A DNA stretch of 64,000 bases, taken from NCBI RefSeq assembly GCF_014695915.1, contig NZ_JACJPF010000098.1, positions 1 through 64,000 on the forward strand. The letters are read 5' to 3'. The notes below the pieces were generated by a model, which ran no database searches, was not told where the DNA came from, and was given only the letters and a program-made list of their open reading frames with translations. Within the stretch, counting starts at the first letter, position 1; every line of letters begins with the position of its first letter. This DNA is from Trichocoleus sp. FACHB-40. GTDB lineage: Bacteria; Cyanobacteriota; Cyanobacteriia; Cyanobacteriales; FACHB-T130. This document shows positions 1-64,000 of this stretch, piece after piece. The translations under genes were made by a program, and so were the position numbers.

Positions 1-50
1 CAAGACGAGGAAATGAAAATATCATGGAAGCTAATAAGATTAATTAAGGT

Positions 51-87
51 TTAGCCCAAAAAATATCATGATTTTGGGCTAATTTTT
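51..87 (+). terminator. Rho-independent terminator
   Basis: An 11-bp stem (TTAGCCCAAAA at 51-61 with TTTTGGGCTAA at 72-82) is followed by a T-run. It probably ends a plus-strand gene that lies before the window. Confidence 0.75.
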
Positions 88-237
88 ATGAAGTTTTCTT
101 AACATTCAACATTTCTGCCCCAACCCAGTTCAAAAAGTAAGGTTATTTTGTTTTCCAGCCATTGTATACAACGTCTCTACATCTCTAGGTTCTCGGTGCC
201 TAGAGTGGTTTGTTTTATCACATTTTAATCAGCAAAA

Positions 238-1647
238 ATGACAGACGTACTAATAACTGGCGGACGAATTGTTACAGCAGTCGATGACTATGTAGGAGAT
301 ATTCTAATTCGCGATGGAAAAATTGAAGCGATCGCTCGAAAATTAGCAGTACCATCAGCCCAAAAATATCAAGCTTCAGGATTACTTGTATTGCCTGGTG
401 GTGTTGACGTTCACACGCACATGGAGTCCCGTCAAGGCATTGCCGAAACTTGCGATACGTATGAGTCAGGAACGCGATCCGCTGCCTTTGGTGGCACGAC
501 TACTATTATCGATTATGCTCAACAAAGCAAAGGAGAAAGCGCAATATTTGCACTTGATAATCGTCTAGCATTGGCAGAACCGCAAGCTTGTGTAGATTAT
601 AGTTTTCACCTGATTCTGACAGATATTAACCCAGAAGTTTTAAAAGAATTACCCGATTTAATTAATTACGATGGGGTATCTAGCTTTAAAATGTTCATGG
701 CTTATCCAGAAATTTTAATGGTAGATGATGCCTCTATATTTAAAACGATGCGGGCAGTAGGTTCTCATGGCGGTATGGTGAATTTACACGCAGAAAATGG
801 TAGCGTAATTCAAGTATTAATTGAAGAAGCATTGGCTCAGGGAAATACTTCTCCAAAATATCATGCTTTAACAAGACCAACAATTATGGAGGCAGAAGCT
901 ACTCACAGAGCAATTCGGATTGCAGAGTTGGCGGAAATCCCTGTATATATCGTTCATCTGTCAGCAAAAGAAGCATTAGATGTAGTAGTTGAAGCACGCG
1001 ATCGCGGTATTTATGCCTTTGCAGAAACTTGTCCTCATTACCTTTTTTTAAACATTGAGGAGTATGACAAACCAGATTTTGAGGCGGCTAAATATGTGAT
1101 GACCCCACCGTTACGGGAACATCACTGTCAACAGGCATTGTGGCGGGGGTTAAAGTTTGACGATCTCCAGATAGTTGCTACCGATCATTGTCCATTTTGT
1201 TTCAAAGAAAATTCCTCTGGTTGGCACCGTTCCAAACAAGTTGGAAAAGAGGATTTCTCTAAAATTCCTAATGGTGCGCCTGGGGTAGAATTGCGGTTGA
1301 CTTTACTATATGATGGCGGTGTTAGAACGGGTAAAATTTCGCTGAATAGGTTTGTACAGTTAACTGCAACTGCTCCCGCTAAAATGTTTGGATTGTTTCC
1401 TAAAAAAGGAACAATTGCTGTGGGAAGCGATGCCGATATAGTTTTATTTGACCCAAATAAAGAACATATTTTGAGTGCGGCAACTCATCATTCTAACGTA
1501 GACTACAGCTTATTTGAAGGGCGTTTTATTACTGGGAAAGTAGAGAAAGTTTTCTTACGCGGGGAGTTGATTGTAGATGGCGATCGCTGGCTGGGGAACA
1601 AAGGTAAAGGTCAGTTTCAAAAACGTTCCGCTTCCGGCACTTTCTAA
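238..1647 (+). CDS. hydA: Dihydropyrimidinase (D-hydantoinase family)
   Basis: Cyclic amidohydrolase that opens dihydropyrimidine or hydantoin rings in pyrimidine catabolism; cytosolic. The full set of binuclear metal ligands is visible: HTH at residues 59-61, the lysine that is carbamylated in this family (K151 in FKMFM), H184 (HAEN), H240 (IVHLS) and D316 (ATDHCPF). The length of 469 aa is normal for the family. The ATG start is followed directly by the typical MTDVLITGG opening. It lies 187 bp upstream of a urate oxidase gene on the same strand, which suggests joint use of nucleobases as nitrogen sources. The exact substrate (dihydrouracil, hydantoin or another ring) cannot be told from sequence; allantoinase is less likely. 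Confidence 0.9.
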   Translation: MTDVLITGGRIVTAVDDYVGDILIRDGKIEAIARKLAVPSAQKYQASGLLVLPGGVDVHTHMESRQGIAETCDTYESGTRSAAFGGTTTIIDYAQQSKGESAIFALDNRLALAEPQACVDYSFHLILTDINPEVLKELPDLINYDGVSSFKMFMAYPEILMVDDASIFKTMRAVGSHGGMVNLHAENGSVIQVLIEEALAQGNTSPKYHALTRPTIMEAEATHRAIRIAELAEIPVYIVHLSAKEALDVVVEARDRGIYAFAETCPHYLFLNIEEYDKPDFEAAKYVMTPPLREHHCQQALWRGLKFDDLQIVATDHCPFCFKENSSGWHRSKQVGKEDFSKIPNGAPGVELRLTLLYDGGVRTGKISLNRFVQLTATAPAKMFGLFPKKGTIAVGSDADIVLFDPNKEHILSAATHHSNVDYSLFEGRFITGKVEKVFLRGELIVDGDRWLGNKGKGQFQKRSASGTF

Positions 1648-1834
1648 AAAAATGTGTATATAGAAATACTGGCGAATATAATTCGATCCTTGCACAAAGT
1701 TTCGTCAACGTAACGCGAGGATAATAATGTGATTATAAGTTTCCTTGAATAATGTAACCCTAAAATTTATAAAAATGGCTAATAACAAGGTTTCCTCAAT
1801 ACAAAACCCAAAATAGTAGGACAAGGAGCAAGGC

Positions 1835-2761
1835 GTGAGCGCAGAAATTAGCTATGGTAAAGGAAATATTACCCTGTACCGCACATATGCAAAACCGATG
1901 TTGGGTTTGACAGAAATTCCAGAATCAGAGTTTAGTGGTAGAGAAAACATCCTGTTTGCGGTTGATGTTGATGTTGAGGTATTCGGTAACAATTTTATCG
2001 CCGCCTACACTGAGGGAATCAATACAGATGTGGTGGCTACCGACACCATGAAAAACTTTGTTTTGAAGAAAGCGATCGCATTCGATGGCTCAACCTTAGA
2101 AGGTTTTATAAATTTCCTGGGACAGGAGTTTTTACATACTTATCCCCAAATGCGATCGCTGCGAGTGATAGGTAGAGAACAACCATTTGCTGCGGCACGT
2201 TTACCTCACCCCGATGGGGGAAATACCAATAGCGAAGTTTTATTCAGCCGTTCGCGCAATGACTATGCAGTTACAGTGCTGGATTTTGAGCGTCAGGGAG
2301 ATGGTACAAAAATCGTCGCTCATAGTTGTGGAAGAGTAGGATTTCAGCTAATCAAAGTTACTGGTAGCTTGTTTGCCAACTTTGCTCGCGATGAGTATAC
2401 CACGCTACCAGAAATGAGCGATCGCCCCTTATTTATTTATCTCGATGTTTACTGGAAATACGCTGACGTGGAGAATGCGATCGCGTCTGATTTATCAGAT
2501 TACATCCCTGCTGAACAAGTGCGCGATTTTGTGCAAGTTGTCTTTCATGAATTTGTCAGCAAATCAATCCAACATCTCGTTTATGAGATGGGTGTGCGCC
2601 TACTACAACGCTTCCCGCAAATGGCAGAAGTTTCTTTTGCAGCTGAAAATCGACTTTGGGACACCGCATTTGTATCAGATGCAGATTCTAAAATAAAAGT
2701 GTACTGCGATCCGCGCCCTCCCTATGGAATGATTAAATTAATCCTAAACCGGGATGACTAA
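1835..2761 (+). CDS. Urate oxidase (factor-independent uricase)
   Basis: Oxidises urate to 5-hydroxyisourate, the first step of urate breakdown towards allantoin. The 308-aa protein shows the family's tandem T-fold features: YGK near the N-terminus (K9, the catalytic-lysine position), VATDTMKN (T69, its catalytic partner) in the first half, and SIQHLVYEMG in the second. The start is GTG, with AAGGAG about 7 bases upstream. The gene follows a dihydropyrimidinase in the same direction. The later purine-pathway enzymes (HIU hydrolase, OHCU decarboxylase, allantoinase) are not in the window. Confidence 0.9.
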   Translation: MSAEISYGKGNITLYRTYAKPMLGLTEIPESEFSGRENILFAVDVDVEVFGNNFIAAYTEGINTDVVATDTMKNFVLKKAIAFDGSTLEGFINFLGQEFLHTYPQMRSLRVIGREQPFAAARLPHPDGGNTNSEVLFSRSRNDYAVTVLDFERQGDGTKIVAHSCGRVGFQLIKVTGSLFANFARDEYTTLPEMSDRPLFIYLDVYWKYADVENAIASDLSDYIPAEQVRDFVQVVFHEFVSKSIQHLVYEMGVRLLQRFPQMAEVSFAAENRLWDTAFVSDADSKIKVYCDPRPPYGMIKLILNRDD

Positions 2762-2820
2762 ATAGTTATAAGTTATGAGTTTTGAGTTAATCACAAGTTC
2801 CCTGGACTATCTCATAGGTG

Positions 2821-2854
2821 GTAAGTTGGGTTTCTTTCCCAAGACACAACTTAC
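2821..2854 (+). terminator. Hairpin after urate oxidase
   Basis: GTAAGTTG at 2821-2828 pairs with CAACTTAC at 2847-2854, with an inner GGG/CCC. There is no clear T-run, so termination here is only a guess. It is preceded by a short GTTATAAGTTATGAG sequence that recurs near 10366. Confidence 0.35.
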
Positions 2855-2913
2855 TAGCTGAAATTCAAACACAATCGATTGTGAGGACAATTTATTTTGT
2901 AGCAAAAGCTTTC

Positions 2914-2952
2914 TAAAAAAAATAAGCACCCACTTACAACAAGTGAGTGCTT
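2914..2952 (-). terminator. Terminator of ndhC-ndhK-ndhJ
   Basis: On the minus strand, a 12-bp stem with one G-U pair (arms 2941-2952 and 2924-2935) is followed by seven T. It sits just beyond the ndhJ stop. Confidence 0.85.
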
Positions 2953-2990
2953 TCACGCAAAATTTCCTAATTAAGGGCAATGCTTCTTAA

Positions 2991-3491
2991 TCAAAAAGCA
3001 TCCTGCAACTCGTAGAAGTCAGGCGAAATATAATCCTTCCGCAAAGGGTAGCCTACCCAATCTTCCGGCATCAAAAGCCGCTTCAAGTTCGGGTGTCCTT
3101 CGTAGACAATACCGAACATATCGTAAGATTCCCGCTCTTGCCAGTCTGCTGTCTTCCAAATCCAGTACAGCGAAGGCACTCTAGCGTCATCTCGCGGCAA
3201 AAACACCTTTAGACGCACTTCTTCAGGTCGGTCAGCATTGTCACTCAGCTTAATCAGATGATAGAAGCTGACCAAATCCTCACCCGGCCCTGCATCATAG
3301 CCACCTTGACATTGCAAGTAATTAAACCCATAGGCATAGAGGGCTGTGGCGATAGGAATCAAAAAGTCCCGGTCAACTTTTATGATCTCAACGCCTTGAT
3401 GATCTTGCTCTAGAGCCTCATGCTCAAAGTCGTTTTCCGTCAACCAGCCAGAAACCTTACTGGCTACGATTTGGGATTCTGCTTCAGCCAC
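2991..3491 (-). CDS. ndhJ: NAD(P)H-quinone oxidoreductase subunit J
   Basis: Peripheral-arm subunit of the thylakoid NDH-1 complex, which takes electrons from ferredoxin and reduces plastoquinone for respiration and cyclic electron flow. The 166-aa protein carries the 30-kDa-subunit signature in its second half ([20 protein letters not shown], then PLRKDY). The start is GTG at 3491, overlapping the ndhK stop by 8 bp, so it is translationally coupled as the last gene of ndhC-K-J. A strong terminator follows. Confidence 0.96.
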
Positions 3492-4230
3492 GACCTTCCT
3501 CCTGTTTTTGAGTCGTCAACAGGGCTGGGGATACAGGCATACCCATAGCTGCTGCCAACTCCGGCGGTGGGCTTTGGCGAGTGCCTGACTGTAGATATTT
3601 CCCTGTCAGGATGGGGTCTACACCTTTGAGTTTGTGGGTGGTGCTGTAGTAGCGATGCGTTTGCTTCATTTGATCGCGTTCCTGAATCGAATCATTAGCG
3701 ATTTTCTTCCGGAGTTTAATGATCGCATCCATGATCGCTTCTGGACGTGGTGGACATCCAGGTAGGTATACATCCACAGGAATCAACTTATCCACTCCGC
3801 GCACCGCTGTCGGGGAGTCAGCACTGAACATCCCGCCAGTGATTGTGCAAGCTCCCATCGCAATCACATACTTGGGGTCTGGCATCTGTTCGTAAAGACG
3901 TACCAAAGCAGGTGCCATCTTCATAGTGATGGTTCCAGCAGTAATGATTAAATCTGCTTGTCTGGGGCTGGAACGGGGAACCAGCCCAAATCGGTCAAAG
4001 TCAAACCGCGAACCAATCATCGCCGCAACTTCAATGAAGCAGCAGGCGGTGCCAAACAACAAAGGCCATACGCTGGAAAGCCGCGCCCAGTTGTACAGGT
4101 CATCAACTGTGGTCAGGATGACGTTTTCCGAAAGCTCTTGAGTGACCTTGGGCCGCTCAATTGGACTAAGAATGCGTTCTTTCTGCTGCTGTTCTAGGGC
4201 AGCATATTCATTTGCCTGGTTAGATTTCAT
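3484..4230 (-). CDS. ndhK: NAD(P)H-quinone oxidoreductase subunit K
   Basis: NuoB/PSST-like subunit that holds the terminal iron-sulfur cluster N2 of NDH-1. Cluster cysteines are visible in the adjacent pair (GTACCFIE), in MGACTITGG and in [10 protein letters not shown] place the start at the ATG at 4230, which overlaps the ndhC stop as ATGA, giving 248 aa. An ATG two codons upstream (4236) is also possible. The open frame extends further upstream inside ndhC, but that part does not look like the family. Confidence 0.95.
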
Positions 4231-4589
4231 GACCATTCCAAAGCTCCTTTGCGCCAAGCGTAAACAAGAGCAACCACAAGAATTGCAATAAAGATCAGGG
4301 CTTCTATGAAAGCCAAAACTCCTAAGCGATGGAAGGCAACAGCCCACGGAAACAAGAAAACAGTTTCAACATCAAAAATCACGAAGACAAGCGCAAACAT
4401 ATAGTAGCGGATGTTGAACTGAATCCAAGCTCCCCCAATCGGCTCCATCCCAGATTCATAGGTGGTGCGTCGCTCTGGACTACTACCGCTGGGGCGCAGA
4501 AGCTTAGCAGCAGACAGTGCTAGAAAAGGCACCAAGCTGCAAGCCAGTAGGAATCCTAAAAAATACTCATACCCACTAAGGACAAACAC
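4227..4589 (-). CDS. ndhC: NAD(P)H-quinone oxidoreductase subunit 3
   Basis: Small membrane subunit (120 aa, three predicted helices) of NDH-1, homologous to NuoA/ND3. The conserved loop YESGMEPIG is present, followed by [19 protein letters not shown]. It starts with GTG at 4589 and is first in the ndhC-K-J operon. The 266-bp gap to rubA should hold divergent promoters for both units. Confidence 0.96.
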
Positions 4590-4855
4590 GATAGTTAACT
4601 ACCACTCAGATGAAACAACGCGAGTTATTACTTCTTTACATATACATTATAGAGTGACTACCTTTACCACGTGACGCTGGCGGCTTTCGAGAGCGATTAC
4701 GTATAGCACACATAAGTCGAACTAAACAAATTTTATATCTAGCGATCGCCCTTTCCGCCCAGAGCCAGAACTAGAAAATGTTAAGGAAGTCCTACACTTA
4801 TGGCATAATTTTTAACATAGATTTTAAGGTTGGCTTCTCAACTACTTTCTGAGCT

Positions 4856-5188
4856 ATGAGCGATCAAGCCGTTGATGCCATCATGGATCGCCACGAATGT
4901 CGCGCCTGTGGCTATGTTTATGAGCCACTTAAGGGCGATAGTAAAGGTGATATCCCCGCAGGAACATCGTTTGAAGAATTACCCCTCTCTTGGCGCTGTC
5001 CCGTCTGTGGAGTGCGGAAAACGCAGTTTCAAAATATTGGCGTTGCAGGTGCGCCGTCTGGATTTAAGGAAAATCTAGGTTTCGGTCTGGGGGTAAACAC
5101 TTTAACCCCAGGACAGAAGAATCTGCTCATTTTTGGTGCCTTGGCTTTAGGTTTTTTGTTTTTTCTCAGTCTTTACAGTTTGCATTAA
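4856..5188 (+). CDS. rubA: Membrane-anchored rubredoxin
   Basis: One-iron Fe(Cys)4 protein needed in oxygenic phototrophs for photosystem assembly. Iron ligands are C15 and C18 (CRACGY) and C48 and C51 (CPVCG). A linker and a C-terminal transmembrane helix (about residues 88-108) anchor it to the thylakoid, unlike soluble rubredoxins of about 55 aa. It is first in the rubA-ycf48-psbE-F-L-J cluster, whose order is conserved among cyanobacteria, and lies about 60 bp upstream of ycf48. Confidence 0.93.
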   Translation: MSDQAVDAIMDRHECRACGYVYEPLKGDSKGDIPAGTSFEELPLSWRCPVCGVRKTQFQNIGVAGAPSGFKENLGFGLGVNTLTPGQKNLLIFGALALGFLFFLSLYSLH

Positions 5189-5249
5189 AACTAAACTCGG
5201 CTCTTGATACCTGCCGTAGGTCAGATTCTATCCACCAGTGCTGGACGTT

Positions 5250-6254
5250 ATGAACTTTTTTGTGAGAACACTGAAACAAATTGTAATATTGCTGGTAGTC
5301 ACCCTGTTTTGTGCCAGTTGTAGTAGCGTCCCTTCGGTGAGCAACAACCCTTGGCAAGTCATTGAGCTGCCAACAACAGCTAATATTCAGGATATTGCCT
5401 TTACCGACGACCGCGATCGCGGCTGGCTTGTGGGCAGTGACTCTACAATTTTGGAAACAACCGATGGCGGCAAAACCTGGGAGCCTCGAAACTTGTCCCT
5501 TGGCGATCAGAAATACCGCTTTACAGGTGTGAGTTTTGCTGGTTCTGAGGGTTGGATTACAGGAGAACCTGCTATCTTACTGCACACCACCGATGGCGGA
5601 AAATCTTGGACGCGCATCTCACTGAGTAATAAATTACCGGGCGCACCCAACACAATTTTGGCACTAGGTCCCAACTCCGCTGAGATGACCACCAACGTAG
5701 GCGCAATTTATCGCACTCAAGACGCTGGACAAAACTGGAAAGCGATGGTGCAAGAAGCAGTGGGCGTTGTCCGCAACATCTCCCGCTCTGAAGATGGTAA
5801 ATATGTAGCAGTGTCAGCAAAAGGGAACTTCTACTCAACTTGGGAACCAGGTCAGGAAGCGTGGGTATCCCACAACCGCAATAGTTCCCGACGTGTTGAA
5901 AATATGGGTTTTGCACAAGATGGTCGGTTGTGGATGGTCGCACGGGGCGGTCAGCTGCAATTTAGCGACCCTGAAAAGCACGATGAGTGGCAAGAGGCAC
6001 AATATCCAGAGATATCTACCAGTTGGGGTTTACTCGATTTGGCATATCGCACACCAGAGGAAATTTGGGTGACCGGGGGAAGTGGTAATTTACTCCGCAG
6101 TCCAGATAATGGCAAAACCTGGGAGAAAGATCGCGAGATGGAGAATATACCCTCGAATTTGTACAAAATTAAGTTTGTAACGCCCGATCGAGGATTTATT
6201 ATTGGTCAGCGTGGTGTTTTGCTGAAATACGAGGGTTCATCGTCTGCGGCTTGA
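5250..6254 (+). CDS. ycf48: Photosystem II assembly protein Ycf48 (HCF136)
   Basis: Lumenal seven-bladed beta-propeller that binds early D1 and photosystem II reaction-centre assembly intermediates. Repeated blade motifs of the type TTDGGKTWEP recur through the protein (also TDGGKSW, TQDAGQNW and SPDNGKTW). The ATG at 5250 is preferred over an in-frame GTG at 5238. It gives 334 aa with a hydrophobic N-terminus ending in a lipobox-like FCASC, so this is probably a lipoprotein. Its position between rubA and psbE fits the conserved assembly cluster. Confidence 0.95.
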   Translation: MNFFVRTLKQIVILLVVTLFCASCSSVPSVSNNPWQVIELPTTANIQDIAFTDDRDRGWLVGSDSTILETTDGGKTWEPRNLSLGDQKYRFTGVSFAGSEGWITGEPAILLHTTDGGKSWTRISLSNKLPGAPNTILALGPNSAEMTTNVGAIYRTQDAGQNWKAMVQEAVGVVRNISRSEDGKYVAVSAKGNFYSTWEPGQEAWVSHNRNSSRRVENMGFAQDGRLWMVARGGQLQFSDPEKHDEWQEAQYPEISTSWGLLDLAYRTPEEIWVTGGSGNLLRSPDNGKTWEKDREMENIPSNLYKIKFVTPDRGFIIGQRGVLLKYEGSSSAA

Positions 6255-6318
6255 AGAGAGTATCGTCGCCGTCAGGTGGTAGTAATAAGCAGAAAATAAG
6301 CTGTTTACAACTATTTTC

Positions 6319-6348
6319 TTGCTTGTCATCTACCGAATTTCGTATCAT
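6319..6348 (+). promoter_or_regulatory. Putative psbE operon promoter
   Basis: TTGCTT at 6319-6324 and TATCAT at 6343-6348 are 18 bp apart, about 40 bp upstream of psbE. A strong AGGAGG ribosome-binding site lies at 6376-6381. This is read from consensus only. Confidence 0.45.
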
Positions 6349-6388
6349 ATAAACAAAGCTTTAAACTGTTGTCAGAGGAGGAATCTGA

Positions 6389-6634
6389 ATGGCTGGTACT
6401 ACTGGAGAGCGTCCGTTTGGTGACATTATTACGAGCGTACGTTACTGGGTGATTCACAGCATCACCATCCCAGCATTGTTTATTGCTGGTTGGCTATTTG
6501 TTCAAACTGGATTGGCATACGATGCGTTTGGAACACCCCGCCCCAATGAGTATTTCACTCCAAATCGGACGGAAGTGCCAATTGTACAAGATCGTGTTGA
6601 ATCAAAAGATCAAATAGACCAATTTATCAAGTAA
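6389..6634 (+). CDS. psbE: Cytochrome b559 alpha subunit
   Basis: Photosystem II core subunit of 81 aa with one transmembrane helix. H23 in RYWVIHS is the axial heme ligand. The lumenal tail is of normal length. It is first of psbE-F-L-J and has an AGGAGG site 7 bases before the ATG. Confidence 0.98.
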
Positions 6635-6658
6635 GTAGTTTAAAAGTGGTGGCAAATC

Positions 6659-6796
6659 ATGACTAGCAATACTCCAACAAATCAACCAGTTTCTTATCCG
6701 ATTTTTACCGTTAGATGGCTTGCTGTCCACACTCTGGCTGTGCCTACAGTCTTTTTCTTGGGCGCGATCGCTTCCATGCAATTTATTCAACGATAG
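6659..6796 (+). CDS. psbF: Cytochrome b559 beta subunit
   Basis: A 45-aa single-helix protein. H24 in [11 protein letters not shown] supplies the second heme ligand, so the b559 heme is shared with PsbE. It begins 24 bp after psbE and ends 9 bp before psbL. Confidence 0.97.
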
Positions 6797-6805
6797 GAGA
6801 AACCG

Positions 6806-6928
6806 ATGCCGGATCGTCTTCCCAATCCTAATAATCAGCCAGTTGAGTTAAACAGAACTTCTCTGTTCTTAGGATTGCTACTTGTCTTCGTTTTGGGAAT
6901 TTTGTTTTCCAGTTATTTCTTTAACTAA
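6806..6928 (+). CDS. psbL: Photosystem II protein L
   Basis: A 40-aa single-helix subunit of photosystem II, important for the acceptor side and dimer stability. The sequence contains [17 protein letters not shown] and ends SSYFFN, the conserved form. An AGGAGA site sits 5 bases upstream of the ATG. A 325-bp gap separates it from psbJ. Confidence 0.97.
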
Positions 6929-6940
6929 AATCGCAGAATT

Positions 6941-6965
6941 CCGCTATACCAGCTAGGTATAGCGG
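6941..6965 (+). other. Stable hairpin after psbL
   Basis: A perfect 10-bp stem (CCGCTATACC with GGTATAGCGG) has a 5-base loop and no T-run. It may stabilise the upstream psbE-F-L message or define the 5' side of the structured element that follows. Confidence 0.6.
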
Positions 6966-6997
6966 GTCTTCGGGATAAGCGAAAACCAAGCCGTGTA

Positions 6998-7200
6998 ACA
7001 ACAGAAATTGTGCCTGCGGGAGGCGGGTGTCTGCCAGGGTACTACGCAAGTAGTACGGGAGTCAGTGCTAGGGAAACCTAAGCAAAACCTCCGGACGCTG
7101 TGTAAAACCACACTATACATTCGTATAAGATGGCCACGGCGGGTGAAACTGGAAGCTTCTGTTATAGTGCGAAAGCCCTATAACAGTGAGTGCTTCGCCT
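6998..7200 (+). ncRNA. Structured RNA-like element between psbL and psbJ
   Basis: A dense set of nested helices is visible. GGAGG (7019-7023) pairs at long range with CCTCC (7088-7092). GTACTAC-GCAA-GTAGTAC (7039-7056) and TAGG-GAAA-CCTA (7069-7080) have GNRA loops. TATAC/GTATA forms another stem near 7113-7126. A 9-bp stem CTGTTATAG/CTATAACAG (7159-7167 with 7178-7186) is capped by GC-GAAA-GC and framed by GAAGC (7152-7156) with GCTTC (7192-7196). No plausible protein is encoded. The layout and blocks such as CCGGACGC and CTGGAAGC remind me of the HEARO RNAs (omega RNAs of IscB), here without an IscB gene; a group II intron remnant is an alternative. The family name is uncertain, the structure is not. 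The 5' end is approximate. Confidence 0.6.
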
Positions 7201-7253
7201 AACTGGGTTTGATTAAATAAAGCTAGTTCGAGTTTAATTAGGAGGAAAAAGCT

Positions 7254-7373
7254 GTGTCTGGAAGTGGAAGAATCCCATTGTGGATTGTAGCGACAGTCGC
7301 TGGTTTAGGTGTTATCGCCGTATTAGGTACTTTCTTCTATGGTGCCTACGCTGGTTTAGGCTCCTCTTTGTAA
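7254..7373 (+). CDS. psbJ: Photosystem II protein J
   Basis: A 39-aa single-helix photosystem II subunit involved in plastoquinone/electron flow at the acceptor side. The sequence [16 protein letters not shown] and the end GLGSSL are typical. The start is GTG, preceded by AGGAGG. It is the last gene of the psbE operon and is followed by a strong terminator. Confidence 0.96.
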
Positions 7374-7385
7374 GCATAAACAAAG

Positions 7386-7450
7386 AAGGATGTAGAAGCT
7401 TCTACATCCTTTAGAAAAACCGCCCGTCCTAACCGGAAGGGCGGTTTTTT
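7386..7450. terminator. Bidirectional terminator between psbJ and psaI
   Basis: There are two hairpins. A perfect 26-bp palindrome lies at 7386-7411. Then AAAACCGCCC (7416-7425) pairs with GGGCGGTTTT (7439-7448), flanked by T on the plus strand and A on the other side. It serves the convergent genes psbJ and psaI. Confidence 0.88.
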
Positions 7451-7462
7451 AATTTGTAGCTG

Positions 7463-7579
7463 TTAAATTCCAGTTGGGTCTTCATGTTCAATGTAAAGAA
7501 AGAAGAAAGCCATTGCTATGGCTGGGAAGACCAAGCCAGTTAGAGGGACCAAAATTGAAGGTAAGAATGAAGCTGCCAT
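7463..7579 (-). CDS. psaI: Photosystem I subunit VIII
   Basis: A 38-aa single-helix protein at the PsaL side of photosystem I, where it supports trimer formation. The translation begins [20 protein letters not shown] and ends EHEDPTGI, which is the PsaI pattern. It is convergent with psbJ across a shared terminator. Confidence 0.93.
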
Positions 7580-7674
7580 CGCTAAATTTCCTATTGTTAT
7601 GAAACAATTCTTCTAATCGAATCTACAGTGAATTTGGCCCAAAGATCCGAATTATAAAAATTTTTAACAACTAA

Positions 7675-10338
7675 TCAATCCCCAAACTCATCCAGCGACC
7701 AGTTGGGCAAGTCAGGGGGAATAACAGTACGGTCAAGTGTCACTTTATGGCTCTCTCTTTGGGTATAAGTATCTACTGTAACCGCTTCAAATCGGATGGA
7801 CATACTCCCAAACGGCACAGTTAACTGAGTCATTGTTTCCAAGACACCAAAGGCATTGGGCGAAAAATCTACAAGCCAACGAGGGCCATCCAGCAGCGAT
7901 CGCGTTTGTCGATCGTGAACCCACAGCTTGACATAGATGCGGCTCAACTCAGAGTTTAATTTCACGCGGAGCAAGAGCAGTTGCCCTGCAATCAGTTCGC
8001 CTTCTGGCAACACCAACTCAGGCGCTGGCACAGGCTCCTCGTCTAGCGCTGATGGCTGCGGTTGGGGATAATGGCTAGGAGGGAAAGGGGATATGCGATC
8101 GCTTCTGCCCAGAGGCTCCTCAAAGGGGTCATCGTCCACAACAATCTCTTGATCTGCCCAATTTCCACCGGAATTTGCTGCCGAGAACACATTGGTAGGA
8201 TTTTGAGTAATAGTCAGGGGACTTTCCGCCGCCACTTGAGAATTACTGGGTGCGTCGCTGGAAATAGCGGCATCTTCTTCGTCAAATTCTGGTAGCGGGG
8301 GTTGTTGATCTAGCAGTTGAGCCACTAACTCCCAATCTGTAGACATACTCTCTGGCGGGGCTTCAGAGTCTGTTTCCGACGACTGTTGTATTGCCGCTGT
8401 TTCAGTTCCATCAACCACACCAGTATTTTCACTATCTTCCTGGGTCACGTCTGGTGCAGACAACTCTGATTCTGTTAATTCTGGCTCAGTTACAGGCAAC
8501 TCTTCCTCAGGTTGTAGGAGTTGAGCCAATTCCTCATCGTTTGCCAGGTCGTTTAACCGGGACAGAAAACGGTCTTTCAGCTTCAGAGTAGCAAAGGCGG
8601 TGTCTACAGTCGATGTGGGATCGCTATCTTCAGCAGGATTATCTGATTCTGGAGTGTCAGAAGGTTCTTCGACAGCTACATCCTCATTAGCCGTTGTATC
8701 AGCATCTTCGCTGTCATCTTCCGCTGATGGTATCTCTGGACGCTGCCAGCTATCAGCTAAGTTATTCAACAAATTATCAACTAACTGCTCCACATCTGAT
8801 GGAGCCTGCTCTTGAGCAGCGTTCTCCACCGTGGGAGGTTCAAGCTCGCTAGATGAATCGATTATTGCTTCTACCTCTGTAACAGGAGCAGAGCCTGAAA
8901 TTAGAGGGAGTTTGAGCGTTTTATTAACTGGATTGGCAGGATCGGGGCGATAAATTTTGGGTGGTAGAGATCCCAACGGCGGGGGTGGAGGAGTAACGGA
9001 TGTTTTTCCCTCGCTATCGGTTGCATCTGTATCAGAAGCGATCGCAGGCAGTTTGGGAGCTTTAAGTGCTGCCTCCTTTGCCGGGTCGCTTCGGGTAATT
9101 TGCGGAGGTAAAGGCTGATTTGGTAACGGTTCTAGACGTAGGAACTGATTCTCTTTCGGTTGTTGCACCAAATCCAGAAAAGATGAATCTAAAGGTGGTG
9201 TCTCTGCCAAAAGAGATCCTAACGGCGGGTTCAATAAATTTTCAGCTTCTCTATCGTTAGCGATCGCGCCCAGTAAATCTTCTAAATCTGCTGTTACAGT
9301 AAATGATTGAGTCGCCAAGACTGTCTGCGTCTCGTCTATTAGCGTGACTTCTCCCAAAATTAACCGAGTTTTGCACTCTTCGGGCAGCTCAAGATTACAC
9401 CTAAAGACAAAGCTTGAGACCTGTTCGGGTAGCGGTTGCTCTACATCTAGCAGAATTTTTGAGTTTTGCGGATCGCGCATTTCCACTCTCAGCGTTCCAC
9501 CCTGGACACACTTCTGAGAACTGGAAGTGTCCAAAACCTCAACTTCCCCAGAAAAAATAATCGGCTGTCCCCGACGCGCCACAAAATTTTCCTGGTCGAG
9601 AATCAGTCTTAGAAACGTTTCAGGAATTGCCTCTACTTGCGGTTGGGTGATATCTGTTGCAATATCTGGTGAATCAATAGCACTCTGAAACTCAGGCAAT
9701 TCCTCTCTTGGCAGCTCTGAGTCTAGGGTAAACAACCGCTGCGGTGGCGCAGCAGGTATCGGCTCAAACGCTTGCCAGAGTGGATCGACAACTTCGTGTA
9801 AAATTTCGTCTACCATCTGTAGCGAGTGTTCCATAAGGTCGCTGACAGGCATTGACGCGGCCTTCCACCTTTGTGACTCGGCCTCCGTTGGAGGTAGAGA
9901 CGTTTCCGGCATCTCTGCTGAATGGGGATGAAAAATTTCCGGCGAAATATCTTCTTCAGCTGAATCGCTATCTGTGGAAGTTTCTGCGGCTTGTGGTAAA
10001 ACCTGAAACTTAATCGTTTGCTGCCAAGTATTGCCCAGGAAATCGGACATGATATCCCCAGAGCAACGCAAATCCCATATCCCCGCCTTAAAGTAGGTAA
10101 AGGGAATCACCACCATTAACCCTTGGGCATTGGTGCGACGCGATCGCTTCTGTGAGCGCCGTCTGGCGGGAACTTCCTCGGTGCTGTCATGCGTGATGCG
10201 AATTTCCACATCAGTGTTTGGTCGGTTTGAGTGAGCAACCACCCGATACCGACCTTCTAAGATTTCCAAACTTGGCTTCTTTAGAGAGAGCCAAGAGCGA
10301 TCGCCTTCTTTTTGGATCAGAAATTCCCAGTATTCCAT
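7675..10338 (-). CDS. Large acidic protein of unknown function
   Basis: An 887-aa protein that I do not recognise by function. Residues 1-115 look like a beta-rich domain (MEYWEFLIQKEGDRSW opening, WDLRCSGDIM near 85). A further beta-rich stretch lies around 240-350. Between about 370 and 755 the chain is low-complexity and very rich in Glu, Asp, Pro and Ser. The last 120 residues look folded again (LLLLRVKLNSEL, RWLVDFSPNAFG). There is no signal peptide or transmembrane segment. It lies 63 bp downstream of hisS on the same strand, separated by a large inverted repeat. A scaffold role is conceivable but unsupported. Confidence 0.8.
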   Translation of the reverse strand: MEYWEFLIQKEGDRSWLSLKKPSLEILEGRYRVVAHSNRPNTDVEIRITHDSTEEVPARRRSQKRSRRTNAQGLMVVIPFTYFKAGIWDLRCSGDIMSDFLGNTWQQTIKFQVLPQAAETSTDSDSAEEDISPEIFHPHSAEMPETSLPPTEAESQRWKAASMPVSDLMEHSLQMVDEILHEVVDPLWQAFEPIPAAPPQRLFTLDSELPREELPEFQSAIDSPDIATDITQPQVEAIPETFLRLILDQENFVARRGQPIIFSGEVEVLDTSSSQKCVQGGTLRVEMRDPQNSKILLDVEQPLPEQVSSFVFRCNLELPEECKTRLILGEVTLIDETQTVLATQSFTVTADLEDLLGAIANDREAENLLNPPLGSLLAETPPLDSSFLDLVQQPKENQFLRLEPLPNQPLPPQITRSDPAKEAALKAPKLPAIASDTDATDSEGKTSVTPPPPPLGSLPPKIYRPDPANPVNKTLKLPLISGSAPVTEVEAIIDSSSELEPPTVENAAQEQAPSDVEQLVDNLLNNLADSWQRPEIPSAEDDSEDADTTANEDVAVEEPSDTPESDNPAEDSDPTSTVDTAFATLKLKDRFLSRLNDLANDEELAQLLQPEEELPVTEPELTESELSAPDVTQEDSENTGVVDGTETAAIQQSSETDSEAPPESMSTDWELVAQLLDQQPPLPEFDEEDAAISSDAPSNSQVAAESPLTITQNPTNVFSAANSGGNWADQEIVVDDDPFEEPLGRSDRISPFPPSHYPQPQPSALDEEPVPAPELVLPEGELIAGQLLLLRVKLNSELSRIYVKLWVHDRQTRSLLDGPRWLVDFSPNAFGVLETMTQLTVPFGSMSIRFEAVTVDTYTQRESHKVTLDRTVIPPDLPNWSLDEFGD

Positions 10339-10365
10339 CGGCGGCTAGGAAAAATTTTGAATTTT

Positions 10366-10417
10366 GAGTTATAAGTTATGAATTAATTTAAAACTCATAA
10401 TTCATAACTTATAACTC
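10366..10417. repeat. Inverted repeat overlapping the hisS 3' end
   Basis: A 19-base arm (10366-10384, beginning GAGTTATAAGTTATG) is mirrored perfectly at 10399-10417. The right arm includes the hisS stop codon and its last four codons. It may also terminate hisS. A related GTTATAAGTTATGAG lies near 2764. Confidence 0.8.
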
Positions 10418-11697
10418 CCTGCGGTATCCAACTGGCGACGCAGTTCGTCTGTTTCAGCCAATAATTCCACTTGAGCGATCGCATTTTGCTCTTTGGTTGC
10501 CATCCACTTGAGCTTGACGGTTTGGTTTGCTGCCTCCTCATCCCCTAAAATCAAGCAAGCAACGGCACCGCTCTTATCTGCTCTGGCGAACTGCTTTTTA
10601 AACGCACTGCCACTCAAATCTAATTCCACACTAAACCCAATTCTTCGCAGTTGCGTAGCCAGTTTAAGTGCTTGACTCTCTGCTGCTTCCCCCCGTGAAA
10701 CTACGTAGAAATCCAGCGTTTTTGCTGGTGGCTGTTGCAGCTGTTGTAGCAAGATAATCAAGCGCTCCAAACCCATCGCCCAACCCACCGCAGGCGTACT
10801 TGGCCCGCCCAATTCTGCTACTAGCCCATCATAGCGACCGCCACCACAGACAGTCGCCTGTGCTCCTAAGTCGTCGGAGACAATTTCAAAGGCCAGATGA
10901 GTATAATAATCCAAACCGCGCACCAGACGCGGATTTAGTTCGTAAGCAATTCCCAAATCAGTCAGCCTTGCTTTTACTTGCTCAAAGTAACGGCGTGACT
11001 CTGTACCCAGATAATTTAAAATGCTGGGGGCATCTTCAACAATTGCCTGCGTCCGCTTATCCTTGCTATCCAAAATTCGTAAGGGATTGCGATCCAAACG
11101 CACCTGGGAGTCTGGATCTAACTCTTCTTTATAGGGAGTCAGATAGTCCACCAGTGCTTGTCGATAACGCTGTCGATCCTCAGGAGAACCCACGGAGTTA
11201 ATGTAGAGGTGCAGATTTTTTAGGCCGAGGGTTTGCAGGATGTCGGTAGCGATCGCAATCAACTCCGCATCCGCCCTGGAGTCAGCACTACCTAACACTT
11301 CTACGCCCAGTTGGTGAAATTGCCGCTGTCGCCCCGCTTGGGGAGCTTCGTAACGAAACATCGGCCCCATATACCAAAGGCGCTGAATCCCACCTTTTAC
11401 ATCAAGATGGTTTTCAATGTAAGAGCGCACCACACCCGCTGTACCTTCAGGACGTAGAGTGATGGAATAAGGGTTTTCCCCCCGGCTGTTGAAGGTGTAC
11501 ATTTCCTTCCCCACCACATCTGTAGCTTCGCCAATTCCCCGCTCAAATAGTGCAGTCAGCTCAAAAATCGGAGTACGAATTTCTTGATAAGCGGCTACGT
11601 TAAGAATGTCTCGCGCTACCGATTCTACCCATTGCCAATAGCCAACTTCTTCGGGCAGAATGTCCCGCGTTCCCCGTAAAGCTTGAATGATGCCCAT
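10402..11697 (-). CDS. hisS: Histidine--tRNA ligase
   Basis: Class II aminoacyl-tRNA synthetase charging tRNA-His; cytosolic, dimeric. Motif 2 lies in the [16 protein letters not shown] region. The histidine-specific motifs [10 protein letters not shown] and GGGRYDGL are present, and the C-terminal anticodon-binding domain follows from about residue 330. The length of 431 aa is normal. The ATG at 11697 gives the usual opening [15 protein letters not shown]. The final residues are encoded by one arm of an inverted repeat, so the C-terminal tail may differ from relatives. Confidence 0.97.
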
Positions 11698-11766
11698 GAA
11701 TTTTTGTTAGCTTTTGCCAGATTGCCAAAAAGCCCCCACCGAATATTACGGTGGAAAGATTTCCTA

Positions 11767-12030
11767 CTAGGGGCTGTAGCGCTGACTATAATACTCTAAA
11801 ATCCGGTCTACTTGTTGCCGACTAGCTGGATTGGCATCTTGTACATATTGAATCCACAAGCCCCCAACCTGGCTTTGATGGTAGTCAAACGGCTGCGAAT
11901 TTTGGGGAATCAGATCCGCTTCGACTCCTTCTACCTGCCGCAAATGGGCAGCTAATTCCCGATAAATTGCCAAGGGCAACCTAGGCAAGCTTATTTCAAT
12001 TCGCAGCGGTTCTCCTCCAGTAGTCTGCAC
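11767..12030 (-). CDS. Conserved small hypothetical protein
   Basis: An 87-aa soluble protein with a GTG start at 12030. It reads as one compact alpha/beta domain (IEISLPRLPLAIYRELAAHLRQVEGVEADL, split here by a helix into strand-helix-strand). No catalytic motif is evident. It lies 69 bp upstream of hisS on the same strand and may be cotranscribed with it. I cannot name a family. Confidence 0.7.
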   Translation of the reverse strand: MQTTGGEPLRIEISLPRLPLAIYRELAAHLRQVEGVEADLIPQNSQPFDYHQSQVGGLWIQYVQDANPASRQQVDRILEYYSQRYSP

Positions 12031-12065
12031 TCTTTAAACTCCCTACAACAAGTAATCAATCGTAT

Positions 12066-12980
12066 CTAGGCTTGAGGAGAACCAGGAGCAGCAGCCGTAG
12101 GTGCGCCAGCAGGATTTGCCTCTGGTTTTTCTCCAATTCGTCTAGCAACCTCTCTGCCATATTGCTCTAAAATCACAATTGGACTGCCACCATTATTCAC
12201 TTCAATCCGCTTAACTAGCACCTGCCCATTAGATAAACGTTGCCCAACTCCTACGTAGCGGCTCGGCTCATTCGGTACTTTTACAATTGCTTGAGGCTGG
12301 GTACCTACTTGCACCACTCCTGTAACTTCTACATTTCTCGCCAGAGTTGGTTCTGGTAGCGGTGGCAGTTTTGGCAGCAGGGGAGCAGGGGGAACCGTAT
12401 TTGTTCTAGCAATAGGAGCTGAATTTGGTGCGGTTCTAGGTGCCGGATTTCTCGGTGTTGTTGTTCTAACCTGGGGAGGACGCGGCGGTGTATACCTTGT
12501 GCGTGGAACTGCTCTACCACCGTTGCTACCACCGTTGCTTGCTCTTACTCTGGGATTGCGTACTTGGGGCAGAGGCGGCGGCACTGGGATGGAACGCTGC
12601 GGTGCTACACCCGGAGCCGGAGAAACTGGAATCGGAGGCGGAGGAACCGAACCAGGCTCTGGAGGCACCACAGTCACTTGCGGGTTCAGGGGAACATTCT
12701 CAAAGGGGTCTTGTCTACCTTTAGGAATATTACGCGATCGCACATCCGAGTTTGTGGATGGAATCAAGCCGGGAACTCCCGGAACGTTCGCTGTTGGAAC
12801 AGTTGGCGTATTAAACCTTGGGGTTGCCGGTGCTATTGGTGAAGTAGTCGGAACCGCCGCCGGATCAGCCGCCGGAGAAACAATAGGACTAGGAGCTATA
12901 GCAGTTTCCTCTGCTGGCGCACAGCCAGCCCCTACCAGAGCCAGTATTCCGACAAACGCAATCCATGAATGTTGACGCAT
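12066..12980 (-). CDS. Proline-rich putative lipoprotein
   Basis: The ATG at 12980 (not the upstream one at 13034) gives a 304-aa protein that starts MRQHSWIAFVG and has a lipobox-like LVGAGC, so export and lipid attachment are likely. Residues about 25-210 are a Pro/Ala/Thr-rich linker. The last 80 or so residues form a conserved beta-rich module (VTGVVQVGTQPQAIVKVP, RYVGVGQRLSNGQVLV) that resembles small periplasmic pilus-assembly-type domains only superficially. Its function is unknown. Confidence 0.72.
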   Translation of the reverse strand: MRQHSWIAFVGILALVGAGCAPAEETAIAPSPIVSPAADPAAVPTTSPIAPATPRFNTPTVPTANVPGVPGLIPSTNSDVRSRNIPKGRQDPFENVPLNPQVTVVPPEPGSVPPPPIPVSPAPGVAPQRSIPVPPPLPQVRNPRVRASNGGSNGGRAVPRTRYTPPRPPQVRTTTPRNPAPRTAPNSAPIARTNTVPPAPLLPKLPPLPEPTLARNVEVTGVVQVGTQPQAIVKVPNEPSRYVGVGQRLSNGQVLVKRIEVNNGGSPIVILEQYGREVARRIGEKPEANPAGAPTAAAPGSPQA

Positions 12981-13257
12981 TTTGCAGTTCCCAAATCCCT
13001 TAATAGCATCCGCCACAAGAGATTTTCTGTTCAAATTTCTTTGAGGCGGGTTATACCTTGAATAGATGGATGCGATCGCACCCCTCTATTACAAGTTTAA
13101 AATATATAGATGAAAGCGTAACATTTGTGTTACTTTATTCAATTTTTAGTTTTTTGTCCGTTGCCCGTTGACGAAAAGAAGGTTAGAAGGGGGGAAGGTT
13201 CTCACACCTTGCCAATGTTTCAACTTAACTCCTCTTCCCTTCCCAAGAACTTCTTGG

Positions 13258-14034
13258 TTAATTCTCCGGCCCTACCATTAGCTTTTTGAGCGAGTCTAAT
13301 CCTTTTTTAACACGCCTGGAGACAGTCACCACACTGATGTCTAAGCGTTCTGCGACCTCTTTTTGCGTTAAATCGTGTAAAAAAACGAATTCTAGAATTT
13401 CACGAGTGCGCTTTTCTAGTTGCACCAGAGCCAATTGTAGGCGAATTTGGTCTTCTTGGGCTAACTGAAAACTGCGATATTGGGGGTCTGGTACAAGTTC
13501 GCCTAAGCAAGTCGAACCTTCCTCAGCATCTCCCACTGGTAAATCTAAACTTAGCAATTCTCGGTTTTGAAACGCTAACTGGATTTCCTGCCATTCTGAA
13601 GCAGAAATTTCCAGCGCCGCTGCCACCTCTGAATGGGTAGGTGGTCGGTTGTATTTCTGTTGAAACTCCCGCGTTACAGAGGCTGCCTGATACCGCAGAG
13701 TCTGCCAGCGCCGAGGTAGGCGGAACGAGCAGCCTTTATCTCGTAGATAGTGCTGAATTTCGCCGCGAATGTAGGGAATGGCGAAGGAACTGAAGGCGTG
13801 TCCCTTGGACAGGTCAAAGCGTTCAATAGCTCGAATTAATCCTAAACAGCCAACCTGAAGCAAGTCCTCATAGTTCTCAGTACACTGATTAACCCAGTGA
13901 TGTGCTTCTTTTCTCACCAGTCCAAAATTCAGTTTTACCAGATGATTCCGGACAGCATCTGTACGATTGTGCTGATACTCTCGTAACAGTTGCAAGCTCT
14001 CCAGTTTTATTTCGGGAGTGACGTTGGTATACAT
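13258..14034 (-). CDS. sigF: Group 3 RNA polymerase sigma factor, SigF type
   Basis: A 258-aa alternative sigma-70 factor. In cyanobacteria SigF controls type IV pilus and motility genes and cell-surface functions. Region 2 is seen as NYEDLLQVGCLGLIRAIERFD with FSSFAIPYIRGEIQHYLRDK. Region 3 follows, and region 4 ends with LTQKEVAERLDISVVTVSRR (helix-turn-helix). The ATG at 14034 is preferred; the longer frame adds 13 unlike residues. Assignment to SigF rather than another group 3 or 4 factor is by overall pattern. Confidence 0.85.
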   Translation of the reverse strand: MYTNVTPEIKLESLQLLREYQHNRTDAVRNHLVKLNFGLVRKEAHHWVNQCTENYEDLLQVGCLGLIRAIERFDLSKGHAFSSFAIPYIRGEIQHYLRDKGCSFRLPRRWQTLRYQAASVTREFQQKYNRPPTHSEVAAALEISASEWQEIQLAFQNRELLSLDLPVGDAEEGSTCLGELVPDPQYRSFQLAQEDQIRLQLALVQLEKRTREILEFVFLHDLTQKEVAERLDISVVTVSRRVKKGLDSLKKLMVGPEN

Positions 14035-14391
14035 AAAGAAGTTCGCTTGGTAGATTGTCCCCAGTAGAGACACTAATTTTGGTTTTATTCTGCTTTTTAA
14101 GTAGATGCTGTGATTTAAAACATAGACGCTGGAGGATAGAGCTATTAGGTAGGCTCCGGAGAACTGCCTTTCAGAAAAGTAAAACTAATCAAGCCTTTTT
14201 GGTAAATTTTCCTAATTACTTGCTTTTTCAGGCTTGATCATAAGTTTATTCTTTTTGGCCAGCTAATTACAATAGCATTTTCACGGAGAAATGATTTTCT
14301 ACCGAAAACAGGCACTGTCAGTGTGTAGTTAAAAGCTTTAAATGAGTAAACCTTATAAGTCCTGACTTTTAACTTTTGACTTCTAAGGCAT
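14035..14391. other. Intergenic region between sigF and psbO
   Basis: There are 357 bases without a convincing gene: AT-rich, no repeat longer than a few bases. It should hold the sigF promoter, as sigF is transcribed leftward from here. Confidence 0.6.
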
Positions 14392-14418
14392 AAAAAAGGG
14401 GCTGGTAAAGCCCCTTTT
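14392..14418 (-). terminator. psbO terminator
   Basis: AAAAGGGGCT (14394-14403) pairs with AGCCCCTTTT (14409-14418). On the minus strand this is followed by T residues. It lies 42 bp beyond the psbO stop. Confidence 0.85.
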
Positions 14419-14459
14419 CCCGATCCGCTAAATTAAGCAATCAGTGCTAAATAGGAGAT

Positions 14460-15299
14460 TTAAGCCTGATCTGGTGCAACCCGCGCATAAAAAATGCCAC
14501 GAATTTTAACTTCTTTAACTTCGCCAGCTCCTAGATCCGTATCAGAAGGCTGTTCGCTTTCAAAGGTTCCGGCAATTTCACCAGTGACGTTATCCACCTT
14601 GGCGACTTGCAGGGAAATGCTACCCTTCAAGGTGTCTACACGCTTGACATTAGCACGAGTCAGTTCCTGAGAATCGGATTGGGCTGGGAGTCCTACTGCA
14701 TTATCATAGCCACTGGCTACACCGCGACCTTTAGGATCGAGGAAAGTTGCCCCCCGATAGGAGGGAACGTTAAACTCGCCCTCAAAGTCGGTCGAGGTGT
14801 TAATGCTGTCCATTCCGGGCTGACTTCTGGCAACCAGGTTTTTAATTGTGAACAGGAAGGGTACTCGTTCGCCACCAGGCAGCTGAACAGTTGTGGCTTG
14901 GAAGTCGAGACCATCCTCTTCAACCAAGCTCAGACGGTTATTTTCATCAACTTTCAGTTCACCTAGCACCTGGTCGATGCTAGATGTATACCGTGTCAAC
15001 AACTTGCCTGGAACGAATTGGGCGGCTTGCCGTTTGTTGGCAGATTCTTCTTTGACAAAGAAGCTGGTCGGCTGTAAGCACAGGTTAGTAACTTTATATG
15101 TCTGGCTAGGATCGATGGGAATGGAACTGCGAGTCGTTTCAGAGAGTTGAGGGCAGCTATTTGCTAGACCCGTGCCTCGAATCTGGTCGTAGGTGAGTGG
15201 AGTTGGAGTGGAAGTCGCGTTGGCTGGACCTTCACTACAAGCAGTTAGTACCCCCAAGCACAATGCCAGGAAGGCAACAATGAAAGCGCGATACCTCAT
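14460..15299 (-). CDS. psbO: Photosystem II manganese-stabilising protein PsbO
   Basis: The 33-kDa extrinsic protein of the oxygen-evolving complex, on the lumenal face, protecting the Mn4CaO5 cluster. The beta-barrel landmarks are present: LTYDQIRGTGLANSCP, the conserved cysteine pair (SCPQL and NLCLQP), FEGEFNVPSYRG, FLDPKGRGVASGYDNAVGLPA and the C-terminal GEIAGTFESEQPS. The ATG at 15299 gives 279 aa with a signal peptide ending in a lipobox-like VLTAC. It is monocistronic with its own terminator. Confidence 0.97.
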   Translation of the reverse strand: MRYRAFIVAFLALCLGVLTACSEGPANATSTPTPLTYDQIRGTGLANSCPQLSETTRSSIPIDPSQTYKVTNLCLQPTSFFVKEESANKRQAAQFVPGKLLTRYTSSIDQVLGELKVDENNRLSLVEEDGLDFQATTVQLPGGERVPFLFTIKNLVARSQPGMDSINTSTDFEGEFNVPSYRGATFLDPKGRGVASGYDNAVGLPAQSDSQELTRANVKRVDTLKGSISLQVAKVDNVTGEIAGTFESEQPSDTDLGAGEVKEVKIRGIFYARVAPDQA

Positions 15300-15611
15300 G
15301 GTCAACCTCAATATCTAATTTAGGAATCCCTACCAGTAAAATCTGGGGTGGGGTTTAAGTGACAGGGGACAAAAGTGAAATTCTTAATTTTGCTCGGAAT
15401 CGTTCGGCTTAGAATCTCTAAAGTGAATTTTACAAGGCTTTGTGTTGCCTTTATCCTGAAGCTGCGGGTAAATTATTTCAATCCCTTTATTTCCATCCCT
15501 AATAGGGATTTAGACCCATGCCGTGCTTACACACCACACCAATTTACCAATAGGTCGATTGTGCAGTGATCGCTCTAGTTAAGGAAACACTCCGTTAAAG
15601 TTGAAAACAGC
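15300..15611. other. psbO upstream region with a CRISPR-repeat-like scrap
   Basis: About 310 bases without a gene. It carries the leftward psbO promoter. Near 15477-15515 are two short related pieces, TTTCAATCCC and TTTCCATCCCTAATAGGGAT; the second resembles part of a common cyanobacterial CRISPR repeat. There is no array. Confidence 0.4.
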
Positions 15612-15992
15612 ATGGACAGACAAATCACCCGCATGAACAGTAACAAAGATGTTGAGTCGGGGCTTTTTGGGTCAGAATTGGAAGCAATCGCTATTTCTGT
15701 TCGGTCTTTGGCAAAGACTTGTCAGAAAGATACTTTGGCTTTGTTGGCAATGCTTCGCACGTTAGAGGATTTGCACCGCGAGATTCGGGAAGGTGTATTT
15801 CAGACTTCTTTACCGGATAATCGTCAAGCTCTATACAATCTGTTGAAAGATATGGAAGAAGCTGGTGGCTGGCCTTACATTGAGCGCATGAGGCTGCGAT
15901 CGCTTCTCGAACATCTGTCAGCTTCAAATGGCAATTCCCCAACTGTCAAGCACGAGTCAGGCTCTCAAGAGGACGATGGCGGTAGTCCTTAG
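15612..15992 (+). CDS. Conserved cyanobacterial hypothetical protein
   Basis: A 126-aa soluble, mostly helical protein with an acidic, Ser/Gly-rich tail from residue 105. The core (SLAKTCQKDTLALLAMLRTLE, then HREIREGVFQTSLPDNRQ, split here) has no catalytic signature. A second ATG at 15633 could be the real start. It stands alone between psbO and a phosphohexomutase gene. I do not know its function. Confidence 0.75.
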   Translation: MDRQITRMNSNKDVESGLFGSELEAIAISVRSLAKTCQKDTLALLAMLRTLEDLHREIREGVFQTSLPDNRQALYNLLKDMEEAGGWPYIERMRLRSLLEHLSASNGNSPTVKHESGSQEDDGGSP

Positions 15993-16106
15993 TTTGTAAG
16001 CGTTGGTTAGGGAGGGTTTTAACTTGACAACTCTTAAGTGACCAATCACTAATGACTCCACAAATGTTAAGATCCGACCGTTATCACTGCAACACCCCCT
16101 GCTTTT

Positions 16107-17552
16107 ATGCCGCTTGCTGTTAATCCCATTAAATTTGGTACAGATGGCTGGCGAGGTATCATCGCCGCAGATTTCACCTTCGAGCGTTTAACGCTTGTGG
16201 CACCGTTGGCGGCACAAGTCCTGGCAGATGTCTATGGTGAGGCGACAAGTCGGCGCACGATTATTGTGGGCTACGATCGGCGCTTTATGTCGGAAACTTT
16301 TGCTTTTGAGACGGCTCTTGCAGTGCAAGCTGCGGGATTTGATGTGCTGTTGAGCGATAGTTATGCCCCAACACCAGCATTTAGCTGGGCGGCTTATCAA
16401 CGAAAGGCTCTAGGGGCTTTGGTGATTACGGCAAGTCATAATCCAGGGCCATATTCGGGGTTAAAAGTCAAGGGAGCATTTGGGGGTTCGGTTCCCCCAG
16501 AAATTACGCAAAAGATAGAAGCGCTGTTGGCTAAGGAATCGTCGCCAGTCAAAGGAAAGCCTGGAAGTTTGGAGAGGTTCGACCCGTGGTCTAATTATTG
16601 TGAAGCGCTACGGGCTAAAGTGGATATTGGCTGCATTCAGGATGCGATCGCGCAAAAGAAACTCAGTGTTTTTGCTGATGTGATGCACGGGGCGGCGGCA
16701 TCCGGACTTGAACAACTGCTGGCGATGCCAATTGAGGAAATTAATAGTTCTCGCGATCCTTTATTTGGTGGAAGTGCGCCGGAACCTTTACCACGTTACC
16801 TTTCCCAGATGTTCCGGCAGATGCGGACTTACCGCCGCCGCAGTGGTGAGGGGTTGGCAGTAGGATTTGTGTTTGATGGAGATAGCGATCGCATTGCTGC
16901 TGTCGATGGGCAAGGAAATTTTCTCAGTTCCCAAATACTGATCCCGATTTTAATTGAACACATGGCATCGCGGCGGGGACTGACGGGGGAAGTTGTAAAA
17001 ACAGTCAGCGGTTCCGATTTGTTTCCCCGCGTAGCGTCTCTGTACAATCTGCCAGTCTATGAGACACCGATAGGCTATAAGTACATCGCCGACCGGATGT
17101 TATTAACTAAGGTGTTAGTAGGCGGTGAAGAGTCTGGAGGCATTGGCTACGGTAATCATATCCCAGAGCGGGATGGGCTGCTGTCAGCACTGTATTTGTT
17201 AGAAGCGATCGCCCAGTCAGGACTAGACTTAAGCGAACTTTACCAACGCTTGCAGGAAAAAACAAATTTTACCTCAGCTTATGATCGCATTGACTTACCT
17301 TTAGCGAGTATGGACGTGCGATCGCGTTTACTCGAACAACTGCAAAAATCGCCTTTAACTGAAATTGCTGGTCAGTCAGTAACAGACTGTCTGACAATTG
17401 ATGGTTATAAGTTCCGTTTAGCCAATGACAGTTGGTTGATGATTCGCTTTAGCGGTACGGAACCCGTTTTGCGACTGTACTGCGAAGCACCAACTCTCAA
17501 GCAGGTTTATCAGACCTTAGACTGGGCAAAAAATTGGGCTAATTCAGTTTGA
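16107..17552 (+). CDS. Phosphoglucomutase/phosphomannomutase family protein
   Basis: Alpha-D-phosphohexomutase, interconverting hexose 1- and 6-phosphates for glycogen, nucleotide-sugar or cell-wall synthesis. The phosphoserine loop is TASHNPGPYSG (S110). The metal-binding loop is DGDSDR (D257, D259, D261). The sugar-specificity loop appears as GGEESGGIGY, and the phosphate-binding end as RFSGTEPVLRLYCE. The length of 481 aa is normal for the family. Whether it works on glucose, mannose or glucosamine phosphate cannot be decided here; the GEESGG loop favours glucose/mannose. Confidence 0.9.
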   Translation: MPLAVNPIKFGTDGWRGIIAADFTFERLTLVAPLAAQVLADVYGEATSRRTIIVGYDRRFMSETFAFETALAVQAAGFDVLLSDSYAPTPAFSWAAYQRKALGALVITASHNPGPYSGLKVKGAFGGSVPPEITQKIEALLAKESSPVKGKPGSLERFDPWSNYCEALRAKVDIGCIQDAIAQKKLSVFADVMHGAAASGLEQLLAMPIEEINSSRDPLFGGSAPEPLPRYLSQMFRQMRTYRRRSGEGLAVGFVFDGDSDRIAAVDGQGNFLSSQILIPILIEHMASRRGLTGEVVKTVSGSDLFPRVASLYNLPVYETPIGYKYIADRMLLTKVLVGGEESGGIGYGNHIPERDGLLSALYLLEAIAQSGLDLSELYQRLQEKTNFTSAYDRIDLPLASMDVRSRLLEQLQKSPLTEIAGQSVTDCLTIDGYKFRLANDSWLMIRFSGTEPVLRLYCEAPTLKQVYQTLDWAKNWANSV

Positions 17553-17712
17553 TAGCAACGGTAAAGAAAGCGATCGCTCAAGACGCTGGAAATTTTCACA
17601 GATATCCGTACAATTTGTAGAAGGAGAATTTAAGTAGACGTTTTCGCTTTGAAAGTGACAAAGCTTGAATCAGTCTGCCTAGCATCAAAGAGCATGAGAG
17701 AGAGTAAACACA

Positions 17713-17913
17713 ATGGAAGTTACAGTAAACTGCGCTGAAGCCTGCGTTAACGGCTGCATTTTGGGTGACAAATGCCCCAATAAGGAAAATGCAGCGTCTG
17801 CCTCAAACTTCATCAAAGAGACTTCTTTAGATAGAATGCTGGAAATTGCTGACGAAGCGCGCAGAAAAAAAGCTATGCAGCCTCCCCAATGGGTGATTCC
17901 TGACTTTCCTTAA
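17713..17913 (+). CDS. Conserved small cyanobacterial protein
   Basis: A 66-aa protein with four cysteines in a compact N-terminal pattern (CAEACVNGCILGDKC; C7, C11, C15, C21), then a helix (SLDRMLEIADEARRKKAM) and the tail PPQWVIPDFP. The cysteine spacing could bind a metal or a cluster, which is inference. No domain name is recalled. It stands alone, 160 bp downstream of the mutase gene. Confidence 0.75.
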   Translation: MEVTVNCAEACVNGCILGDKCPNKENAASASNFIKETSLDRMLEIADEARRKKAMQPPQWVIPDFP

Positions 17914-18045
17914 TAAAAATTTTGGCTTGACAGTTAAAAACAATTGTAGCGAACTAAATTGCATCACATAGCAATCCTGTTTGAGTTGTGATTCCAATTA
18001 GGTAGAAACCCTGTTTCTACGCCTTTCGCAACTCAAATAGAAGTG

Positions 18046-19386
18046 CTATAATTGAGCGCCTTTTTCTAACTTGTTTAATTGGTCATCAGCAATCTGATAC
18101 CAATCAATTCGGAAACGTGCATCTTCTGGGTTAGTTGTCAAACTACGTTGCTTTAATTCTGGATACTTCTGATAAAAAATTTCATCAACTTGACGAATAA
18201 AAACCGTTTCGGAAATCTTCAAAGCTTGGCGACGCTTAGTTATTTCAGCTACAAAATCCTGCTCTTTTTTACTTAGCGAACCATCGGCAGGTAATGGCGA
18301 AGATATTGCTGGAGGAAAGGACGATAAACGGGATTTTATTAAAGTCCAAGCCCCCATCCCGACTGCCAAAATCAGACTTACACTAATTCCTGTTTTCCAA
18401 AATTTTAACCAACTCAGCTTGTAAATTGGGTTAGGAATAGAAACACTGGGACTTTTACTTTTTTGACTGATAGTTGTTGGAGGAATTGGATAGGGGGGAC
18501 TACCTACAACGTTCATAGTAGGAACTTGAGAAAGATGCGGGTTTACAGAGGGGAGGGCTAGGAGAATTTCTCTAGCTGACTGATAGCGATCGCCCGGATA
18601 ATAAGCTAACATTTTATCCAAAATAATCGCTAACATAGGGCTAACCCTCGCCTCTTGTCGCCACCGCCAAGTTGCCTGAAAACTATCGAAAAGTTTTTGG
18701 GGTTCTTTGCCAGTTAGCAACACCAAAACTGTAACCGCCAAAGCATACAAATCGCTACAAGGAAAAGCATTTCCTTGGCGTATTTGTTCCTCTGGTGCGT
18801 AACCTTCTTTACCCAAGCGAGTAGCAGGCATCTGTCCGCTAAACTGGGAGGCAGCATTTACTGCCACTTGCTTAACGCCACCAAAGTCAATTAAAACTGG
18901 CAACTTATCGGAACTCCGCTGAATCAAGTTATCAGGGGATATATCTCGATGCACCACCCCTAGCGAATGGATGTAGTCCAATACTGGTAGAATTTGCCGC
19001 AGCAGTTGAATTATTTGGGCCTCATCAAACGGCTTCCCTGCTTTTAACAAATCGCAGTAGGTTTGCCCCTCTACATACTCTTGCACCAAAAATAGAGATT
19101 CCGTACCGCCAAGATTGACTCGGATCAATTCTCGGAAACGAGGAATCTGCGGGTGTTGCAGCTGGTAAAGAACCCCAGCTTCCCGCATAAACAACTCTTC
19201 AGCTTTTTCTAATTCCTTGCTGCCTTCAACTTGTGGTAAAAATTCTTTAAGTACGCAATGCTCACTGTACCGATTGGTATCTTCTGCAAGATAGGTACGT
19301 CCAAAGCCACCTTGCCCTAATTCTCGCACGACACAATAGCGGTTTTCTAGAACTGACCCGACGGGAAGAGGTGCGTCGATAGGCAT
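18046..19386 (-). CDS. Ser/Thr protein kinase with one transmembrane helix
   Basis: Hanks-type kinase of 446 aa. The Gly-rich loop is LGQGGFGRTY; the ATP lysine is K47 (VLKEF); the catalytic loop is HRDISPDN (D148, N153); the Mg-binding motif is DFGGVKQ (D167). After the kinase domain (about residues 15-275) come a linker, one transmembrane helix (about 330-350) and an extracytoplasmic tail of about 95 residues with a helical TKRRQALKISETVFIRQVDE. The substrate is unknown. The frame opens with TTG; the ATG two codons later is used. Confidence 0.93.
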   Translation of the reverse strand: MPIDAPLPVGSVLENRYCVVRELGQGGFGRTYLAEDTNRYSEHCVLKEFLPQVEGSKELEKAEELFMREAGVLYQLQHPQIPRFRELIRVNLGGTESLFLVQEYVEGQTYCDLLKAGKPFDEAQIIQLLRQILPVLDYIHSLGVVHRDISPDNLIQRSSDKLPVLIDFGGVKQVAVNAASQFSGQMPATRLGKEGYAPEEQIRQGNAFPCSDLYALAVTVLVLLTGKEPQKLFDSFQATWRWRQEARVSPMLAIILDKMLAYYPGDRYQSAREILLALPSVNPHLSQVPTMNVVGSPPYPIPPTTISQKSKSPSVSIPNPIYKLSWLKFWKTGISVSLILAVGMGAWTLIKSRLSSFPPAISSPLPADGSLSKKEQDFVAEITKRRQALKISETVFIRQVDEIFYQKYPELKQRSLTTNPEDARFRIDWYQIADDQLNKLEKGAQL

Positions 19387-19472
19387 AGTCAATTTACAGT
19401 AAGCAGCATTTTAAGCGTATTTTAACTATACGTGGATGCGATCGCTCTCATCTTACACCTATTAATTATTTG

Positions 19473-19856
19473 CTATACTCGCAACACTGGATAGTCAGGA
19501 TGTGCTGGATTCGGAACTAGGCGCTGATTCTTACAATCTACAAGTAAATCTAACGTCTCCAATACAGTCTGACCTATTAACACTTGGTGGGCTGTCACCA
19601 TTGTTGCTTCGATAGTCTGACGACCTTCTATTTCAATGATGACCGGTTCTGTCAGCCCGACTGCTTCCTCTCTACCATCAGCATATTTAGCTACCTGTTG
19701 ACTCCTAATCCTTAAACCAAGATGCTTAGGTAGCACAGTGCGTGTAGCGCGAGTATCGACAAGTGCTTGTGTTTCATACACGCGCAATAAATTTGGGTTA
19801 AGCAGTCCGCGATTTACTAACTCTTCATCAATCGCATTTGTTAGCTTTACCTGCAC
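19473..19856 (-). CDS. Retropepsin-like clan AA aspartic protease homologue
   Basis: A 127-aa single-lobe protein with the retropepsin fold pattern: the active-site strand ALVDTRATRTVLP and the second hallmark VLIGQTVLETLDLLVD. The active-site triplet is DTR where the family has DTG or DSG, so proteolytic activity is doubtful although the Asp is kept. The start is GTG. Members of this type in bacteria are mostly uncharacterised. Confidence 0.7.
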   Translation of the reverse strand: MQVKLTNAIDEELVNRGLLNPNLLRVYETQALVDTRATRTVLPKHLGLRIRSQQVAKYADGREEAVGLTEPVIIEIEGRQTIEATMVTAHQVLIGQTVLETLDLLVDCKNQRLVPNPAHPDYPVLRV

Positions 19857-20062
19857 TATAACTCCCCCTATACTCTCCCTAGGTGTCTTATTAGAACTAC
19901 TGAGATTTGCATTATCTGTGTTTTATCCTATTTTATTAACTACGTGTAATCAATCAAAAAGTAGCCAAGTAAAATAATTACTGTAATGGTATGCGATCGC
20001 GTGTTGTGATACAACTTAGTAGCCGAACCTCTAGGCAACTTCAATAATATTTATCAGGACTC

Positions 20063-20173
20063 TCATTCTAATTTCATAACTTCAAATAAACTTGGCTTAA
20101 TCCGTCTCAATACTTCCTCAAGTAAACCCTCTGGACACTTACCAATAAAACTCGCCTCTCTTGCACGATACAT
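20063..20173 (-). pseudogene. Possible remnant ORF overlapping the MazE-like gene
   Basis: A 36-aa frame that starts with MYRAREASFIGKCPEGLL and overlaps the end of the antitoxin gene by 35 bp in another frame. It has no family signature. It may be the decayed end of a toxin gene or of the antitoxin itself after a frameshift. Weak evidence. Confidence 0.2.
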
Positions 20174-20342
20174 CTAAGGTATATTCCGAAGAACTTGGCA
20201 ATGGTTGTAGTACCAGTTTTCCATTCTCTACGCTGCAAATAACAGTGTCATTCACATTGAGTTTTAGGTATTCAGAAATATGTTTGGGGATTCTAAAAGC
20301 CAAGGAATTTCCCCATTTGCCAATGTGCGCCTTGGTTTCCAT
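20139..20342 (-). CDS. AbrB/MazE-type antitoxin-like protein, C-terminus altered
   Basis: A 67-aa swapped-hairpin DNA-binding protein. IGKWGNSLAFRIPKHISE and VNDTVICSVENGKLVLQP are the AbrB/MazE fold pattern. MazE-like antitoxins normally continue after YTLD with an acidic toxin-binding tail; here the chain diverges to SCKRGEFYW and stops. No MazF/PemK toxin gene is adjacent. It is therefore probably an orphan or damaged antitoxin. Confidence 0.7.
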   Translation of the reverse strand: METKAHIGKWGNSLAFRIPKHISEYLKLNVNDTVICSVENGKLVLQPLPSSSEYTLDVSCKRGEFYW

Positions 20343-20484
20343 ATCAAACCGCCTTAAGGATATACAATGTATATTCTATACGTAGCAAATTTGGGTCAGG
20401 TTCCTCCAATTCCATCAGCCAAACTTGCCCCCTTCTGTGGCACCCTGAGAAACAGAGAGGAACGCAAAAAGTAAAGAAAAGGTT

Positions 20485-21702
20485 ATGCAAACTCTGCCAA
20501 TTCCCAACACTGCATCTAACGAACCCGCTTTTGACACCGCCATTAAGCGCCGCAAAACCCGTCCGGTAAAGGTGGGAAATGTCACCATCGGCGGCGGTTA
20601 TCCGGTGGTGGTGCAGTCGATGATTAATGAAGACACCCTGGATATCGACGGATCGGTTGCCGGAATTCGTCGCTTGCACGAGATTGGCTGCGAAATTGTG
20701 CGCGTCACTGTGCCGAGTATCGGTCACGCTAAAGCTTTGGCGGAAATTAAACAGAAATTAATCCAAACTTACCAAATTGTGCCTTTGGTTGCCGATGTGC
20801 ATCACAACGGGATGAAAATCGCCTTGGAAGTAGCCAAGCACGTTGATAAGGTGCGGATTAATCCTGGGTTGTATGTGTTTGAGAAGCCAAAAGCGGATAG
20901 AACTGAATATACTAAAGCTGAATTTGACGAGATTGGCGAAAAAATCCGCGAAACTTTAGAACCATTGGTGGTTTCCTTGCGAGATCAAGGTAAGGCGATG
21001 CGAATCGGAGTAAATCACGGTTCTCTTGCTGAAAGAATGCTGTTTTCCTATGGCGACACTCCTGAAGGGATGGTGGAATCTGCTATAGAATTCATCAGAA
21101 TTTGCGAATCCCTGGATTTCCACAACCTGGTAATTTCCCTCAAAGCGTCGCGGGTTCCGGTGATGTTAGCAGCATATCGCTTGATGGCGAAGCGGATGGA
21201 TGAACTGGGAATGGATTACCCTCTGCATTTGGGTGTCACGGAAGCTGGTGATGGCGAATATGGACGCATCAAGTCTACGGCAGGAATTGCTACCCTGTTA
21301 GCTGATGGAATTGGCGATACTATCCGGGTGTCTCTCACCGAAGCGCCAGAAAAAGAGATTCCCGTCTGTTACAGCATTCTGCAAGCTTTGGGTTTGCGGA
21401 AAACGATGGTTGAGTATGTCGCTTGTCCTTCTTGTGGTCGCACATTGTTTAACCTAGAAGAAGTGCTGCACGAAGTTCGGGAAGCAACTAAACACCTCAC
21501 CGGGTTAGACATAGCAGTTATGGGTTGCATTGTCAATGGTCCCGGAGAGATGGCGGATGCTGACTATGGTTATGTTGGCAAACAACCTGGTTATATCTCG
21601 CTATATCGTGGCAGAGAAGAGATAAAAAAAGTACCAGAGTCGCAAGGAGTTGAAGAATTGATTAATTTAATTAAGGCAGACGGACGCTGGATTGATCCTT
21701 AA
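20485..21702 (+). CDS. ispG: 4-hydroxy-3-methylbut-2-enyl diphosphate synthase
   Basis: Converts MEcPP to HMBPP in the MEP pathway of isoprenoid synthesis, which feeds chlorophyll, carotenoid and quinone tails. A TIM barrel ([17 protein letters not shown] opening) is followed by the 4Fe-4S domain with cluster ligands in [10 protein letters not shown] and GCIVNGPGE. The length of 405 aa fits the cyanobacterial ferredoxin-dependent enzyme. The ATG at 20485 gives a slightly long N-terminus, common in this group. Confidence 0.97.
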
Positions 21703-21890
21703 GTTAAGAAAAGTTAGGAGTTAAGAGTGAGGAATCAGGAATTGTAAACTCATAACTCCGAATTCTCTAATTCCGGACTGTCACCTAGTGCAGATGGATA
21801 GAGAAGTGCGCTCTAATGCTGGGTAGAAATTGCCTGTGTTAGAGTTAGCGTAATTCCTTGGCAGTAATTCCCCCCAGCTCAGACAGGAAA

Positions 21891-23180
21891 ATGGTAATTA
21901 CAAAACGTGGGCTTGTTCTAAGTGCGACAGCAGCAACAGTGGCTGCGATCGCTATTACCGGAGTAGGTATTCATCTCCCCAAAAGTCTAGCAGTCTTGCG
22001 CGAAAGCCCCAAGGAGCTAGTAGACGAAGTTTGGCAAGTCATCGACCGCTCTTATGTGGATGGCAGCTTTAACAAGGTAGATTGGCGCGCAGTTCGCAAA
22101 GAGTATCTCAATAAGTCTTACAGCAACAAGGAGGAAGCTTATGAAGCTATCCGGGAAATGCTGAAGAAACTGAATGACCCCTATACTCGGTTCATGGACC
22201 CAGGAGAGTTCAAGTCAATGCAAATTGACACTTCTGGGGAATTAACAGGGGTTGGTCTGCAACTTGCCCAAGATGAAAAAACCAAGAAGTTAACGGTAAT
22301 TGCGCCAATTGAAGATACCCCAGCTTCTAAGGCTGGTGTATTGGCTAAGGACATCATCACCAAAATCGATGGCAAAACTACCGATGGGATGGATGTCAAT
22401 GACGCGGTGAAGCTGATTCGGGGACAGCCGGGAACCTCAGTGACGCTGACGGTTCAGCGGGGGGACAAGGAATTAATGTTTCCTCTGAAGCGGGCGCGAA
22501 TTGAAATCCATCCGGTGCGCTTTAGCAAGAAGACAAGTCCCACTGGCGACATCGGCTATATTCGCCTGACTCAGTTTAGCGCTAATGCTTCTAAGGAAAT
22601 GTCAGACGCGATTAAAGCTTTGGAGGAGCAGAATGTAAATGGCTACATTCTGGATCTGCGCTCTAATCCAGGCGGTTTACTGTACTCTAGTATTGAAATT
22701 GCCCAAATGTGGCTCAAAGAAGGCACGATTGTCTCAACATCCGATCGCCAGGGAGAAAGGGATCGAGAGACGGCTAATAATCGGGCCTTGACTGATAAAC
22801 CCCTGGTGGTGCTGGTGGATGGCGGATCGGCTAGCGCTAGCGAAATCCTCTCTGGAGCTTTGCAGGATAACAAGCGGGCTGTTTTGGTGGGTACAAAGAC
22901 CTTTGGTAAAGGTTTGGTGCAATCGGTGCGGGGCCTGGGCGATGGTTCGGGTTTGGCGGTGACGATCGCTAAATACTATACTCCCAAGGGTCGCGATATC
23001 AACCAAGCGGGAATTGTCCCGGATCAGGTGCTGGAACTGTCGGATGAACAGCGCAAGTCGTTGCAGACTGACCGAGATAAAATCGGCTCTCAGGACGATC
23101 CTCAATACGCGAAAGCGCTGGATGTGCTGAATCAGGAGATTGCTGCGAAAAAAGGAAATAGGGCAGAAAAGAAATTTTAG
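21891..23180 (+). CDS. Carboxyl-terminal processing protease (S41)
   Basis: Periplasmic/lumenal serine protease that trims C-termini; one cyanobacterial paralogue (CtpA) matures D1. An N-terminal hydrophobic segment (LVLSATAATVAAIAITGVG) is followed by a PDZ domain (around 105-185: GVGLQLAQD, GQPGTSVTLTVQRG). The catalytic Ser is in GGSASASEIL and the Lys in KTFGKGLVQ. The frame opens with TTG at 21858; the ATG at 21891 is preferred, giving 429 aa. Which of CtpA, B or C it is cannot be settled here. Confidence 0.9.
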   Translation: MVITKRGLVLSATAATVAAIAITGVGIHLPKSLAVLRESPKELVDEVWQVIDRSYVDGSFNKVDWRAVRKEYLNKSYSNKEEAYEAIREMLKKLNDPYTRFMDPGEFKSMQIDTSGELTGVGLQLAQDEKTKKLTVIAPIEDTPASKAGVLAKDIITKIDGKTTDGMDVNDAVKLIRGQPGTSVTLTVQRGDKELMFPLKRARIEIHPVRFSKKTSPTGDIGYIRLTQFSANASKEMSDAIKALEEQNVNGYILDLRSNPGGLLYSSIEIAQMWLKEGTIVSTSDRQGERDRETANNRALTDKPLVVLVDGGSASASEILSGALQDNKRAVLVGTKTFGKGLVQSVRGLGDGSGLAVTIAKYYTPKGRDINQAGIVPDQVLELSDEQRKSLQTDRDKIGSQDDPQYAKALDVLNQEIAAKKGNRAEKKF

Positions 23181-23261
23181 ATTTTCCTCCCGCCGAAGGA
23201 GTTTCTGGACTTCTGATGATTTTGGGTTGAATCTATGGTTCTCATTTGTGTGTAATACTTC

Positions 23262-23336
23262 TGACCTCTCCCCAACCCCTCCCCTACAAGGGGAGGGGCT
23301 AATTCTCCTTTTCTACAAGGGAAGGGGGTTGAATCG
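23262..23336. repeat. Palindromic C/G-rich dispersed repeat
   Basis: CCCCTCCCCTACAAGGGGAG folds on itself, followed by a second similar half (TACAAGGGAAGGGGGTTGA). The same type of sequence is found inside menC at 46427-46505. Confidence 0.75.
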
Positions 23337-23389
23337 TTAGGTCTGTATTTGACTCAACTGCGAACCGCTATAGAATCTAAAATTTCAAA

Positions 23390-23578
23390 TTATGCGGGTT
23401 GGCACTTTCCAGCGCGGATTAAGCCGATGCGACGAGCGATCGCTTCCTCTTGGGAATTAAATGGCCCCCAGCGTTCCACAAATGCTGATTCTTCCTCCCC
23501 TTCGACGCGATCGCTGGGGATAATTTCGCATTTTTGATGTTGTCGCTTGACAATATACCAAGTTTGTGAATTAGTCAT
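23390..23578 (-). CDS. Conserved small hypothetical protein
   Basis: A 62-aa protein with WYIVKRQHQKCEIIPS, then ERWGPFNSQEEAIARRIGLI. This is a strand-strand-helix layout like short conserved cyanobacterial proteins of unknown role. There is no membrane segment. It lies 35 bp beyond the stop-side of the SPFH gene and may share its transcript. Confidence 0.65.
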   Translation of the reverse strand: MTNSQTWYIVKRQHQKCEIIPSDRVEGEEESAFVERWGPFNSQEEAIARRIGLIRAGKCQPA

Positions 23579-23612
23579 TTTAAGTAAAAGTTAATTCCAC
23601 ACAGAGATACTA

Positions 23613-24530
23613 CTAGGGTTTTGGAGCGGCTGCATTGGTTGAAGTTCCTATGTCTGGCTGTAACAGGATTGGCAAACCACCTTGCCCTTGACCACCCATC
23701 ACCACAATTTTAGAATTGGGGGATTGAGCTAGTTTTTCAGTGGCTTCAATTGCCCTCAATTGCAACATTCGGTCGCTCAGTCCTTGAGAAATTATTTTTT
23801 GAGAATCAGAAATACCTCTGGCTTGAATGCGTTTTCGCTCAGCCTCTTGACGCTCTTTTTCTAGAGTAAATTTCATCTGCTGGCTTTGCTGCTCGACTTG
23901 GAGTTTTTGCTCAATTGCGGCTTGGAGCGTATCAGGAAGTTTAACTTCCCTCAACAAAGCTTCTTCAACTACAAAACCAAGAGGTAATAACTGCTCGCTT
24001 AGCCGTTGGCGAAGCTGATTAGCAACTTCTTGGCGTTTGGTCGAGTAAATTGCTACAGCCGGGTAACTAGCAGTAATTTCGCGGACAAGGGAGCGAAATC
24101 GGGAAGTAATAATATCTCCCTCTTCAGTGCCAATATTTTTATAAACTTCCGCCGCTTTCTGTGGATCTAGTCTGTATTGAAGACTAACATCGATATTGAA
24201 AGCTAAACCTTCTTGGGATGTAGCCTCTATAGTTTCCTTCACATCTTTCAGCCGAGTGGAAAATGTCTCGACTTCGGTAAAGGGATTGACTAAGTGGACA
24301 CCAGGATTAAGGGTGCGTTCGGAAACCCTTCCCAAGGACTCTACAACGCCGATATTTCCAGCGGGGATAATCAATAAACTGCGGAAGACGGTAGAAAGCG
24401 CTGCAATTGCTCCAACAAGCGTTGCGATCGCTTGCACCGTCAAGCGGCCTCTTTCATTCTTAACTTTACCAGCATTCAAGAAAACGAGGATAGAAATTAA
24501 CGTTATCAGGAGCGAAGCTATAAAAGACAT
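23613..24530 (-). CDS. SPFH/band-7 (prohibitin-like) membrane protein
   Basis: A 305-aa protein: an N-terminal membrane helix (about residues 3-20), a second hydrophobic stretch near 30-58, then the SPFH domain (about 58-230; IIPAGNIGVVESLGRVSERTL split across it, and LREVKLPDTLQAAIEQKL), and a coiled coil (about 205-250) followed by a Gly-rich hydrophobic end (KIVVMGGQGQGGLPILL). Prohibitin-like proteins form large membrane rings that scaffold or guard proteases such as FtsH, and Phb1 proteins of cyanobacteria sit in plasma and thylakoid membranes. Confidence 0.9.
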   Translation of the reverse strand: MSFIASLLITLISILVFLNAGKVKNERGRLTVQAIATLVGAIAALSTVFRSLLIIPAGNIGVVESLGRVSERTLNPGVHLVNPFTEVETFSTRLKDVKETIEATSQEGLAFNIDVSLQYRLDPQKAAEVYKNIGTEEGDIITSRFRSLVREITASYPAVAIYSTKRQEVANQLRQRLSEQLLPLGFVVEEALLREVKLPDTLQAAIEQKLQVEQQSQQMKFTLEKERQEAERKRIQARGISDSQKIISQGLSDRMLQLRAIEATEKLAQSPNSKIVVMGGQGQGGLPILLQPDIGTSTNAAAPKP

Positions 24531-24699
24531 AAATTTCCCTCCATCAGCTTTGAAAAATTACAACTTAATTTGATGATAGATCCTGCTGGTTAACGTTAGG
24601 TAATTAAACCGCCAAAAGCTAATTCGGGCTATTGTTTTTTTTAGCTATTGAGATTTAAAGAGTAATTAATCACAAACTTTGAAATAAACCATACGGTAA

Positions 24700-24781
24700 G
24701 GAAAAAGGCAAAAGAGTAAGATTACTTACGTTGCTATTTTTTGTCTGGTTTGTGTTTTTTCTCTTCTTTTTGCCTTTTTCC
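24700..24781 (-). terminator. Long hairpin after the EF-G-like gene
   Basis: GGAAAAAGGCAAAA (from 24700) is complementary to the TTTTTGCCTTTTTCC arm ending at 24781. It lies just beyond the EF-G-like stop, so it probably ends that transcript. Arms are purine/pyrimidine biased. Confidence 0.55.
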
Positions 24782-24792
24782 TTTTTCCTTTT

Positions 24793-26817
24793 TTAGCCGT
24801 TGGTGGCTAAGACTTTTTCAGCTAATTTTTCGGGGACTTCTTGGAGATGGTCGTGTTGCCAGTGGAAGAAGCCAACGCCCATTGTAAGACTTCGCAATTC
24901 TACGATAAAGTCGTGCATCTCAGCTTGGGGTAAATACGCGGAAACGCAATCCCAACCTGCCCAATCTGATTTAGCTTCGTAGCCGAGAATTTGTCCCCGC
25001 CGTCCGCTCAGTAGTTGGAGGACTTTGGAGGTAAACTCGCTGGGGGCGCATACTTGAACTGAGGTAATCGGTTCAAGCAGGGTTGGTTCGCACTTTTGCA
25101 TTCCTTCCTGCATGGCAATTCGGGCAGCTTGTTTAAATGCCTGTTCCGAACTATCGACTGAGTGGTATGAACCATTTGTCAGCGTTACTGCTACATCGAC
25201 GACTGGGAAACCCAAGGGGCCATGAGTGAGATATTCCCGCACTCCCATCTCAACGCCAGGAATATATTGCTTGGGAACGACACCGCCAACAATAGTTTGA
25301 TTGAAGTTAAAGCCTTCGCCACGGGGTAGGGGTTTGATTTCCAGGTATACGTCGCCGAATTGCCCGTGTCCGCCGCTTTGGTGCTTGTAGCGCCCGTGAA
25401 CTGAGGGGGCAGTTTTGCGGATGGTTTCTTTGTAGGGAACTCGTGGCAGATGGGTTGTCATCGGCAGGTTGTATTTGCGCCGCAGTCGGTCGAGAGCAAC
25501 TTGCAGGTGAATGTCGCCTTGTCCCCAGAGGATGACTTCGTGAGTATCGCCGTGTTGTTCCCAGGCGAGGGACGGATCTTCTTCTAGCAGTTTGCTTATG
25601 GCGCTGCTGAGTTTAACTTCGTCGTTGCGCTTTTCGGGCGCGATCGCCATTGCGTAGACTGGGGAAGTCTGCTCGGCTTTCGGTAATTCGGTTGCCAATT
25701 GTGCATCGGCTGTCAAGGTATCGCCTGTTTTAATTGCTTCCAAGCGTCCCAGTGCCACAATTTCACCAGCTTGGGCTTGTGTGACAGTTTGCTGTTGCTG
25801 TCCCATCAATCGGTACAATCCGCCAGCACGAACCCCATTCAGGACAATTCCATCTGTTAACGTACCTTGCCAAACCCGCACGAGGGAGAGTTTCCCACCT
25901 TGGGGAGTGTAATAGGTTTTAATAACTTGCGCTAAGGGAGCATCGGCGTGGAGAACAATTCCCCGACGTTCGGCAGTAGTTGCGGGATCTGGTGCTTCTC
26001 GCAATAAAGCTTCCAGCAGGGGTCGCACTCCATAATCTTGCTCAGCAACCCCCAGGAACACAGGCACAATTAAATCTGCCCCTAACTCCATTTTCAAGTC
26101 TTGGATAATTTCTTCTTGGGGCGGGTTAATTTCCTCTAGCAGTTCTTCTAGCAAGTGGTCGTCAAAATCTGCCAATGCTTCCAGCATCTCTGTGCGTGCT
26201 GCTTGCTCTTGTTCTTTCAAGTCTTCTGGCATTGGCACCGGGTCAGCTGGCGCACCCGGATGGTAATGATAAGCTTGTTCGCTCACCAAGTCGATAAATC
26301 CGGTCAGTTGTTCGCCTTGACCGATGGGATACTGGTGTGGGACGATCGGGCGGCTGGAAACTGTTTTCAGGGCGTTTAGCACGTCCATGAAGTTGTTGTT
26401 CGCCCGATCCATTTTGTTGATAAAGACTAGGTGCGGGATTTCCCAGTCGTCGAGAAATTTGAATAATGGTGCGAGGGTGAGGACGCGATTGGTGTGCGGT
26501 TCGCAGACTACAATCGCTGCATCCACGCCAATTAGAGCGTTATAGGTTTCTTGTGCAAATTCTACCGAGCCGGGACAATCTACAAAAGTGAAGCGGACAT
26601 CGCCGTACTCTGTGCTGGCAGTACATACCTCTACACTCATCTGGCGATCGCGTGCTTCTTGGGAACTATCTGCGACCGTGTTACGGTCTACAGTACGTCC
26701 TTTGCGGGAAATTGTCCCACTGACGAACAGCAAACTTTCCAGTAATGTAGTTTTGCCACTTAAATACGGGCCGACAATTGCAACATTTCGTGTCCCGGAA
26801 ACGACTTTTTCGTTCAT
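24793..26817 (-). CDS. Elongation factor G-like translational GTPase
   Basis: A 674-aa protein with the five-domain EF-G plan. G1 is GPYLSGKT (16-23); NKMD (in FINKMDRANN) is G4; domain IV carries HGRYKHQSGGHGQFGDVY; and the C-terminal domain ends in PLMxxxx-like YLPQAEMHDFIVELRS. Two key motifs are changed: the G2 region reads DRQMSVEV instead of RGITI, and G3 reads DCPGSVEF, with Ser84 at the place of the catalytic His of DTPGH. This matches the uncharacterised EF-G-like paralogue group, not the housekeeping factor. It is preceded by a structured leader (26832-26890) and a GGAGGTG site. Confidence 0.9.
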   Translation of the reverse strand: MNEKVVSGTRNVAIVGPYLSGKTTLLESLLFVSGTISRKGRTVDRNTVADSSQEARDRQMSVEVCTASTEYGDVRFTFVDCPGSVEFAQETYNALIGVDAAIVVCEPHTNRVLTLAPLFKFLDDWEIPHLVFINKMDRANNNFMDVLNALKTVSSRPIVPHQYPIGQGEQLTGFIDLVSEQAYHYHPGAPADPVPMPEDLKEQEQAARTEMLEALADFDDHLLEELLEEINPPQEEIIQDLKMELGADLIVPVFLGVAEQDYGVRPLLEALLREAPDPATTAERRGIVLHADAPLAQVIKTYYTPQGGKLSLVRVWQGTLTDGIVLNGVRAGGLYRLMGQQQQTVTQAQAGEIVALGRLEAIKTGDTLTADAQLATELPKAEQTSPVYAMAIAPEKRNDEVKLSSAISKLLEEDPSLAWEQHGDTHEVILWGQGDIHLQVALDRLRRKYNLPMTTHLPRVPYKETIRKTAPSVHGRYKHQSGGHGQFGDVYLEIKPLPRGEGFNFNQTIVGGVVPKQYIPGVEMGVREYLTHGPLGFPVVDVAVTLTNGSYHSVDSSEQAFKQAARIAMQEGMQKCEPTLLEPITSVQVCAPSEFTSKVLQLLSGRRGQILGYEAKSDWAGWDCVSAYLPQAEMHDFIVELRSLTMGVGFFHWQHDHLQEVPEKLAEKVLATNG

Positions 26818-26831
26818 AATTCACCTCCAAG

Positions 26832-26890
26832 AAAAAAAGGAGAGAAGCAGATTGACACCATTGGCAATCGGCGGGATGTTCCCGCTCTCC
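26832..26890 (-). promoter_or_regulatory. Three-way-junction leader with U-run before the EF-G-like gene
   Basis: On the minus strand, GGAGAG and CTCTCC (plus-strand 26885-26890 and 26839-26844) close a junction with two arms: a CGGG/CCCG hairpin (26872-26875 with 26881-26884) and a GATTG/CAATC hairpin (26850-26854 with 26865-26869). Seven T residues follow immediately, then GGAGGTG and the ATG. This is the shape of an intrinsic attenuator or a leader that competes with ribosome access. The rest of the 26891-27150 gap is AT-rich and must hold divergent promoters. Confidence 0.55.
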
Positions 26891-27150
26891 TTTCTGGGTG
26901 CCATTAACTGCTTGTTAGCCGTATGGATTTATTTATCCCTGACTGTGAGATTAGCGCGTTTGACTTCCCTGAAATGAAAGTTGCAATTTCTTTTAAAGCA
27001 AACTCACCCAAAAATTAACTTAGATAAATTACTATTAAATAAGCGTAAATTTTATCAATAAATGAAACAGATTAAAAAGTATTTGTTAGAAAAATACTGG
27101 ATATCAGGTCAACAAGCGTAACAATTGTAAACAAAAAGGTGACTCGAAAA

Positions 27151-28131
27151 ATGGGAAGGCATCGGCATCTGGAATGGATAAATATACCTCACAGGCCCAA
27201 GCCTGGAACCGCACGAAAAAACCCGGCGTCCGCGAACTTTGTTCCTAGGCCCTTAACTTTAGTCGTTAGGCTCTCGGTGTTACTGGTGGGGATAATGCCC
27301 CCGGTTGCCGCTTTACCAACTTCTACGCCTATAACAGTCGCGCAAGCGCCACAGGCGGTGGATTCGGTAAATCAGGGTTTGCAGATGATTCAACAGGGGA
27401 AAGTATCAGAAGCGATCGCATCCTTTCAACGCGCCACCCAACTCGATCCCAAACTGGCACCAGCCCATTACAATTTAGGTCTAGCTTTGCGGCAGGCGGG
27501 ACAATTACAACCATCAGCGGATGCCTTTTACCAAGCGACACAAGCCGATCCCAAATTTGCCTTAGCTTTTGCCAATTTAGGCGCTGCGCTGCTGGAGGGC
27601 AACAATTTACAGCAGGCGGGTGATTATTTAGTCCGGGCGCTGGAAATCGATCCTAAGTTGGGGGTAGCGCATTACAATCTGGGTTTGGTAAGGGAACAGC
27701 AGGGAGATTGGGAGAAAGCGATCGCATCTTTTAAAAAAGCTATGCAGTTGAGTCCAAATGCACCAGAACCTGCTTATCATTTGGGCTTATCTTATTTACA
27801 ACAAAATAAAAATAACGAAGCTAAAAAAGCATTTCAACAAGCCTTAAAAATCAGCCCTAAATACCCCGAAGCTCACTACAATCTCGGTTCAATTTTAATG
27901 AATCAAGGAAAATTAGACGAAGCTTTAAACGCTTTTCGCCAAGCAGCCGAAGCTAATTCTAATTACGCCAATGCCTACTATGCAGCGGGTTTAGTATTTT
28001 TGCGCCAAGGCAAATACAGGGATGCTCAGCAATTACTACAATACGCAAAAGACCTCTACGCTGCTCAAGGTAACACCCAGTGGGTGAGGAATTCTCAGGA
28101 ATTATTGCAAAGAGCGCAAAATCCTAATTAA
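27151..28131 (+). CDS. Tetratricopeptide-repeat protein
   Basis: The ATG at 27151 (326 aa) is preferred to a GTG at 27139. After a basic, Pro-rich N-terminus and a hydrophobic segment (LVVRLSVLLVGIMPPVAALP), which could be a signal or anchor, come about seven TPR units from residue 70. Their pattern is PKLAPAHYNLGLALRQAGQL and variants every 34 residues. It is a protein-protein scaffold of unknown partner, probably exported or membrane-tethered. Confidence 0.88.
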   Translation: MGRHRHLEWINIPHRPKPGTARKNPASANFVPRPLTLVVRLSVLLVGIMPPVAALPTSTPITVAQAPQAVDSVNQGLQMIQQGKVSEAIASFQRATQLDPKLAPAHYNLGLALRQAGQLQPSADAFYQATQADPKFALAFANLGAALLEGNNLQQAGDYLVRALEIDPKLGVAHYNLGLVREQQGDWEKAIASFKKAMQLSPNAPEPAYHLGLSYLQQNKNNEAKKAFQQALKISPKYPEAHYNLGSILMNQGKLDEALNAFRQAAEANSNYANAYYAAGLVFLRQGKYRDAQQLLQYAKDLYAAQGNTQWVRNSQELLQRAQNPN

Positions 28132-28147
28132 GGCTCACCCGGATCAA

Positions 28148-28429
28148 TTAATTGCTGGTGCGATGTACTTTGACGCGCCTAGCCGGATCTTGCTTCTTCA
28201 CCCATGACAAAAATTTCTGCATCTGAGGTTCATCCTTCAGTCTTTCCACACAGTTGAGTTCTTGGGCTAATCTCGTATTATCAAACAAAGTATGTATCTG
28301 TCGATGGCAGGCAGAACAGATATTTGTAGTAGGGCCTGGATCTTCATTTTTCCGCTTGGTTTTCTGTCGCGGAACTAGATGATGTACAGTTAATTTTTCT
28401 ACTTCTCTTTCGCACAATTCGCACTGCAT
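28148..28429 (-). CDS. HNH endonuclease domain protein
   Basis: A 93-aa protein with a compact HNH/ββα-metal fold. A CELC pair near the N-terminus, LTVHHLVPR, and ICSACHRQIHTLF near residue 40 give the Cys-x2-Cys...HH...Cys-x2-CH pattern. It is a stand-alone small HNH protein, common in cyanobacteria and of unknown role, perhaps nicking DNA. It is convergent with the TPR gene, only 16 bp away. Confidence 0.85.
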   Translation of the reverse strand: MQCELCEREVEKLTVHHLVPRQKTKRKNEDPGPTTNICSACHRQIHTLFDNTRLAQELNCVERLKDEPQMQKFLSWVKKQDPARRVKVHRTSN

Positions 28430-28744
28430 TGATTGCTAGAACTCCTACTCCCTTACTTGGTAAAATAAATTATCATTGCCTTTAACAAAGTTATGATCTT
28501 TACAAGCATTACTTGTTTAATTATATAATTATTATAATAATTTCTAGAGCGACCCTATTTGATTAGCGAACCGCTGAGACACAGAGGAAGAGAAAAGAGA
28601 GAGCTTGATAAATAAATTAGGATTGCTATATTAGAAAAAAAATCGGTAAATATACGAATTTAGAACCAAGGGAGAGAGTGGTAGGTGTATTAAAGAAAGA
28701 AGCGATCGCTTCCATGAACCTCATCCTTCGCCCTTGCAAAATTC
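28430..28744. other. Divergent intergenic region
   Basis: There are 315 AT-rich bases between HNH (leftward) and the WD40-J gene (rightward). It contains a GCGAACCGCTGAGACACAG stretch near 28566, which belongs to the dispersed CTCTGCGCCTCAGCGGTTCG family, and a HIP1 site near 28702. No gene seen. Confidence 0.5.
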
Positions 28745-30616
28745 ATGTATCAAAATTATCAGAAAAATAGTGTTATCCCAGGTGCAGCATTTGTTACCGC
28801 AGGCGCGGCGACAGGTGCCGGAGTTTCCGCCGCTGTTGGCGGGATGGGATTAGTTGGAGGATTTGGAGCTGTTGGGCTTGGGATGGCACCAGTTACGGCG
28901 GCGGGAGCTGTTGCTGGCGCTGCTGCCTACGGAGCTTTTACAGCGATAGGAGAAGGAGATACTTTCGCTTTAGGTGCCATAGGAATTGGTGCAGCAGGTG
29001 GCGCTAGTTTTTACTCAGTTTTTGGCGGCATGGGATTAGCCTTTAAAGGAACGGCTGTAGGAATTGGCATGGCTCCGATGACGGCTGTTGGTGCAGTAAT
29101 TGGACTGGGAATTTATGGGTTGCATAAAGCTCTCAAATCAGAGTCAGGAGAGCGTTTAATGGGTGCAATAGATGCCTTCCAGCGAATGGAAGAAAAAGTT
29201 TTATGGCAAGAAGCTTACACCGAGGCACTTTTAGAATTAGAACTTGCAGCATTAGAAAAAAAGTTAGCTGGTGATGCTATAGAAAGAAAATTTGCTAATT
29301 GGGAACTGGAGGGTGAGTTAGAGGAATTGAAGGCTAAAATGCAGCCAAAAACTAATTCAAACTTCTTTAAACCAAATGTCAACTCATTTGCAACCCCTGA
29401 AACTTATGTCACCACGACACAGCCATTAAAAAGCAAGTTTTCTTCTCCTGAAATTGAAGCAAAACTGATGCGAGTAGAGGCACAGGCATCTCATTGTTGG
29501 AAATGCGTACATACTCTTAAAGGACACTCAGGCTCGGTTAATTCCGTTGCTGTCAGTCCCGATGGTGAAATCGTTGCCAGTGGGAGTGATGATAGAACAG
29601 TTACTTTGTGGAATCTGAAGACAGGAAAAAAGATTTTCACCTTTATTGGACAAGCACAGGAAGTTTATTCAGTGGCAATTAGTCCAGATAGTAAGACTCT
29701 TGTGAGTGGCAGTTTTGATCAAAAAATTACTAGCTGGAATTTGCGAAAAAATGAATTTATCCGCACCTTCTTTTATTTAAACTCAGCCTACAGTCATTCC
29801 GGCTTTGTTTACTCGGTTGTCTTCAGCCCAGATGGAAAAATTATTGCTAGTGGAAGTGCCGATAAAACTATCAGGCTTTGGAATGGCTACGGGGGAAAAT
29901 TAATCCGTACTATTAATGGACATTCAGATGCGGTTTTGTCTGTTGTTATTAGTCCCGATAGTCAAACTATCGCTAGTGGAAGCGCCGATAAAACTATTAG
30001 GCTTTGGAATTTGATTAGCGGACAACAGCACCACATTCTCGCGGGGCATTCCGGTTGGGTTAATTCTGTTGCCTTCAGCCCCGATGGAAAGACTCTCGCT
30101 AGTGGGAGTGGAGACACTACAATCAAGTTCTGGAATCTCAAAACCGGAGAATTAATTCGCACTTTCTCAGGACATTCATCTAGGGTTAATTCTGTTGCCT
30201 TTAGCCCCGATGGAAAAACTTTCGCCAGTGGCAGCACCAACAGCGTTAAAATTTGGAACCTGCACACTGGAGAATTGCTAGAAACTCTTTCTGGACGTGG
30301 TGCGGTTGCTTTTAGTGCTGATGGAAATACCTTGGTGAGTGGCGCTAATGGCGGCACTATTAAAATTTGGCATCAGTCCTGTGAGACGAACAAATCTCAA
30401 TCTAACTTTGTGCTATCTGGGGAATGGTGGGAAGTTTTGGGTGTGGAAAAAAGTGCTTATCCTAGCGATGTGAAGCGTGCATACATTCGCTTGGGAAGGC
30501 AGTATCATCCTGATATTAATTCTTCTGCTAGTGCTAAAGCTACAATGCAGGCAATTAATCAGGCATATGACCAGTACCAGAAAGAAATAAGCGGCAATAC
30601 GGTTCGGTTAAGATAA
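28745..30616 (+). CDS. WD40 propeller protein with glycine-rich N-terminus and C-terminal J-domain
   Basis: A 623-aa protein of three parts. Residues about 8-135 are Gly/Ala-rich with glycine-zipper-like membrane segments, in two similar copies (GGMGLVGGFGAVGLGMAP, then GGMGLAFKGTAVGIGMAP). Residues about 135-250 are helical and charged. Residues about 253-545 are seven WD40 blades (GHSG..VNSVAFSPDGKTLASGS..T..WNLKTGE). Residues 561-618 are a DnaJ-type J-domain with the HPD triad at 588-590 (YHPDI). The J-domain would stimulate an Hsp70 (DnaK), and the propeller would bind a client. The domain order is unusual. Confidence 0.92.
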   Translation: MYQNYQKNSVIPGAAFVTAGAATGAGVSAAVGGMGLVGGFGAVGLGMAPVTAAGAVAGAAAYGAFTAIGEGDTFALGAIGIGAAGGASFYSVFGGMGLAFKGTAVGIGMAPMTAVGAVIGLGIYGLHKALKSESGERLMGAIDAFQRMEEKVLWQEAYTEALLELELAALEKKLAGDAIERKFANWELEGELEELKAKMQPKTNSNFFKPNVNSFATPETYVTTTQPLKSKFSSPEIEAKLMRVEAQASHCWKCVHTLKGHSGSVNSVAVSPDGEIVASGSDDRTVTLWNLKTGKKIFTFIGQAQEVYSVAISPDSKTLVSGSFDQKITSWNLRKNEFIRTFFYLNSAYSHSGFVYSVVFSPDGKIIASGSADKTIRLWNGYGGKLIRTINGHSDAVLSVVISPDSQTIASGSADKTIRLWNLISGQQHHILAGHSGWVNSVAFSPDGKTLASGSGDTTIKFWNLKTGELIRTFSGHSSRVNSVAFSPDGKTFASGSTNSVKIWNLHTGELLETLSGRGAVAFSADGNTLVSGANGGTIKIWHQSCETNKSQSNFVLSGEWWEVLGVEKSAYPSDVKRAYIRLGRQYHPDINSSASAKATMQAINQAYDQYQKEISGNTVRLR

Positions 30617-30637
30617 TGCAGCCTACCCAACACATGA

Positions 30638-30665
30638 GTAGAGACGTTCTATAGAACGTCTCTAC
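30638..30665. repeat. Perfect 28-bp palindrome
   Basis: The half-site GTAGAGACGTTCTA is mirrored by TAGAACGTCTCTAC. It sits between the convergent WD40-J and desaturase genes and may act as a bidirectional terminator. Related to the palindrome at 63682. Confidence 0.8.
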
Positions 30666-30708
30666 TAAGAAAATTGGAAGATTTATTTAGGAGGGCTATA
30701 GTAAGCTT

Positions 30709-31773
30709 TTAATTCTTGCCCAGAGGACAAGTAACAGGCTGATCTCCCAAGGAATCTATGAATGTAGTTTCATCTTTGTAATGCCGGGGAGTTTGCAGTA
30801 ATAATCGCCAAGCTTGTCCGGCATCTAATAAGTTATGTTGTTCTGGATAGTGTATCATTAACAAGTTTTGAACCATTGGATAATAGTCCGAGTTCATTGC
30901 CGGAAAAATATGATGTTCCGTATGGTATGAGAAATTTAAGTGCAGCAAATCAAAGATTTTGGGAACTCGGAGAGAGACACTATTCATCAGCGGATCGTTA
31001 ACGCTGGTCATCTCGCATATCATGTGATTTGTATAAATATAAAACATGACACCAGCGTAGCCAATTGCAAGCGGGAGGAAGTAGCTGAGTAGGAGTTTGA
31101 TGGGGTTAAAGTCTAGATACGCGATGATACTGAAATGAATCCCTAATATTAATAGAAATTCCCAGGCGATCGCTTGCCTATCTTTGCCACTCACTTTAAA
31201 AGCAGCAGGCACATAATCTACAGACTCATTATTAAACAACACTACCGAAGTTAGGTTGCGAAAAGTATGAACCAGCCATGCTGATGTCATCCCTACAGTT
31301 AACCATAACGGATTAACTTCAGTAGATGGGACGAATAGATTTTGAATCCATTTTCCCCAAGTATCAGGCTGTTGATATAAGTAATTGCGATCTGGATCTT
31401 TCAGGGAATTAGTATTATTGTGATGCACTCGATTATGAACTGCTTTCCACAACGTCGGTGGCATCCACATAATCGTTAATCCGAGAAAGCTTACCAAACG
31501 CATCAGGCGAGAATTTCTAATCGCGCTGCCGTGCATGAGGTCATGGGAGCTGAATAGTAAAACAATGACACTATTGCCCATTACCAGGCTTAGCGGTAAA
31601 TAAAGCCACAATAAATATACAGACCAACGGTCTAACTTAGATGCGATCGCCCAGCCCAATATCAGAATTGCTACATTAATTAATAAAATGAATAACTTAT
31701 TGGGATCGGGTGCAAACGCAGCATCAGGAAGAAGAGGACGCAATTTTTTGGCGTACTCTGCTTGAGGAATCAT
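30709..31773 (-). CDS. Fatty acid desaturase family protein
   Basis: Integral membrane di-iron desaturase/hydroxylase of 354 aa (ATG at 31773; an upstream TTG at 31788 is possible). The three His boxes are HDLMH (H77, H81), HNRVHH (H113, H117, H118) and HTEHH (H284, H287, H288). Four or more hydrophobic helices surround them. This is a membrane-lipid or carotenoid-modifying enzyme, but the substrate cannot be read from the sequence; it is not a clear DesA/DesB/DesC. It is divergent from a broken methyltransferase gene of lipid type. Confidence 0.87.
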   Translation of the reverse strand: MIPQAEYAKKLRPLLPDAAFAPDPNKLFILLINVAILILGWAIASKLDRWSVYLLWLYLPLSLVMGNSVIVLLFSSHDLMHGSAIRNSRLMRLVSFLGLTIMWMPPTLWKAVHNRVHHNNTNSLKDPDRNYLYQQPDTWGKWIQNLFVPSTEVNPLWLTVGMTSAWLVHTFRNLTSVVLFNNESVDYVPAAFKVSGKDRQAIAWEFLLILGIHFSIIAYLDFNPIKLLLSYFLPLAIGYAGVMFYIYTNHMICEMTSVNDPLMNSVSLRVPKIFDLLHLNFSYHTEHHIFPAMNSDYYPMVQNLLMIHYPEQHNLLDAGQAWRLLLQTPRHYKDETTFIDSLGDQPVTCPLGKN

Positions 31774-32072
31774 TACTTGGTTATCCAAAATTAAAGACCT
31801 GTATTTTAACTTAACAGATTTTTATTCTATCCTATCTTCAGAAATATATTTGTTTTTGGTTTCGTTAAAAAAAACTTAAAAATTTTTCCGTTTATTATCA
31901 ATAAATATAGTTTAAATGAAAATCCTTTTTCCTGAAACCCGCGCTATTAATAGATTTCTTAAAGATAACTGTAACCTATAACATATTCTACCTCTTTAGA
32001 GGGATGGAATCAAAAAAACGGTAGCTTAAGCTCCAGCTATCCCAATCCTCTAGATAGATTACGAGGGTGGCT

Positions 32073-33198
32073 ATGACTTCAACTTCAGTATTAGAAAACA
32101 TCGAAAATATATCCCTTTAGTAGGGGATGTCAATATCAAAACCCCATTAGCATATAAGACCAGCCGTGGGGCTGTCAAGGTAGTTAACGCAGCACAAATG
32201 GCAGTAGCAGAGGCTTATATTAACGGATTTGAAGTGCCTGATGCTGTACTGCGATCGCTTTTCGATACCTTCATGCCCATCTTGTTCAAATATTTTCCCT
32301 CTCTTTTAGCACCCTACGGCTGGGTATTAAAAGAAACCGATCATCTCGCCGAAGGTTCGCGAGATCAGTATGACTTGCCACAAGCCATGCTGAATACAAT
32401 GTTAGGAGATGGGAAACTTATTTATCCCAAATACAGCATGGCATTGTGGGAAAAAGGCGCAGCCAATCTTGAGCAAGCCAAGCCTAAATGCAAATGATCG
32501 ATGATGTAATTGAGAAGCTAGAGATCAAAGACGGCGACAATATTTTAGACTTTGGCTGTGGTTGGGGATGCGTTCCCAATTATATTCTTTCCAAGTTCCC
32601 CAATGTCAAGTTTACGGGAGTTAATTTGAGCCACGAACAATGCGAATATATGCGTGGCAAAATGCAAGATCCGGAAAGTTACCTTAGTTCAGGACGATTT
32701 ACGCTGTATGAAGGCGACTTAAATGATGCCTTCTTTGACACAAAGTTTGACAAAATTCTCTCGATTCGCGTTTTCTGCCATGTGGGTAATTTAACCAAAG
32801 CCTTCCAGAAATTAGCTTTATTCTTGAAGGAGGACGGCAAACTTTTTATTCACATCATCACAGTCCGCACCCCTAACAACATCTCCAGCGTTTACACCCA
32901 CAAATATATTTTTCCGCATGGCCGTTACTGGAATTTCGATGCAGTTCCTAGCCATAACAAAGACCTAAAAACCATTCAAAGATGGTACCTCAACGGCTAT
33001 AACTACTCTACAACCTTTGCTAACTGGCTAAAAAACTTTGATGACAATCAGGCAACAAACAAACAGTTAGACTATGGCATCGAGTATGCAAATTTCCGCC
33101 GGATTTGGAGGTTTTATTTGATATGGTTTGTTCGCAACTTTGCTAGTTGTAATGGGGAATATAACGGCAACGGTCAATTTTTATTGACTCATACTTAA
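32073..33198 (+). pseudogene. Frameshifted SAM methyltransferase, cyclopropane-fatty-acid synthase-like
   Basis: Three pieces in different frames build one protein of about 375 aa. Piece 1 begins at the ATG at 32073 (MTSTSVLENIEN) and is broken near 32110-32116, where an extra AT within an AT run shifts the frame. Piece 2 covers roughly 32116-32490. Piece 3 starts at 32488, after what looks like loss of one A in AAAA (KPK then MQMIDD). SAM motif I (ILDFGCGWGC) and the follow-on VNLSHEQCEYM are in piece 3, and the end is intact. It resembles CFA synthase/coclaurine N-methyltransferase relatives. It may be a true pseudogene or two sequencing errors. Confidence 0.8.
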
Positions 33199-33282
33199 TG
33201 CAGTCTCAAATTGAGGCATAGCGTCTAACATTGGCGTTTCCAAGCCTAATAATAGAAGAGAAGCGAGGGAAATATCTATAAC

Positions 33283-34095
33283 TTAATCGTGGATGCTGCC
33301 ATCAGGCATGATAGCTCCCTTGAGGTTAGCTCCCCTGAGATTGGTTTGAGATAAATTTGCGCCATGTAAGTTGGCTCCAGTGAGGTTGGCTCCCCTCAAA
33401 TCTGCCCAAACCAAATCTGCCTGACTCAGGTTAGTACCGCTGAGGTTGGCTTCACGCAGGTTGACTCCGGGGAGATTGGCTTTACTCAGGTCTATCCCTG
33501 CCAGACACACTTGAGGAGCAATTAACAACGCTCCTGCTGAGGCAGGTTCAAACCATTCAGGAAACTTAGTTTGTTCGTTGTAGAGAGCTTTTTGTAAGTT
33601 AGCTTTGAGTAAGTTTGCCTCCCGCAAGTCAGCCTCATAAAGGTGTGTTGAACTCAAGTTTGCCTCACAGAGGTTGGCTCCACTCATGTCGGCTCCCCGC
33701 AGGTCGGCTAAACTCAAATTGGCTCTACTCAGCTCAGCGCCAATTAAGTCAGCGCCAATCAAGTCGGATAAACTCAGATTTGCTCCACGCAGGTTGGTGC
33801 CAATCAAGTCAGCTAAACTCAGATTAGCTGCAATTAAGTAGGCTCCAATCATCTCGGCTCCGCTCAAGTCGGCTCTACGCAAATCTGCCTCGCACAGGTC
33901 AGTCAGTTCCATGTTGGCTGCTGCTAGAGTAGCTCGGCTGAGAATGGCTCGGCTAAAGGTTGCCTTCTTTAGGTTTGCCCCACTGAAATCCACCTGACTG
34001 AGATTTGCCCCGCTTAAGTCGGTATTAGACAGTTCGGCTAGACAAAAATCTCTTTCTCCAGCTGCGTATCTCCTGAATAGTTCATCCGCGTCCAT
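33283..34095 (-). CDS. Pentapeptide-repeat protein
   Basis: A 270-aa right-handed quadrilateral beta-helix protein made of A(D/N)LxX repeats (for example ANLSLADLRGADMSGANL in the middle). The repeats are interrupted near residue 175-205 by a non-repeat loop (KALYNEQTKFPEWFEPASAG) of the kind seen in many cyanobacterial members. The frame opens with TTG; the ATG next to it is used. Function unknown; such proteins are numerous in filamentous cyanobacteria. Confidence 0.9.
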   Translation of the reverse strand: MDADELFRRYAAGERDFCLAELSNTDLSGANLSQVDFSGANLKKATFSRAILSRATLAAANMELTDLCEADLRRADLSGAEMIGAYLIAANLSLADLIGTNLRGANLSLSDLIGADLIGAELSRANLSLADLRGADMSGANLCEANLSSTHLYEADLREANLLKANLQKALYNEQTKFPEWFEPASAGALLIAPQVCLAGIDLSKANLPGVNLREANLSGTNLSQADLVWADLRGANLTGANLHGANLSQTNLRGANLKGAIMPDGSIHD

Positions 34096-34146
34096 CAATT
34101 AACCCCTTGGTTTCCTCCCTCATTCAGTAGATTAAGCTATCACAAT

Positions 34147-34170
34147 AAAAAAAGCCCCCAGCTGGAGGCA
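34147..34170 (-). terminator. ctaE terminator
   Basis: On the minus strand GCCTCCAG pairs with CTGGGGGC, followed by a seven-T run. It lies 30 bp beyond the ctaE stop and ends the ctaC-D-E operon. Confidence 0.85.
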
Positions 34171-34199
34171 AATTTTTTATTGTAGTGCTTCAAAAACAC

Positions 34200-34829
34200 T
34201 TAAAGCAGATAGAGGATTGTGAACAGAACAATCCACACGATATCAACGAAGTGCCAGTAAATTTCTGCGGCTTCAACGCCAAAGTGGTGTTCATTGCTGT
34301 AGTGGCCGGGTTTGAGACTGCGCCACAACACAGCACCAATTGCCCCAAGTCCTAAGAATACGTGCAAACCGTGGAAGCCAGTCAAAACATAAAAGGTGCT
34401 GGCAAATAAGTTAGTGCTAAGACCAAATTCTAAGTGGCTGTATTCGTAAAGCTGACCGCAAAGGAAAATTGCGCCCATGATGCCAGTTAAGGCAAACCAT
34501 GTCCGCAAACCTTTGACGTCATTCTTTTTGATGGCGGTGTCAGCATTGTGGATCACAAAGCTGCTAGAAATCAGAATTATGGTGTTGATTCCAGGTAGCA
34601 ATAGCTCTAGTTTTGGCGTTCCTTCGGGGGGCCAAGACGGTGCAACTGCTCGGAAGGCGAGATAAGCAATAAATAAGCCGAAAAAGATCATGCCTTCTGC
34701 TACCAGAAATACAATCAGCCCCTCGATGCGAAAATCGTGATGTTCTACGCCGTGGGCTTCCACTGCTGCTTCTGGCTCGTGGTGATAATTTAGGGCAGTT
34801 TTTGCTGGGTCAATTGTTGAACCTTGCAT
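34200..34829 (-). CDS. ctaE: Cytochrome c oxidase subunit III
   Basis: A 209-aa integral membrane subunit of the aa3-type terminal oxidase. Five hydrophobic helices are recognisable, with the conserved FHGLHVFLG and the end VDIVWIVLFTILYLL. It has the short five-helix bacterial form. It lies third in ctaC-D-E, 110 bp after ctaD, across a repeat-rich gap. Confidence 0.95.
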   Translation of the reverse strand: MQGSTIDPAKTALNYHHEPEAAVEAHGVEHHDFRIEGLIVFLVAEGMIFFGLFIAYLAFRAVAPSWPPEGTPKLELLLPGINTIILISSSFVIHNADTAIKKNDVKGLRTWFALTGIMGAIFLCGQLYEYSHLEFGLSTNLFASTFYVLTGFHGLHVFLGLGAIGAVLWRSLKPGHYSNEHHFGVEAAEIYWHFVDIVWIVLFTILYLL

Positions 34830-34845
34830 GAATCTCCTCTATAAA

Positions 34846-34937
34846 GAATTGGGAATTGGGGATTAAGAATTAGGGATTGGGAATTGGGAAAAAGTCTTAC
34901 CTAGTCTCTAGTCCCTAGCCCCCAGTCCCTAATCCCT
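34846..34937. repeat. Low-complexity inverted repeat between ctaD and ctaE
   Basis: One side is built from GGGAATTGGG/GGGATTAGG units, the other from the complementary CCCTAATCCC type. Related wording occurs in menE (47440-47472) as in-frame sequence. Confidence 0.7.
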
Positions 34938-34938
34938 A

Positions 34939-36702
34939 TTAACGATTGTGACTTTCTCCTTGACGGTCATCGGGATGAGCCGCAACAGCTGGATCTGGAT
35001 CTGCACGTAAGGCGGAGTCAGGGCCGGCAGACAAGACTGGATTTCGAGGATCGTCGAGGGGGACATCTACCTTGGTGCGGCGATCGCCCATGCCGTAGTC
35101 ATAAGGGCCAGTGGCTAACACTGGGTCTTTCTCAAAGTTTTCTACTGGGGGGGGCGAAGTCGTCATCCACTCTAGGGTTAGTCCGTCCCAAGGGTTGTCG
35201 GGTGCTTTGGGGCCAGCTATCCAACTCCAGCAGGCATTGACAATGAAGGGAATGGTGGAAACGGCAAGTATATACGCTCCAATGCTGCAAATTAGGTTGA
35301 GTGTGGCAAATTTGGGGTCATACTCGGCAATCCGCCGATTCATGCCTTCCATACCCAACTTGTGCATTGGTAGAAAAGCCAAGTTGAATCCAATAAACAT
35401 CAGGACAAAGTGAACTTTGCCCCAAGCTTCGTTCAACATCCGCCCGGTCATCTTAGGGAACCAGTGGTAGAATCCGGCGTAGATGCCGAAAACGCTGCCG
35501 CCAAAGAGGACGTAGTGCAGGTGAGCAACTACAAAGTAGGTGTCGTGAACGTGGATGTCGAAGGGTACAGCCGCCAACATAACGCCGCTGATGCCGCCGA
35601 TAACGAACATGGAGATAAAACCGAGAGCGAATAGCATGGCGCTGTTGAGGCGCAGTTTGCCGCCCCAAATTGTGGCTAACCAGCTAAAGACTTTAATGCC
35701 AGTTGGTACGGCGATTACCATTGTGGTGATCATGAAGAACATCCGCAACCAGGCTGGGGTACCGCTAGTAAACATATGGTGCGCCCAGACGATTAGCCCC
35801 AAAAAGCTGATAGCTAGGCTGGAATATGCGATCGCCTTGTACCCAAAAATCGGTTTGCGAGAGTGTACTGGCAGAATTTCTGAGATCATCCCAAACATGG
35901 GGAGGATCATGATATAAACCGCCGGGTGGGAGTAAAACCAGAACATATGCTGGTACACGACGGGATCACCGCCACCCGTGGGGTTAAAGAAGCTAGTCCC
36001 CACCAGCAGGTCAAAGGCCAGGAGAATCAATGCCCCTGCTAATACCGGAGTGGAAATGACAGCTAAGCAGGAGGTGGCGAACATTGACCAACAGAATAAG
36101 GGCATTTGGTTCCACCCCATCCCTGGTGTCCGCATCTTCCAGATGGTGACGATAAAATTGATCCCTGCCAAGATGGAGGACGTTCCCAGCAACAGGACGC
36201 TCATAATCCAAATCGCTTCCCCAGCTTTACCGCTGACGATGCTCAAAGGGGGGTATGAAGTCCAACCTGCGCCTGGTGCGCCGACGAAGAAACTGCTCAT
36301 CAGCAGTATGCCGGCGGGGGGGATCATCCAGAAAGCGATCGCATTCAGTCTGGGAAACGCCATATCCCTTGCCCCAATTAGCAAAGGCACCAGATAATTC
36401 CCAAACCCACCAGTTCCCGCAGGTACGATCCACAGGAAAATCATCACCGTCGCGTGGACTGTAAATAAGCTGTTGTAAACATCCGGTGCAACAAAATCCG
36501 ACGCTGGCGTTGCCAATTCCGTGCGGACTGCTGTTGCCAGTGCGCCACCGATCAGATAAAAAATAAACGTTGTAACCAGGTATTGAATCCCGATCACTTT
36601 GTGGTCGGTGCTAAAGCCAAAATATTCTCGCCAATGCGTTACCTTCGGTTCGTCACCGTGAGCAGGTATATTGGCACGTTCTTGAAGCTGTGCTTGTGTC
36701 AT
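34939..36702 (-). CDS. ctaD: Cytochrome c oxidase subunit I
   Basis: A 587-aa catalytic subunit with twelve helices, heme a and the heme a3-CuB centre. Landmarks are FWFYSHPAVYIMILPMFG (the CuB His and cross-linked Tyr region, split here), VWAHHMFTSG, and HDTYFVVAHLHYVLFGG (heme ligands and His). A hydrophilic, Pro/Asp-rich tail of about 50 residues follows the last helix. It belongs to the operon ctaC-ctaD-ctaE. Confidence 0.97.
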   Translation of the reverse strand: MTQAQLQERANIPAHGDEPKVTHWREYFGFSTDHKVIGIQYLVTTFIFYLIGGALATAVRTELATPASDFVAPDVYNSLFTVHATVMIFLWIVPAGTGGFGNYLVPLLIGARDMAFPRLNAIAFWMIPPAGILLMSSFFVGAPGAGWTSYPPLSIVSGKAGEAIWIMSVLLLGTSSILAGINFIVTIWKMRTPGMGWNQMPLFCWSMFATSCLAVISTPVLAGALILLAFDLLVGTSFFNPTGGGDPVVYQHMFWFYSHPAVYIMILPMFGMISEILPVHSRKPIFGYKAIAYSSLAISFLGLIVWAHHMFTSGTPAWLRMFFMITTMVIAVPTGIKVFSWLATIWGGKLRLNSAMLFALGFISMFVIGGISGVMLAAVPFDIHVHDTYFVVAHLHYVLFGGSVFGIYAGFYHWFPKMTGRMLNEAWGKVHFVLMFIGFNLAFLPMHKLGMEGMNRRIAEYDPKFATLNLICSIGAYILAVSTIPFIVNACWSWIAGPKAPDNPWDGLTLEWMTTSPPPVENFEKDPVLATGPYDYGMGDRRTKVDVPLDDPRNPVLSAGPDSALRADPDPAVAAHPDDRQGESHNR

Positions 36703-36783
36703 AACTAATCGCAGGATTGCTGATTGCTAATTGAAGGATTGCTAATTGGCTTTTTTTACCATTACCCATCCTGACCTTAGCGA

Positions 36784-37857
36784 TTAATGGTTGTGGAGAT
36801 GGTGTAGGCTTTCGGTTGTGACACCCATCTCACTCGCGTAGGGAGCCAAAAACTCAGCATTGGAGAGTTCTACAGGATTCACTGCAACAGACTGATTTAG
36901 AGATTCGTTTCTAGCAACTTCTTGCTGTTCGCCCATCCATTTATCGTAGTCTTCGCGTGTCTCGACAATTACTTTTGTCTTCATCACTCCATGATAGGCA
37001 CCACAGAGTTCCGCACAGATTACTGGATATTCACCCACTTTATTAGGTGTGAACCGCAGTTCACTTTGCCGTCCTGGAACTGCATCCTGCTTCAACCGAA
37101 ACTCAGGCACCCAAAAAGCGTGTATTACATCATTAGCTGAGATGTTTAGTTTCACTTCCCGCCCGATGGGAAGGTGTAATTCGCCTGTGGTAACGTTCGT
37201 GTCAGGGTAGCTAAAAAGCCAAGCAAATTGCAGGCCCGTAACATTGATTACGTATTCTGGAGCTTGACCTTCCTTATCAGGCGTAGGGCCGATTCGGGGA
37301 GAAGTTACGCCTAGTCCTTCAGAATCGCGTTTTTGGGGAAGTTCCTTGCGATTCAGGGCTGTGGCGGGATCGTCTAGGGCTTCTTCTTGTAGCTGTTGAT
37401 TGCGATTTTCCGTATCTGTCAGGGTGGCAGCGATCGCGGCTCCTGGCATTCTGGCAAAATGTTTATCACTCTTGACATGGGCAACCGAGTGATCCATTGG
37501 GCTGATTCCGCCCATCTGGCTGTAAACCTCAAAACTGTAGATAGAGATTCCCAGAACAATCACCGCCGGGATCGCTGTCCACAAAATTTCTAAGGGGATG
37601 TTGCCATGCACTGGTGGCCCGTCTGTGTTGTCATCTGGGCGACGGCGAAATCTAATAACTGAAATGACGATTATCCCTTCAACTATCAGAAACAGCCCTG
37701 TCGAAATGGTCATCATGGCGTTAAACAGCTTGTCCACCAAGGGAGCTTCCTGGGAAGCTGCTATCGGCAGAAGACCATGATTTTGACCGTACCAGAGGCT
37801 GACAAGGGTGACAACAATGCCAACCAGTAAAGTTATTATCTGACTTGGGATGTTCAC
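36784..37857 (-). CDS. ctaC: Cytochrome c oxidase subunit II
   Basis: Carries the CuA centre that takes electrons from cytochrome c6 or plastocyanin. Two N-terminal helices (about 5-22 and 52-75) precede the cupredoxin domain, with CuA ligands in CAELCGAYHGVM. Between the helices and that domain lies an acidic/polar insert of about 65 residues (DTENRNQQLQEEALDD and on). A GTG at 37857 (NIPSQIITLL follows) is preferred to the ATG 18 codons upstream, giving 357 aa. Confidence 0.94.
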   Translation of the reverse strand: MNIPSQIITLLVGIVVTLVSLWYGQNHGLLPIAASQEAPLVDKLFNAMMTISTGLFLIVEGIIVISVIRFRRRPDDNTDGPPVHGNIPLEILWTAIPAVIVLGISIYSFEVYSQMGGISPMDHSVAHVKSDKHFARMPGAAIAATLTDTENRNQQLQEEALDDPATALNRKELPQKRDSEGLGVTSPRIGPTPDKEGQAPEYVINVTGLQFAWLFSYPDTNVTTGELHLPIGREVKLNISANDVIHAFWVPEFRLKQDAVPGRQSELRFTPNKVGEYPVICAELCGAYHGVMKTKVIVETREDYDKWMGEQQEVARNESLNQSVAVNPVELSNAEFLAPYASEMGVTTESLHHLHNH

Positions 37858-38406
37858 GGTTATGTCTTCGATTCCTGCAAAACTGCTGAACAAAATAATC
37901 TGGGAATTCAAGCCACAGACAGGATTTATTAGTCAGTCGTCAGTTGTCTGGGAAGAGGTGTCAAGTTGTCCAGTTGAAACCCCAGAAGGTTCTAACAACT
38001 TTCAAACGCCCACGACAACGGATAAATAAGTAGCTCTATGTCGATCTTAGGAAATCCAAATCAGTTCAGCTTACTTACCACGGTAAGCCTAAGCGAGCTT
38101 GCTGGCCAGTAAACCTCCCCTATCTTTATAGATTTCTTTGGGATCGCGCTCTGTCGATGGGTAGGTGGTGCAGCGTCTATGGCGCTGAATTCCGATAATA
38201 TTTAATTATTGTAACGATTAGTAAAGAATATGTAATCGAATATACCAAACTCTCCCAATCGGAAGAAATTCCTAAAGCTTTAGCTGATGGTGCAGCAAGG
38301 TTATTAGAGTGGTAGCTAGAGTCAGTCATTTTTCCAGCTAGGATGCTAGCTTGGGGATGAGCGGATACTCAGGATTTGATTAAGCAAAATTTGCTTTGGG
38401 AAAACT
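37858..38406. other. Divergent regulatory region between ctaC and ctaA
   Basis: About 550 bases. It should hold both divergent promoters. It includes a short coding-like scrap at 38232-38315 (see below), small inverted words (CTTACTTACCACGGTAAGC near 38080), and otherwise nothing I recognise. Confidence 0.5.
38232..38315 (+). pseudogene. Possible gene remnant, C-terminal fragment
   Basis: A 27-codon stretch reading VIEYTKLSQSEEIPKALADG and ending LLEW before a stop, with no start and no upstream frame. The composition looks coding, but no family is known to me. Confidence 0.2.
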
Positions 38407-39339
38407 ATGACAGAATCCGTCCTTCATCAGGATGTTCGCACTCCGGAGGATTCCCAACCCAGGGACAAGATCCGTCGCCTGGTGTTTAGGATGGCGATCG
38501 CTACCTTAATTTTGATGGCAATTGGTAGCGCAACGCGAGTTATGAATGCTGGGCTTGCCTGCCCAGACTGGCCTCTGTGTTACGGTCAGCTAGTGCCATC
38601 TTCACAGATGAATCTCCAGGTATTTCTGGAGTGGTTTCACAGATTGGATGCGGCTGTAATTGGGTTAGGCGCGATCGCACTCACTGCGGTTTCGTGGTGG
38701 AATCGTCGCTCTTTACCAACTTGGTTGCCTATTGCATCCACTTTTGCGCTTTTTTTGGTGATTTTCCAGGGTGTATTGGGCGGACTGACAGTAACCCAGC
38801 TCCTCCGTTTCGATATTGTCACCGCTCACCTGGGAACAGCTTTATTGTTTTTCACAACTCTGCTGGTAATTGGTGCGGCACTCCTACCTTATCAAGGCAC
38901 TGGCACCGCTAGTAAACTGCCGTGGATCAGCTTAAGTGCTGCCATTTTTGTATATTTACAAAGTTTACTCGGTGGATTAGTCGGTTCTCAGTGGGCGCTA
39001 CATCAGTGTTTTGGAGCGCAAGAACTCTGCACGGTGATGAATAGTCACATTGCCGGAGTTATACCGCCAACCGTTGCCACAATAGCCGTGGTGGTTTTCG
39101 CATGGCGCACGCCCGCACTGCATCCACTACTGCGAAAGTGGGCTAACTTGGCGGGTGGTTTACTGGTGTTGCAAATTGCTCTCGGTGTGGCTACTTTCCG
39201 CTTACACCTACAAGTAGAACCGCTGACAGTGGCTCACCAGGCAGTGGGAGCGGCTTTACTAGGTTCGATGGTTGTTTTTACCGTTTTGGCGTTGCGCGAT
39301 CGCAATGCTTCTGTTGTCGTACCAGATCCGTCTCTATAA
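38407..39339 (+). CDS. ctaA: Heme A synthase (COX15/CtaA)
   Basis: Converts heme O to heme A by oxidising the C8 methyl group. The 310-aa protein has eight predicted helices and the conserved Glu/His region (ATRVMNAGLACPDWPLCYG, then EWFHRLDAAVIG; later TAHLGTALL and VAHQAVGAALLG). The start codon is ATG. It is divergent from ctaC and followed by ctaB, so the heme A branch sits with the oxidase it serves. Confidence 0.95.
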   Translation: MTESVLHQDVRTPEDSQPRDKIRRLVFRMAIATLILMAIGSATRVMNAGLACPDWPLCYGQLVPSSQMNLQVFLEWFHRLDAAVIGLGAIALTAVSWWNRRSLPTWLPIASTFALFLVIFQGVLGGLTVTQLLRFDIVTAHLGTALLFFTTLLVIGAALLPYQGTGTASKLPWISLSAAIFVYLQSLLGGLVGSQWALHQCFGAQELCTVMNSHIAGVIPPTVATIAVVVFAWRTPALHPLLRKWANLAGGLLVLQIALGVATFRLHLQVEPLTVAHQAVGAALLGSMVVFTVLALRDRNASVVVPDPSL

Positions 39340-39416
39340 CTCTTCATCAACCAGCACCCTGAACGGGTGCTAGCTACACAAACTTTAGAGACGCTTTGGA
39401 ATTGCTTCTACCTTGT

Positions 39417-39590
39417 CCAGCTAGGTCACTCGATTTTGGATTTTAGATTGGCGATTTTGGATTGACTCCACAGTAAATACTGGGGGATTTGGGATTTTAG
39501 ATTTGTTTCCTAGTTTCAACTAGGGCGGAGATCGGGTTTTGAACAATAAATCATCCAGACTCTAATCCAAAATCCAAAATCGGCTAGGTC
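39417..39590. repeat. A/T-rich inverted repeat in the ctaA-ctaB gap
   Basis: GATTTTGGATTTTAGATT near 39432 is mirrored by AATCCAAAATCCAAAATC near 39563. Both ends carry CTAGGTC. Confidence 0.5.
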
Positions 39591-39607
39591 AATTAGGAAA
39601 ATAAATA

Positions 39608-40588
39608 ATGCAAGAAATGATGGTTGGAGCCGATGTCTCCCGCAAACATCAAAACTTCCTACAAGTAATTCACAGCTACTACCAGCTAACAAAACCGCGC
39701 ATTATCCCACTACTGCTGATTACCACAGCGGCGGGTATGTGGATGGCATCAGATGGACGGGTAGATCCATTTTTGTTATTGGTGACGCTGACAGGCGGAA
39801 CCCTTGCTGCGGCATCTGCCCAGACTCTTAACTGCATTTACGACCGCGATATCGATTATGCTATGGAGCGCACCCGCCGCCGCCCGATTCCTTCCGGGCG
39901 AGTGCAGTCGAGCCATGCGCTGCTGTTTGCGATCGCGCTTGGCTGCCTATCTTTCACCCTCCTAGCAGTATGCGCTAATCTGCTGAGTGCGTTGTTGGCA
40001 ATGTCCGGCATTGTCTTCTACATGGCCATCTACACTCATTTGCTGAAGCGCCACACCGCGCAAAATATTGTGATTGGCGGTGCAGCTGGAGCGATCCCCG
40101 CTTTAGTGGGTTGGGCAGCTGTTACTGGTTCTTTAAGCTGGGCAGCGTGGCTACTTTTTGCCATCGTATTTGTTTGGACACCTCCGCACTTCTGGGCGTT
40201 GGCGTTGATGATTCGCGATGACTACGCCAAAGTCGGCATCCCGATGCTGCCAGTTGTTGCGGGTGAAGTTGCCACTACCCGGCAAATCTGGATTTACACC
40301 TTAATTATGGTGCCGATGACGCTGTTGTTAGTTTATCCTTTAGGCGCTTCTGGTGTAGTTTATGGCATTATTGCTGCTATCTTGGGAAGCGTTTTTATCA
40401 AGAAAGCTTGGGCATTATTGCAGGAACCTGAGAATAAACAATTGGCGCGATCGCTGTTTAAATTCTCCATTCTCTACATGATGTTGTTATGTACTGGGAT
40501 AGTAATAGACAGCTTGCCGAAGACTCATCAACTAACAGCATTCGTAGCTGAACATATACAGACGTTAATCAGCGCGATCGCATTTTAA
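39608..40588 (+). CDS. ctaB: Protoheme IX farnesyltransferase (heme O synthase)
   Basis: UbiA-family prenyltransferase that adds a farnesyl group to heme B, giving heme O for CtaA. The 326-aa protein has nine predicted helices. The aspartate motif is [20 protein letters not shown] (N-x3-D-x3-D), with a second motif in [21 protein letters not shown] terminator follows at 40622. Confidence 0.96.
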
Positions 40589-40621
40589 AACGGCGATGTT
40601 TTTAATTGCGTCCAGACAAAC

Positions 40622-40645
40622 AAAACCCGCGAAGGCGGGTTTTTT
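40622..40645 (+). terminator. ctaB terminator
   Basis: AACCCGC and GCGGGTT form a 7-bp stem with a GAAG loop, followed by six T. Confidence 0.88.
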
Positions 40646-40721
40646 ATTTATGAGCGATCGCTCTCTCCTCAGCAACTCTCTACCAGTAATCTGTAAACTA
40701 GGAAACGTAAAGTAACCAGGG

Positions 40722-40904
40722 GTGCGAATTATTCCTACATCAGCACAGCTATTCACTTGCTTCATCCTGAGTTATTGGGCAACAAAAATGTATTTGCCGA
40801 TTTATATAATTAGGATAGATGAACCCACAGGAGGAGTATTCTTCCTAGCTGGAGAAGAGACAGAAATCCTGATTAATCGCAATGGACTCTGGAAACTTTT
40901 ATGA
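40722..40904 (+). CDS. DUF6888-like small protein
   Basis: A 60-aa protein with a GTG start. The pattern PTSAQLFTCFILSYWATKM, then IIRIDEPTGGVFFLAGEETEILI and a final NGLWKLL, matches the small cyanobacterial family I recall as DUF6888. It overlaps the next gene by ATGA. Families like this come as a pair with DUF6887; the function is unknown, and a toxin-antitoxin-like pairing is only a thought. Confidence 0.7.
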   Translation: MRIIPTSAQLFTCFILSYWATKMYLPIYIIRIDEPTGGVFFLAGEETEILINRNGLWKLL

Positions 40905-41116
40905 TTAAACCAAATTTTGAGGCAATGAGCCGTAAAGAACTACTAGGCTACATACGAGAACATAGAGACGACGATGAAGCCTTCCGCATCTATATGGATA
41001 GGGTGACGGCTGAATCGACGACAGAGTGGTATCCGGCTCCCCAGTCAATAGATGACCTTAAGAATTTTCCTGAGTTGCTAGAAAAACATCGTCGAGAACG
41101 AAAAGAAAATCAGTAG
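40901..41116 (+). CDS. DUF6887-like small protein
   Basis: A 71-aa, charged, helical protein beginning MIKPNFEAMSRKELLGYI, then REHRDDDEAFRIYMDRV. This opening is typical of the family I recall as DUF6887. It shares an ATGA junction with the gene before it, so the two are coupled. No active-site motif is visible. Confidence 0.75.
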   Translation: MIKPNFEAMSRKELLGYIREHRDDDEAFRIYMDRVTAESTTEWYPAPQSIDDLKNFPELLEKHRRERKENQ

Positions 41117-41155
41117 TGCGATCGCGCTTTTCAGGGGAATGCGATCGCTTTCTCT

Positions 41156-41181
41156 TCCCTCTGCGCCTCAGCGGTTCGTTT
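41156..41181. repeat. Dispersed repeat of the CTCTGCGCCTCAGCGGTTCG type
   Basis: CCCTCTGCGCCTCAGCGGTT lies just beyond the menD stop. The same word is found near 48503-48527 and, reversed, near 28566. Confidence 0.7.
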
Positions 41182-41186
41182 ATACT

Positions 41187-42932
41187 TTATTCCCTAGCAA
41201 ACTTACTCAAATTCTCTTGTCGCCATTTTGCATCTAATTTGCGATTTGTTCGCAACTCCAACACCCGAATTCCCTTACTTGGCAGCGGGTTTAATCGCTG
41301 CTTGAAATGCTCCCAAGAAGTAATCACTTCATGCTCCACATTGTATGTAGCACAAAGTTGAGCAAAATTAATATCTTGTGGCGTAGCAAAAAACTCTTCA
41401 AAAGGTGGTTCAAACTTAGAAATTGGCAACATTTCAAAAATACCGCCGCCATTATTATTAATTAGAACAATCGTCAAATGCCCGATAAACTTATTTCTCA
41501 GTAAGAAACCATTCGTATCGTGCAATAAAGCTAAATCGCCCGTCAACATCACACTACTTTGATTTTGATGTGCAATTCCCAAAGCAGTTGATAAAGTGCC
41601 ATCAATGCCATTTGCACCCCGGTTAAAAAATGGTTGAATTCCAGAATTGTTTGGTTTCCAGAAAAACTCCGCATCTCTTACAGGCATACTGTTAGAAATA
41701 AATATGGGCGTTTTTATTGGTAAAAACTGGGAGAGTAACCAAGCAGCTTTTCCTTCAAAAAGCGTTTCCATTGTTGCCATTGTTTCGTCAATATTTTGTC
41801 TAACTTTGGCTTCAGCTTCACACCACAGATGAAGATATTCGCTTGGGGGAGACGCGATAAATTCCGTCTCCACTAGAGATTCTACAGATGTTCGTAAATG
41901 TGTTGTTTTGCCGTGGAGTGGGTCTAAATTGTGATCGCTGGGGTCAATTATCCAGCGTCGTATGTGAGCATTATCTAACCAGTTTCGCAGTTCTTTACTG
42001 GTGGGTAATTCTCCTATTTGAATTACCATCTTTGGTATTAGTTCTTTTGCTAACTGTTGATTCCGTAAGATTAGGTCATAGCTGGAAATTAAAGACGAAT
42101 TGAGCTGGGCATAGTTTCTTAATGGGGATAGGGCTTCAGCTAATACAGGAAATCTTAAAGTTTGGGAAAGTTTTGAAATTGCATTGCAATACTCTTTAGG
42201 GAATATAGGTTGCGCGGTTCCAGCAATAATAATTCCTCGGTTACATTGCTGCCATTCTTGAATTGTAGTGTTGGATATCTCCCCAGTCCCCCTTAATAAG
42301 GAGGGTAGCCCGCCCGATGCAATTCCAGTAAAGAAATCTTCTGGCTGAAACTGCAATTTGAGGGTTTCGGTGTCGAGTTGGGGAATTGGAGCGAGTGGGT
42401 CGCGGAAGGGGATGTTAAGATGAACGCAGCCTGGGGTAGGAAATAGCGATCGCTCCCAAGCATAAATCATCGTTTGGCGCAGATAACACAGCATCCCCAT
42501 TTCCAGAGAAGGTAGCGCTAACTCCGCTTGCCAGTTGGGATAATTGCCATACAATTTCACCTGATCTATTGTCTGCCCAGAGTGACAATCTCGCAATTCT
42601 GGGGGACGATCTGCTGTTAAAACTAAAAGGGGGATTCGGCTTTCCCTTGCTTCAATTACAGCGGGATAAAAGTTAGCGCCAGCGGTTCCAGAAGTGCAAA
42701 CTAAAGCTACAGGAATCCCAGTTCTTTTAGCAATTCCCAAGGCAAAAAATGCGGCAGAACGTTCATCTAAAATTGGAATTGCTTCTACTTCATTTTGTTG
42801 GGCAAAAGCAATGGTTAACGGTGTGGAACGCGAACCAGGGCAAATAATAGCTGTAGTTAATCCTAATCGTTTTAAGGTTTCGGTTAGGATTGAAGCCCAG
42901 ACGGAATTGGTGTTATTAAAGTTAATTGACAT
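41187..42932 (-). CDS. menD: SEPHCHC synthase (MenD)
   Basis: ThDP-dependent enzyme that joins 2-oxoglutarate and isochorismate, the first committed step of phylloquinone synthesis. The 581-aa protein has the expected N-terminal CPGSRSTPLTIAF, the Glu region, and the ThDP/Mg segment GDLALLHDTNG with NNNGGGIFEMLP. Residues about 205-218 (SGGLPSLLRGTGEI) look like a translated dispersed repeat (42276-42318). It is the first men gene on the minus strand; menF lies beyond an ABM-type gene on the other strand. Confidence 0.95.
   Translation of the reverse strand: MSINFNNTNSVWASILTETLKRLGLTTAIICPGSRSTPLTIAFAQQNEVEAIPILDERSAAFFALGIAKRTGIPVALVCTSGTAGANFYPAVIEARESRIPLLVLTADRPPELRDCHSGQTIDQVKLYGNYPNWQAELALPSLEMGMLCYLRQTMIYAWERSLFPTPGCVHLNIPFRDPLAPIPQLDTETLKLQFQPEDFFTGIASGGLPSLLRGTGEISNTTIQEWQQCNRGIIIAGTAQPIFPKEYCNAISKLSQTLRFPVLAEALSPLRNYAQLNSSLISSYDLILRNQQLAKELIPKMVIQIGELPTSKELRNWLDNAHIRRWIIDPSDHNLDPLHGKTTHLRTSVESLVETEFIASPPSEYLHLWCEAEAKVRQNIDETMATMETLFEGKAAWLLSQFLPIKTPIFISNSMPVRDAEFFWKPNNSGIQPFFNRGANGIDGTLSTALGIAHQNQSSVMLTGDLALLHDTNGFLLRNKFIGHLTIVLINNNGGGIFEMLPISKFEPPFEEFFATPQDINFAQLCATYNVEHEVITSWEHFKQRLNPLPSKGIRVLELRTNRKLDAKWRQENLSKFARE
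42276..42318. repeat. Palindromic repeat inside menD
   Basis: CCCCCTTAATAAGGAGGG folds as a hairpin, flanked by CTCCCCAGT/GGTAGCCCGCC words common in cyanobacterial intergenic repeats. It is read in frame in MenD. Confidence 0.6.
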
Positions 42933-43005
42933 TTCTAACTATCAAGACTGAAAATCTTAGCTTATGGTAATAGTATGTTGGATGCAAAGAATTATTAGGA
43001 ATTTC

Positions 43006-43305
43006 ATGGTTCTTGAAGCCGTTATGCTAAATGTGAAAGATGGATATGAAAGTGATTTTGAAATTGCTTTTTTAAAAGCATCAATAATTATCTCGTCTAT
43101 GAACGGATATTTATCCCATGAACTCCACAGATGTATTGAAGTTAAAGGAAAATATTTATTACTGGTTAATTGGAAGACATTAGAAGATCATACAATCGGA
43201 TTTAGAGCTTCTACTGAATATCAGGAGTGGAAAAGACTTCTTCACCATTTTTACGATCCATTTCCAATTGTTGAACATTTTGAAAAAGTTGAACTCAAGC
43301 ATTAA
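43006..43305 (+). CDS. Antibiotic biosynthesis monooxygenase (ABM) family protein
   Basis: A 99-aa ferredoxin-like dimeric alpha/beta-barrel protein (ATG at 43006; an earlier ATG at 42964 is less likely). The pattern is VMLNVKDGYESDFEIAFLKA, then GYLSHELHRCIEVKGKYLLLVNW, then TEYQEWKRLLHHFYDPFPIVEHF, split by strands. ABM proteins oxidise quinol-like aromatics or break heme, or just bind aromatics. Placed between menD and menF, a link to naphthoquinone chemistry is possible but unproven. Confidence 0.8.
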   Translation: MVLEAVMLNVKDGYESDFEIAFLKASIIISSMNGYLSHELHRCIEVKGKYLLLVNWKTLEDHTIGFRASTEYQEWKRLLHHFYDPFPIVEHFEKVELKH

Positions 43306-43448
43306 TACAGAACTACAGCGTTTCTCAGTTGGGTGGAATATATTGCGGTTCTAACATTTGGTAGGGGCTTTTTGATTGCTATGCCCCTAGATATATCGCA
43401 CCCTACTCTTGAATTGCTATAAAGCATCCTTATGGGAGACTAAATTGA

Positions 43449-44888
43449 TTAAACTAAGGCTTTTAGAAGTGCCTGGAGTTTGAGTTGAATTTCTGCTAAT
43501 TCTTTTTCAGGATCGGAACCAGCAACGATACCCGCACCTGCGTATAGTCTGGCGCGACAATCATCTATTAATGCTGAACGAATTCCGACAATAAATTCGC
43601 TGTCGCCTCTGCTATCTATCCAACCGAGGGGTGCGGCATATAATGATCTGTTGAAAGTTTCATAGTGGCGAATTTCTTCTTGGGCAATCTCTGTGGGTGC
43701 ACCAGCAACTGCTGGGGTGGGATGCAGTTGGGCGACAATTTCTAAGGGATTAACCTCTGCTGGTAATTGCGCCTGGATTGGTGTCCATAAATGCTGGATA
43801 TTTAGCAGTTGTAACAGCTTTGGTTGCGATAATATTTCAGGGTGTAAGCCAAGCTGGGATAAACGTTGAGTAATGAAATCGATCACAACCCGATGCTCTC
43901 GTCTTTCTTTTTCACTTGTTAGTAACCGATTCGCTAATTCGGCATCTTCATCTGTGGTTTTACCTCGTGCTGCTGAACCAGCCAAAGCATCAGTTACTAA
44001 TTTATGATTATGAATACTAATTAACCGTTCCGGGCTGGCACCGATAAAATTTTGCCCATTGCCGTTACTGGTGGAAAAGATATAGCAGTCAGGATGGCGT
44101 ATTCGTAAATGGTTAAGGGAAGGAATTAGCTGGAAAGGAATAGGGGAAATAACATCAAAGGCGTGAGCTAAAACAATTTTGTCAATTTTCTTGGAGTCGA
44201 TTGATGATAATGCCTTTATAACAGATGATTTAAAGTGACTGACATCTGTTACATTTTGTTTGATAAATTTGTTTCTAGCATCAATTGCTATATTTAGTAA
44301 ATTAGCACTATTAAACCTTTCTACACCTGCCATTTTTATTGAATGAAAGGTTCGCCATAAGTTTTCCGATAAATCTTGAAGATTTACTTCTGAATTTATG
44401 GCAATATTCGCAACTACTACTGAGATGTTTTTTCTAAAAGCGATTTGCCAACGGGGTAAAAATATGGTTGCAGATGGAAAAGGTGAATCAGGCTCTAAAT
44501 TGTTATTAAAGAAAGTGAAGCTACAGAAGAAATGAGGTCCATAAAAAGGAAGATTGATAGCGCCGATGCTGGTGGTATTAGCAAGGCAAGATTGAATAAA
44601 CTGTTGCGATTGGTAAAATCTATCTGGACTTTCTAATTTCAGCGATGTTACGCTGTCAATAGCAGCGATCGCTTCCCCTTGTCCTGGCTTTTCAAAGTAA
44701 AAGTGTAGTTGCTCTGGTAAGCCTATTGCCTGAAGTACAGCTAGCGGATCGACGGCTGGAATTTCTTGAGAAATACTCAGGATTTTTGTTTGTTTCTTAG
44801 GCAGAGAGGCCTGCTTAAATTTTAACAGAAATTGGTATATTTCCTTACAGTCTTGAAAGAGGTTAGAACGAAGTGGTGTTAATGTCAT
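43449..44888 (-). CDS. menF: Isochorismate synthase
   Basis: Converts chorismate to isochorismate for phylloquinone. The 479-aa protein carries the chorismate-binding C-terminal domain: FIGASPERLIS, LAGSAARGKT, LHPTPAVAGAPTE, and RLYAGAGIVAGSDPEKELAEI (Mg-binding Glu at its end). The catalytic Lys and the first half are less conserved, as usual. It is on the minus strand, divergent from menA. Confidence 0.93.
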   Translation of the reverse strand: MTLTPLRSNLFQDCKEIYQFLLKFKQASLPKKQTKILSISQEIPAVDPLAVLQAIGLPEQLHFYFEKPGQGEAIAAIDSVTSLKLESPDRFYQSQQFIQSCLANTTSIGAINLPFYGPHFFCSFTFFNNNLEPDSPFPSATIFLPRWQIAFRKNISVVVANIAINSEVNLQDLSENLWRTFHSIKMAGVERFNSANLLNIAIDARNKFIKQNVTDVSHFKSSVIKALSSIDSKKIDKIVLAHAFDVISPIPFQLIPSLNHLRIRHPDCYIFSTSNGNGQNFIGASPERLISIHNHKLVTDALAGSAARGKTTDEDAELANRLLTSEKERREHRVVIDFITQRLSQLGLHPEILSQPKLLQLLNIQHLWTPIQAQLPAEVNPLEIVAQLHPTPAVAGAPTEIAQEEIRHYETFNRSLYAAPLGWIDSRGDSEFIVGIRSALIDDCRARLYAGAGIVAGSDPEKELAEIQLKLQALLKALV

Positions 44889-45206
44889 GCAAATCAGGGT
44901 AAAAAAATTTTCTGAAGTTTGTTTTCAAATCTGATTAACAATTTCTCAATCGTGCTATAGCTAGATGTATGTCAGTTCCGGTCTGGGGAAGCCTGCTACG
45001 GCAAGCCTTTGACTCCTCGGATTAGCGCCTGCCTTAGGGTATTGTAACCAAAATTTCTCCTACCGGAGACTGGGATGCTTCTTTTAGGGTACTGCGAAAA
45101 AGGCGCTTTCTGGAGAGAGTGAGAAATATACTTTCACCGTACCGCGCCGCAACTTCCTTAAAGCCGGGATGAGTAAACTGCTAGTAATTTAATCAAGCTA
45201 CTACTG
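44889..45206. other. Divergent menF-menA intergenic region
   Basis: About 318 bases with no gene. It must hold promoters for menF (leftward) and menA-menC-menE (rightward). It contains several short inverted words (GGGAAGCCTGCTACGGCAAG near 44988) of repeat type. Confidence 0.5.
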
Positions 45207-46109
45207 ATGACTACAAGTTTCATAGAACAGCCAAATAGTAAGTTGTGGATGGCGGCAATTAAGCCACCCATGTACAGCGTTGCCATTATTCCAGTCTGGG
45301 TGGGGACAGCTGTTGCTTTTGCTGAAACTAAAATGTTTCATGTAGGAATATTTTCTACGTTTTTAATATCAGCAATTTCACTTATTGCCTGGATGAATTG
45401 CAGTAATGATGTGTTTGATTCGGAGACGGGTATTGATATAAACAAAGCCCACTCACTGGTAAATTTGACAGGTAACAAATCCTTGATTTTTTGGATTTCA
45501 AATCTGTTTTTAGGGTTGGGTATACTAGGAACCCTAGCGATCGCATTATGGCAACAAGACCTCACAGTAATCGGGTTGATACTCCTGGGTTGTGCATTGG
45601 CATACACCTATCAAGGGCCTCCCTTTCGCTTAGGCTACCAGGGTTTGGGGGAAATTATCTGCTTTATTTGCTTTGGCCCTCTGGTAGTCTCGGCAGTTTA
45701 TTATAGTCAAGCAGGTGCTTGGTCAATGACCAGCCTCGCTGCATCTATCATTGTAGGGATTGCCACAAGTTTAATTTTGTTTTGCTCCCATTTCCACCAG
45801 GCAGTTGACGATTTGGCAGCCGGAAAGCGATCGCCTATCGTCCGACTTGGAACCAAAACAGGAGCGCAGTTATTACCTTGGTTTTGCGGTAGCATTTATG
45901 CGCTGACAGGCATATTCGTAGTTTCGCAGATTTTCCCCGTTTGGACGTTGCTGGTGTTAGCGACTTTGCCCCTTGCCTGGAAATTATGCACTCACGTCCA
46001 CCAGAATCACGATCAGCCAGAGAAAGTTAGCAACTGCAAATTCATCGCAGTAACCCTGCATTTTTGGAGTGGGTTACTGTTGGGATTAGGGTTTGTACTG
46101 CCATTTTAG
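45207..46109 (+). CDS. menA: 1,4-dihydroxy-2-naphthoate phytyltransferase
   Basis: UbiA-family prenyltransferase that attaches the phytyl tail to the naphthoquinone head in the phylloquinone pathway. A 300-aa membrane protein with eight or nine helices. The aspartate motif is NDVFDSETGIDINKAHS (NDxxD...D), and the second is HFHQAVDDLAAGKRSPIVRLG. It is first of menA-menC-menE; only 3 bp separate it from menC. Confidence 0.95.
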   Translation: MTTSFIEQPNSKLWMAAIKPPMYSVAIIPVWVGTAVAFAETKMFHVGIFSTFLISAISLIAWMNCSNDVFDSETGIDINKAHSLVNLTGNKSLIFWISNLFLGLGILGTLAIALWQQDLTVIGLILLGCALAYTYQGPPFRLGYQGLGEIICFICFGPLVVSAVYYSQAGAWSMTSLAASIIVGIATSLILFCSHFHQAVDDLAAGKRSPIVRLGTKTGAQLLPWFCGSIYALTGIFVVSQIFPVWTLLVLATLPLAWKLCTHVHQNHDQPEKVSNCKFIAVTLHFWSGLLLGLGFVLPF

Positions 46110-46112
46110 CTG

Positions 46113-47135
46113 ATGCAATATCGATTCGAGTTTCGTCCTTATCAGCGGCAATTTGCGCGATCGCTTTCCACTAATCATGGCACTTGGAACATCCGCGAAG
46201 GCATGATCATTCGCCTCACCGATGAAAATGGGCAAGTCGGTTGGGGTGAAGTTGCCCCTTTGCCCTGGTTTGGTTCCGAAACTCTAGAACAAGCCTTAGA
46301 TTTCTGCCGCCAAGTGGGAGAGAAAATTACCGCCGAGGCGATTTTCAACCTCCCTGCTGAACTCCCCGCCTGTCAATTTGGCTTCGAGTCCGCTTGGGAA
46401 GATACACATTTTTTGGATAAGGCACTAACCCCCCAACCCTCCTTCCCTTCAAGGGAAGGGGGGAAATTGAAAGCCCCTCTGCTTGTAGGAAAGGGGTTGG
46501 GGGAGATGTTCTATAGTGGCTTATTACCAGCTGGAGAAGCTGCCTTACATCAATGGCAGACACTCTGGAACCAAGGATATCGCACCTTCAAATGGAAAAT
46601 CGGTGTCGCCTCAATTGAAGAAGAACTAAATATTTTTCACCAGCTAATTCAAGCATTACCGCAAGAGGCAAAATTGCGATTAGATGCCAATGGCGGACTT
46701 AGCTGGAATGAGGCAAACGAATGGTTGAAAGAATGCGCTTGTGTTGAGATTATCGAATTTCTGGAACAACCGTTAAGAGTTGGCGAAGAAACTGCTATGG
46801 GGGAATTACGCGATCGCTATTCTATCCCCATTGCCTTAGATGAATCAATTGCCACACTCAACCAAATACAAGCTTCCTACCGCAACGGTTGGCGAGGAAT
46901 ATTTGTAATTAAACCCTCCATAGTTGGTTCCCCCAGTCGTTTGCGACAATTTTGCCAACAACATCACATCGACGCAGTTTTTTCCTCAGTCTTTGAAACC
47001 GCCATTGGAAGACAAGCCGCACTCAAACTAGCAGCTGAATTATCCTCTCCACATCGTACAGTTGGTTTTGGCATCAACCACTGGTTTAACGAAGATGAAG
47101 AAACTACCTTTGAAGACTTATGGAAACGCCTTTAG
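46113..47135 (+). CDS. menC: o-Succinylbenzoate synthase
   Basis: Enolase-superfamily dehydratase giving OSB in the phylloquinone pathway. The 340-aa protein has the catalytic lysine region TFKWKIG, metal ligands in RLDANGGLSWNEA, EFLEQPL and ALDESI, and the second Lys in FVIKPSIVGS. Residues about 105-131 (LTPQPSFPSREGGKLKAPLL and on) are a repeat-derived insert that lengthens the N-terminal capping domain. It overlaps menE by 16 bp. Confidence 0.94.
   Translation: MQYRFEFRPYQRQFARSLSTNHGTWNIREGMIIRLTDENGQVGWGEVAPLPWFGSETLEQALDFCRQVGEKITAEAIFNLPAELPACQFGFESAWEDTHFLDKALTPQPSFPSREGGKLKAPLLVGKGLGEMFYSGLLPAGEAALHQWQTLWNQGYRTFKWKIGVASIEEELNIFHQLIQALPQEAKLRLDANGGLSWNEANEWLKECACVEIIEFLEQPLRVGEETAMGELRDRYSIPIALDESIATLNQIQASYRNGWRGIFVIKPSIVGSPSRLRQFCQQHHIDAVFSSVFETAIGRQAALKLAAELSSPHRTVGFGINHWFNEDEETTFEDLWKRL
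46427..46505. repeat. Palindromic repeat inside menC
   Basis: CCCTTCAAGGG lies within AACCCCCCAACCCTCCTTCC...GGAAGGGGGG, followed by a second half with CCCCTCTGCTTGTAGGAAAG. It has the same build as the intergenic copy at 23262-23336, in frame and 79 bp long. Confidence 0.8.
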
Positions 47136-48490
47136 AATATCTCAAAAAACGTACTGACGATGATTGGCTAATTGGTGAAGACAGTCGCCAATTTACCAGC
47201 CTAGCCGAACAGTTATTTCTTCAATTAATCCAAGAAAATCAGCCAAAAATATTACTATCAGAACCAGAACCAATAAAATTTATCGCCAGCTTCGTTGCCG
47301 CCGTAGCCGCCGGTTGTCCAGTTTTTATCTGCAATCCCAACTGGGTAAAACAGGAATGGCAACAAGTTCTAGATTTAGTCCAACCAGACATAATTTTAGG
47401 CCAAGATATAGCAACCGACAGACATCAAAGATATTCCTCAATCCCTAATCCCCAATCCCCTGTCCCAAATTCCATCATGATTCCCACAGGTGGTTCATCA
47501 GGCAAGATTAGATTTGCAATTCACACCTGGGAAACATTAATGGCCTCCGTACAAGGTTTTAAAAAATATTTTCAATTAACTCAAGTCAATTCTTTCTGCG
47601 TACTGCCGCTGTATCATGTCAGCGGATTAATGCAATTTATGCGCTCCTTCACCTCTGGAGGAAAATTGGTAATTCGACCATTGAAAGCATTAGAAGCAGG
47701 AGAAAAATGTAACATTGAAGCATCCGAATTTTTTATATCTTTAGTACCAACCCAGCTACAACGTCTCCTACAGAATCCAGAATTAGCTGCCTGGTTATCC
47801 CATTTTCAGACAGTCCTATTGGGAGGCGCACCCGCTTGGCAGGAACTTCTGGAACAGGCGAGACACCAAAACATTCGGCTAGCACCCACCTATGGCATGA
47901 CAGAAACCGCCTCACAGATTGCCACTCTCAAACCAGAAGAATTCCTCAAAGGTAACAACAGCTCTGGTCAAATTTTACCTCATGTTAAAGTAACAATTCG
48001 CAGCCCCAATAACGAAATATTAGACATCAATAATGCAGGAATTATTACCATCCAGACTAATTCCTTAGCACATGGTTACTATCCAGAAACGTTCCCAAAT
48101 AACCATAAGTTCCAAGTAGATGACATAGGCTTCATTGATAAACAAGGTGACATAAACATCATTGGACGTAACAGCAATAAAATCATCACAGGTGGCGAAA
48201 ACGTGTTTCCCTCCGAGATAGAAGCCGCAATTAGAGCCACAGGGTTAGTTGCCGATATTTGCATCATTGGCTTACCAGATTCCCATTGGGGAGAAATCGT
48301 AACAGCAATTTACATCCCCAGTAATCCCGAAATTTCTACTAACACCTTGCAAACCGCAATCGAGAATAAACTTAGTAAATTCAAACGTCCCAAACAGTGG
48401 ATTCCAGTAAAGACCTTACCACGCAATTCTCAAGGCAAAATAAACCTTGAACAACTACAAAAAATAGCTACAACAAACACACCAGCCTAA
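47120..48490 (+). CDS. menE: o-Succinylbenzoate--CoA ligase
   Basis: AMP-forming acyl-CoA ligase (ANL superfamily) that activates OSB. The 456-aa protein has the ATP loop [13 protein letters not shown], the A4-A5 region [16 protein letters not shown], and the ending [21 protein letters not shown] with the lysine region [14 protein letters not shown]. Residues about 107-118 ([12 protein letters not shown]) read as a translated low-complexity repeat. It is convergent with a thioesterase gene, overlapping by 4 bp. Confidence 0.94.
47440..47472. repeat. Low-complexity repeat inside menE
   Basis: CCCTAATCCCCAATCCCCTG is the type found in intergenic spacers such as 34846-34937, here in frame within MenE. 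Confidence 0.6.
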
Positions 48491-48939
48491 ATCCCATCCC
48501 TCTGCGTCCTCTGCGCCTCAGGGGTTCCTTCCTCCTGCTCCCCCCACTCACGCAACCATCTCACAATCTCCGCAGAAAACTCTTTTCTACTTTTACTAAC
48601 CGCATCAATACAAACGTGTCTAGTAATTGCCTTAGCGACTATGTTATCAGCGACAACAAACTGATAACCAACTTCAAATTTCTCGCTACTCAAATACTTA
48701 CACATTAACTTAATAAATATCTCGTCCCCGCAAAACATCGGACGAAAAAAATCTACACTAGCATGAACAATAGGAATAGCAACAGACGAATTACTAAAGA
48801 ACACCTTAAGATTAATACCAGATGCCGCCAAAGACTGCTCATAAGCTTCGTGGCACATTGCTAAAACATTAGCAAAGTAAACAACACCGGCTGCATCAGT
48901 ATCTTGAAACCGAATTGTGCGAGTGTAATTAAATGTCAT
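48487..48939 (-). CDS. 1,4-dihydroxy-2-naphthoyl-CoA thioesterase
   Basis: Hot-dog-fold acyl-CoA hydrolase of 150 aa, which in cyanobacteria releases DHNA from DHNA-CoA before prenylation. The signature [24 protein letters not shown] has the catalytic Asp. Position next to menE supports the assignment. The last 15 or so residues ([14 protein letters not shown]) are encoded by a dispersed repeat (48501-48527) and look added. Confidence 0.88.
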
Positions 48940-48951
48940 TTATCGATTTGA

Positions 48952-51123
48952 TTACCATGTACTAATAATATTTTCTAATTCCTCAACATTTAGACAATCC
49001 ATAGCAAATGCCTTAGAAAGCAGATTTTGAGGAATAAATTCATCATATTTTTGCAATTTTAAAGGTTCTTCAGCAGCAACTAAATCATGCGATGAAATCC
49101 TTTGATTGCCAAAAGAAAGGATTTCATCACAAAGTTCTTGAGATTGGCTTTTACCTAACTTAACTGTTAGATAATAAGGAGCCTTACCTCCTATACGTTT
49201 AATATCCAGTGACTCTCGGCAAAAGAAATTCAAAAACCTTTCCAAAGTGCGGTAGGTGACAGTACCCATCCAAGGAAAAATGCAGCAAGTATTACCTTCT
49301 ATTAAAACTATATTATTTCTTTGCAATCCAGCACTTCTAGCTAGTTCTCGAACTGTATTCAAACGTTTTTTAGCATTATTTTTTAAATAGATATATTGAG
49401 TATCTTCAAAAAGAACCTGTCGCATCCGTTGCAGAACTTTCGTATGAATATTGCTACTGCCACCATACCAAGAAATACTAGACTGGCCCTTAACTTGTTT
49501 TACAAAAACATTTCTTGATTTTAAACAAACATCTATAACTTCCCAACTTCTGCCTGCCAAGGCAAACAAATTACCAACAGGGGGAGCCATAACAATACTG
49601 CCGATTGCCATAGAGTCGTCCCTGACGACATACTCAATAGTGTCTGAGAATACAGCATAAAAATGAAAATTTTTGACAATTTTCTCCCCTGCCATACCAA
49701 TAATTAATTCTCCCTGTCCAGTCTGCTGAATATGCTCAATTTCAATCAAGTGATGCAGCAACTGCCGGAAATCATCTTTGGATATAGCAGCAAAGGGTGG
49801 TAAGGATAAAACTTGCTGAGCAAGAGCCGCGGGTGAGAGTTCACCCATCGCCATCAAAATGCTCATTGTTTGGTGATAAAGAAGGCTTAACGGGTATTTA
49901 ACAGGCTTGATTGGCTCAATCCAACGTTCTTCCAAGTAAAGTTGAATAATAGCTATAGATTGCAACAGTTGCCAGGGAATTTGTTTCGGAAGTGATTCCT
50001 CACCTGATGGCTCATCTTCCGCACAAACAAACCGCATATCTGCTGCACTACCTCGCCTTCCCGAACGTCCCAACCTCTGCAAGAAACTAGACACAGAAAG
50101 AGGTGCTTCTAACTGAATTACCCGCTGTAATTGACCTATATCAATCCCTAATTCAAGGGTGACTGTTGCAGCAGTAACAGATGCGGTTTTTTTATCACGC
50201 ATCGCGTCCTCAGCAGCTTCCCTTAAAGAGGCAGAAATACTGCCATGATGGACGTGATAAATATCTGGTAATCCTTCAGATTCGGCAATTTGTCGTAGAT
50301 TAGCGATAACCGATTCTGTATCAGAGCGATTATTAGCGAAAATTAAACACTTTCGGGATTTGGTATTATCAAAAATATGCTTATAGTAAGGATTAATAAA
50401 TGATTCATCAGCATTATCTGAAATATAAAAATGTTCTAAAGCTAAGTTGACTTTCCGTTGTCCACCATCGATATCAGGAGTAATGACTGGAGTTTCGGTT
50501 CCTGAACGAAGCCAATCTTCAGCTATGGAATAATCGCCAAGGGTCGCAGATAAACCAATCCGACGCGGCGTTTTTTTTACGAATTTTGATAGGCGTGCTA
50601 ACTGGCAAAGAATTTGGCAACCGCGTTCGGAACCCATAAAGGCATGGATTTCATCAATGATGATAAAGCGCAAATCTCCGAATAGACGAACCAGTTCTTT
50701 ATTTTTATTAATTAACAAGCTTTCTAAAGATTCTGGAGTAATTTGCAGAACGCCTTTAGGATCTCTTATTAGCAGTTCCTTACGACTTGAGGAGACATCG
50801 CCGTGCCAGTGCCAAACAGGAATATCGGCTTCTTTTAATATGTCATTTAGACGCTCAAATTGGTCGTTAATTAGCGCTTTAATAGGACTGATATAGAGTG
50901 CGCCGATAGTTATGGATGGATTCTGATGTAGTAAGGTAAGAACTGGCAGAAAAGCAGCTTCTGTTTTTCCCGAAGATGTTCCCGCAGCAAGCAATAGGTG
51001 AACATCTGTGTCAAAAATTACCCGACTAGCTTCTATTTGAACGTGCCTTAATTCCGTCCAATCGTGAGTGTAGATATATTCTTGAATAAATGGCGCTAAC
51101 CTATCAAAAGGCTGTTTACTCAT
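48952..51123 (-). CDS. Lhr-like superfamily 2 helicase
   Basis: A 723-aa ATP-dependent DNA or RNA helicase. Motif I is AAGTSSGKT (46-54), motif II DEIH (157-160), motif III LSATLGD (191-197), and motif VI QRLGRSGRRG (349-358). A winged-helix-type region and a C-terminal beta-rich part follow, as in Lhr-like proteins. The chain is intact. It is last of the minus-strand run DUF815 - coiled coil - DUF2791 - helicase. Its partners (a BrxD-like ATPase and a TerB-C-like protein) recall helicases of BREX and Ter-type systems; this role is inferred from neighbours. It begins 137 bp after the ATPase gene. Confidence 0.9.
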   Translation of the reverse strand: MSKQPFDRLAPFIQEYIYTHDWTELRHVQIEASRVIFDTDVHLLLAAGTSSGKTEAAFLPVLTLLHQNPSITIGALYISPIKALINDQFERLNDILKEADIPVWHWHGDVSSSRKELLIRDPKGVLQITPESLESLLINKNKELVRLFGDLRFIIIDEIHAFMGSERGCQILCQLARLSKFVKKTPRRIGLSATLGDYSIAEDWLRSGTETPVITPDIDGGQRKVNLALEHFYISDNADESFINPYYKHIFDNTKSRKCLIFANNRSDTESVIANLRQIAESEGLPDIYHVHHGSISASLREAAEDAMRDKKTASVTAATVTLELGIDIGQLQRVIQLEAPLSVSSFLQRLGRSGRRGSAADMRFVCAEDEPSGEESLPKQIPWQLLQSIAIIQLYLEERWIEPIKPVKYPLSLLYHQTMSILMAMGELSPAALAQQVLSLPPFAAISKDDFRQLLHHLIEIEHIQQTGQGELIIGMAGEKIVKNFHFYAVFSDTIEYVVRDDSMAIGSIVMAPPVGNLFALAGRSWEVIDVCLKSRNVFVKQVKGQSSISWYGGSSNIHTKVLQRMRQVLFEDTQYIYLKNNAKKRLNTVRELARSAGLQRNNIVLIEGNTCCIFPWMGTVTYRTLERFLNFFCRESLDIKRIGGKAPYYLTVKLGKSQSQELCDEILSFGNQRISSHDLVAAEEPLKLQKYDEFIPQNLLSKAFAMDCLNVEELENIISTW

Positions 51124-51159
51124 AAGCTATATTTGACTTTTAGTTTCTGCTCTCTTGTT

Positions 51160-51250
51160 TCTCTTCACTTCGGGCCATATAGCGAAGAGAGCGCATGGCT
51201 ACGCTAATGCGTCTAAGCGCTAACGTGCAGGCTCCGCCAACGCGGTTCAT
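51160..51250. repeat. Dispersed repeat between ATPase and helicase
   Basis: CTCTTCACTTCGGGCCATATAGCGAAGAG forms a hairpin (arms CTCTTC and GAAGAG), followed by GCGCATGGCTACGCTAATGC and GCAGGCTCCGCCAACGCG, words that occur often in cyanobacterial intergenic repeats. Confidence 0.65.
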
Positions 51251-51260
51251 TCCTCTTAAC

Positions 51261-52583
51261 TCATAAAGTAAATTCTGCAAATTCGTTATCCCCATCCACA
51301 TCTGAATTTTTGCTTGGAGGAGTGGGTTTAAAATTGTCCCCGCGAATCAGTTCATTAAAAGAAATGTCTGGATTTTGTTGCATGATGTTTAAGATACTGA
51401 TGAAATCGCGGACAACTTCGCGGGGTGTCAAAAATTTTTCAGCACCTAAACGATTGACAACCTCTTGCATAAATTCTTGCAATTCGCTGGGTTTAAGAGT
51501 TTTATTATAGTTGTAATGGGCAGCATGAACATCAACCAATCTATACAAAAGTTCCGATATATTTTGGGAAGTTAATGTTTCTAGCTGGATGACTGGTGCT
51601 GAGATATCTTTATGACCGTTTTTAACACGACTGCTTAAACGCGATCGCAAGGCTTCATCACTATACAACCCCCGGCGTTTGTCTTCCACAAATTCTGGCG
51701 TACCACCCAGATAAATCCCTAGATTTTCTGCTCTTCCCTGCATCGTGTCGTTGAACATAGCCAGCAGCTTGTCGTAATTTTTCTGACGGGAAGCTGTATG
51801 AGTAATCTTGTATAAATGTACAGCCTCATCCAGCAAAATTAAAAGTCCTTTGTAACCGATGTCATAAATAAACTTAGCAAATAATTTTAGGTAATCATAC
51901 CATGTTTCATCATCAATAATGACGCGCACACCCAGGGCTGATTTTGCCTCAGTTTTAGTACCAAATTCTCCCCGCAACCACCTCAGTGCAGCTTCTTTTT
52001 TATCATCATCATCCAAGCGATAGCCGCGCCAATAAGCGATGATAACATTGGCAAAGTCAAACCCATGAACTAAGCCTTCTACGTCCTTAACTACTTCCCT
52101 AATTCTCGTTTCTACTAAATCGTCAAAGCCGCTGTCATTGGGACGCATATCGTTATCTTGGGCGACTTGGTTTTGAATCCCATTAATCCAGCCTTCTAAA
52201 ATTGGTGTTAAAGCACCACCTTCAGGACGAATTTTTGTAGAAAAATTCTGCATTAATTCTCGATAAGTTGCTACACCTTTACCGTCAGTTCCTGTTAGCC
52301 TGCGTTCTGGAGATAAGTCAGCATCAGCTACCACAAAACCTTTCTCCATAGCGTAGTTGCGAATCAGTTGCAGCATAAAGCTTTTACCTGAACCGTAGCG
52401 TCCCACTATGAAGCGAAATGCTGCACTACCTTCGCCAATATTATCCAGATCCTGTAAAACAGCTTTAACTTCTTTTTCTCTACCTACAGCAATATATTCC
52501 AGACCAATTCTAGGCACAACTCCTGCACCAACTGAACTGATTAAGGCATTAGATATTCTTTTGGTAATTTTAAGTTTTGTCAT
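51261..52583 (-). CDS. DUF2791 P-loop ATPase (BrxC/BrxD-like)
   Basis: A 440-aa STAND/AAA-like ATPase. Walker A is GRYGSGKS (61-68) and Walker B LLILLDEA (247-254). The typical opening is AVGREKEVKAVLQDLDNI and the hallmark VADADLSPERRLTG. PF10923 proteins are known as BrxD-type components of BREX and as partners of TerB-domain and helicase genes. The ATG at 52583 is preferred; the longer frame from 52655 begins inside a palindromic repeat. It lies 85 bp after the coiled-coil gene and 137 bp before the helicase gene. Confidence 0.9.
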   Translation of the reverse strand: MTKLKITKRISNALISSVGAGVVPRIGLEYIAVGREKEVKAVLQDLDNIGEGSAAFRFIVGRYGSGKSFMLQLIRNYAMEKGFVVADADLSPERRLTGTDGKGVATYRELMQNFSTKIRPEGGALTPILEGWINGIQNQVAQDNDMRPNDSGFDDLVETRIREVVKDVEGLVHGFDFANVIIAYWRGYRLDDDDKKEAALRWLRGEFGTKTEAKSALGVRVIIDDETWYDYLKLFAKFIYDIGYKGLLILLDEAVHLYKITHTASRQKNYDKLLAMFNDTMQGRAENLGIYLGGTPEFVEDKRRGLYSDEALRSRLSSRVKNGHKDISAPVIQLETLTSQNISELLYRLVDVHAAHYNYNKTLKPSELQEFMQEVVNRLGAEKFLTPREVVRDFISILNIMQQNPDISFNELIRGDNFKPTPPSKNSDVDGDNEFAEFTL

Positions 52584-52623
52584 GGATTTAACATGAGTTG
52601 ATAAGTAATTATTTACCATCCTC

Positions 52624-52672
52624 TGTAGAGTGGGCATTGCCCACAATAACACCATTGGAGGACATTGCCTAC
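52624..52672. repeat. Palindromic repeat at the coiled-coil/ATPase junction
   Basis: The perfect palindrome GTGGGCATTGCCCAC is bracketed by TGTAG and CTACA. It overlaps the stop codon of the coiled-coil gene. Confidence 0.7.
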
Positions 52673-53715
52673 AAAATTATATTTTTAACTTTTGTTAAAT
52701 ATTCCTGTGCGATCGCTGGCGGAACCGACACCGATCCAGGCTCTATAATCAGATCACCAATTGTATCCATAGCAAGCTCATTTATACCATCAATTAAGAG
52801 TTGGGGCATTGTGATATTTTCTTCGGCAATTTTTTTTATTGTTCCACCTGGATTATTTTGCTCTAAAATTGCTTTGAGTATTTGAATATCATCATCACTA
52901 AGTCTTGCTTTTAACTCAGCCCATTCTGAAGGTATTTCCTCTAGTTTAGTTTTTGTTTCGCGAAAAGACGTTTTCTGACGCGACTTTTCCTTTGGCTGTT
53001 TTATTTCGTAAATTTGGAACTGTAATTGCCTAAGCTCTAATTGTAAAGATAGCAAAGATTGATTTAGCTCAGCTTTCTGCATCTCAAAAGCCTGAATTTG
53101 AGTTTGCAAGTTTTCGGCTTCTGATTGTAAGGGACGTTTTTGCTTTTTTAAGTTTGTTATCTCCTGCTCTAAGACGCTCTTTTCCTTTTGATTTTCTGTG
53201 AATTGAGCTTGCATTTTGCTGAGATCGGAGCGTAGAGAACTCAAACTTAATTCTGTTTTTTGTTTTTCTGATGTTACAGCCAGCAGCGATTGATTTAGTT
53301 CAGTTTTTTGCGTTTCCATAACTTGAACTTGAGTTTGGAGAATAAAACCTTGATCTTCTAACTGGTGCCTATAGGCTCCTAAATTGGCTATCTCCCGATT
53401 CAGCACATCCCTTTGGTTATGTCTTTCGGTAACTTGGAGATTTAGTTGATTGAGACTGGACTGCAAATAATAAAGATGCTCCTCTAAATCTTGTCTTTCT
53501 CCATCTATAGCTTGAATTTCGTTTAGGAGAAAATTCTTTTGCTTCCTTTGTTTATTTTCTACAACTAAAGTTCCCGCATAAGTAGCAGGTACAGTAATTA
53601 CCCCTGTAAGCAGCGCTCTCCCGAAGTCTCGGTTAGCAATAAGTCCAATAAAAAAGCTTACGCTGAAGGCAACTGACGAGAGTAAAATTCGATTACTTAG
53701 CTTTGTGGATCGCAT
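52669..53715 (-). CDS. Membrane-anchored coiled-coil protein with TerB-C-like C-terminus
   Basis: A 348-aa protein. Two hydrophobic segments (about residues 10-25 and 34-50) form an N-terminal hairpin anchor. Residues about 55-245 are a long coiled coil (heptads with repeated LNQSLL and KQKTEL). The end (about 263-348) reads LSDDDIQILKAILEQNN, then INELAMDTIGDLIIEPGSVSV, a pattern that closely recalls the TerB-C terminal module, where a helix pair precedes INEWAFDxxxEPLIEE-type text. The TerB-N and TerB metal-binding parts are absent. It sits directly upstream of the DUF2791 gene. The domain name is my reading by eye. Confidence 0.75.
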   Translation of the reverse strand: MRSTKLSNRILLSSVAFSVSFFIGLIANRDFGRALLTGVITVPATYAGTLVVENKQRKQKNFLLNEIQAIDGERQDLEEHLYYLQSSLNQLNLQVTERHNQRDVLNREIANLGAYRHQLEDQGFILQTQVQVMETQKTELNQSLLAVTSEKQKTELSLSSLRSDLSKMQAQFTENQKEKSVLEQEITNLKKQKRPLQSEAENLQTQIQAFEMQKAELNQSLLSLQLELRQLQFQIYEIKQPKEKSRQKTSFRETKTKLEEIPSEWAELKARLSDDDIQILKAILEQNNPGGTIKKIAEENITMPQLLIDGINELAMDTIGDLIIEPGSVSVPPAIAQEYLTKVKNIIL

Positions 53716-53762
53716 ATTGCTTGTTGTTGGCTCCAGTCAGCAGTTTCCAACTTTTTACATTA

Positions 53763-55067
53763 TTATGTGTTTACGGTTAAATCGGCTTTGAGAAAGTCAA
53801 TAAATTGTCGTGCTGTGCGCCCAGAACGCCCGTTGTGACGAGTTGCCCACTGGAGGGCGCGATATTCTAAATCTTTCTGGGTGAGGGGAATTTCCGCTTG
53901 GGCGGCAAGATGTCGGATAATGTTTAAATAGGTATTCTGATCGGCTGGTTCAAAGGTTAAAGTAAGACCAAAGCGATCGCTAAACGAAAGTTTTTCCTGC
54001 ACCGTATCCCAAGCATGGATTTCTTCATTGTCTCGCGTGAGCGGGCGATCACCAAAAAATTCTCGAATCAAGTGGCGGCGATTGGAAGTCGCATATACCA
54101 CCACATTTTGCGATCGCGCAGTTAAATTACCCTCCAACACAACTTTAAGCGCTTTGAAAGCGTCGTCATCTTCCTCAAAGGAGAGATCGTCAACAAAAAT
54201 AACGAATTTCTGAGGAACACCCCGCAGCTGCTCCACAATTTCTGACAAATCTCTCAAGTCAGATTTAGCCACTTCCACAAGGCGCAAATTTCCAGTACCC
54301 GACTCATTTAACAACCCCTTCACCAAAGAAGATTTGCCACTGCCACGACTGCCATACAGCAAAACGTGCAAGGCTGGATAACCAGCAAGTAAAAATTTTG
54401 TATTCTTCAGCAAAGCGTCTCGCTGAGACTCGTAGCCGACTAATTCCGTAAGCTTTACAGGATCGGGATGCCTAATTCCCACCAGTTGCCCCGATTGCCA
54501 GCGAAAAGCCCGATACTCAGCAAACAGTCCCGTGCCGTAGTCGTGGTAATGAGTTGCCAGATATTCCAGCGCCTCTGCCCAATTTTCTAAAATTTGGAAT
54601 TTATCCCGGATGGGCAACTCATGAATCGCCCCTACTATCCCATCCTGCTGCTGGTTCCAGGCAACGGGAGCAGCAGGCAGCTTAGCGGCAGCTTGCACCC
54701 ACCTACTCAACTGGTCGCTACTGCAATTGTAGAGGCTCTGCAAGGCTTGTAAATCATGCTGGGCAGCTGCTACCAGAGCTGGAGACAGTAAAGATGCCTG
54801 CTGGACTTGCCTGGTAAAAGGATTATCGGTTCTGAGGATTTGCGTAATCAGGTAGTTTTCCCAGCTTTGATTTTTGGCGGCTAAAGCTTGAAACCAACTA
54901 CCGTAAGCTTGCAGGCAAACCAGCCCATCGGTGTCGGCATCGCATAAGGCTTGCAGCAGATTCAGGAAAGCCGAACCCACTTCACCCGCAAGAACGGATT
55001 TATAGAGTAACAGGGACGCAGCTTGGCGTTGCAGGAATTTGATTGAAGCGATCGCTTGAGTATCCAT
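53763..55067 (-). CDS. DUF815 AAA+ ATPase
   Basis: A 434-aa ATPase (ATG at 55067 next to an upstream TTG). The N-terminal half is helical. Walker A (GSRGSGKS, about residues 239-246) and Walker B (FVIFVDDLSFE) are followed by the sensor YATSNRRHLIREFFGDR, typical of DUF815. Its substrate is unknown. It lies 47 bp upstream of the coiled-coil gene, so it could be first in the same transcript or just an older neighbour. Confidence 0.88.
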   Translation of the reverse strand: MDTQAIASIKFLQRQAASLLLYKSVLAGEVGSAFLNLLQALCDADTDGLVCLQAYGSWFQALAAKNQSWENYLITQILRTDNPFTRQVQQASLLSPALVAAAQHDLQALQSLYNCSSDQLSRWVQAAAKLPAAPVAWNQQQDGIVGAIHELPIRDKFQILENWAEALEYLATHYHDYGTGLFAEYRAFRWQSGQLVGIRHPDPVKLTELVGYESQRDALLKNTKFLLAGYPALHVLLYGSRGSGKSSLVKGLLNESGTGNLRLVEVAKSDLRDLSEIVEQLRGVPQKFVIFVDDLSFEEDDDAFKALKVVLEGNLTARSQNVVVYATSNRRHLIREFFGDRPLTRDNEEIHAWDTVQEKLSFSDRFGLTLTFEPADQNTYLNIIRHLAAQAEIPLTQKDLEYRALQWATRHNGRSGRTARQFIDFLKADLTVNT

Positions 55068-55136
55068 CAATTACCAGAGTGATCTACCGAGAGCTATGGT
55101 AAATTGTCTGCCGACCCTAAAAATAGGTTTGCACTA

Positions 55137-55457
55137 ATGAATCTGGGAATTATCAGCGCGATCGCATACGGCATCTTAGCAATTATTGGCGGCATTATTG
55201 GCTACTCTCAAGCGCAAAGTAAAGTTTCATTAATTTCTGGTATTGTCAGCGGTCTATTACTGATTCTCGGCGGAGTGATGCAATTGCAGGGACAAGCTTG
55301 GGGGCTGATTTTAGCAACCGTTGTCACCGCTGTTCTAGTAATTGTCTTCGCCGTCCGCTTGGCGAAAACTCGCAAGTTTATGCCTGCGGGGTTGATGAGT
55401 GTCTTAGGTTTGGTAACGCTTGCAGTGATGATTCAGCAACTGGTTGTCAGAGTATAG
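55137..55457 (+). CDS. TMEM14-family membrane protein
   Basis: A 106-aa protein of four predicted helices (AIAYGILAIIGGIIGYSQA opening, GLLLILGGVMQ, ILATVVTAVLVIVFAVR, GLVTLAVMIQQ). This is the UPF0136/TMEM14 pattern, related to plastid FAX fatty-acid exporters, so a lipid or small-molecule transport role is possible. The ATG at 55137 is used rather than a TTG at 55104. It is divergent from the DUF815 gene. Confidence 0.85.
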   Translation: MNLGIISAIAYGILAIIGGIIGYSQAQSKVSLISGIVSGLLLILGGVMQLQGQAWGLILATVVTAVLVIVFAVRLAKTRKFMPAGLMSVLGLVTLAVMIQQLVVRV

Positions 55458-55661
55458 CGGCGCTTCTAGCTTTCTGGATCTATCCCAAGCGATCGTGCCT
55501 GCTTTATTGGCACGACCTACAAAATTCACACCCTTCATTCCTAAATCAGCCAAGCCATCAAAAAACTTAACGAATCTGGCAGCATTTCAATTTAGTAGCG
55601 ACGGCAGGGAACACTAACCATAGAGAAGCTTTTGCCAACATACTCCCTCAAAGAGCTACCC

Positions 55662-57347
55662 ATGAGTACCGTCAAAATTCAAGCTACTGAATATCCTGTT
55701 CAGAAAGTATTTAGTAATGATTTCGTTTTTACCATTCCCCTGTACCAGCGTCCCTATGCCTGGACTACTGAGCAAGCTGGAGAATTGCTTCAAGACCTAA
55801 TTGTATCCTTGGGTGACGGTAACGAGCCAATTGATGATATAAATCCCTACTTCCTGGGCAGCATGGTACTAATAAAGGCAGATAAACCAGACGCTCAAGT
55901 TGTTGATGGTCAACAACGTCTGTCAACGCTCACTATAATACTTTCAGCTCTGCGGACGTTAGTACAGCTCCAGTATGCCAATGCCTTAACTAAGTTGCTC
56001 TACGAAGAAGGCAACCCGATCCTTGGCACCCATAACCGTTATCATCTGACCTTGGCTAAGCGAGATGCAGATTTTTTCAAGGAATACATTCAGGATGAAG
56101 GCGGTATTAGCAAGCTGGAATCTTTACACTCAGCTACGCTTTCAGATAGTCGTAAAAACATTAAAGAAAACGCGCTGTTATTCCTGCAAGAGTTAGGGAG
56201 ATTTTCCGAATCTCAGCGGGTTCGGCTCGTGCAATTCATTATTACCAGATGTTTTCTGGTAGTCGTTTCAACACCAGACTTAGAATCTGCATATCGGATA
56301 TTTTCTGTGCTGAACGGTCGGGGTCTAGACCTGTCACTTCCCGATATTTTAAAAGCTGAGATTATCGGGCAAATTCCTGACGATCAAAAGGAAGCATACA
56401 CTTGCAAATGGGAAGATATCCAAGAGAAACTAGGTCGGGAGACGTTTGAAGACCTTTTTTCATACATTCGCATGATTTATCGTAAGGCAAAACTCACTGG
56501 TAGCATCCTCAAGGAATACCGCGAACATATTAAACCTTGGAATAATTCTCAGGAGTTTATCAAGACAACTTTATGTCCTTTAGCTGATGCTTTCTACGAA
56601 ATTAAGAATACAAGCTATGTAAGCGATAAACACGCCGAAAAAGTAAATAAACTGTTTAAGCAGTTAAATGATATTGATAATTCTGACTGGATACCTCCAG
56701 CTATTCTCTATCTCTCTCGTAACCACAGTCATCCTGAGCAATTGGTGCAATTCTTTACTGAATTAGAACGTCTTGCGGCGGGTTTGATGATTAAACGGGC
56801 AAATATTAACGAACGGATTGAACGCTATCGTCGCTTGCTAACTGCCATTGAGCATGAGGAAGATTTGTATACACCCGATTCACCACTCCAAATTACATCA
56901 GAAGAAAAGAATGATATTCTCAAAATGTTGGATGGCGACCTCTACCTGACTCAAAAAATTCGTTTATTTGTATTGCTGCGTCTAGATGCGGCTCTGTCAG
57001 AAGGTGAAGCATCATACAACTTCTCCACCATTACTGTCGAGCATATATTACCGCAAAATCCTGCCCATGATAGTCTGTGGGTGAAGTGCTTTACAAGCTT
57101 GAAAGAACGCGAAAAATATGTGCATCGTTTAGGAAATCTGGCTTTACTCTCTTGTTGTAAAAACAGCGAAGCGCAAAACTATGACTTTGATGTGAAAAAG
57201 CAAAAGTATTTCACCACTAAAAAAGGTGTTTCTCCTTTTGCGCTAACAACTCAAGTGCTAATGGAACAGGAATGGACACCCGAAGTCATTGAGGCGCGGC
57301 AGAAAAATCTGATCGGCGTTCTCAAGAAAGTTTGGCGCTTAGATTAG
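55662..57347 (+). CDS. DUF262/DUF1524 protein (GmrSD-like nuclease)
   Basis: A 561-aa protein, ATG at 55662 (a TTG frame starts earlier). The DUF262 half has YQRPYAW (28-34) and DGQQRLSTLTI (82 on), a ParB-like NTPase pattern. The DUF1524 half has EHILPQNP (460-467) and HRLGNLALLS (488 on), an HNH-type nuclease pattern. GmrSD and BrxU of this kind cleave modified phage DNA using nucleotide hydrolysis. It lies about 600 bp from, and divergent to, the ATPase/helicase run. Confidence 0.9.
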   Translation: MSTVKIQATEYPVQKVFSNDFVFTIPLYQRPYAWTTEQAGELLQDLIVSLGDGNEPIDDINPYFLGSMVLIKADKPDAQVVDGQQRLSTLTIILSALRTLVQLQYANALTKLLYEEGNPILGTHNRYHLTLAKRDADFFKEYIQDEGGISKLESLHSATLSDSRKNIKENALLFLQELGRFSESQRVRLVQFIITRCFLVVVSTPDLESAYRIFSVLNGRGLDLSLPDILKAEIIGQIPDDQKEAYTCKWEDIQEKLGRETFEDLFSYIRMIYRKAKLTGSILKEYREHIKPWNNSQEFIKTTLCPLADAFYEIKNTSYVSDKHAEKVNKLFKQLNDIDNSDWIPPAILYLSRNHSHPEQLVQFFTELERLAAGLMIKRANINERIERYRRLLTAIEHEEDLYTPDSPLQITSEEKNDILKMLDGDLYLTQKIRLFVLLRLDAALSEGEASYNFSTITVEHILPQNPAHDSLWVKCFTSLKEREKYVHRLGNLALLSCCKNSEAQNYDFDVKKQKYFTTKKGVSPFALTTQVLMEQEWTPEVIEARQKNLIGVLKKVWRLD

Positions 57348-57431
57348 TAGGCTAATGCAAAGGCGATCGCTTCCTCATTTTCTCTAATCCCGAACGCGAT
57401 CGCTCCTACTTTTTCTGAAGTTTAGATGTGC

Positions 57432-60128
57432 CTAAACCATCTGCCGAAGTGGAATCTCAATAATAAACTCCGCTCCCCTACCCGGTGCTGAGAGACATTC
57501 CAATTTACCATTGTGCTTTTCTACAACGATCTGGTAGCTAATTGCCAAACCCAGCCCCGTGCCTTTGCCAATGGCTTTGGTAGTAAAAAAAGGATTAAAT
57601 AGCTGTTGTCTCACCGCCTCTGTCATTCCAGAGCCATTATCCGCAATTTTGATAACGACGCGATCGCAGTCTAGTACCTCAGTGCGAATTTTGATCCAGC
57701 TGGGATTTGCCTTAATTTCTGAGAGCGATCGCTGTTTGTTATACTCATCCAACGCATCAATGGCATTAGCGATCAAATTCATAAACACTTGATTAAGCTG
57801 CCCTGCGTAGCACTCGACTTTAGGTAATTGACCGTACTCCTTAATCATCTGAATGTTAGGATGATCCGGTTTTGCTTTCAGGCGGTTATGCAGAATCATT
57901 AAGGTACTATCAATTCCTTCGTGAATATCAACCGCTTTCATTTCAGCTTCGTCAATTCGCGAGAAATTCCGCAAGCTAAGCACAATCTCCCGGATGCGAT
58001 CTGCACCCACCTTCATTGATGACAACAGGTTAGGAAAATCTTCCATCATAAAATCCAGGTCAATTGCTTCTATCTCTTCCTGAATTTCTGGCGTTGAATT
58101 AGGATACTGCTGATGATAGAGCCGCAAGAGATTTAATAAATCTTGGGTGTATTCTCTGACATGGGTGAGATTCCCAAAGATAAAGTTAACTGGGTTATTA
58201 ATTTCGTGAGCAATCCCTGCAACTAATTGTCCTAAACTGGACATTTTTTCGCTTTGGATTAGTTGACCTTGAGTACGTTGAAGTTCTTGGAGAGTATGTT
58301 CTAGCTGCTGATTTTTTTCTTTTAACTGAACTTCTTTCTCCCGACGGGCTTCCTCAGCTTGTTTGCGAGCGGTAATATCCATCACGGTGACACCAATACC
58401 CATCGGCTTGCCGTCTTCTCCAGGTATGGGAAATTGAGAAGTCAACCAGTGCATCAGGACGCCTGGATTGCTAGGTAATTCACCGCACCCCTCAATGTTG
58501 AGAATCGCTTCGCCTGTCGTCAGTACTTTGCGTAACGTCGATTCAATCTCTTGTGCAACGTCGGGCAATACTTCAGCCAGGGATCTTCCTAAATGTTCTT
58601 CTACAGACACGCCATTGATCTGTGCTAACGCTTCGTTGATTTGCAGATACCGCATCTCGTCGTCAAGAATAGAGAGTCCGATCGGCGCAACGCTAATAAA
58701 TGAGTTCAAAAGCTGCTCGCGCCGCGCTAATTCTTTTTCCAACGCCTTGCGATCGCTAATGTCTCGCGACATTCCAATCAAACCGATAACGTTTCCTTGG
58801 GGATCGCGGTAGATATTTTTTGTTGAGAGATACGTTACCGCGATGTCATTGATATAGACGATCTCCTCTAACGTCTGAGTTGTCCCAGAAGCCATAATTC
58901 TGCGGTCAGTCTCCATAAGTTGAGGGGCAACCTCAGGTGGAAATACCTCGGAGTCATCCTTCCCAATCATCTCCTCTACAGACTTGCCAAGTAGGCTGGC
59001 ACCAATGGAGTTGACCATCAAATAGCGACCCTGAAGATCCTTGATAAAAATGATATCGGTAGTTCCTTCAATGACTGCCTGTAAGAGGTTATAGCTTACC
59101 TGGAGCGCGTCCTCTGTTTGCTGGCGTTCGGCAATTTGCTGGTGTAATTGCTCGTTCAGTTGACTCAGCTCGATCGTGCGCTCCTCAACTCTATCTTCTA
59201 GCTCTTGATTTAGCTGTTTTAGTGCTACTTCTGCTCGGTGGCGCTGGGTGTCAACAGCATTTAGGAATTTGGCATTCCACCAGATTAGAAAGCCAAAAAT
59301 AACTACGTTAAAGACGCCAAAAATAGCCAGCCCAGCTTCGCTGTCATAAATCTGAGATTGGTAGCCCCATAAAATGAACCAGCCCAAGGCTGAGGGAATG
59401 CCAATCGCGGCTGGGGACATCCGCCGCGCCATCAATCCGCCTGCTTTGTCGCTTGTAACAACTGTCATCAGTCCTCGATCGGGACAAGCAAACAGGATGC
59501 CGCTAGAAAGCAGGATAAATGCGATCGCTGTGTGCAACGCCACACCTGTGTTGTAACTCTTGCCGTACAACGAGGTGATCCTGTAGATATAGCCCAAAAG
59601 GCCCAGGAAACCAATCAAAAATCCGCCTAAGCTAATGCAATGAGCCGGACGGTACACCCTTTTTGATAACAGCAAAAGGGCAGAGCCAAGCATGAAAAAG
59701 CTCAGGGCGCTATTGGGAGACATTCCCCCTGGTGCAGAAGTGCCAACAGCGCCGGCTGGGTCTTTAAACAGCAGTTCATCAATCCCTATATTCCATCCAA
59801 ACCCATACTCAATGAGTGTCAATAGACCGATTAAAATGACAATGATTGCCAACATTTGAGAAAGGTCAAACGAAGACTTTCTCCGCTTATCTTTTGCGTG
59901 TTGTCTTCTGTCTTCCGCGTCGTGCCACAAACACAAAGACAAGCCACTCAGAATAAAGGCTATGCTTGTGTTAGCTTTCATGCTTACCAGCCCTGGCAAA
60001 ATGCTTTTAAGGACTGTAATATCTAATATCCAGCCCAATAAAACAACACAGCCAATTAGGGTGGCAATAATACCGGCTTTTCTGGAGTAGGATTGTAGAG
60101 ACGCGGCGAATTCAGTCTTTTCAGTCAT
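57432..60128 (-). CDS. PAS-domain sensor histidine kinase
   Basis: An 898-aa membrane kinase. About eight helices occupy residues 15-290 (no named sensor domain recognised). A coiled coil (295-345) leads to two PAS domains (about 346-465 and 475-590), a second coiled coil, HisKA with the phospho-accepting H641 (GIAHEINNPVNF), and HATPase_c (NLIANAIDALDE, DNGSGM, GKGTGLGLAIS). The type fits cyanobacterial hybrid-like phosphorelay kinases, but there is no receiver domain and no response-regulator gene beside it. Confidence 0.95.
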   Translation of the reverse strand: MTEKTEFAASLQSYSRKAGIIATLIGCVVLLGWILDITVLKSILPGLVSMKANTSIAFILSGLSLCLWHDAEDRRQHAKDKRRKSSFDLSQMLAIIVILIGLLTLIEYGFGWNIGIDELLFKDPAGAVGTSAPGGMSPNSALSFFMLGSALLLLSKRVYRPAHCISLGGFLIGFLGLLGYIYRITSLYGKSYNTGVALHTAIAFILLSSGILFACPDRGLMTVVTSDKAGGLMARRMSPAAIGIPSALGWFILWGYQSQIYDSEAGLAIFGVFNVVIFGFLIWWNAKFLNAVDTQRHRAEVALKQLNQELEDRVEERTIELSQLNEQLHQQIAERQQTEDALQVSYNLLQAVIEGTTDIIFIKDLQGRYLMVNSIGASLLGKSVEEMIGKDDSEVFPPEVAPQLMETDRRIMASGTTQTLEEIVYINDIAVTYLSTKNIYRDPQGNVIGLIGMSRDISDRKALEKELARREQLLNSFISVAPIGLSILDDEMRYLQINEALAQINGVSVEEHLGRSLAEVLPDVAQEIESTLRKVLTTGEAILNIEGCGELPSNPGVLMHWLTSQFPIPGEDGKPMGIGVTVMDITARKQAEEARREKEVQLKEKNQQLEHTLQELQRTQGQLIQSEKMSSLGQLVAGIAHEINNPVNFIFGNLTHVREYTQDLLNLLRLYHQQYPNSTPEIQEEIEAIDLDFMMEDFPNLLSSMKVGADRIREIVLSLRNFSRIDEAEMKAVDIHEGIDSTLMILHNRLKAKPDHPNIQMIKEYGQLPKVECYAGQLNQVFMNLIANAIDALDEYNKQRSLSEIKANPSWIKIRTEVLDCDRVVIKIADNGSGMTEAVRQQLFNPFFTTKAIGKGTGLGLAISYQIVVEKHNGKLECLSAPGRGAEFIIEIPLRQMV

Positions 60129-60599
60129 AAGATGCGGACTTTAATGAATATTAGTAACTTAATATTTTTTGTTAATTAATATAAAAAACTCTTTCATATT
60201 TTGCTACATATGGGTCGTATAGATTAGCTAATTTATTTAGCTAAAAAAGCTATTTTTGCGTCAATAAAGACTGAAGTATAAACTTAATAAAAATAAACAT
60301 ACGATGTTTCTATTTATTATAAAACCGTATTTATATTGACGATTTATCTGTTTTTAGCCAAAAACTAAGTAAATTTACAGACAAATGCCTTGGAATCTCG
60401 GAAAAAGAACAATTCAGCGATCGCTTTTATATTTATCGCGAGGACGGTAGCGAATAGGGAAGCCGATAAACCAGCCAAGCCAAGCAATCTTGAAAAGCTT
60501 TAATAAATTCTTTTGTGTTCGCCTCTCAATCAGGTGGGAAGGCAAGAAATCGCATCTCTACGCTATGCTGGAATCGCCAGTTAAGCCTGAGTTGACAGA
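60129..60599. other. Intergenic region upstream of the histidine kinase
   Basis: There are 471 bases between the kinase (leftward) and the phosphoesterase (rightward). The first 230 bases are very AT-rich and should hold the kinase promoter. No gene or strong repeat seen apart from a HIP1-type GCGATCGC near 60418. Confidence 0.5.
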
Positions 60600-61427
60600 A
60601 TGCACTGGATATTATCTGGGCCATTAAGTGTAGAAAATGTGAAAGTAGCGATCGCAATGCCGACATCTTTGCACAAAACAAAGTTGGTGCAAATGTCAGA
60701 TTTGCACTACGATGGTCTGCGGCTGTCCGATGAACTGTTAGCACAAGCAATTGCAGCCAGCAATCAACTTGAACCAGACCTGGTTTTATTGACAGGTGAC
60801 TACGTAACCGACGATCCAACCCCGATTCATAAGTTAGTGCGATCGCTAAAACACCTGGAAAGTCGTTTTGGTGTCTATGCCGTACTCGGCAACCACGATA
60901 ATTATTACCGCCATTCAAAACAAGAGGTGCAAAATGCCCTGACTAGCATCGGCATTCGCGTCCTTGAAAACGAAATCGCTTATCCGCTGGGAAAAGCATT
61001 ACCTATAGTCGGACTCGCTGATTTTTGGTCGCGGGAATTTAACCCCGCACCCGTGATGAATCAACTCGACCCCAGTACACCCCGCATCGTCTTATCTCAT
61101 AACCCAGATACCGCCGAAATTTTGCAACAGTGGCGGGTTGATTTGCAACTCTCAGGTCATACTCACGGCGGTCAAGTGGTGATTCCAGGGTTTGGCCCGG
61201 GGGCAGGATTGCTGCAACACTTGCGCGACATTATTCCCCAACCGATGCAGCCCTTGGTGCCTTTTATGAAGGAATGTAATAAAGTCGTGCGGCATTGGGA
61301 ATGGGCTTCCGGATGGCATCAGGTGGGAAAAAACCAGATGTATGTAAATCGCGGATTGGGAACCTATTTTCCGGGACGGTTGTTTTGTCCGCCAGAAGTT
61401 ACGGCGATTACTTTGGTAAGCCAGTAG
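60600..61427 (+). CDS. Calcineurin-like metallophosphoesterase
   Basis: A 275-aa phosphoesterase of the YkuE-like kind. Metal motifs are DLHYDG (D34, H36), LTGDYV, GNHDNY and SGHTHGGQ. It lacks a clear membrane anchor, although the first 20 residues are mildly hydrophobic. The likely substrate is a phospho- or pyrophospho-linked lipid/nucleotide (for example UDP-diacylglucosamine in related families), not established here. The ATG at 60600 gives the MHWILSGPLS opening. Confidence 0.9.
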   Translation: MHWILSGPLSVENVKVAIAMPTSLHKTKLVQMSDLHYDGLRLSDELLAQAIAASNQLEPDLVLLTGDYVTDDPTPIHKLVRSLKHLESRFGVYAVLGNHDNYYRHSKQEVQNALTSIGIRVLENEIAYPLGKALPIVGLADFWSREFNPAPVMNQLDPSTPRIVLSHNPDTAEILQQWRVDLQLSGHTHGGQVVIPGFGPGAGLLQHLRDIIPQPMQPLVPFMKECNKVVRHWEWASGWHQVGKNQMYVNRGLGTYFPGRLFCPPEVTAITLVSQ

Positions 61428-61431
61428 GCTC

Positions 61432-61560
61432 ATATCTTGCACCAAGCCCTCAGAATGGAATTCTGGGGCTATTGCATTCCAAGTCCGCCTGCTTTGGCTA
61501 ACCGAAAATCAAGTGTAACTTGCGTAGGCAGGTTTCGTTTGTGCGCTTTCAACCGCCTAG
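61432..61560. repeat. Degenerate dispersed repeat
   Basis: CAGAATGGAATTCTGGGGCT (near 61451) is an inverted word; CAAGTCCGCCTGCTTTGGCT and GCGTAGGCAGGTTTCG follow. Words of this type are scattered in cyanobacterial intergenic DNA, often around old transposon sites. No transposase frame is present. Confidence 0.5.
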
Positions 61561-61597
61561 TGCAAGATGTCAGTAGGGCTGAGTTCCTCGGCGAAGG

Positions 61598-61625
61598 AGT
61601 GCTGAGTATCTTTTAACTCAGCACT
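61598..61625 (+). terminator. Hairpin before hisC
   Basis: AGTGCTGAGT (61598-61607) pairs with ACTCAGCACT (61616-61625). It may end the phosphoesterase transcript. Confidence 0.5.
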
Positions 61626-61667
61626 GTTCTACTTAAAAATAGTTGTTAGTTGTTAGATAAAGAATCT

Positions 61668-62822
61668 ATGTTCTCTTTCATTCGGTCAGATTTATCTGGG
61701 CTACGCGCCTATACACCGCACCCCGGTGGCACATCAGGGAGTCCAGTTGCCTCAGACATTCCTATCGACCGCCTGGATACCAATGAATGCCCGTTTGATT
61801 TGCCCAAGGAGTTAAAAGAAAAGCTGGCTTGGACTTATCAGCAGCTGATTGAGACAAATCGCTATCCTGATGGTAGCCATGCTGAACTGAAGGACGCGAT
61901 CGCGCAATACGTCAATGAATCGATTTCTCCCCGGTTAAGGGAGGAGGACGCAGGCGAAAGTTTAATTAGCCCAGCTAATATTTCTCTAGGCAACGGTTCA
62001 GATGAACTAATTCGTTCTCTGTTGATTGCCACCTGTTTAGGAGGAGAAGGGTCGATTTTGGTAGCTGATCCCACCTTCTCCATGTACGCCATTCTCGCTA
62101 AAACGCTGGGCATCCCTGTAGTCAGCGTGGGGCGTAAACAAGCAAATTTTGAAATTGACCTGACCGCCGCCCAAAAAGCTATTGAACAAACCTCCAATCC
62201 GCCAATCCGGGTGGTGTTCGTGGTTCATCCCAACTCCCCTACCGCCAACGCCCTAACAGCTGCTGAGTTGGAATGGCTGCGGAGTTTGCCAGAGGAGATT
62301 CTGGTAGTAATTGACGAAGCTTATTTTGAATTTAGCCAGACAACTGTTGTCGCAGAATTACAGCAGCGTCCGAATTGGGTAGTGTTGCGGACATTTTCCA
62401 AAGCCTTTCGACTGGCAGCTTTAAGAATGGGTTACGCGATCGCACATCCGGAACTTATCCTCGCTTTGGAAAAAGTCCGTCTCCCCTACAACCTCCCCAG
62501 CTTCACCCAAGCCGCTGCATTGCTGGCCCTTTCCCATCGCCAACTGCTACTCGGTTGCATTCCCGAAATTCTCACCGAACGCGAAAAGTTACTCGACTTT
62601 CTCAAACAGCAACCAAACTTACAAATTTGGCACAGCGACTCTAACTTTATTTACCTGCGAACCCCTACAGATGAAGCCCTTACCAACTTAGCCCACCAAC
62701 TCAAACAGCTGGGAACGTTGGTGCGACACACTGGCGGCGGCATCCGTCTTACGGTAGGTACTGAACAAGAAAATCAGCGATCGCGCCAACATCTCCTAGC
62801 AGCCTTAAAAACTATTTCTTAA
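61668..62822 (+). CDS. hisC: Histidinol-phosphate aminotransferase
   Basis: PLP-dependent fold-type I aminotransferase, which converts imidazole acetol phosphate to histidinol phosphate. The pattern [16 protein letters not shown], [12 protein letters not shown] and [12 protein letters not shown], the PLP lysine region [18 protein letters not shown] and the C-terminal [12 protein letters not shown] are present. The ATG at 61668 (384 aa) is used rather than the TTG at 61650. Related HisC-like aminotransferases with other substrates exist, but histidinol phosphate is the default reading. Confidence 0.92.
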
Positions 62823-62829
62823 GGAGGAA

Positions 62830-62869
62830 GAATTAAAAATTAAAAGTAACTTTTTTAATTTTTAATTCT
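62830..62869. terminator. Bidirectional terminator after hisC
   Basis: GAATTAAAAATTAAAA (62830-62845) is complementary to TTTTAATTTTTAATTC (62854-62869), between convergent genes. Confidence 0.7.
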
Positions 62870-63420
62870 CAATCATCGATCTCACGCGCCCTGCTGATAG
62901 TGTCTGGCAAAACACCGACCAAAAGCGCCAAAGCATCATCAGGTATTTGGGCAATTGTCTCTATACCAAAAAACTGCTTAAACTGCTCAATTATCTTCTG
63001 CGCTCGTTGCAGCGGCACTGGATTATCCGTTATTTGTCTAGTAAGTCGAATCCACTGCCGCCGAATCAAATAAGCATTTTGTCGTTCCTGGGCAGATTCA
63101 GGACTCACCAACGACAGATTGCCCACTGGCAGCACCTGCTTACAATCCACATCAAACAAGCCACCCACAGCCGATCCAGGCCCTGCAAACTCTGCATGGT
63201 AGCTCTTATAGAGGATCAAGCCATTGCGACGGCGACTATTAACGATCAACAGATGTTTATTACGCATCTGAGTGAGAATCTCAGAATTTTCCTCGTCAGG
63301 GTTCGGGGTTGCGTTTGTCATGTCATTAGAGAGACGATCGCGAATAACACGGGTAGGGCTTTGATTGGCATCAGCTTTGTATATAGCAGCCTGGTAGCTC
63401 TGTTCGTTTGTGCTATCCAT
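62869..63420 (-). CDS. Conserved cyanobacterial hypothetical protein
   Basis: A 183-aa soluble protein, ATG at 63420 (the longer frame from 63489 has an unlikely basic N-terminus). The middle (RNKHLLIVNSRRRNGLILYK, then VGGLFDVDCKQVLPVGNLS) is beta-rich, and the end (AQKIIEQFKQFFGIETIAQIPDDALALLV) is helical. No motif identifies a function. Confidence 0.75.
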   Translation of the reverse strand: MDSTNEQSYQAAIYKADANQSPTRVIRDRLSNDMTNATPNPDEENSEILTQMRNKHLLIVNSRRRNGLILYKSYHAEFAGPGSAVGGLFDVDCKQVLPVGNLSLVSPESAQERQNAYLIRRQWIRLTRQITDNPVPLQRAQKIIEQFKQFFGIETIAQIPDDALALLVGVLPDTISRAREIDD

Positions 63421-63681
63421 GTCAACTTTTACTGATAGATTTTTCCGGTAAAAATATATCCGAATTGGAAGCACATAAACTTGCTTCAATTCTGTGATTT
63501 CTGGATGGAGGAAGCGCTTAAGAGTCAGTTAGACATCTGTTATATAAATAATAGTTACATTAACAAAACATTTGACATCAGTAAGTATAAGTTACCAATC
63601 TGCAATCTCGCAGTTTTATTTTATGGCATATGGCCCAACGTCAGGAAATATATTAAGTAGCACCCAACGGCCATCAGCAAA

Positions 63682-63710
63682 GTAGGGACACGGCAATGCC
63701 GTGTCCCTAC
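63682..63710. repeat. 29-bp palindrome
   Basis: GTAGGGACACGGCA is mirrored by TGCCGTGTCCCTAC around a central A. It belongs to the same general family as the one at 30638. It is the only recognisable feature in the 332-base gap from 63421 to 63752. Confidence 0.8.
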
Positions 63711-63752
63711 GCATTCAAGGGATGAAAATTGTTTTCCAATCTCACGCTTTTT

Positions 63753-64000
63753 TCAGGAGTTGTGGTTTTGGAGTTTAGGAGTCAAGTGTTTGTGCAAAAA
63801 CAGCCTTCGGGGACGCATAAACAGCAAGTCGCTCCAGCTGGGATCAACCTTGTGCAGTTCATATCCCGCCTTCAGATAAAGCTGCCTAGCTTGATGATTG
63901 TTTTCGAGAACGTGGAGGTAGATATCTTCAAAACCCCACTCTAGAGCTATTCGCTCGCAGTAGCGTAGCAATTGCAGCGCTGCGCCGCGCCGCCGACACG
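63753..64000 (-). CDS. GNAT N-acetyltransferase, partial
   Basis: The C-terminal part of a GCN5-related acetyltransferase. The frame is open to the window edge and reads back through RRRGAALQLLRYCERIALEW (the acetyl-CoA-binding motif A region), then IYLHVLENNHQARQLYLKAGYEL (motif B). The start lies beyond 64000. Acceptor unknown. Confidence 0.88.
   Translation of the reverse strand, partial: CRRRGAALQLLRYCERIALEWGFEDIYLHVLENNHQARQLYLKAGYELHKVDPSWSDLLFMRPRRLFLHKHLTPKLQNHNS

What the first reader, a model, noticed from the sequence alone, without database searches (positions are those of the whole stretch)
48952..55067. Candidate defence/DNA-stress system: AAA+ ATPase, membrane coiled-coil with TerB-C-like end, BrxD-like ATPase, Lhr-like helicase
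Seen: four intact minus-strand genes in a row with gaps of 47, 85 and 137 bp (48952-55067). Established: DUF2791 (PF10923) ATPases pair with Lhr-type helicases in BREX type 2 and with TerB-N/TerB-C proteins in Ter-type systems. Inferred: here the TerB partner is replaced by a shortened protein with two membrane helices, a 190-residue coiled coil and only the TerB-C-like module, so the complex would be membrane-tethered. No methyltransferase, PglZ or BrxC gene is present, so it is not BREX. I do not know this arrangement as a described system.
Basis: partly seen in the sequence, partly recalled or inferred. Interest (0 to 1): 0.85.

Follow-up and report, generated by a model that had tools for sequence, protein, structure and literature searches.

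The report
Cyanobacterial membrane-anchored Shango-like system
These genes look like a cyanobacterial version of the known anti-phage system Shango in which most of the TerB protein is replaced by a membrane-anchored rod, and in this lineage the genes are inherited like ordinary chromosomal genes rather than like a mobile defence cassette.

Summary
In detail: four intact minus-strand genes at 48952-55067, and the 348-aa protein ends in a real TerB_C domain. The claim that the arrangement is undescribed does not hold: the ATPase and helicase match SngB and SngC of Shango, a tested anti-phage system. New is the first component. SngA (TerB_N, sometimes TerB, TerB_C) is replaced by two membrane helices, a rod of about 200 residues and TerB_C alone. 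Of 386 phylum genomes, 39 have cyanobacterial-type SngB (one broken); all 39 have the rod protein, 37 have SngC, often unlinked, and none has TerB_N. SngB, rod and SngC identities track DUF815 (r 0.84-0.90), with purifying selection. SngB homologues under 60% identity match 692 plasmid records; a full-length rod matches none. Three rods without TerB_C occur only in genomes lacking SngB and SngC. Against a strict trio, seven genomes keep rod and TerB_C without SngB/SngC. DUF815 is a general cyanobacterial gene and frequent neighbour, not a proven component. Best reading: a vertically inherited, membrane-tethered Shango derivative; defence or host-DNA maintenance remains open.

The parts
53763..55067 (-). 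DUF815 AAA+ ATPase gene (434 aa from ATG 55067); conserved upstream neighbour, membership in the complex unproven
   Evidence: Pfam DUF815 317.9 bits; Walker A at residue 240 and FVDD at 292 of the 435-aa ORF; within 500 bp upstream of the rod gene in 30 of 38 SngB genomes, window included
52669..53715 (-). Rod protein (348 aa), stand-in for SngA: two predicted membrane helices + long coiled-coil helix + TerB_C
   Evidence: 59 family members in the fetched loci, the window's included
53560..53712 (-). Predicted membrane hairpin, residues 2-52 of the rod protein
   Evidence: hydropathy peaks 10-28 and 34-52; helix 2-28 then a helix from 31
52672..52941 (-). TerB_C region, residues 259-348; winged-helix-like model, acidic
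   Evidence: Pfam 35.2 bits; model pLDDT 93, pTM 0.84; best VIA-align Z 6.3; net charge -9
51261..52583 (-). SngB: BrxD-like AAA+ ATPase (440 aa from the likely start)
   Evidence: Pfam BrxC_BrxD 566 bits; PADLOC SngB 616 against BrxD 193 bits; Walker A and LILLDE present
48952..51123 (-). SngC: SF2 helicase, 723 aa, Lhr/BrxHI-like
   Evidence: PADLOC SngC 827 against BrxHI 439 bits, residues 1-719; motifs GTSSGKT, DEIH, SAT, QRLGRSGR present
51149..51250 (-). Interspersed repeat in the sngB-sngC gap, not part of the system
   Evidence: 10 further partial matches in the own genome

Best explanation
The run is a vertically inherited, membrane-tethered derivative of the Shango system. SngB, a BrxD-like AAA+ ATPase of the ORC/Cdc6 kind, loads or activates SngC, an Lhr/BrxHI-like SF2 helicase, on DNA. 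In canonical Shango the TerB protein SngA would govern the pair. Here only its last domain, TerB_C, remains, at the tip of a helical rod of about 30 nm anchored in a membrane by two helices, so the ATPase-helicase pair would work at, or be held inactive at, the membrane. Shown here: gene identities, predicted architecture, recurrence, co-occurrence of the three genes, purifying selection. Inferred: contact of TerB_C with SngB or SngC, helicase loading, membrane location, and what DNA is acted on. I think it most likely that it still acts on abnormal or incoming DNA, as Shango presumably does, but from a fixed chromosomal position; host-DNA maintenance is nearly as likely.
For: Gene identity: SngB 616 and SngC 827 bits, far above the BREX models. 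TerB_C over cut-off and alignable with canonical SngA ends from Bacillota and plasmids. Co-occurrence in 386 genomes: the 42 with SngC (E up to 1e-100) all lie among the 46 with SngB (E below 1e-90), and all 46 have a TerB_C match. All 39 cyanobacterial-type SngB genomes have the rod protein, and so do 7 of 7 further genomes whose fetched SngB locus lacks it. Linkage is often lost (SngC within 500 bp of SngB in 10 of 38, rod in 33 of 38) while co-presence is kept. TerB_N 0 of 39 (control 3 of 3). TerB_C is missing in 3 of 10 rods from SngB-less genomes and 0 of 39 from SngB genomes (Fisher p 0.0065, not corrected for kinship). Identity of SngB, rod and SngC tracks DUF815 identity (r 0.885, 0.904, 0.843; n 28, 28, 21). 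dN/dS 0.05-0.26 in the pairs tried. SngB homologues, all under 60% identity, match 692 plasmid records, 542 of them predicted conjugative; a rod protein has no full-length plasmid match. Helicase loading by BrxD is suggested in PMC12839542, section 24.
Against: Seven genomes keep a rod with TerB_C without SngB or SngC, with dN/dS much like genomes that have them, so the rod may have a job of its own, perhaps with DUF815. One genome (G334) has SngB and rod but no SngC at the threshold used. No direct evidence of contact, membrane insertion or DNA activity. The separation of cyanobacterial from canonical SngB is weakly supported at its base (86/33). The winged-helix likeness of TerB_C is below the tool's trust level (Z 6.3). 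DUF815, used as the yardstick of descent, is linked to SngB and rod.
Confidence: 0.66

Rival explanations
1. The cyanobacterial trio is no longer a defence system but a housekeeping machine: a membrane-held helicase loader for repair or segregation of damaged chromosomal DNA, for example under light stress. (Compatible with the tethered architecture of the best explanation; differs in the target.)
For: In family f6, 32 of 42 genomes carry SngB, one of them broken, mostly downstream of DUF815 and the rod. SngB is more conserved than DUF815 among 28 f6 genomes (mean identity 0.84 against 0.76). Components are dispersed yet co-kept. No full-length rod on plasmids; SngB not matched in phages.
Against: Close homology to a system with measured anti-phage activity (PMC10250203); seven of nine g10 genomes lack SngB and SngC, so it is dispensable there; a GmrSD-type restriction gene lies next door in the window.
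Confidence: 0.4
2. An ordinary Shango defence system with a diverged SngA, membrane tethering being incidental.
For: PADLOC SngA, SngB and SngC models all hit in order; the three genes are adjacent in the window.
Against: The SngA hit covers only profile 331-527 of 528; TerB_N absent in 39 of 39 genomes; the same membrane-rod form recurs across several families; loci are often dispersed and co-vary with DUF815.
Confidence: 0.25
3. DUF815 + rod protein is the primary unit (an AAA+ ATPase with a membrane rod), and SngB/SngC are optional partners that dock through TerB_C.
For: The rod lies next to DUF815 on the same strand in all 10 SngB-less rod genomes and in 33 of 39 SngB genomes; TerB_C was lost from the rod in 3 SngB-less genomes while DUF815-rod stayed.
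Against: DUF815 is present in 139 of 386 genomes, 90 without the rod; of 20 further DUF815 loci fetched, four of them from SngB genomes whose rod is elsewhere, 2 hold the rod; in 6 of 39 SngB genomes the rod is not next to DUF815.
Confidence: 0.3
4. A type 2 BREX remnant.
For: BrxD and BrxHI models match (193 and 439 bits).
Against: The Sng models score about 423 and 388 bits higher; no PglZ and no second PF10923 gene in the genome; the two BrxD rows fall far outside.
Confidence: 0.02

Closest known systems
Shango (SngABC): Millman 2022 (recalled, not held) and Johnson 2023 (PMC10250203, passages read)
   Same: SngB ATPase and SngC helicase over full length; TerB_C end of SngA; gene order A-B-C in the window
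   Different: The SngA counterpart lacks TerB_N and TerB and is a predicted membrane rod; genes often dispersed; co-vary with a chromosomal neighbour; no full-length rod on plasmids; DUF815 upstream
Type 2 BREX BrxD-BrxHI dyad (PMC12839542, section 24 read, other passages seen)
   Same: Homologous ATPase-helicase pair; helicase-loader reasoning
   Different: No PglZ and no second BrxC/BrxD-family gene in the genome; lower model scores; separate branch in the tree
Ter-linked DNA-processing systems with TerB_N/TerB_C proteins (Anantharaman 2012, recalled, not held)
   Same: TerB_C domain with an ATPase and a helicase
   Different: No TerB_N here; predicted membrane anchor and rod instead

Membership tests
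Shango (SngABC) | SngC-type SF2 helicase | tested here: met
   PADLOC SngC 827 bits, residues 1-719 of 723; motifs present
Shango (SngABC) | SngB-type ATPase | tested here: met
   PADLOC SngB 616 bits; Walker motifs present
Shango (SngABC) | SngA with TerB_N and TerB_C (sometimes TerB) | tested here: not met
   TerB_C only; TerB_N 0 of 39 genomes, control 3 of 3. Four canonical SngA proteins (L020, L022, L090, L092) have TerB_N and TerB_C, two of them also TerB
Shango (SngABC) | Three genes in one compact operon | tested here: inconclusive
   Adjacent in the window; SngC within 500 bp of SngB in 10 of 38 genomes, window included
Shango (SngABC) | Anti-phage activity | not testable with these tools
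   Known only for canonical Shango (PMC10250203)
Shango (SngABC) | Location on mobile elements or in defence hotspots (common, not strictly defining) | tested here: not met
   No full-length rod match on plasmids, no SngB match in phages, recurrent chromosomal neighbourhood. A GmrSD-type gene is nevertheless next door
BREX type 2 | PglZ | tested here: not met
   0 matches in own genome; the control rings in 2 of 14 genomes
BREX type 2 | BrxC in addition to BrxD | tested here: not met
   One PF10923 gene in own genome
BREX type 2 | PglX methyltransferase | not tested
   Not searched
TerB_C family (PF15615) | Profile match over curated cut-off | tested here: met
   35.2 bits against 26.3; 47.9 bits in the genome search
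Winged-helix fold (TerB_C) | Clear structural match | tested here: inconclusive
   Best VIA-align Z 6.3; no Foldseek E under 0.001

The most novel reading that the evidence does not exclude
A phage-defence system has been domesticated in cyanobacteria: SngB and SngC, with the SngA TerB_C module on a membrane rod, have become a vertically inherited, dispersed, slowly evolving DNA-handling machine working at a membrane and no longer (or not mainly) used against phage.
Probability: 0.35. Interest if true: 0.8.

Novelty: new variant of a known kind. Interest (0 to 1): 0.58.

Why it matters
How Shango works was listed as unknown in a 2026 review (PMC12926258, passages read). A natural form in which the SngA counterpart is cut down to TerB_C suggests that TerB_C is the part that deals with SngB and SngC, and that TerB_N and TerB are replaceable input modules. 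That is directly testable. A defence system that became part of the inherited chromosome of a cyanobacterial family would be a clear case of domestication. Defence surveys that rely on gene clustering would be expected to miss the dispersed copies (inference).

Tried and rejected
BREX was rejected. DUF815 as an obligate component was not accepted: 139 of 386 genomes have it, 90 of them without the rod. A chance TerB_C match was rejected: a relative's rod scores 119.8 bits. Decay of a canonical SngA in this one genome was rejected: 59 rod-family ORFs were found in the fetched loci (the window's included, and at least one pair, L008 and L056, has identical SngB and looks like one species); by eye, 56 of the 59 have the TerB_C end and 3 do not. 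'No rod in the Leptolyngbya-type genomes' was rejected: 7 of 7 carry one elsewhere. An effect of SngB loss on selection was looked for and not clearly seen: for TerB_C, eight SngB-bearing pairs give dN/dS 0.10-0.25; of seven SngB-less pairs, five give 0.13-0.16 and two young ones 0.25 and 0.48; three mixed pairs with G284 or G385 give 0.28-0.31 and two others 0.09-0.10, at most a hint of relaxation. Sequence search of TerB_C in solved structures gave nothing convincing (best E 0.088); phmmer found no good solved relative for SngB (best E 0.0054) or DUF815 (best E 0.031). VIA-align's 50 listed rows for TerB_C are, by my reading of the titles, nearly all winged-helix or other helix-turn-helix proteins, but Z is 6.3 at most. 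No Rfam match in 40-60 kb; promoter and terminator scans were at the shuffled level.

In print: a cyanobacterial Shango with this architecture was sought, DUF815 and Ter terms. The Shango listings were complete (10, 12, 2 and 35 papers); two searches were capped (20 of 2,632 and 15 of 1,493 shown). Only PMC10250203, PMC10952713, PMC12926258 and PMC12278908 (passages) and PMC12839542 (passages, outline, section 24) were opened; for all others I saw only the listing. Most subscription papers are not held.

Limits of counts: the 386 genomes are one drawn sample; thresholds were E below 1e-90 (SngB), 1e-100 (SngC), 0.001 (TerB_C, TerB_N), 1e-20 (DUF815). Of the 55 TerB_C genomes one (G149) is under the curated cut-off and its match covers only profile 4-64. 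One search covers 38 of 39 cyanobacterial-type SngB genomes; G385, whose sngB and sngC are broken, was left out there and described. One search left out the window and G308 as distant rows (28 of 30 used). Plasmid hits were listed for 40 of 692 records, many annotated with a TerB N-terminal gene; the rest were not looked at and may include BrxD. The plasmid search for the rod used the L082 protein, not the window's. In one search the label 'canon' was given by locus; TerB_N was confirmed by profile or annotation for L020, L021, L090, L092, L097, L170, L171, L172 and L175, not for L091, L095, L096 and L173. Fisher values ignore kinship.
Full report
What is there. The window is part of a 342-kb contig of a 6.38-Mb genome held as G000. 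Its nearest relatives by SngB sequence are cyanobacteria. Four intact genes lie on the minus strand at 48952-55067. From 5' to 3' they are a DUF815 AAA+ ATPase, a 348-aa protein, a BrxD-like ATPase and an SF2 helicase. The ATPase and helicase score highest against the PADLOC models SngB (616 bits; BrxD 193) and SngC (827; BrxHI 439). The 348-aa protein hits the SngA model only at its end (65.7 bits, profile 331-527 of 528). SngABC is Shango, a three-gene TerB/ATPase/helicase system that protected P. aeruginosa PAO1 against several phages, mostly 10- to 100-fold on plates (PMC10250203, passages read). The statements about TerB_C, the membrane architecture and 'not BREX' stand.

The unusual part. 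Four canonical SngA proteins examined carry TerB_N and TerB_C, two of them with TerB between (L020, L022, L090, L092). The window protein has neither TerB_N nor TerB. It has two N-terminal hydrophobic helices, one predicted helix from residue 31 to 239, a low-confidence linker and then TerB_C (mean pLDDT 86). The helix would be about 30 nm long at 0.15 nm per residue (my arithmetic). TerB_C alone folds with pLDDT 93 and pTM 0.84. Its best structural neighbours are mostly winged-helix or other helix-turn-helix proteins by title, but only at Z 6.3 or less, with no Foldseek E under 0.001. All 20 TerB_C segments examined are acidic, net charge -4 to -15, which argues for protein binding rather than DNA binding (inference). 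The domain aligns with canonical SngA ends, including two from Paenibacillus plasmids.

Recurrence. I searched 386 genomes of the phylum. SngB at E below 1e-90 occurs in 46, of which 39 are of the cyanobacterial type (60% identity or more) and 7 lie at 41-43%. SngC at E up to 1e-100 occurs in 42, all of them among the 46. The four without it are G334, G385 (both genes broken), G038 and G369. In G369 a piece of SngC is present at a contig edge; in G038 SngB lies at a contig edge. A TerB_C match occurs in 55, 54 over the cut-off, including all 46. A profile of the membrane end of the rod rings strongly (67-127 bits) in 49 genomes: all 39 of the cyanobacterial type and 10 without SngB. It rings weakly (31-47 bits) in 7 more. 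TerB_N is not found in any of the 39, while the same search finds it in 3 of 3 genomes that have it. Seven further cyanobacterial genomes whose fetched SngB locus holds no rod gene all carry a rod protein elsewhere.

Linkage. In 38 of the 39 genomes (G385 left out), the rod is within 500 bp upstream of SngB in 33, DUF815 is within 500 bp upstream of the rod in 30, and SngC is within 500 bp of SngB in 10. In G062 and G334 the rod sits with DUF815 away from SngB; in G060 the rod is elsewhere. SngC is elsewhere in many genomes, for example G068, G125, G191 and G251. Co-presence that survives loss of linkage is the strongest sign that rod, SngB and SngC work together.

Inheritance. In family f6, 32 of 42 genomes have SngB, one of them broken. 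Pairwise identities of SngB, rod and SngC follow those of DUF815 with r 0.885 (28 genomes), 0.904 (28) and 0.843 (21, seven of them with unlinked SngC); none of 2000 permutations reached these values. DUF815 stands in for a species marker here, and for SngB and rod it is a linked one. dN/dS in the close pairs tried is 0.05-0.09 for SngB, 0.07-0.16 for SngC and 0.06-0.26 for the rod. SngB homologues, all under 60% identity to the window's, match 692 plasmid records, 542 predicted conjugative (40 listed, many beside a gene annotated TerB N-terminal). A rod protein has three partial plasmid matches and none covering 80%. SngB has no phage match. In a tree of 70 SngB proteins the 55 cyanobacterial rows form one group, weakly supported at the base (86/33), with canonical rows and BrxD outside.

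TerB_C follows SngB and SngC, in part. Three rod proteins end before TerB_C (G005, G233, G149); all three genomes lack SngB and SngC, and the rod still sits beside DUF815. That is 3 of 10 against 0 of 39, p 0.0065 without correction for kinship. On the other side, seven SngB-less genomes keep TerB_C, and their rods are under purifying selection much like the others. Either the losses are recent or the rod has a further partner. DUF815 is the obvious candidate: it is next to the rod in all 10 SngB-less rod genomes. But DUF815 is a general gene (139 of 386 genomes), and 2 of 20 further DUF815 loci hold the rod.

Mechanism. BrxD has been classed as an ORC/Cdc6-type AAA+ ATPase that possibly loads BrxHI, an SF2 helicase with an Lhr-like end, on DNA (PMC12839542, section 24 read). 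SngC, BrxHI, DruE and DpdJ were reported as a potentially distinct helicase clade tied to immunity (PMC12278908, passage read). By homology SngB would load or switch SngC, and TerB_C would be the contact between the pair and its controller. In this lineage the controller is a membrane rod. The homology and predicted architecture are shown here; loading, contact and membrane location are inferred. Whether the target is incoming phage DNA or damaged host DNA cannot be told from sequence. The co-inheritance and slow evolution make a host function nearly as likely as defence.

Verdict. A new variant of a known kind. It is not filed as Shango proper, because the TerB_N part of SngA was tested for and not found and the operon is often dispersed; most likely it works like Shango with the front of SngA swapped for a membrane anchor.

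Noticed in passing
55632-57347 (+): GmrSD-type gene (GmrSD_N 123 bits, GmrSD_C 93 bits; PADLOC Orf5 721 bits) just upstream of the run, on the opposite strand: a candidate restriction gene.
   Followed up: no
55104-55457 (+): Tmemb_14 gene divergent from DUF815 (88.9 bits). A short gene (u106) of about the same size sits at the same place in many relatives; that the two are homologous was not tested.
   Followed up: partly
48487-48939 (-): A thioesterase-family gene (4HBT_2) follows sngC by 12 bp and might share its transcript; genes that look like menaquinone/phylloquinone synthesis lie beyond it (recognised from the translations, not tested).
   Followed up: no
51149-51250: The 137-bp gap between sngB and sngC holds an interspersed repeat with 10 further partial matches in the genome.
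   Followed up: partly
L141 (G385): sngB and sngC are broken into fragments while DUF815 and the rod gene are intact.
   Followed up: partly
L174 5010-7577: A Microchaete diplosiphon plasmid (and two Tolypothrix plasmids) encodes an 855-aa protein annotated 'chromosome segregation ATPase-like' whose start resembles the rod (28.7% identity), near an annotated integrase and a DEAD/DEAH helicase gene.
   Followed up: no
G203, G157, G195, G135, G133, G033, G045: Weak matches to the membrane end of the rod (31-47 bits) in genomes without a TerB_C match or a strong SngB match: possibly a wider family of membrane rods.
   Followed up: no
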